Source: a virus
Length of the DNA stretch: 22,085 nucleotides
Virus record (IMG/VR): IMGVR_UViG_3300027857_000061
Span: 1-22,085 of that record
Reading direction: 5' to 3' (one strand)
Part shown: one piece after another, positions 1-22,085 of the stretch
How the letters are laid out: each line of letters starts with the position of its first letter
How positions within the stretch are numbered: the stretch's first letter is position 1
The notes under the pieces: model-generated
Told to the model about the DNA's origin: nothing
The model's input: the letters and a program-made list of their open reading frames with translations, nothing else
Databases searched by the model: none
Translations under genes and position numbers: made by a program

Positions 1-1536
1 AGTAAGCGCGCCAGCATATGAGCTGGTCGTAATGTTCCCAGAACTATCGCTGTTCAGCGCACCGGCACCATATTGCGGAAGTGTCAGCAGTCCGGTCGTC
101 TTGACCTTGACGCCAGCAACGGTGGAACTGCCCTGATTGCTGACCAACCAGACATTCGTATGACCAACGAGGACTATGTCGCCGACAGCGGTACCAGTAA
201 CGACTTGGTTCGTCGCTGCTATGTCGGCGAGGCTGCCATCAGTAGCCGTTCGGGAGAACGATAGTGCCGGAATGTTTCCAGTAGCCCCACTGGAAATTGT
301 CAGCGTAGTATTCGTGCTGTTGCCAGCCAGGATGAAATTGCTACTGTTAAGCGTAGTAGTAGCTGTGGCCGAGCCGAGGACCAGACTCTGCACTTGATCG
401 CCTGGCGTACTATCGCTGGCAACGATGTAAGCTTGCAACTCGTCAGTGCTGGAGTTATTCCGCCACCAGTTAATGCGATACTGGTTCGGAAAGTTAATCG
501 CGTTGAAAACTCCTCCGCCCTGGTCAGACACGGAATTCAGCAGAAAGACAATGCCACGGTCGAAGTGCGGCGTACCGGATAGACCTAGGATTTGAGCAAA
601 CACCAAGCCCGAACTACAATCTGTGGCTCCTGTCTGGCTCGCACAGTTTATCTTAACGCCAATGCTCTGTTTGTCATTATTTCCGTAGATAGTGGAAGGT
701 TGGACAGATTGGTCGTTGCCGACTTGGATCTCTGCCCCGAAGGCCCAGCCGAGTGGCGCTAGCCGCTGGCCTTCGAAGAAGGCCCCCCATGCAGTCGCGG
801 TCGCGCTTGTGTTATTGGAAAAGCCTTGGCCCAGCACAGCGACGCCCAGGTTCGTATTGGCCGGGTTCTGCAGTGCCGTAGTCGTCTGCGCGCCGATGGC
901 GTCATAGCCGTTAGAACTGAGGACGTAGAGCGAGCTGTAGCAGGAGACCTTCGGCGCGCCGTCGCCATAAGTGTTCAGGGCCGTTCCGCCGCGAGTGTTC
1001 GGAATGCAGGAAGAGCCGGAGCCCAGTGTGCTGGTGGCCAGCGAGCCGTCATCCACGAATAAGCGATCTCGCACGCGGAAATCTGGGTTCGCCGTAAAGG
1101 GCGAGACATCGCTCCACCAGGAGCCCAGCGTCGTATTTCCTCCGTAAGAGGAAATGGTTCCGGGCGCAGTGGTGTAGCCCGACCAGATCAAGTTGCCTTG
1201 GGCGTCGTACAGGGCCTCGGTGTAGTTTCCGTTTCCGAAGATGAAGGCGCTACCGGCGCTGTCCAGCACCACTGGATCAGCATTCGCCGTCATCTGGAAG
1301 GCATCTTGCCAAGTCGTCGCTGGACTGGACGGACTCGGCCCGCATGACGTATTCGGTACGCAAGTATAGAGGCTGCCGCCAGCCACAGGCTGGCCATTGG
1401 CATTCAGAAACTGGGTCTTGGCATTGGGCAGGATCTGGGCCGTCTGGGCCAGCGCCACGGGCACGTTGATCGCTAGAGCCAGGACGACACCTAGCGATAT
1501 GACTAGGCCATAAGCCGCATTGCGCAACGTGACCAT
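1..1536 (-). CDS. Tail fibre/spike protein with signal peptide (3' end outside window)
   Basis: This frame is open from its start to the window edge, giving 512 residues without a stop; the C-terminus lies outside. Residues 1-30 look like a Sec signal peptide: a short Arg-containing start, a hydrophobic core (11-24) and a cleavage site ALA|QT. Residues about 37-122 match the N-terminal module common in phage fibres and spikes, with QFLNANGQPVAGGSLYTC and ANADPVVLDSAGSAFIF as landmarks; by family knowledge this module attaches the fibre to the virion. The rest is Gly/Ser/Thr/Asn-rich and beta-like. Residues near 490-510 (LLTLPQYGAGALNSDSSG) resemble the stretch that often precedes a C-terminal S74 chaperone domain. 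Two adjacent ATGs exist at 1539 and 1536. The second sits 6 bases after GGGAG and overlaps the previous stop as TGATG, so I chose it. Likely role is receptor binding. The signal peptide is odd for a fibre. Confidence 0.8.
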   Translation of the reverse strand, partial: MVTLRNAAYGLVISLGVVLALAINVPVALAQTAQILPNAKTQFLNANGQPVAGGSLYTCVPNTSCGPSPSSPATTWQDAFQMTANADPVVLDSAGSAFIFGNGNYTEALYDAQGNLIWSGYTTAPGTISSYGGNTTLGSWWSDVSPFTANPDFRVRDRLFVDDGSLATSTLGSGSSCIPNTRGGTALNTYGDGAPKVSCYSSLYVLSSNGYDAIGAQTTTALQNPANTNLGVAVLGQGFSNNTSATATAWGAFFEGQRLAPLGWAFGAEIQVGNDQSVQPSTIYGNNDKQSIGVKINCASQTGATDCSSGLVFAQILGLSGTPHFDRGIVFLLNSVSDQGGGVFNAINFPNQYRINWWRNNSSTDELQAYIVASDSTPGDQVQSLVLGSATATTTLNSSNFILAGNSTNTTLTISSGATGNIPALSFSRTATDGSLADIAATNQVVTGTAVGDIVLVGHTNVWLVSNQGSSTVAGVKVKTTGLLTLPQYGAGALNSDSSGNITTSSYAGALT

Positions 1537-3599
1537 CATTGGCTCCCGCCTACAGTGTTATCAGCCCCCGCGCCAGTAAAGTAGTTCTCCGGAGCGTTAG
1601 TCGCACTCACTGGGATCGTTATCCGTGCTGCGCCTCCAGGGGCCAGCCAGTTCTCAATTGGCAGCCCACTCACAGTTCGCACGTAATTACTCGTTTCGTC
1701 GGGCAGCTTCTTTGGATCAGCTCCGCTGGCCAGCCATTTGCTGACCTTTCCCGGTCCCCAGTTGTAGGCGGCCAGCGCAAGCCCGCTGTTGCCGAAACGC
1801 TTGCTCAGATCGCTCACGTAGTGCGCCTGGCCCTCGATGCTCTGGGAAACGTCAGTCGGATCTATTCCGTAGTCCTTAGCGGTGTCTGCTGTGAACTGGG
1901 CAATGCCAGTCGCGCCCTGCTTGTTCGCCGGCAAATTCTTGAAGTTGCTCTCCTGCTTCAGCTGACGGGCCAGCATGTCCGCTGGCAGGCCATACTTGGT
2001 TGCACTGGACGCGATAACGGGCTGCAGTTCATCTGGCACATCCTGCAGCGAAGCCCCCTGGGCCGAGCCCACTGGCGCGAAGTAGTTCTTCATCCAGTCC
2101 ACCTTGCTCTGATAGTCCGGGTTGCTGACCACGCTGGGCAGCAGCGGATTGGCCACAGGGCCAACGCCGCCATGGGTCAGCAGATACCTGTACGCCGGAC
2201 TGGCCATGAACGGAAGGGCCAGCGGAGCGGCGGCAGCATTGATCGCCCCATAGGCCGTAGCACCGTGCGCGAGAAGTGGCAAGTGCGGCATCACCTGCTC
2301 CAGGAACGGCATAGCGTGCTCGAAGCCCTCAGCAGCCAGCCCGCCACCAGCCAGGCCCAGAACGGCATTCAGGCCACCACCATGCCCGCTGCTGCCGGGA
2401 GGCACAAAGAGCTGACTACCGCGCGCCAGAACGTCCAGGTCCACTGGATTGCCGGAGCCAGCTGCTGCCGTACTGGCTGACATGCCGCCAGGATACTGCG
2501 CACTGCGCATCGCGGAGATCAAAGCCTTCGGATTGGCTACCCCAGGAGTATCCACACTATTCGCCACCACTCTGTCCAGCACTCGCGAGTTGGCCCACTG
2601 GTTCTGGGCAAGTCGGACGCTCTGGGCCTGACTCGGCGTCAGCGCGCCGCTGTTCAGAGCATCCTCGAAGCGCTGCGGCAGCTCATCATCTGGGATATTT
2701 CTGAATGCTGGATGGACATTCTTGGCCAGAGAGGACTTGATTGCTGCCCGTGCTGCGTCCAAGTTCGCCGCCGTCAGCACGGTGTCGCCACTTCCCGTGC
2801 TGCGCATCAGGCTAGCCGTCACGTCGCTCATGTCGGACTTGCCAAGATGTAGCAGCTTACTCACCGCGCGCAGCATCGGCGGAGCACCAGGCAGCTGCGC
2901 TGCACTGAGCCCAAGGCCTTGTCGGCTCCAGTTCCGCGCAAGTTCGCCAATCTCAGGCGCCACATTGCTGCGGTACGGGGCGAAAAGCATATTGCTGACT
3001 GGGCCGGCCGTGGCGCCGAGCAGCGCTTCGCTGCCCAGATCTTCGTCCTGGCCCATGGCCTTGCCGTAGAGGCCAGTGGTCAGTCCTTGACCCGCCCCCC
3101 AAGTGGCCTGGCTCGCCAGCCGCGCGGCGCGACTACTGCCAGCCAACTGGCCCGTGATGAACCTCGCGGCCTCCTCGAAGAAGGGATTGCCAGCGAGCTT
3201 GCTGGCCAGCTGGCCCGCGCGGAAAACTCCTTGGCCGGCCAATGTGGAAAGCACCACACTCGGCGCCGTGCTGCCCACGAAGTCAGCAGCGACAGCGGCT
3301 GGGCCATTCTGCTTTTCCCAGGCATCCTTCGCCTTAGCCAGCTTGGGGTCAGCGTGCGTCAGCGAGCCGAACGTCGCGCTGTCCAGGGCCTGCCTGGCAG
3401 TGTCCCAGTCCTTAGAGGGATCATACTTCAGACTAAGGGACTGCTCTAGCTCACTGGGCTCCTGCACCGGGGTCAGCATTCGATCCAGTTGCTGATCAAT
3501 TGGATGAGGAGCAGTGACAGCGTTCTGGCCCGCCTTAGCCACTGGGCTTTCGGCCGACAGCAACTGGTCCAGCAGCGTATCTATATGCTCTCCAGCCAT
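1536..3599 (-). CDS. Ejection protein with C-terminal lytic transglycosylase domain (gp16-like position)
   Basis: This 687-residue protein is probably packaged in the virion and ejected with the DNA, cutting peptidoglycan during entry. The C-terminal SLT (transglycosylase) domain spans about residues 525-644. The catalytic glutamate is in KQESNF (Glu550), followed by GATGIAQF and the AAYNWGPG motif near 610-617. Residues 100-470 are Ala/Gly-rich with several hydrophobic stretches that could insert in membrane, but have no fold I recognise. It is the third gene after the gp7-like and gp20-like proteins, which is the gp16 slot of P22. The start codons are GTG at 3602 or ATG at 3599. I chose ATG because it sits 8 bases after GGAG and forms a TGATG overlap with the preceding stop. 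The enzyme domain is clear; placement inside the virion is inferred from gene order. Confidence 0.88.
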   Translation of the reverse strand: MAGEHIDTLLDQLLSAESPVAKAGQNAVTAPHPIDQQLDRMLTPVQEPSELEQSLSLKYDPSKDWDTARQALDSATFGSLTHADPKLAKAKDAWEKQNGPAAVAADFVGSTAPSVVLSTLAGQGVFRAGQLASKLAGNPFFEEAARFITGQLAGSSRAARLASQATWGAGQGLTTGLYGKAMGQDEDLGSEALLGATAGPVSNMLFAPYRSNVAPEIGELARNWSRQGLGLSAAQLPGAPPMLRAVSKLLHLGKSDMSDVTASLMRSTGSGDTVLTAANLDAARAAIKSSLAKNVHPAFRNIPDDELPQRFEDALNSGALTPSQAQSVRLAQNQWANSRVLDRVVANSVDTPGVANPKALISAMRSAQYPGGMSASTAAAGSGNPVDLDVLARGSQLFVPPGSSGHGGGLNAVLGLAGGGLAAEGFEHAMPFLEQVMPHLPLLAHGATAYGAINAAAAPLALPFMASPAYRYLLTHGGVGPVANPLLPSVVSNPDYQSKVDWMKNYFAPVGSAQGASLQDVPDELQPVIASSATKYGLPADMLARQLKQESNFKNLPANKQGATGIAQFTADTAKDYGIDPTDVSQSIEGQAHYVSDLSKRFGNSGLALAAYNWGPGKVSKWLASGADPKKLPDETSNYVRTVSGLPIENWLAPGGAARITIPVSATNAPENYFTGAGADNTVGGSQ

Positions 3600-5029
3600 C
3601 ACTTAGTCTCCGCTGGAGCCAGCACATCGCGCGCAATGCCCTGGGTGATGAGGCCCTTGTCTACTAGCTTCTGGGTGAAGTAGGGCTCATACTGTGTGGG
3701 GTCCTGCATACCGCCGGGCAGCGGCTGATGCTGATGATAGGCGTTATAGATGCTATTGAAGCCAGTGGCCTTGGCGTTGGCGATGGTATTCTGTCGCCGG
3801 ATGAAGTTGAAGATCGCAGTAGCTGCGCGCGGATCGTTCTCGATATTCGGAAAGATGTCAACGATCTTGGAGAACTCCAGATTGGTCAATCTGCCCGCTG
3901 AGCCCTCGCCGCCAGTCTGGGACAGCAACAGCTGGCGAACCGCCATAGTGCCCAAGTTCGTCGCCAGCGTCTCCGCCGTCTGGCCCGCTGGCAAGCTGCC
4001 GTTGGCCACCTTGTCAACTGTCTCGTTACTCACACCCAGAGACTGCAGCAGCTTCGCGGCCTCTTGGTACGCCGAGGCTCCGGCGCCAGCTTTCACTTTC
4101 TGCAGCGCCAGCTGCAGCTGATCGCTGACCTGCTGGAGCGCCGAGGCGTGCGCAGCAGTATTGTTATAGCCCTGTCGCATAGTCTCGATGTCCTGCAGCT
4201 TCTTGGTCTGCGCCGGGCTGGGCGTGCCATAGGTGAAGCTGCTGGGCTCGGGCGCAGCAGGCGTAGTGGCGGCTGGCTGAGCAGCAGGAGCGACTGCCGC
4301 TGCGGGCTGAGGCTGCGCTGCACCTCCGCCACCAGTGGCCAGTGGTCCGCCCGGCTGCATCGGATTGGCCTGACCAGTAACGCTGCTGCGCCAGCCCGGT
4401 ACGCCCTGACCCGTCGCCGGATCGAAGCCCATCGCGGGATCATATTGACCATTGATCTGGCTCAGCGCCTGACGGCCCATCTCCTGCGTCATGGCAAACT
4501 GGCCCAGGCGCTGCTTCAGCACAGCCCCCTGCAGCGGAGCCATGGAGGACAGCCAGGTAATTAAATGCTGCTTATTCCCATCCTTAATGCCGCCTGAGGT
4601 CAGCATATCGCTCGCTGTGTCGATCAGATCTGTCCCCTTCTGCACATTCGGGTCCTTGTACGCCGCAGCGGCCAGTTGGCTCGTAATGCCCATTCGCTTC
4701 TCGTAGCCAGTTAACTCCGCATTCATCGTCTCAGCATCAACGAGTTTCTTCTGGGCGATCTGATTCAGTATGTCCGGCGCCATCCAGGCCGTGTCCGGAT
4801 GTGTGCTGACCAGCACGCCGTACTTAGCCCAGTCCATCTGACCATCTGGCCCCATTGCCTGCTGAGCCAGCGGCCCCAGAGCCTGTCGCGCGCGGAAAGT
4901 CTGCTGGAACAGCGCATTCTGGTTAAGTGCATTCTGAGCCATAGCAAACTGGCCCACCATGCCCACAAGGTTTGGCGATGCCTGGCGGCCGATATTCGCC
5001 ACGATGCTCGGATCAACTGTATCGACCAT
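3599..5029 (-). CDS. Probable internal virion/ejection protein (gp20-like position)
   Basis: The 476-residue product has two mainly helical halves joined by a low-complexity Ala/Pro/Gly/Gln linker at about residues 224-265. The N-terminal half has an amphipathic Ala/Gln-rich segment (25-60). The C-terminal half has a helical stretch near 280-345 and a compact region at 370-440 containing FSKIVDIFPNIENDPRAA. No catalytic motif is visible. Length is close to P22 gp20 (471 residues), and the gene lies between a gp7-like gene and a transglycosylase gene, which is the gp20 slot. The ribosome site is AGGAG, 6 bases before ATG. It overlaps the upstream TAG as TAGGAG, so the two genes should be translated together. 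Assignment rests on position, length and composition; residue similarity to gp20 was not testable here. Confidence 0.65.
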   Translation of the reverse strand: MVDTVDPSIVANIGRQASPNLVGMVGQFAMAQNALNQNALFQQTFRARQALGPLAQQAMGPDGQMDWAKYGVLVSTHPDTAWMAPDILNQIAQKKLVDAETMNAELTGYEKRMGITSQLAAAAYKDPNVQKGTDLIDTASDMLTSGGIKDGNKQHLITWLSSMAPLQGAVLKQRLGQFAMTQEMGRQALSQINGQYDPAMGFDPATGQGVPGWRSSVTGQANPMQPGGPLATGGGGAAQPQPAAAVAPAAQPAATTPAAPEPSSFTYGTPSPAQTKKLQDIETMRQGYNNTAAHASALQQVSDQLQLALQKVKAGAGASAYQEAAKLLQSLGVSNETVDKVANGSLPAGQTAETLATNLGTMAVRQLLLSQTGGEGSAGRLTNLEFSKIVDIFPNIENDPRAATAIFNFIRRQNTIANAKATGFNSIYNAYHQHQPLPGGMQDPTQYEPYFTQKLVDKGLITQGIARDVLAPAETK

Positions 5030-5038
5030 TATGGTCTC

Positions 5039-5788
5039 CTAGCCAGCCAGCGAGCCACTGGCAGTGCTGGACGCCAGCGCGTTGTTGACGCTGGTATTGG
5101 CGTTGCCGCCCAAGAGCTTGGAAAGTAGCTGCAGCTGCATGGCGCTACTCAGTCCGCTGGAGACCGAATTGGCCACGCCCGAAGCGCCGCCGGCCAGCGC
5201 GTTGCCGGTGCCAGAGATGGTGCTGGCCACTCCGCTGCTCGTACCAGTGGCCGCGTTGGCCAGCGAGCTGGCCGCGCTCTCGCCCAGCTGCGCCGGGCTC
5301 AGCAGCAGCTCCGCAGTCTGCTTATTCTGAGTCAGATAATTCGACAGCTGCTGATTATACGTGCTCTGGGCAAGCCCGGTGCTATAGTCCGCCGCGCCCT
5401 TCAGCGCAGCGCCGGAAGAGCCAAGGCCCTGGGCAGCGTAAGAGTTCTGCGTACCCTTCATGCCTTGGTTCAGCGTGAACTGATAGCCTGGCGTACTACT
5501 TAGTGTTGCTGCAGTGAACGGAGCAGTCAACGGCGCCGTCGAGGGCGTGTAGGACTTCCCGCTGCCACTGGGATCAGACCCCGTTCCAGTCAGATAGTCA
5601 TACCAGCTCAGTGAGTTCTGGCCACTAGTGATATAGGGCTGCAGCTCATTCTCCGAGATACCGAACATTTGCAGTTGCGCGGCTGTGGCTTTCTCAGACG
5701 CCTTGGCCTGCTGATTCGAGCCCCAAATGCTGGCCCCCGCACCGATAAGGCTGGAAAGTCCTACTGCTCCGGCGAGCCAAATGGGCAT
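5039..5788 (-). CDS. DNA transfer/ejection protein (gp7-like)
   Basis: This encodes 249 residues. The N-terminus has a hydrophobic, Gly/Ala-rich segment (residues 4-22), then a charged helical stretch (NQQAKASEKATAAQ). Residues 98-150 carry the pattern typical of phage DNA-transfer proteins: PGYQFTLNQGMKGTQNSYAA, then LGSSGAALKGAADYSTGLAQ, then a Gln/Asn/Tyr-rich helix. The C-terminal third is Ser/Ala/Gly-rich. Members of this family are packaged in the capsid and help DNA cross the envelope. A longer frame back to 5872 exists, but ATG at 5788 is better: it overlaps the previous stop as TAATG, has GGAGG 10 bases upstream, and puts the hydrophobic segment at the N-terminus. The product precedes the gp20-like and transglycosylase genes, matching the ejection cluster of P22-type phages. 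Confidence 0.75.
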   Translation of the reverse strand: MPIWLAGAVGLSSLIGAGASIWGSNQQAKASEKATAAQLQMFGISENELQPYITSGQNSLSWYDYLTGTGSDPSGSGKSYTPSTAPLTAPFTAATLSSTPGYQFTLNQGMKGTQNSYAAQGLGSSGAALKGAADYSTGLAQSTYNQQLSNYLTQNKQTAELLLSPAQLGESAASSLANAATGTSSGVASTISGTGNALAGGASGVANSVSSGLSSAMQLQLLSKLLGGNANTSVNNALASSTASGSLAG

Positions 5789-6471
5789 TAGTGTAGCGCC
5801 TCCGAGCGCGCAGATGTGGCCAAATGTCTGAAGTGCCCCTGGCGGCCCAGACGGAATAGCATATGGCGGCACTCGCGGCCTAGAGACAGGATTTCCCTCT
5901 CCCGCTGCACGTACAGCGCGGCCAGCCGATTCACGTCCGGATTAATGTTCTTCTCAGAAAGAAACTTCCACCAGCCAGAATCATGCTTATAGGGCAGACA
6001 GTGCTCGAAGACTGCGCGGCAGGTTTCCTCGCGCGCCAGTTCGTGGAAATCCACAGTCAGCGTCTGGGGCTGAAGGCCCAGCTTATCTAGCGCCCGCCGC
6101 AGGTAGGCCAGCAGATGACGTAGCTTGTCCAGATCCAGTTCCAGCTTGTCCTTCGTGGCGGCCAGCAGACTGGCCAAAATTTCCTCCGTCGGCCGCCGAA
6201 CGACTACCGCACGTAGCCTCGGCTCTGCCGTCAGCAGCAGGGGCCACGCTGGTGCGGCCAGCGTCTCCGCTGCGCCCATGCCAGGAATGGCCAGCATGGT
6301 CAGGACTTCGCTGAGCGAGCTAACGCGCGCTGTGGCCTCAAAGTTGCAGACACAGATACCATAGGTCAGGAATGCGCTGAGCCACATAGTACGTGACCTG
6401 CCCGCCGAGAAGACTGCATAGGGCAGCAGCTCAGCATCCTCGCGGAAGCGCAAGAGCAGCGTCTCGGTCAT
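5788..6471 (-). CDS. Sulfotransferase-like protein in the tail module
   Basis: This 227-residue protein looks like a small P-loop sulfotransferase. Residues 20-35 (VFSAGRSRTMWLSAFL) resemble the 5'-phosphosulfate-binding loop, where a small residue-rich turn precedes R-x-R-T-x-W. Residues 86-102 (LRAVVVRRPTEEILASL) resemble the strand and helix that bind the 3'-phosphate of PAPS. Residues 137-175 (TVDFHELAREETC to WWKFLSEKNI) resemble the conserved downstream strand and helix of such proteins. If active it would move sulfate from PAPS to an unknown acceptor, in the cytoplasm. The C-terminal 40 residues are basic. ATG overlaps the previous stop as ATGA, and the stop overlaps the next ATG as TAATG. 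The position between the hub and ejection genes corresponds to the P22 gp14 slot, but I see no likeness to gp14. Family call is moderate; substrate unknown. Confidence 0.55.
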   Translation of the reverse strand: MTETLLLRFREDAELLPYAVFSAGRSRTMWLSAFLTYGICVCNFEATARVSSLSEVLTMLAIPGMGAAETLAAPAWPLLLTAEPRLRAVVVRRPTEEILASLLAATKDKLELDLDKLRHLLAYLRRALDKLGLQPQTLTVDFHELAREETCRAVFEHCLPYKHDSGWWKFLSEKNINPDVNRLAALYVQREREILSLGRECRHMLFRLGRQGHFRHLATSARSEALH

Positions 6472-6773
6472 TGGCCCACCACTTTACTGAGCGCCGTCAC
6501 TTGGTTCATCAGCTTCTGTAGCTGCGTCGGATCGTAAGTGGTGCTCGCTGTGTCGCTATACGAACTGACCGCTGAGCTGCGCGTAACGAACGTCCCGAAG
6601 AAGTAGCGCCAACTGGGCGTCACGTAGGCCATCAGGGACTGTATCTTGCCAGTGATCGGTTTGCCCAGCGAATCGTAGAGCCCGTCCACGTCATCACCGC
6701 CGAAAGTGGCAATGGGCGCGGAGGTGTTTGAGGTCTGTGCAGGCAGCGTATTCTGGCCAGCCGGTGCGCCCAT
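6468..6773 (-). CDS. Hypothetical protein, tail region
   Basis: This 101-residue protein is not recognised. The first 35 residues are Ser/Thr/Pro/Asn-rich and probably disordered. The middle (residues 45-65) is aromatic, with AYVTPSWRYFFGTFV. The end (81-101) could form a short amphipathic helix (TQLQKLMNQVTALSKVVGQ). The start ATG is one base after the hub stop, with GGAG 7 bases upstream. Its stop overlaps the next gene as ATGA. In P22 the gene after gp10 encodes the tail needle gp26. This product lacks gp26's length (233 residues) and long coiled coil, so it is not an evident needle. A minor virion protein is the best guess from position alone. Confidence 0.7.
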   Translation of the reverse strand: MGAPAGQNTLPAQTSNTSAPIATFGGDDVDGLYDSLGKPITGKIQSLMAYVTPSWRYFFGTFVTRSSAVSSYSDTASTTYDPTQLQKLMNQVTALSKVVGQ

Positions 6774-6774
6774 G

Positions 6775-9492
6775 TTACGTCTCCGCCAACGAAGTATCTA
6801 GCCACGCGCCCTGGATGCCAGTGAATGCCGCTCCGGACCAGGTGACTTGCAGCACGAAGTCGCGACCTATTCCGCTGACCTGCCGCCACTGCATCTGATA
6901 GAGGTAGTCTCCTTGCGCCCCCATGCTCTGTGTCGGACATTCAAAGAACGTATGGCCTCGGTCATAGCTGACTTCGAGCTGAACGAGCTGCTGCGCCGTA
7001 ATGTGCTGGGCGTCACCATTTCCGCAGTCCATGTCTAGGGCGAAGCGATCAATACTGTGTCTCTTGCCGTCATTAAGCAAGTGTGGAAAGCCACGACGGC
7101 GCGTAATTGGCCCGTTGGCGTCCGTGAACGTATTCAGATCGAGTTCATAGATGTTCCCATTCTGCCAGTCGCCCACGACGTTCGCCCCATAGGCGAAGGC
7201 CATGCAGTTCGCCCGTACTCGGTTCAGTAGCCCGCTGTTCGGATCAGTCCAAGCCCGCTCGTGCCAGAGATTCTCCGTCACATCATAGACGATGGTGGCG
7301 TTCGCGCTGCCAGAACTGAGGACGTAGAAGACATGATCCTGCTGCTTATAGATCATTCCCACGGCGTCGGCGAGATTCGCCCCCGCAGCAACCCAGCCAG
7401 AAATGATCTTCTCAATCGCATAGGTGCTAATTCGCTTCGCGCTGTAGCCCGCCCCCATGAACACTGTTCCCTGGCCCGCTTGGTCCACCCCCAGCCAGAA
7501 CACGTTCAAGTCATGCGTCTGCACACTGTAGGGTGCAATGCAGCCATGCTGGATGAAGACCCCCGGCATGATCTGGAACGGAAAGGCGGCATTTCCGGCG
7601 TCGTACCAGACCTCGGCTGACTCGAAGGCCCCAAGCAGCCAGATCTCTCTATGGACTACGACCAGCGTACTGAGCAGGTCTGGATAGCCGGTCTTAGCTG
7701 CGAGATAAGTCGGATCAAACGCCGGGGCGTTGACAGCAGTCAAAGCATACTGGAAGCCGAAGAGTGTGCCGCTGAGCGATGCACTAAGCACGTCTCCGGC
7801 ATTGTAGCCCAGGCCGCCGGGCAGCAGATGCACGGTGGTAACCACTCCGCCAGTCAGCGTCAAGTTCGCCTTCGCCCCAGTTCCGCTACCGCCGGTCAGC
7901 GACACGTTGTTGTACTGCGTGCTGGCAATTATTCCCTGAGTGCCCGACTGGGTACCAGATGTATCAATGGCGCTGCCGCCGTTTGTGGCAGAGAACTCAA
8001 AGGAGTTCGTCGTCAGCCCAGTTGCGATAACGTAGTACGTAGTGCCAGCAGAGATACCAGTCGGCAGCGCCCCAGTTGTCGTAAAAGTGAACGTGTTGCC
8101 GGCGACCAGTCCGTGGTTGCTCAGCGTGACAACAGCTGGCGAGGCTATGCTGACGGTGACGTTTCGCGCGGCCCCCGTGGCGGTCCCCGCGCCGCCAGCC
8201 TGGATTGTCCCCATCATGGGCTGGCCTGGAGCGCCTGTCAGTTCGCTAAACGTAATGTTACTTAGCGAACTATACCAGTTGCGCGTATTCGGCTGACTCA
8301 GCACAATGAACGTGTCGAGGTAGCCGAGGCCGACGCCGCCCAGAAAGTTCGGATCATTGATCGCCGCGAAAGCGTTGACGGCTACGCCCACTGAGGTCAG
8401 GCCGAACTGGAAACCACCAAAGCCCGGAATGCCCTGCGTGAACAGCACATCGCCGATCAGATAGCCATTACCAGTATTGTCCAGCGAGAACGAAGTGGCC
8501 ACGCCACTAACAAGCTGGAACTCCCCAGTCGCCCCCGTACCTGCACCGCCAGAAAGTGCCACGTTACTGTACGTCCCGCTCTGCGCGCCCAGCGCGGAGA
8601 CTACAAAGTCCTCGCCAGTCAGCCCAGGCACGGCAGCGGTCGTTAGCGTGTCGCCGATGACGTAGCCAGTTCCAGTCTGATTCGCCGTAATGCTAGTCAC
8701 TCCGCCCAGACCACCAGCAGTCAGTGAGCCGTTACCAACTGAGCCAGAATGACCACTAGAGATATTGAAGTTAATGGTCGTCCCAGCAGTGCCAGAAGTT
8801 GCAACGAATGCGGCATTCAGATAACTATTGGCACTAGGATAGCCAGACAGCGTGAAAGAGTCTCCTGGACTAAGTCCATGAGCGAGCGAAGTTGTCACTG
8901 TCGCGGTCAGAAACAGCAGCGTAGTCGCCGATATAGGATTACTCACAATGATGTCGGCAGTCGCTCCGGTGCCGCTTCCGCCAATCAGCGCTGAACCACT
9001 ATAGGTTCCGTTTTTGCCTCCTGACCCAGGGGTGATAGAGTACGCACTCGGCTGTCCCGAGGTAGCGTTGCCCGCATCCAGCACGATACCCGCCAGCGGC
9101 CTGCCGACGATGCCACTTTGCAGGTTGATCGCATAGCCCGCGCTGGTACCGTCCACCAGCACGATCACGTTACCATTGTCCTGCATGGCAACTGGCGTGG
9201 TCAAGTTCGCCGCCAGTGTGCCCAGCAAGTGCAGCGTCCAGGAGCTATCTATGTAATAGACATTCTGGCCGCAGACGTAGTATAAGCTGCCATTGGTCGC
9301 CGTGTAGAGGCAACGCGCGACGCCCGCGACGCTTGGAGTGGCTTTCAGCACGCTGCCCGGCGTCAGCAGATGCGTATATGGAGCTGCAGCATCCTCTGGA
9401 TTCTTCTCCGGGTACAAGTTCAGGCAGCGCTGAGCGTCTGCAATAACGCTGCGCGCGAGGTACGTCCCGCCGAGAAGGTTAATCCTAGCCAC
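6775..9492 (-). CDS. Tail hub / packaged-DNA stabilisation protein (P22 gp10-like) with large insertions
   Basis: P22 gp10 forms the hub that closes the portal channel after packaging and holds the fibres. The N-terminus (residues 1-135) fits that family: ARINLLGGTYLARSVIADAQ, RCLNLYPEKNPED, then LTPGSVLKA, and a beta-propeller-like run. The C-terminus (about 588-905) also fits, with YPDLLSTLVVVHREIWLLGA, GVFIQHGCIAPYSVQ and a final Trp-rich sheet. A further native block lies at 371-418 (NDPNFLGGVGLGYLDTFIVL). Between these, two blocks of Gly/Thr/Ser-rich fibre-type repeats raise the length to 905, against 472 in P22. The start is GTG, 8 bases after GGAGG, overlapping the previous stop as TAGTG. 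The frame is intact throughout, so the insertions are part of the protein and not damage. Confidence 0.85.
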   Translation of the reverse strand: MARINLLGGTYLARSVIADAQRCLNLYPEKNPEDAAAPYTHLLTPGSVLKATPSVAGVARCLYTATNGSLYYVCGQNVYYIDSSWTLHLLGTLAANLTTPVAMQDNGNVIVLVDGTSAGYAINLQSGIVGRPLAGIVLDAGNATSGQPSAYSITPGSGGKNGTYSGSALIGGSGTGATADIIVSNPISATTLLFLTATVTTSLAHGLSPGDSFTLSGYPSANSYLNAAFVATSGTAGTTINFNISSGHSGSVGNGSLTAGGLGGVTSITANQTGTGYVIGDTLTTAAVPGLTGEDFVVSALGAQSGTYSNVALSGGAGTGATGEFQLVSGVATSFSLDNTGNGYLIGDVLFTQGIPGFGGFQFGLTSVGVAVNAFAAINDPNFLGGVGLGYLDTFIVLSQPNTRNWYSSLSNITFSELTGAPGQPMMGTIQAGGAGTATGAARNVTVSIASPAVVTLSNHGLVAGNTFTFTTTGALPTGISAGTTYYVIATGLTTNSFEFSATNGGSAIDTSGTQSGTQGIIASTQYNNVSLTGGSGTGAKANLTLTGGVVTTVHLLPGGLGYNAGDVLSASLSGTLFGFQYALTAVNAPAFDPTYLAAKTGYPDLLSTLVVVHREIWLLGAFESAEVWYDAGNAAFPFQIMPGVFIQHGCIAPYSVQTHDLNVFWLGVDQAGQGTVFMGAGYSAKRISTYAIEKIISGWVAAGANLADAVGMIYKQQDHVFYVLSSGSANATIVYDVTENLWHERAWTDPNSGLLNRVRANCMAFAYGANVVGDWQNGNIYELDLNTFTDANGPITRRRGFPHLLNDGKRHSIDRFALDMDCGNGDAQHITAQQLVQLEVSYDRGHTFFECPTQSMGAQGDYLYQMQWRQVSGIGRDFVLQVTWSGAAFTGIQGAWLDTSLAET
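7732..8235 (-). repeat. Second fibre-like insertion in the hub (residues about 420-587)
   Basis: This in-frame block holds two module types. Residues 445-521 are a 'HGL-type' module: VVTLSNHGLVAGNTFTFTT, then GISAGTTYYVIATG and SFEFSATNGGSAID, a pattern seen in phage tail and fibre proteins. Residues 527-587 are a Gly-rich unit: NNVSLTGGSGTGAKANLTLT, GGVVTTVHLLPGG, LGYNAGDVL, FGFQYALTAV. The second unit repeats modules found in the other insertion. Boundaries are judged by eye, to within about ten residues. Confidence 0.6.
8383..9075 (-). repeat. First fibre-like insertion in the hub (residues about 140-370)
   Basis: This in-frame block contains the Gly-rich unit about twice. One copy (residues 162-300) is interrupted by an HGL-type module, LAHGLSPGDSFTLSGYPSA (203-221). 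The other (306-369) runs GTYSNVALSGGAGTGATGEF, then GNGYLIGDVL and GFQFGLTSVGV. Consensus elements are GTYxxxxLxGGxGTGAxA, GxGYxxGDxL and GFxFxLTxV. Such modules are usual in fibres and rare inside a hub. Confidence 0.6.
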
Positions 9493-9743
9493 TACTTGTG
9501 CCTCCAGCCATTGCAGTGGGCCTTCTCATGATCTTCGATCTGCTTACGTTCGAGCAAGTCTGCCACCACGATCAGGCAGCCCCCAATCGTCCAAAGCGAG
9601 CAGCCATAGATCGTCTTACCAGCCTCGTCCTTGACGCCCAGAAGTTCGCACAGCTCGCCGACTTGCTGCAGCGGACGGACCAGTTCGACCAGCGGCCCAT
9701 CGTAGGGCAGATAGTCCGCAGGTGGCTGCAGAATGTTAAGCAT
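9492..9743 (-). CDS. Small protein with complete HExxHxxGxxH zinc motif
   Basis: This encodes 83 residues. The last twelve contain HEKAHCNGWRH (residues 72-82), which fits the metzincin zinc-peptidase consensus HExxHxxGxxH, with His72, His76 and His82 as possible ligands and Glu73 as base. The rest is too short for a normal metzincin fold. Residues 46-63 hold a mildly hydrophobic stretch (YGCSLWTIGGCLIVVADL). I recall short phage proteins with a similar HExxHCxGW ending near tail genes, but their function is not known to me. An open frame extends back to 9875, inside the esterase gene. ATG at 9743 is preferred because it overlaps the esterase stop as TAATG. The stop overlaps the hub GTG as TAGTG. 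Peptidase activity is a hypothesis; zinc binding alone is an alternative. Confidence 0.72.
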   Translation of the reverse strand: MLNILQPPADYLPYDGPLVELVRPLQQVGELCELLGVKDEAGKTIYGCSLWTIGGCLIVVADLLERKQIEDHEKAHCNGWRHK

Positions 9744-11050
9744 TATCCCACTGCTGCTAGGCCCACCGGCCCATTGTCGTTCGATGAAGGCGCAAGGTCG
9801 CGGTTGAGAAGATAGGGGTAGTGGATGCGGGACGTGTCGATCACGCCTTGTGCCGCGCCTTGAGTTGCCGAGCAAGTTCCAAAATGGACGCCATCAGTAG
9901 TCCAGTAATTAGGTGAACCACACTGCGGAAACGATACACCCGCCTTCCACAAGCCGCTATCCGTTGATGTTTCCGCCGCCGCTGCTTGATCGAAGTAGCC
10001 GCTTACCGGCCCAAAGGTTGCCGCTCGGAGTGCATCATTGAACGTGACGCGCTTGCTTTCCCACGCCTCGGTTGACTGATTTGCCGTCGTTGCCCAGCTG
10101 TCGCTCGAAGTCGTGTATGGTGTAAGGGTTGTCTGAAAGACCTGCATTCCGGCCGGGGCGTAGCCATAGATTGTTGTCAAGTAGCTTTCCAGTTGCGCCG
10201 TCGTCACACCATTCAGGGCAAAATCGTTAATGCCAAACTCAACGATCATGGCCGAACAGTAATTAAGCAACGGCGTTACGATATTGTTTTGAGTGAATTC
10301 GAGCGCGGTTGTTCCCGCCGAGTCTATATGAATATATCCGAAGGACGGTCCTACTGACCGCGCGATCACTTCAATATCACCGCTGGCGTTGCCCAGCCCG
10401 TCATTGTTGGCATAAGCGATGCTATCGCCGACGATGCAGACAGCTGGCTTGGTCGTTTGTGCGATAATAGCGACTGGTGTCAGAAAGTAAGACGTTGTAT
10501 TGCTAGTGATGGTATCACAACTTACCGTCTGATCGCTCAGACCGGAAACGGCAACTCGTGACACGTCGCCCAATGGGGGTGGAGTCACGGTCCCATTGAC
10601 TGCACCAAGATAGATAATGCCAGAGGATGCAGTTTGGTAGAACTGTCGAACTCCAATAATCGCGCCGTCGGGCAGACTCAATGAAACGGGATCACTCGGC
10701 GCCGCAATAGCCGCATTCGCAACTGTGAGCGTTGACGAACCGCTCCACTTGATCTGAGTGCAAGTACCGGGCGGATACTCGACGCTCGCTGTGATCGTGG
10801 CCGATGCCCCGGGACCAATCTGACCGCCGCCGAAGCCGTTGTAGAAATTAGAAAACACGAATTGAGGATTGGTATGGGCTCCACGAACGATGTGAAAACT
10901 CTCAGTCATTAGTTGATTGTGCGTGGTATCGAGCAAAGTTGCGATGCGGGCGCGCGTGGCAATCTCACCAACGTAGCCAATGTTGCCGTGCGTCCATTCT
11001 GGCAATACGATTGCCAGCAACAACCCAAAGACAATTCCTGCACATTTCAA
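9743..11050 (-). CDS. SGNH/GDSL-type esterase-like tail protein with hydrophobic N-terminus
   Basis: The product is 435 residues from the chosen start. All SGNH hydrolase blocks can be seen: VGDSIAY (nucleophile Ser210), SAGTTALEF (Gly246), EFGINDF (Asn275) and TDGVHFG (Asp386, His389). Such enzymes on phage tails remove acetyl or other ester groups from surface polysaccharide; that role is inferred here. Residues about 60-200 form a beta-rich N-terminal domain of unknown type. The first 22 residues (hydrophobic core KCAGIVFGLLLAIVLPEW) resemble a signal peptide or anchor, with a poor cleavage site. No ATG fits. TTG at 11050 follows GGGGG by 5 bases and overlaps the upstream stop as TTGA, so I prefer it. 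TTG at 11062 would add four residues. Sampled GC is lower than in the head genes. Confidence 0.8.
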   Translation of the reverse strand: MKCAGIVFGLLLAIVLPEWTHGNIGYVGEIATRARIATLLDTTHNQLMTESFHIVRGAHTNPQFVFSNFYNGFGGGQIGPGASATITASVEYPPGTCTQIKWSGSSTLTVANAAIAAPSDPVSLSLPDGAIIGVRQFYQTASSGIIYLGAVNGTVTPPPLGDVSRVAVSGLSDQTVSCDTITSNTTSYFLTPVAIIAQTTKPAVCIVGDSIAYANNDGLGNASGDIEVIARSVGPSFGYIHIDSAGTTALEFTQNNIVTPLLNYCSAMIVEFGINDFALNGVTTAQLESYLTTIYGYAPAGMQVFQTTLTPYTTSSDSWATTANQSTEAWESKRVTFNDALRAATFGPVSGYFDQAAAAETSTDSGLWKAGVSFPQCGSPNYWTTDGVHFGTCSATQGAAQGVIDTSRIHYPYLLNRDLAPSSNDNGPVGLAAVG

Positions 11051-11973
11051 AATGGCCCCCAATACGTTGTTTGATTGTTCGTCAACGCTGTAATCTGGCC
11101 TCCCGAAAGCGTAGAAATAAGTCCAGCCTCTACGATTTTGCCTGTGAGAACCCCAATACCATTAAAGAGACATATATCCGTTCCTTGAATGTTGGTTCCA
11201 GCCAGGGCACCTGTTGCAGATGAACTGCCATCGACATAAATTGCAGAACTTGCAGTATTCCAAATACCCTGTAACGAATGAAACTGGTTGTCCGTTGCGG
11301 AGCCTGTAACAACATTGCCGTCATAAAGCGACGGTTGCGCATCTCCTGTCCAGTTCATCATATCAGGATAGCCAGCACTTTCGCCGATGATCGTGCCAAA
11401 AATACCGCTTCCGCTAGTCCGATATGAAACCGCCGTGCTCGAAAACGGCTGTGATGTTGACGGAAAGTAGATATTTGCCGAGCACAAATACTGAGAGCCA
11501 CTGCCTGTCATGCAAGGCAACGAATTGATGCAATTAGCGACAAGCAGTGGACGAGTTGCAATAGTCGCCTGTGTTACATCGCAGGCATGGCCGTTGCAGT
11601 TCGTGCCGCCACTCACATCATAAGCTGTTTTGACTGTGCAATTGGCCCCAGGGCATGTAATACCGCCGATGGTCGCGGGAACAAGCGCACCAGTCGAGGC
11701 GCTACTAAACAGATCGGCACAAGCAACGTCGGTCCCGCCAGTTGAATTGCAGGCATTGACCAGCTTATTACCCATAGTTGCGCTGCTATAAGCACGCAGA
11801 GTAAAATAAACATAGGCGCCGGTTATCTGATCGCCGGGTCCTATGTAGGGAGGAGGCGCAGCAGCACCGCCAAAGCCGCCTCCGACGCCTGTCACGGACA
11901 GTTGCGCCGATGCCTGCCAAACAGAAAACAGTGCGCCGACGATCAGCGCATATGTTACAACAAGTCGGCGCAT
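11047..11973 (-). CDS. Secreted-type, cysteine-rich lectin/arabinofuranosidase-like protein
   Basis: This 308-residue protein starts with a clear signal peptide: MRR, a hydrophobic core (4-18) and ASA|QL after residue 23. A Gly/Pro-rich linker follows (30-46). Residues 53-88 (AYVYFTLRAYSSATMGNK, then TDVACADLF) recall the catalytic-domain start of arabinofuranosidase-B-type phage proteins. Residues 165-305 look like a concanavalin-A/LamG jelly roll, with FHSLQGIWNTASSAIYVDG (231-249) as the best landmark. Ten cysteines lie between residues 75 and 268, unusual for a cytoplasmic phage protein and compatible with disulfides formed after export. It may bind or cut a glycan. The ATG overlaps the previous stop as TGATG. 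The sugar-binding call is moderate, and enzymatic activity is unproven. Confidence 0.72.
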   Translation of the reverse strand: MRRLVVTYALIVGALFSVWQASAQLSVTGVGGGFGGAAAPPPYIGPGDQITGAYVYFTLRAYSSATMGNKLVNACNSTGGTDVACADLFSSASTGALVPATIGGITCPGANCTVKTAYDVSGGTNCNGHACDVTQATIATRPLLVANCINSLPCMTGSGSQYLCSANIYFPSTSQPFSSTAVSYRTSGSGIFGTIIGESAGYPDMMNWTGDAQPSLYDGNVVTGSATDNQFHSLQGIWNTASSAIYVDGSSSATGALAGTNIQGTDICLFNGIGVLTGKIVEAGLISTLSGGQITALTNNQTTYWGPF

Positions 11974-13418
11974 CAGTTGTAATCTATGTTGACGACATAT
12001 GACGCGGCATCGACAGACGTATCATCCGTGGCGCCGATACCCTTGACGACACAGTACGAGATGCCGGTCGAGAACGCCACATCCAGCACCGCCACGTTTG
12101 CCCCAGCGCCATTTGCAGCCGTTGAAGCGGCAGGAATCATAATCTGCTTGACGATGGTATCGCTGGCGCAAGTCGGCGAGGAAGCCTTATTGTAAAATTT
12201 GAGATAGGCAGGCGAAGCATCGATGCCATAGACTTCAACGGCATGAACAATCCCAGCCGCATTTTTGAGATTCGTTGCATTGTCACTATTCGCAGCAACA
12301 AACCATTTCATCGACCAGCCGGCGCAGCCCGAAGGCCCAGCGGCCGTTTGTCCGATGCAATTCGTTCCCGCTGGTACTGCTGCTCCGGTATTCGTCGCAA
12401 TAGTCGCCGCAGAAGCCGCAATCGCCTGTGCTTGAAAGCTAATCTCTTTCTGCACCTGCATCAGCGTGATCGCAGTCGTATCGGTCGCCGTCGATTTGGC
12501 GTCCGCCTTGGTGCCGAGGGTAACGCTGGCGCCATCACTGATTGATCCAGACGTAAAGGCGCCGCTGGCGACGGCACCGGATGCTATAGCGCCAGACGCA
12601 ATTGCGCCGGATGCGAAAGCACCCGAGGCAACGGCTCCCGAAGCAATAGCTCCCGAGCCTATAGCGCCCGAGGCAAACGCCCCAGAGCCGACGGCGCCGG
12701 AGGCGAATGCGCCGGACGCTATCGCTCCGCTTGCAACAGCACCACTCGCGATCCCACCAGATGGAACGACTGCACTGACAAAGCCCACGCCACTGGCAAC
12801 TTTCCAGTTATCCACATTCCCAGTCGCCGTGCCATCAACAGTGCCGCCGATAATGACTGGCGGGTTCGCTGCTGGCGACGCCGCAGCCGTTGGACCATAG
12901 ACTGCCGCACCAGAAATGGTCACATTCGGCGAACAGCCCGCAGCGGCCAGACCGCTGCCGCCAGAGATAATTAAGCTCGTCGTACTGCTCGCCGTGATGG
13001 CAGCCAGATACGTGTTGCTACCCACAGTGTAGCTGCTGTAGCAGCCCGGCGAGACAACATCCTCGCTCGTCGTCGCGGTGACGGCGTTGGAAGTGCCCAG
13101 CTTCACGAAGGCGTTGTTCGTCCCAGTATTGTAGACGACGATGGCCACACCAGTCGGAAGTGCGACATTTCCAGAGGAGTTAGTGACTGAGAGCGTAGCG
13201 TAGGAGCCTCCAGGTGCAAATGCGCCCAGGCTCGCCGTAATGCTGCCGCTGATCGGTAGCGGATTTGTGCTGCTGACTGGGGCATAGACTTGGCCCCCCA
13301 CCGGGTTCGGCGTCACGCCGATATATGGCACCACTGGCGCTTGGGCATGCGCGTGGCCAGAAAGTAGCGAGAGCGCAACGAGCGTACTCGCCAGCAAGTC
13401 GCCAATTTTGCGCCACAT
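11973..13418 (-). CDS. Signal-peptide protein with ASGA pentapeptide tract
   Basis: This 481-residue protein begins with a signal peptide: charged start (MWRK), hydrophobic core (8-19) and AHA|QA after residue 25. Residues 30-57 contain VTPNPVGGQVYAPVSSTNPL, a stretch I know from phage structural proteins. Residues 221-290 are a run of about fourteen ASGA(V/I/F) units. After it comes SISDGASVTLGTKADAKSTA (291-310), a landmark common in phage surface proteins, with a helical segment following (DTTAITLMQVQKEISFQAQA). The C-terminal 120 residues resemble a beta-sandwich, with cysteines at about residues 354, 363 and 418. No enzyme motif is visible. AAGGAG lies 7 bases before ATG. A tail decoration or receptor-binding role is inferred from its position. 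Confidence 0.75.
   Translation of the reverse strand: MWRKIGDLLASTLVALSLLSGHAHAQAPVVPYIGVTPNPVGGQVYAPVSSTNPLPISGSITASLGAFAPGGSYATLSVTNSSGNVALPTGVAIVVYNTGTNNAFVKLGTSNAVTATTSEDVVSPGCYSSYTVGSNTYLAAITASSTTSLIISGGSGLAAAGCSPNVTISGAAVYGPTAAASPAANPPVIIGGTVDGTATGNVDNWKVASGVGFVSAVVPSGGIASGAVASGAIASGAFASGAVGSGAFASGAIGSGAIASGAVASGAFASGAIASGAIASGAVASGAFTSGSISDGASVTLGTKADAKSTATDTTAITLMQVQKEISFQAQAIAASAATIATNTGAAVPAGTNCIGQTAAGPSGCAGWSMKWFVAANSDNATNLKNAAGIVHAVEVYGIDASPAYLKFYNKASSPTCASDTIVKQIMIPAASTAANGAGANVAVLDVAFSTGISYCVVKGIGATDDTSVDAASYVVNIDYN
12540..12758 (-). repeat. 15-base degenerate repeat coding for ASGA(V/I/F) units
   Basis: About fourteen tandem 15-base units encode pentapeptides of the form A/G-S-G-A-V/I/F. 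Codons vary between units (Ala, Gly and Ser wobble positions all change), so the DNA repeats are imperfect while the peptide pattern is almost perfect. That suggests conservation of the protein rather than recent slippage. Five-residue spacing with small and hydrophobic residues could form a beta-helix or fibre shaft. Confidence 0.8.
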
Positions 13419-13442
13419 TGGAGCGCTCCTTCTGCGTGTTGC

Positions 13443-14267
13443 TCAGCGAGCAGCGTGGCGCTTGAGTTGCTCGATCTCAGCCTGTTGCTGTTGGATTGCA
13501 CGAACGAGCACCGGAACGACACCAAGGTAGTCAAACGCATTGGGCTTGCCGGCCAGATCACGGTGCATAAGCTGCGGCAGCACTTGTCCGCCTTGCTCAG
13601 CGCTGAAGCCATAGAGCGTGGCGTCGGGATCGCCATGGTCAGCATTCAACTTATAGCTGATGGGCTCCAGCGCTAGCACGGCGTCGAGGCCAGCACTCAG
13701 CGGCTCCACATCATGCTTAAAGCGGAGAGATGAAGTGCCGAGGCAAATACCGGCCGTACCGCTGCCGAAGTACACAACGTGAGTCGTGGTATCTTCGCAC
13801 AGCGTGGCATCAGTATGCGTCGCGTCCGTGGAGACTGCGACGGTCAAGCCAGCAGCTGTGGTGTTCTGCAGCGTTGTGAATGTGCCGGCAGCAGCCGCTG
13901 TGCCGCCAATAGCAGGCGGAGAGGCCAAATAGGTGCTGAAGCCAGTTCCACTGACTGTGCTACTGGCACTGAGCGTCGTGAACGCACCAGTGCTCGGCGT
14001 AGTGTTGCCAATTGGCCCTGGTGCAGCGAAGCGGGCAGTAAAGCCGGCGCCAGAGACAGTGCTAGTGGCGCTGAGCGTACTGAACGTCCCCGGTGCCGCA
14101 GTGCCGCCACCAGTGATATTGTTCAGTGCTGTGATCGCCTGATTCAGCACAGTGACATCCAAGATGCCGTTACTGTAGCTGGGCGAGTAGAGCGGAATGG
14201 CTGCAGCGTGAGCAAGCGAAATGCTCGCCAGCAGCGCGCAGAAGGAAAGAGCAAGTCGCTTGAGCAT
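13443..14267 (-). CDS. Short tail fibre with S74 intramolecular chaperone domain and signal peptide
   Basis: The 274-residue product starts with a signal peptide (MLKRLALSFCALLASISLAHA, cut after residue 21). Residues 55-135 carry near-repeats of a fibre unit: GTFSTLSATSTVSGAGF, GAFTTLSASSTVSGTGF and GTFTTLQNTT, each followed by a P-P/G-I-G spacer. From about residue 179 there is a peptidase S74 domain: Ser179 and Lys184 (SSLRFK) match the Ser-Lys self-cleavage dyad, then LEPISYKLNADHG, YGFSAEQ and DYLGVVPVLVRAIQQQQAEI. In endosialidase-type fibres this domain drives trimer folding and then cuts itself off. The final helix would trimerise. GGAG lies 8 bases before ATG. The gene follows the gp4-like adaptor by 14 bases. 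Confidence 0.87.
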   Translation of the reverse strand: MLKRLALSFCALLASISLAHAAAIPLYSPSYSNGILDVTVLNQAITALNNITGGGTAAPGTFSTLSATSTVSGAGFTARFAAPGPIGNTTPSTGAFTTLSASSTVSGTGFSTYLASPPAIGGTAAAAGTFTTLQNTTAAGLTVAVSTDATHTDATLCEDTTTHVVYFGSGTAGICLGTSSLRFKHDVEPLSAGLDAVLALEPISYKLNADHGDPDATLYGFSAEQGGQVLPQLMHRDLAGKPNAFDYLGVVPVLVRAIQQQQAEIEQLKRHAAR

Positions 14268-14281
14268 AGTGGTTCTCCGTT

Positions 14282-15025
14282 CTAGGTGATCTGATCGCTG
14301 TACGGATTGTAGACGCCGGGGCGGATCAGATCGTCCGGCATTCTCAGGCGTGCGATTGCCGCAGCGGCATCGCGCAGAACTTCGCGAGACTCCTTAGCGC
14401 GGCCAGACAGCCCCGGATCAGGCGGCAAACGGTACGCACTACGCAGTATCTCGGCCAAGGACTCGTAGATCGCCTTGAAATACTCGTTCGGCAGAGTGTT
14501 GTCCAGGACGGTCGTTAGCGCGCTGGCCATAATGATGTCAATGAGGGTCGCCTTGACCAGTACATTCATGCTGTACAAGTTGGCCTGCGGAATGGGCCAG
14601 AAGTACAGCTTGCCCACCGGATACGCTGGGTCATAGAACACGTAGCCGGGGAAGGTGCTCAGGGCCTTCAGCGCGATTCTATTGTAGTCCTCCCAGCTTT
14701 CCAGCAGCTCTAGCGGATAGTCCACCTGGTTCGGGCTGCTCTGTATCAGCTGCCTGAAGAAGCAGCCACTTTCCAGTCTGTCCGGCCTCGTGCCGATGAC
14801 GAACTGCTGACCTGGGCCAATTGTGTACGGAGTGGTCTGGCCCGTACTGGTGAACGCCAGATTGACTAGATGGAAGACCAAATACCTTTTGCGCTGCCAT
14901 TGCTGGATCATCCACTGCATGCGCGTATAGGCGTTGTTCACGTCCTCGGCGCTCGCGGTCTGGCCCTGGCCAATTATGCCGGCGTCGAGCAGGGCCAGAT
15001 TGATAATGTCCAGCGTAGTGGTCAT
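14282..15025 (-). CDS. Tail adaptor / head completion protein (P22 gp4-like)
   Basis: In P22, gp4 binds under the portal after packaging and starts tail assembly. This 247-residue protein carries the family pattern: ALLDAGIIGQGQTASAEDVN (residues 11-30), then TRMQWMIQQWQRKRYLVFHL (34-53), QTTPYTIGPGQQFVIGTRPD (63-82), and YDPAYPVGKLYFWPIP near 152-167. The C-terminal helix contains RSAYRLPPDPGLSGRAKESR. It is longer than P22 gp4 (166 residues) and closer to related podovirus proteins. ATG overlaps the preceding stop as ATGA, so translation is probably coupled. In P22 the hub gene comes next; here a tail-protein cassette intervenes. Confidence 0.88.
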   Translation of the reverse strand: MTTTLDIINLALLDAGIIGQGQTASAEDVNNAYTRMQWMIQQWQRKRYLVFHLVNLAFTSTGQTTPYTIGPGQQFVIGTRPDRLESGCFFRQLIQSSPNQVDYPLELLESWEDYNRIALKALSTFPGYVFYDPAYPVGKLYFWPIPQANLYSMNVLVKATLIDIIMASALTTVLDNTLPNEYFKAIYESLAEILRSAYRLPPDPGLSGRAKESREVLRDAAAAIARLRMPDDLIRPGVYNPYSDQIT

Positions 15026-15537
15026 CGCTTATTGGCCAAGGCCTTCTGCTCAGCAAGTGCGCCGATTCCACTGGAAGGCTGTGCGACCCTGGCTTCCGCA
15101 GCAGTAGCAAAAGTAGCTGGCTGTTCGGTGCTCGCCGTGAGCTTGTCCACTTTGCCCGCGAGCTGCTCAATGCGCGCGAGGGCGTTCTCCAGTTGCTGGG
15201 CCAGCTTGCCGTTCATCTGCTGCTGAGTGCTCAGCTCCTGGGCCAGCTCATCGCGCTCGCGTTCCAACGGGCTACGCGGCACGTCCATCTCGACCGTGTC
15301 GGACATGATCTTCAGCTCTTCAGCCTTGCTGCCCGCCACGAGCGTCACGATCTGCTCAGTGCCATCGGGCAGCGTGCGAACTCGCCGGACGGCCTTGGGA
15401 TACTCGCTGAATGGCCGCAGGACCAACTGGCCGGGCAGATCACCGCCCGGATCAATGATCTGTTTGCCGTCCTGGCCGACTTTCATCATCGGGCCAATGA
15501 CGCCGCGCGCCTGGAGGTTCTTGTAGGTATCGAGCAT
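15022..15537 (-). CDS. Hypothetical coiled-coil protein
   Basis: Not recognised. The 171-residue product has an N-terminal segment rich in Gly/Pro (residues 10-45, GVIGPMMKVGQDGKQIIDPG), a short beta-like part (50-70), then a likely coiled coil at 90-137 (ERERDELAQELSTQQQMNGK onward), and an Ala-rich flexible tail. AGGAG lies 6 bases before ATG and overlaps the end of the upstream small gene (TAGAGGAG). The stop overlaps the gp4-like start. Position between coat and adaptor genes suggests a minor head or assembly protein. Confidence 0.75.
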   Translation of the reverse strand: MLDTYKNLQARGVIGPMMKVGQDGKQIIDPGGDLPGQLVLRPFSEYPKAVRRVRTLPDGTEQIVTLVAGSKAEELKIMSDTVEMDVPRSPLERERDELAQELSTQQQMNGKLAQQLENALARIEQLAGKVDKLTASTEQPATFATAAEARVAQPSSGIGALAEQKALANKR

Positions 15538-15548
15538 GTTGGTCTCCT

Positions 15549-15707
15549 CTATCTGCCCGCCTTGCGGGCTTGGTTCAGCGCAATGGCAATGGCCTGCTTG
15601 CGCTTAGTGACTTTCGGGCCTTTCTTCGAGCCACTGTGAAGCGTGCCATGTTTGAATTCGTGCAGAGTTTTCTCGATCTTGGTCTTCTGGCGCGTACTCT
15701 CTGCCAT
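15549..15707 (-). CDS. Small basic DUF6496-like protein (52 residues)
   Basis: This short gene encodes 52 residues rich in Lys/Arg. The pattern TLHEFKHGTLHSGSKKG, followed by VTKRKQAIAIALNQARKAGR, matches my memory of DUF6496, a family of short proteins found in phages and bacteria, with unknown function. Its basic nature would suit nucleic-acid contact, but that is a guess. ATG is at 15707. The nearest strong ribosome site (GGAGG) is 13 bases upstream, longer than ideal. Its TAG stop abuts the AGGAG of the following gene, so the two look co-translated. It lies 116 bases after the coat gene. Confidence 0.75.
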   Translation of the reverse strand: MAESTRQKTKIEKTLHEFKHGTLHSGSKKGPKVTKRKQAIAIALNQARKAGR

Positions 15708-15741
15708 GTCAGCGCTCGGTCCTCCAGCGTTGTGGGGGCAA

Positions 15742-15771
15742 CTGGGAGCGGCCGAGGACCTCCGCTCCCAG
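15742..15771 (-). other. Hairpin downstream of the coat gene
   Basis: The arms CTGGGAGCGG (15742-15751) and CCGCTCCCAG (15762-15771) are perfect 10-base complements around a 10-base loop. The hairpin starts 53 bases after the coat stop, in a 116-base spacer. There is no T-run after it on the minus strand, so it is not a standard intrinsic terminator. It may slow polymerase, protect the coat mRNA 3' end or be a processing site. Confidence 0.6.
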
Positions 15772-15823
15772 CGCCATCAACGAGGCCAGTTTCGCGCTAG
15801 GCGTCTGGCCCCGGAGTTCTTAC

Positions 15824-17107
15824 TTACACGATGTCGGCCACAACGACTGCCCACTCCGGCCTGACCCAGAGATAGCCATAGAGCACATCCAGACGAGTGA
15901 TCAGCTGATCCGTACCGGGCACGTATGCAGTGAGCATACGCATGGCAACTCCGTCGAACTGCTCACGGGCAGACTCCTCCACACCCTTGGTCGGCATGAT
16001 GAGATCCGCAGTGGCCATCGTGACCGCTTCCGGCGCGAAGACGAAGTTCTTGCGATACGTCGTGCTCGCCGGATTGACGATGTTGATCTGAGTCGCGTTG
16101 ATCGGGCTGTTGTCTACAGTCTGATACTGCTGCTGGACGCTGCCGGCGCCGAACGGAATGAGCGCGGGATAGATGTTCAGCGTAGTGCTCGTGCCACCTG
16201 TGAATGCCGCAGTCACGACGAACTGGCGAAGCTGGCCAGTGGACTGCTTCGTGATACGGTTGACCAGATGCACGTCGGTGCTGAGCGCACCAGTCCCGAA
16301 CGTCACGATGTCACCCACGACGAGCGTACCACTGCCGTTCGTGTTGACGGTGATGGCCAGGCCGGTCTGATTCGCCCCATTGACCGTAGTGCTGCCGTTA
16401 TAGCTGCCGCCGGTATGCTGAATGATCGTCTGGTCCATATACCAGTCGAAGCCCAGCGTGTCAGTGGCCATCTTGCCGGTCTTGTACTGCTCGCTGATCT
16501 TCGGCGTGGGATTGAACAGGCCGGCCAGCGAGGACACAGTGCGCGCTTCGGTCACCGGATCAAGGATGGCTTTCCAGGCGTCCATAGGCGCGCTGTTCTG
16601 CTTGAGGAACGCGCCAGCAGTCAGCCAGGTCTGGGCCACAGGGCTGGACGTAAGAGCAGCATACGCGCCGTCGGCACTCTGGGTGCCGTTCTCGACGTAG
16701 TTACAGATGCCCGCACCGTTGGTGCCGCCGGAGTCCACGCCGGACATCACGTCAGCAGCGACAGCGCCCGCGAGGTTATTGACCATCGGAGCCAGAACAC
16801 GGCGAGAGAAGTCATCCAGCGACATAGTGCGATCGACAGAGTTGAAGCTCACGTCCACACCCTTCTGGGTCGCCAGCACGAGCGTCGTGCTCTGCTCGGC
16901 AGTGTCCTGCACCTGCGCGGCCGGACCAGTGCGAACAGTGAAGTCATTCGGCAGGCGAATTCTCAGCGAGCTGCCGATCTTCGCCCCAGTCTTGGCGAAG
17001 TTGTCGTCGTACTGCATGTCAACGTGCTGGATGAAGGCATTGGAGTTCTTCCAAAGCCGCACAGCCTCGCGGGTAATCATATTGATTGTGAGAAGTGAGT
17101 TGGCCAT
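15824..17107 (-). CDS. Major capsid protein (P22 coat gp5-like)
   Basis: This 427-residue product is almost the length of P22 coat protein (430) and has its N-terminal pattern: MANSLLTINMITREAVRLWK, GSSLRIRLPNDFTVRTG (45-61), and VDVSFNSVDRTMSLDDFS (84-101). The HK97-fold core continues at 105-220. Residues about 250-315 (AITVNTNGSGTLVVGDIVTF, then HLVNRITK, FVVTAAFTGGTSTTLNIY) look like the inserted Ig-like I-domain of P22-type coat proteins. The C-terminal part has YRKNFVFAPEAVTMATADLI and a basic/aromatic end. GGGAG is 9 bases before ATG. It follows a 156-base structured leader, the longest spacer in the window, which may reflect separate control of the most abundant virion protein. Confidence 0.93.
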   Translation of the reverse strand: MANSLLTINMITREAVRLWKNSNAFIQHVDMQYDDNFAKTGAKIGSSLRIRLPNDFTVRTGPAAQVQDTAEQSTTLVLATQKGVDVSFNSVDRTMSLDDFSRRVLAPMVNNLAGAVAADVMSGVDSGGTNGAGICNYVENGTQSADGAYAALTSSPVAQTWLTAGAFLKQNSAPMDAWKAILDPVTEARTVSSLAGLFNPTPKISEQYKTGKMATDTLGFDWYMDQTIIQHTGGSYNGSTTVNGANQTGLAITVNTNGSGTLVVGDIVTFGTGALSTDVHLVNRITKQSTGQLRQFVVTAAFTGGTSTTLNIYPALIPFGAGSVQQQYQTVDNSPINATQINIVNPASTTYRKNFVFAPEAVTMATADLIMPTKGVEESAREQFDGVAMRMLTAYVPGTDQLITRLDVLYGYLWVRPEWAVVVADIV

Positions 17108-17125
17108 TGCCAGCTGCTCCCAGTT

Positions 17126-17154
17126 AGTCGCGAACGCAGAGCGTTCTAGCGACT
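17126..17154 (-). promoter_or_regulatory. Strong stem-loop in the coat-gene leader
   Basis: On the minus strand, AGTCGC (17154-17149) pairs with GCGACT (17131-17126), and GAACGC (17146-17141) pairs with GCGTTC (17137-17132), leaving a TCT loop and a two-base TA bulge. That is 12 base pairs ending just before the GGGAG ribosome site of the coat gene. It may stabilise the mRNA or mark an RNA processing site. No T-run follows, and no convincing promoter was seen nearby. Confidence 0.65.
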
Positions 17155-17188
17155 TGCTACCGGGGCCGAGCGGCTAATACGGCCAGAG

Positions 17189-17252
17189 CAGGCCAGCGGG
17201 CCTGACGGGGAGGACGAGTCCCTTACGTCCAGTGCGCAGATTAGGCTCTGCG
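17189..17252 (-). other. Two further hairpins in the scaffold-coat spacer
   Basis: One hairpin has arms CAGGCC (17189-17194) and GGCCTG (17199-17204) with a 4-base loop. The other has arms CGCAGA (17235-17240) and TCTGCG (17247-17252) with a 6-base loop, starting 11 bases after the scaffold stop. Neither is followed by a T-run on the minus strand. Together with the leader stem they make this spacer unusually structured. I see no small gene and no clear -35/-10 pair in it. Confidence 0.4.
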
Positions 17253-17263
17253 AGGCAACTTAC

Positions 17264-18133
17264 TTAGTGCGTAGTGCGCTGTTCGCGCACTTGCTTCTCA
17301 CGATTTCTGATCCACTCCTCGGTGGAGAAGTTATCTGTGTCCTCTGGTTTCCAGGCGGGCTTAGTGGCTCCGCTCTTCACTTTCGGCTTGATAGGCGCCG
17401 GAGCGCGCGACACGTTGGGCAGAACGGGCTTGCCCTCGTTGTCCAGCTCAGGTTCAGCCTCCGCGCTAAGTTTGCTGGCAAACTTGGCGAGCTCGACCGC
17501 CTGGGCCACAGGTCGCAGGGCCATAATACGGCTGGCTTCGTCCACGTTCTGGCCAAGAGCGTAGAGCACCTCATGAGCTTGGCCAGTCTCCAGCGCGGCT
17601 TCGAGCAGCGTCTGGGGCAGCACCGGTCTGCCGTTCTGGCCCACCACAGGCGAGATACTGGTCAGATCGCCAAGCACCACTTTGTCGAAGTCCGTGTGGG
17701 CCTTTCTGCCCTCGGCCGCTGCGCTGTTGCAGCGCTCATTGAAGTTCTGCCGGCTGGCCTCTTCAGCAACCAAGGCCTGGAGTTCCTGCGCCGTGGGCGC
17801 TCGCTCGCCAGCGGCCTTACGCTCAGCAGCCAGCTGTTCTGGCGTCTTGCCCTCATCGCTCTTGCGAGTGGCTAGGGCCTTGTGCTCGGCGAGCGTGTCA
17901 TTGGCCAGCTTCAGCTCGCGAGTCAGAGCCTCCCTGGCCCGCTCGGCTTCGGCCTTCTGGGCGATCACGGCTTGGAGCCGCGAAAGCGGAACGGTCTGCT
18001 CTTGACGAGCAGCAGCCGCAGCAGCGTCAGCAGCTGCCCTGTCCGCGGCAGTCTTATCACTAGCGGCTTTATCCGCTGCTGCTTTCGCAGCCGCCTCAGC
18101 CGCTGCTACTTCAGCGTTGAGTTCGTCAGCCAT
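17264..18133 (-). CDS. Scaffolding protein
   Basis: The 289-residue product sits directly before the coat gene, like the scaffold of P22 (303 residues). It is highly charged and mostly helical. Residues 1-43 are a very Ala-rich helix with Lys/Asp repeats. A likely coiled coil runs from about 50 to 95 (SRLQAVIAQKAEAERAREAL). Residues 170-215 form a hydrophobic middle helix region (VLPQTLLEAALETGQAHEVL). The last 40 residues are Lys/Arg-rich with EEWIRNREKQVREQR, comparable to the basic C-terminal coat-binding end of P22 scaffold. GAGG is 4 bases before ATG; the start overlaps the upstream stop by 8 bases. In this family it shapes the procapsid from inside and leaves before maturation. Confidence 0.8.
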   Translation of the reverse strand: MADELNAEVAAAEAAAKAAADKAASDKTAADRAAADAAAAAARQEQTVPLSRLQAVIAQKAEAERAREALTRELKLANDTLAEHKALATRKSDEGKTPEQLAAERKAAGERAPTAQELQALVAEEASRQNFNERCNSAAAEGRKAHTDFDKVVLGDLTSISPVVGQNGRPVLPQTLLEAALETGQAHEVLYALGQNVDEASRIMALRPVAQAVELAKFASKLSAEAEPELDNEGKPVLPNVSRAPAPIKPKVKSGATKPAWKPEDTDNFSTEEWIRNREKQVREQRTTH

Positions 18134-18500
18134 TTTTCCTCGTCATAGTTTTCAATTCGTCCTCAGTCGGTAGTGAGTACTTCGGCTTGCCGCTGGGCCG
18201 CAGTCGGCTCGCCCTGATTGCGTTGTCGAGAAGCATGGAGTCATAGATCGTCGCGTGCAAGTGTTCTTTTGACTTGTCACTTAGTATCGACGCCAAAATG
18301 GCCCGCGCAGGCTCCAGCAGCTTGGGAGCGATCAGGGCGACGAACATTCGCTGGCTCTGCTCAGCAGACAGCCCGCGCTTGAGAGTCATCTCCTTCCAGC
18401 CAGCATACATCTCATTCCCGCACATGACCTCGTCGTATAGCTCTCCGGCCATCTTCTGGGCAGTCTCCAGCACGAGCTTATGGGCGGCAACTTTGGGCAT
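18126..18500 (-). CDS. Hypothetical protein between ART-like gene and scaffold
   Basis: Not recognised. The 124-residue product is helical and rich in Lys/Glu/Leu, with VLETAQKMAGELYDEVMCGN (8-27 or so), KRGLSAEQSQRMFVALIAPK and a C-terminal LPTEDELKTMTRKNG. It has no membrane segment and no catalytic motif. GTG at 18503 and ATG at 18500 are both possible starts. ATG is preferred: it gives a TGATG overlap and an 8-base gap after GGAG. Position beside portal and scaffold suggests a head-assembly role, but nothing in the sequence confirms it. Confidence 0.75.
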   Translation of the reverse strand: MPKVAAHKLVLETAQKMAGELYDEVMCGNEMYAGWKEMTLKRGLSAEQSQRMFVALIAPKLLEPARAILASILSDKSKEHLHATIYDSMLLDNAIRASRLRPSGKPKYSLPTEDELKTMTRKNG

Positions 18501-19747
18501 CACTTGGTCTCCCCGCTCTGTGCTGCTGCTCCAGCAGCGCTGAGCCCACCGACTCCGGCTGCTAGCTTGGCCAAGTTCATCTTGCTTGGATCGAACTCCG
18601 CCCCTGGCTGGCGCACGATCTTGGGATCAAGCACGACATACTGATCCTGCACTCCGCCCATATCATGCACGTCTCGCACGACGACCAGATCGGCGCCCTT
18701 CTGCTTAGCTGTATGCAGAATAGCATTCATGTGGCCAGAGTTGTAGTCATCTAGGCCAGTCGCAGTGGGCCAGTGAACCTCCATCGGATTGTGTGCGCGA
18801 GCCACGAATGGCAGCGCATAGGAATCAGGACTTGTGTACTTGTGAGCCACCTCTGGATCGTCCGAAAAGAATGCCCCCGGCTCCCAACTCTTATTTCGCG
18901 GATCATGCAGCTCATTCTGATAGCTGCTCCAATGGCCGCCCTTGAACAGTGGCAGATCGACGTTGTAGCCCTGCTGCCTCGCCCGTTCGCGGGCCTCGAC
19001 GGACTCGAACTCAAGGGGCGACACACGCGGAGTGTTTGTGGAAAGCTGATCCTGCCAGCTTTCAATGGGCGTGATGTACTTGCTGAAATCTGAGGATCTT
19101 AGATCGCGCCCTTGCTTGGGTGGATAGAGCGGAAACTCATTTTGCCCTTTGAGGCCAGCCACTTCGGCGAGGCTCGCCCCTGGATTCTTGGCCAGATGCT
19201 TCTCGATAGCTTCATCACTAAGTGACGACAGGCCAACATCTGCTGGTGTAACACCTTTTCCAATCGCGGCGAACTTGGAGTGCATAATGTCCGTCCAGTC
19301 GCCGTACTTGTCATTCAGCTTATCTAGAAAGTTGTCGTACTCCGGATAGTTTTCCGCAATATGCTTGAAGGGATTCAGTACATGGCGGCCAAGGTAGTCC
19401 ACTAGCGCGCCAGTTGGTGGCTGGCCAGCCTTCCAAGCATCTTCAATCACGGGCTTGACAGCGCTCCACGCCAGCTCGCCTGCGCGCTCGGCTTTGCCCA
19501 TCGGCAGCAGGCCAGCGGCAGATGTTAACGCGAAGTACTGGGCCTCTTCGGGCGTCATCTGGCCCCGCAGCGCACTCAGGGCATCATTCACGCCTAGGGC
19601 ATTGCCTACTCCGCTGGCAATCTTTCCCGGCGCGCTTTGCATCTCACGCAGCACAGACGAGGTCATGGCCAGTCTATCCGGCGTGAAGGGCTGAATGCCC
19701 AGCGCATCGTGGATGTCTTGGAATTCATCAGTCTGCGCGTCAGTCAT
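18500..19747 (-). CDS. Protein with C-terminal ADP-ribosyltransferase-like domain
   Basis: This 415-residue product has a C-terminal domain (about 255-395) resembling the ADP-ribosyltransferase domain of phage polyvalent proteins. The sequence runs RARQQGYNVDLPLFKGG (265-271 in the place of the usual Y-H-G-T), GAFFSDDPEVAHKYTS (291-306) and QDQYVVLDPKIVR (367-379), then the typical tail AEFDPSKMNL. Family members move ADP-ribose from NAD to a target. The first motif is divergent (F-K-G-G), so activity is uncertain. The N-terminal 250 residues are helical and unrecognised; Gly/Ala-rich parts at 35-55 and 395-410 could touch membrane. It overlaps the upstream microprotein as ATGA and the next gene as TGATG. 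If packaged, it could act on host proteins early in infection. Confidence 0.68.
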   Translation of the reverse strand: MTDAQTDEFQDIHDALGIQPFTPDRLAMTSSVLREMQSAPGKIASGVGNALGVNDALSALRGQMTPEEAQYFALTSAAGLLPMGKAERAGELAWSAVKPVIEDAWKAGQPPTGALVDYLGRHVLNPFKHIAENYPEYDNFLDKLNDKYGDWTDIMHSKFAAIGKGVTPADVGLSSLSDEAIEKHLAKNPGASLAEVAGLKGQNEFPLYPPKQGRDLRSSDFSKYITPIESWQDQLSTNTPRVSPLEFESVEARERARQQGYNVDLPLFKGGHWSSYQNELHDPRNKSWEPGAFFSDDPEVAHKYTSPDSYALPFVARAHNPMEVHWPTATGLDDYNSGHMNAILHTAKQKGADLVVVRDVHDMGGVQDQYVVLDPKIVRQPGAEFDPSKMNLAKLAAGVGGLSAAGAAAQSGETK

Positions 19748-19842
19748 AGCTGCATCAGGCTATCCCAGACCAGCACGACTATCGTCAGCGCCAAAGCGGC
19801 GCCAATTAGCGTCTGGCACTGGGCGATTAGCTCCTCACTCAT
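19744..19842 (-). CDS. 32-residue single-span membrane microprotein
   Basis: This very short gene lies in the portal-to-ART spacer. Its ATG overlaps the portal stop (ATGA), and its own TGA overlaps the next ATG (ATGA). It therefore fills the gap exactly and would couple translation of both neighbours. The 32 residues begin MSEELIAQCQ, then an uninterrupted hydrophobic helix (LIGAALALTIVVLVW, 12-26) and a short acidic end. There are no Lys or Arg. There is no strong ribosome site, which fits coupled translation. It could be a small membrane protein or just a translational linker; no homolog is recognised. Confidence 0.6.
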   Translation of the reverse strand: MSEELIAQCQTLIGAALALTIVVLVWDSLMQL

Positions 19843-22085
19843 GCCACTGGCCGATAGCCCTTGGCCTGGGCCAAGTCACGCACGTACCACTGGCCGCCCT
19901 CGGCCTGCTTCGCGCCGGCCAGCGGAGGCCGGACGCGCGTGGCCGCTTCTGGCAAGCCAGCGGGTGGCCTTTGCTGCTCCAGCACGTCGGTCGTAGTGGC
20001 CTCGGCAGGCGACACGGTAGCAGCCAACGCCTCTTTGATCGCTTCCATGACAATGGGCTTCATCGTCTCGGGTGTGATCTCTACCTTACCCTGTTTTGCG
20101 GCAGTTATTAGCACCTGCAGCCGCTTCGTCAAGGCGTCAAAGATGGCGACTTCGTTCTTCTCTTCCTTGCCGCGCAGCTTGATCCTGAGCGTGGTCTGGT
20201 CCTCCAGGCTCTTGCTAAATAAGTTCTGCAGGTTCTGAACTTGCTGCATCAGAGCCTGCTCAGTCGCCGACGGCCCTTCGCCAAGTGCATGAGGCGGCAC
20301 CATTCGGCGCAGCCGCTCTGCTGCCTCGTCTGCATGCGGAAAGTCCGCGGCTCGGAATAGTATGTCTCCCAGTATGCTCGCCAGCTGCGGCGACTGGGTA
20401 AGGACCAGCTTGAAGGCTTCGAACGCTTCTTCGCGCTGGGTCGCATAGTTTGGCCCGATGTCGGCCTGGACCTCGTAACGCCCAACATTCGGATTAAGAA
20501 CGTGGACAACGCTCTGCTGATCCTCCATGACATGTTTGTAATATGCCTGCTTCATCTGCGGATCAATGGCGACGTTCATGGTGGTCCCGTCATCAGCAAG
20601 TATCTGCATCAGCCGCTGCGTGTCATAGATCGCTGGGAACAGGTCCAGAATGATCTTTCCAACGTGCCGGATGGCAATGGCCAAATTGTCAACGAAGTGA
20701 AAAGTCGCCGTGCTGGCCTGCCGCGTGCGCTCACCTATCTGCTTCGGCGTGCGCGGAATGCCGCCCTGCATGCTGGCCGCGTACTGGCCGCTGACCATGA
20801 GCAAGTCCTGCAGGCTGCTCTGCATCTGAGTGGCATAGATGGGCGCAGCAGCTGGCGGCTGAATACGCTGCGGAGGCGGAATAACGCTGCCGTCCTCTCG
20901 CAGGGCCTTGTACGGTAGCACGCTGGTATTGATCCTATTCGCCTCGTTCCAGTAGGTCTCCAGCTCCTCGACCGCCTCCACTGGGGCAATCCAGGGCGTC
21001 TTCGTTTGAAGGCCCATGAACTCGACCGCAGAACTGGCCGCATAGTTGTACATTCGCTGAGCATCCAGCATACTGCGCGTGTGGCTCTTGCAATCCCAAG
21101 TGCCCTCGATGATAGTCTCCTCTCCCCAGACGGGCACGATCGGAATATACTGACCGGGCCAATCTTTCTCCTCAGCGACTTGCCAGCCGATGATCAGTTT
21201 CCACTCGACTTGCTTATGGATTAGCTCGCGACTTTGGACGGTGCCATCCTCTTCATCCTGCTGGATCTGCTTAAGAAGCGTTGCACTGCGGCCGGTCTTC
21301 ACTTTCTCCAGCAGGCTCTTCGTGATGAAGCCTCCAGCGAAGTCCCGCTGGCCCGCATAGCCTTGGGGTAGCGCGTAGAGCGTATCTTTCTTCTCGATAA
21401 TGCGCCAGTACTCAGCAATCCGAACGTAGTCATCATTAACCCAGCCAGCAGTGCTAGCGCCCATCGGCGTGCTAGTAGCGATGTCCTTGTAGGGCTCGTA
21501 CTGGGGGTCCTTCTCGAACTCCGAGCGCTCAATGTCCTGGAACACGAAGGCGAATTTCATGTCAGAGCGATCTGGCTCCTTCGCATCGGGGTCCAAGTAC
21601 ACGTTCAGCGGATCAGCTTGTCGCCGAATATAAATGTCCTGGTCGAAGTTCTTCTCACTTGAGTAGTCCGTCGCCACGCGCAAGTAGCCCCAGCCGGCGT
21701 TCACCTGAAAGTTCGTCGCATGGTCATACGCGGCGGTGGCATTGCTGATATACTCGATGTGCTTTACGAGCGCATTCAGAACCTTCGCCGAGTCCACGCT
21801 GGCACCGTCCGCCACAGGCAGAATCTTAATGCCCGGCTTGTTCTGCTTCGCGTCGTTGACGATCTGCAGATTATGCTGCCGCGCACCATTCAGCGTCAGG
21901 CTCGGCCGGTCGTCCACCTCCCGCGTGCGGCGTAAGTCGTTCGGCCACTGGTAGCCGTTGTATGCATCCGCGTTAGCGAATTTGTAGTCATCTAAGAACC
22001 TCGCTCTGGCAGTCTTCTCACGAGCGACACAGCGTTCGAAGCGATCCATGCCCTCGCGCACAACATCGTCTACGTGCGCAGGAGC
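19839..22085 (-). CDS. Portal protein (P22 gp1-like), 5' end outside window
   Basis: The portal forms the ring through which DNA is packaged and ejected. At least 748 residues are open to the window edge (P22 gp1 has 725). The only in-window starts are GTG at 22061 and ATG at 22049, and neither has a good ribosome site. The frame also remains open upstream, so I treat the gene as partial. Family landmarks are FLDDYKFANADAYNGYQWP near the N-terminus, RPSLTLNGARQHNLQIVNDA, a DPLNVYLDPDAKEPDRSDMK strand, and GRYEVQADIGPNYATQREEA in the C-terminal third. A long helix with many Gln/Leu (after ATEQALMQQVQNLQNLFSKS) probably forms the barrel. The terminase genes should lie just beyond the right edge. 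Confidence 0.92.
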   Translation of the reverse strand, partial: APAHVDDVVREGMDRFERCVAREKTARARFLDDYKFANADAYNGYQWPNDLRRTREVDDRPSLTLNGARQHNLQIVNDAKQNKPGIKILPVADGASVDSAKVLNALVKHIEYISNATAAYDHATNFQVNAGWGYLRVATDYSSEKNFDQDIYIRRQADPLNVYLDPDAKEPDRSDMKFAFVFQDIERSEFEKDPQYEPYKDIATSTPMGASTAGWVNDDYVRIAEYWRIIEKKDTLYALPQGYAGQRDFAGGFITKSLLEKVKTGRSATLLKQIQQDEEDGTVQSRELIHKQVEWKLIIGWQVAEEKDWPGQYIPIVPVWGEETIIEGTWDCKSHTRSMLDAQRMYNYAASSAVEFMGLQTKTPWIAPVEAVEELETYWNEANRINTSVLPYKALREDGSVIPPPQRIQPPAAAPIYATQMQSSLQDLLMVSGQYAASMQGGIPRTPKQIGERTRQASTATFHFVDNLAIAIRHVGKIILDLFPAIYDTQRLMQILADDGTTMNVAIDPQMKQAYYKHVMEDQQSVVHVLNPNVGRYEVQADIGPNYATQREEAFEAFKLVLTQSPQLASILGDILFRAADFPHADEAAERLRRMVPPHALGEGPSATEQALMQQVQNLQNLFSKSLEDQTTLRIKLRGKEEKNEVAIFDALTKRLQVLITAAKQGKVEITPETMKPIVMEAIKEALAATVSPAEATTTDVLEQQRPPAGLPEAATRVRPPLAGAKQAEGGQWYVRDLAQAKGYRPVA

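Follow-up and report, generated by a model that had tools for sequence, protein, structure and literature searches.

Predicted Sec signal peptides on putative tail appendage proteins of a P22-like phage and their possible export to the periplasm

The window analyzed here is the whole 22,085-nucleotide stretch of IMG/VR virus record IMGVR_UViG_3300027857_000061. A P22-like morphogenesis module (portal, coat, gp4 and gp10) is present, as judged by homology and profile matches. The portal and coat proteins are matched by PF16510 (E 3e-141) and PF11651 (E 2e-30), respectively; a Pfam match of the coat protein to beta-lactamase fell below the cut-off and was discarded. The gp4 gene adjoins gp10 in PAE2, L029 and L033; here the two are not adjacent and about 4.8 kb of other genes intervene. 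Four open reading frames lie in succession on the minus strand between them, and a fifth gene of interest is located at the left edge of the window (Table 1).

Table 1. Genes of the window discussed in the text. The arrow marks the predicted cleavage site; Cys are counted after cleavage.
Feature	Coordinates	Strand	Predicted signal and mature start	Signal codons	Score	Mature Cys	Evidence and remarks
gp4-type head-tail adaptor	14282..15025	-	no signal				42% identity to PAE2 P22-type tail accessory factor; phrog_637
S74 fibre protein	13443..14267	-	MLKRLALSFCALLASISLAHA↓AAIPLYSP	14205-14267	17.7	2	PF13884 (E 6.5e-8, over cut-off); tail-fibre PHROGs; C-terminal chaperone-of-endosialidase
Repeat-rich protein (ASGA-type repeats)	11973..13418	-	MWRKIGDLLASTLVALSLLSGHAHA↓QAPVVP	13344-13418	15.8	6	signal-bearing homologues in relatives; family matches weak
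LamG/concanavalin-like protein	11047..11973	-	MRRLVVTYALIVGALFSVWQASA↓QLSVTG	11905-11973	10.4	10, mainly in close-set pairs	PF13385 (E 1.6e-4, under cut-off)
SGNH/GDSL esterase	9743..11050 (preferred TTG start 11050)	-	MKCAGIVFGLLLAIVLPEWTHG↓NIGYVG	10985-11050	13.0	6	phrog_8480 (E 1e-51)
83-aa gene	9492..9743	-	no signal				conserved in relative L026/G003
gp10-type hub/head closure protein	6775..9492	-	no signal				phrog_578 (E 1.3e-78)
Left-edge tailspike/fibre	1..1539 (3' end cut by window edge)	-	MMVTLRNAAYGLVISLGVVLALAINVPVALA↓QTAQILPNAK	1447-1539	12.6	6 in the portion within the window	alignment with signal-less tailspikes; 7eeq profile matches; P22/Pam1-type head-binding domain after signal

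The initial annotation described the four intervening genes as a cassette of tail proteins separating adaptor from hub. The genes are in place as described, and the interval also holds the 83-aa gene, which is 73% identical to its L026 counterpart. The designation as tail proteins is firm for the left-edge fibre and for the S74 fibre, whose Peptidase_S74 domain scores 33.2 bits against a curated cut-off of 22. It is good for the esterase, in which the phrog_8480 match spans residues 34-399 and the Pfam GDSL match is below cut-off (17.2 vs 32.9 bits). It is weak for the repeat-rich protein and for the LamG-like protein, where Laminin_G_3 reaches 22.3 bits against a cut-off of 27.6 and an AlphaFold model computed from the single sequence, with no alignment, has a pLDDT of 30.

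Signal peptides were scored with a home-made scheme of the von Heijne type, which is not SignalP and which was calibrated on E. coli K-12. All 27 secreted proteins of the calibration set score at least 6, as do 11 of the 40 inner-membrane proteins, and none of the 81 cytosolic proteins scores 3 or more. The five window proteins carry well-formed predicted Sec/signal-peptidase-I signals with scores of 10-18, the range of secreted E. coli proteins, each having a positive n-region, a hydrophobic core of nine or more residues and an A-x-A-type site. No further transmembrane stretch follows the signal in any of them. The other 14 proteins of the window, read from their annotated starts, have no signal by this score; the gene at 3599-5029 scores 8.7 only when an internal start is permitted. 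The Sec-like N-termini of the four consecutive genes and of the left-edge fibre, as first proposed, are thus borne out. The esterase signal had been considered weaker than the others, an impression that does not hold with the TTG at 11050, where the start is better placed than as annotated and where the signal is not clearly weaker. This TTG overlaps the stop codon of the LamG-like gene (TTGA), and similarly coupled starts are found for the left-edge fibre (ATGA at 1539) and the LamG-like gene (TGATG at 11973), while Shine-Dalgarno sequences precede the starts of the S74 fibre (14267) and the repeat-rich protein (13418), all of which supports the start assignments. A dual start yielding a signal-less isoform was also considered: in none of 92 signal-bearing genes does a start codon preceded by a Shine-Dalgarno site lie close to the position of cleavage, therefore no such isoform is evident and this idea is unsupported.

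Tail-protein signals of this kind are borne by a group of uncultured soil phages. A search of related phages, suggested at the outset, located them at the tailspike locus, in the gp4-gp10 interval and upstream of the portal gene, with genes nearby also bearing signals; homologues of the repeat-rich protein are among the bearers. The signals are retained across a large share of diverse relatives and resemble ordinary bacterial ones, with variable sequences, none of them shared, and with AxA↓Q and AxA↓A as the commonest cleavage sites. The same trait is found in a myovirus contig that is unrelated to these phages, in a phage of a third type, and in the tail fibre of Bradyrhizobium phage ppBdUSDA122-1. 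In the latter, a prophage of B. diazoefficiens USDA 122, the protein annotated as tail fibre (WAX24263) has a signal, a predicted mature start at about Ala23 (AEQSS...) and 18 mature Cys, and its neighbor (WAX24264) has a signal and six. Phage ppBdUSDA122-1 resembles the present phage in this pair of proteins and differs in having a tape measure gene, and thus a long tail, and in not being P22-like; its signals are unreported in the accessible papers.

The trait is neither obligatory nor general. Tailspikes of the cultured relatives PAE2, P26218, BA3, X14 and PBR31 are without signals, therefore it is dispensable for this architecture. Collar and tail fibres of six cultured phages chosen by similarity (LE3, RHph_N28_2, phiLM21, Mae-JY35, PHB04 and PAE2) have no signal at the threshold, which argues against generality. 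The esterases of isolates Lo5R7ANS and RHph_N2 likewise lack a signal. A conserved signal-bearing protein from near the portal had no match among phage isolates, esterase peptide patterns were not found in viral contigs, and a host search with a gp4 profile against bacterial genomes returned no relative.

An even number of cysteines in an exported protein is generally taken to indicate disulfide pairing (PMC7678975), and 15 of 15 Cys-containing proteins in the E. coli secreted set have even counts. The counts after cleavage are even in all five window proteins, for the left-edge fibre over the part within the window. Across the relatives they are even in 75/80 signal-bearing proteins versus 248/555 others from the same genomes (Fisher p ~1e-18). 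The bias persists when one protein is taken per homology cluster (33/38 versus 139/314), and it is seen again in two phages belonging to other types (7/7 and 6/6). Within the tailspike family alone parity is uninformative, with even counts in 4/6 members with a signal and 7/17 without. We regard even counts as a mark of probable disulfide pairing in the signal-bearing proteins.

A comparison with signal-less homologues bears on where the signals are cut. In signal-less phages the virion-binding domain of the tailspike begins at the initiator methionine (M followed by ATLLPN, or M-TQLLPN), and the predicted cuts in signal-bearing tailspikes (..QA↓ATLLPN, ..HA↓ATLLPN, ..NA↓ATLLPP) give that N-terminus exactly or within about two residues. 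In the window and its closest relatives two extra residues (QT) are left after the predicted cut, and in a few tailspikes the cut is one to four residues off. A profile of the head-binding domain built from 14 homologues, including the window protein, matches 7eeq (E 6e-12) and 9vyg; the window sequence alone has no match in the PDB. Exactly one such tailspike is encoded in each of 11 genomes, eight times with a signal, therefore the virion's tailspike and the exported protein are probably the same. The P22-like tailspikes (gp9, 7eeq, and those of Shewanella phage X14, P26218 and PAE2) share the N-terminal head-binding domain, the position after the ejection-protein genes and the single copy per genome; they differ in having no signal, with the initiator Met opening the domain, whereas here a cleavable signal precedes it. 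The tail protein beside gp4 also occurs in two forms, with a signal and four conserved Cys or without a signal and mostly with 0-3. The signal-bearing form has signal-less homologues at the corresponding position (hhalign E 5.5e-9), and the structure that AlphaFold predicts for it is similar to the folds of tailspikes and of the T4 gp9/gp10 connectors. Signals have been gained or lost on homologous tail proteins.

The following route is predicted from these computed features. The five proteins would be tail appendages of the tailspike or fibre type, made as precursors with cleavable signals. They would cross the inner membrane via Sec, be cut by signal peptidase at or near the residue where ordinary tailspikes begin, and acquire disulfide bonds as they fold in the oxidizing periplasm. 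As happens in P22, heads with gp4/gp10 tails would be built in the cytoplasm; lysis would mix the two compartments, so that exported appendages could bind heads at or after that moment. P22 morphogenesis in vitro from separate heads and base-plate parts is classical (Israel 1967, as cited in PMC3741392). Export to the periplasm, raised in the initial annotation, is strongly supported by signal quality, by even Cys counts and by predicted cuts that restore the signal-less N-terminus exactly or within about two residues. Of the fates suggested there, addition to virions once the cell has lysed fits best, since the signal is borne by the one tailspike gene that each genome has, complete with its virion-binding domain; the attachment itself we infer. 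Taken as a whole, this route is the best explanation of the data and a reasonably probable one.

The proteins could instead be exported and never enter the virion, acting at the cell surface where they mask or trim receptors, block superinfection or stop progeny sticking to debris. All evidence for export serves this reading equally, and surface glycans would be possible substrates or ligands of the esterase and the LamG-like protein. An exported bacterial protein of this kind is known: WceF of Pantoea stewartii is a tailspike-like trimer with an export signal (PMC7949094), so that a tailspike-like fold can be exported, although WceF is bacterial, Tat-dependent and acts on the host's own exopolysaccharide. 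However, the signal-bearing tailspike still has the domain that binds the virion, no genome has a second tailspike gene, and the genes lie inside the virion operon, coupled to virion genes. We consider a purely surface-acting role unlikely; receptor remodelling or a superinfection block are possible as additional roles of the exported proteins.

The initial annotation also allowed for signals that are permanent membrane anchors or merely inherited, and both fit the evidence poorly. Hydrophobic N-termini that are retained, whether to anchor the protein or to form a hydrophobic plug within the virion, cannot always be separated from signals by sequence, as the inner-membrane proteins scoring at least 6 illustrate. 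Yet the A-x-A sites are good, the cores short and later transmembrane stretches absent; the signals have no sequence in common, the cut falls at or near the ancestral domain start, and the cysteines appear paired, which together make retention improbable. Relics of gene capture from secreted host proteins, left on cytoplasmic proteins that assemble normally, would account for signals that look bacterial and vary in sequence, and for tailspikes of the same family without one. But the same virion domains are found both with and without signals. Phage genes therefore acquired or shed signals, which did not arrive as part of captured secreted proteins. A reducing cytoplasm would not predict even cysteine counts, and the persistence of signals among diverse relatives also speaks against relics, an explanation we regard as very improbable.

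Predicted export of appendages has partial parallels in other phages. In filamentous phages the virion proteins pIII and pVIII are made as signal-peptide precursors, pIII gains disulfides in the periplasm, and particle assembly takes place in the membrane and is followed by secretion. The present phages are tailed, with preformed heads, and the likeness is offered as one of analogy. SAR endolysins, spanin lipoproteins and lambda Lom are likewise phage products sent through Sec, but no tail appendage with a virion-binding domain is among them. In the full-text literature searched, mostly papers outside subscription, tail fibres of tailed phages are nowhere described as bearing Sec signals.

The usual assumption is that the reducing cytoplasm is where tail appendages of dsDNA phages fold and become attached. 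The present data suggest a late joining of exported fibres around cell burst, a step for which the literature searched offers no precedent in tailed phages. Whether such split assembly, with cytoplasmic heads and tails, Sec-exported oxidized appendages and joining at or after lysis, operates in at least three unrelated tailed-phage types is in our judgment evenly balanced. If it holds for a sizeable class, fibres stabilized by disulfides, a requirement for the Sec and Dsb systems of the host, and assembly of the infectious particle at lysis would enter phage biology. Such fibres would be expected to misfold when expressed in the cytoplasm, and receptor-binding proteins would be overlooked by annotation in which a signal peptide counts as evidence that a protein is not part of the virion.

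Signal peptides were scored with a home-made score combining a von Heijne cleavage matrix, the hydrophobic core and n-region charge, calibrated on 148 annotated E. coli K-12 genes; genes were called with a home-made gene caller. In the calibration a score of at least 6 was reached by 27/27 secreted and 11 of 40 inner-membrane proteins, and none of the 81 cytosolic proteins reached 3. The initial annotation had proposed Sec-like N-termini on the four cassette proteins and the left-edge tailspike/fibre, and this is borne out by scores of 10.4 to 17.7; no transmembrane stretch follows the signal in any of them. No signal was scored for the other 14 window proteins, read from annotated starts. In support of the start sites, those at 1539, 11973 and 11050 overlap the stop codon before them, and those at 14267 and 13418 have Shine-Dalgarno sequences. 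From the TTG at 11050 the esterase begins MKCAGIVFGLLLAIVLPEWTHG/N (slash, predicted cleavage), and with this start its signal, previously thought weaker than the others, is not clearly so.

Every large gene of the 22,085-base IMG/VR record lies on the minus strand, and the P22-type virion module comprises portal, scaffold, coat, gp4-type adaptor, gp10, a gp7-type ejection protein and a lytic transglycosylase protein. Gene coordinates confirm the placement of the four cassette ORFs between gp4 and gp10, with one extra gene preceding gp10. Functions of the repeat and LamG-like proteins are tentatively assigned from weak similarity and context. Most distant relatives have a gp10 of about 475-530 aa; at 905 aa the window gp10 is longer because of an extended insertion in its middle (about residues 130-580).

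Features of the window and of related or compared phage contigs and genomes (L- and G-numbers)
Feature	Source	Coordinates	Remark
Left-edge tailspike/fibre	window	1-1539	signal
Gene	window	3599-5029	scores 8.7, only given an internal start
gp10	window	6775-9492	phrog_578
Extra gene	window	9492-9743	83 aa
Esterase	window	9743-11050	signal
LamG-like protein	window	11047-11973	signal
Repeat protein	window	11973-13418	signal
S74 fibre	window	13443-14267	signal
gp4	window	14282-15025	
Portal	window		PF16510, E 3e-141
Coat	window		PF11651, E 2e-30
Tat-like signal + coat fragment	L027	431-895	
Tat-like signal + coat fragment	G005 contig	49874-50260	in L014
Tat-like signal + coat fragment	G006 contig	42100-42513	
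Tat-like signal + coat fragment	G002 contig	44425-45015	
Shuffled coat-like ORF	G002 contig	35645-36529	L093 15645-16529
Portal/terminase-side motif protein	G002 contig	1869-2546	
Portal/terminase-side motif protein	G003 contig	26256-27605	
Portal/terminase-side motif protein	G004 contig	56830-58296	
Portal/terminase-side motif protein	G005 contig	43904-45142	
Portal/terminase-side motif protein	G006 contig	37091-38356	
Tail-fibre neighbour	Mae-JY35 (L107)	6447-7679	4 Cys

After its signal, the left-edge protein first carries a P22-type tailspike head-binding domain (profile match to PDB 7eeq, E 6e-12). In signal-less phages this domain starts at the start codon, as in the cultured phages P26218 (M-ATLLPEGKQ) and PAE2 (M-TQLLPNGKQ) and in L033 (M-ATLLPNAKQ), and in signal-bearing tailspikes the predicted cut coincides with that domain start (GSAQA/ATLLPNGKQ in L037, VSAHA/ATLLPNGKQ in L044, SVNA/ATLLPPGKQ in L047, AAYA/ATLLPNGKQ in G005). 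The window cut (VALA/QTAQILPNAK) is predicted two residues away from the signal-less domain start, and those of a few other members are one to four residues off. Scanning for LLPNGKQxF gave 40 stretches, partly from phages already in the set, most of them in the same two classes. Exactly one head-binding-domain tailspike is present per genome (11/11), with a signal in 8 of the 11. Tailspikes without a signal occur in close relatives, and therefore the signal was gained, lost or exchanged; the coat-protein tree does not settle which.

A second paired case is found in relatives of the window, though not in the window itself, where the product of the first gene past gp4 bears a signal, is about 166 aa long and has four cysteines that are conserved. 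It is homologous to signal-less counterparts at the same site in other members (hhalign probability 96%, E 5.5e-9), most of which contain 0 to 3 cysteines. Modelled with AlphaFold (mean pLDDT 78), the signal-bearing protein matches structures of tailspikes and of connectors of the T4 gp9/gp10 type, as would be expected of a tail component.

Gram-negative exported proteins tend to contain an even number of cysteines, a preference proposed to limit mispaired disulfides (PMC7678975). Across 20 genomes or contigs we compared 92 signal-bearing proteins (score at least 9, at most one further transmembrane stretch) with 785 others. Among cysteine-containing proteins the mature count is even in 75/80 signal-bearing proteins versus 248/555 others from the same genomes (Fisher p about 1e-18). 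With one protein per homology cluster the fractions are 33/38 (binomial p 2e-6) and 139/314, and after matching for cysteine number (5-20) they are 33/35 and 77/152. Cysteines per 100 residues number 1.58 in signal-bearing proteins versus 0.96 in others. All 15 cysteine-containing proteins of the E. coli secreted control set have even counts, so the test behaves as expected. The mature window proteins have 2, 6, 10 and 6 cysteines across the cassette and 6 in the left-edge fibre, whose 3' end is cut by the window edge.

Portal and gp4 scans yielded about 30 related contigs, many near 55-62 kb, in which gp4 and gp10 lie anywhere between a few bases and about 7 kb apart. Signal-bearing proteins lie between gp4 and gp10 in every member of the window clade (nine rows, 100/100 support in the coat-protein tree) with a readable interval, two rows ending ahead of it, and outside the clade in G005, G006 and L027; in the remaining relatives the interval is empty of genes or holds signal-less genes only. 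The tailspike locus and the region upstream of the portal also hold signal-bearing genes. Among contigs found via the S74 protein the pattern is also present in phages of unrelated type, namely G012, a myovirus by its tail sheath and another portal family, and G013, whose head differs. The annotated tail fibre of Bradyrhizobium phage ppBdUSDA122-1 also has the trait, which is absent from the cultured P22-like relatives examined.

In G002 to G006, signal-bearing proteins close to portal or terminase share the starting motif G-x-(W/F/Y)-P-G-(L/Y)-P or a close variant and have 4-8 cysteines; the one searched for was unmatched in phage isolates and in Pfam/PHROGs. In Microcystis phage Mae-JY35 a tail-fibre neighbour starts MVLFILAFLLSASPASA/AMTC, signal-like without positive charge. 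Some small proteins of relatives fuse a Tat-like signal (SRRGFLAGLGA...APAIVR or MKRRDVLLGG) to the N-terminal ~60 or C-terminal ~65 residues of the phage's own coat protein, a putative exported coat-protein mimic, and G002 has a 294-aa ORF of shuffled coat-protein-like fragments.

Strong statistics on these sequences lead us to infer that the appendages are exported, cleaved and oxidised. Their attachment to the virion is suggested by the retained virion-binding domain and by there being no other tailspike gene; additional roles at the infected cell's surface are possible. Sec signals on tail fibres were not described in the open full-text literature searched. P22 provides a precedent, its base-plate parts and heads being described as combining in vitro (Israel 1967, as cited in PMC3741392). 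Assembly in these phages probably follows a split route, in which heads and tails would form in the cytoplasm, the appendages would undergo export followed by processing and oxidation in the periplasm, and the two would join upon cell lysis.
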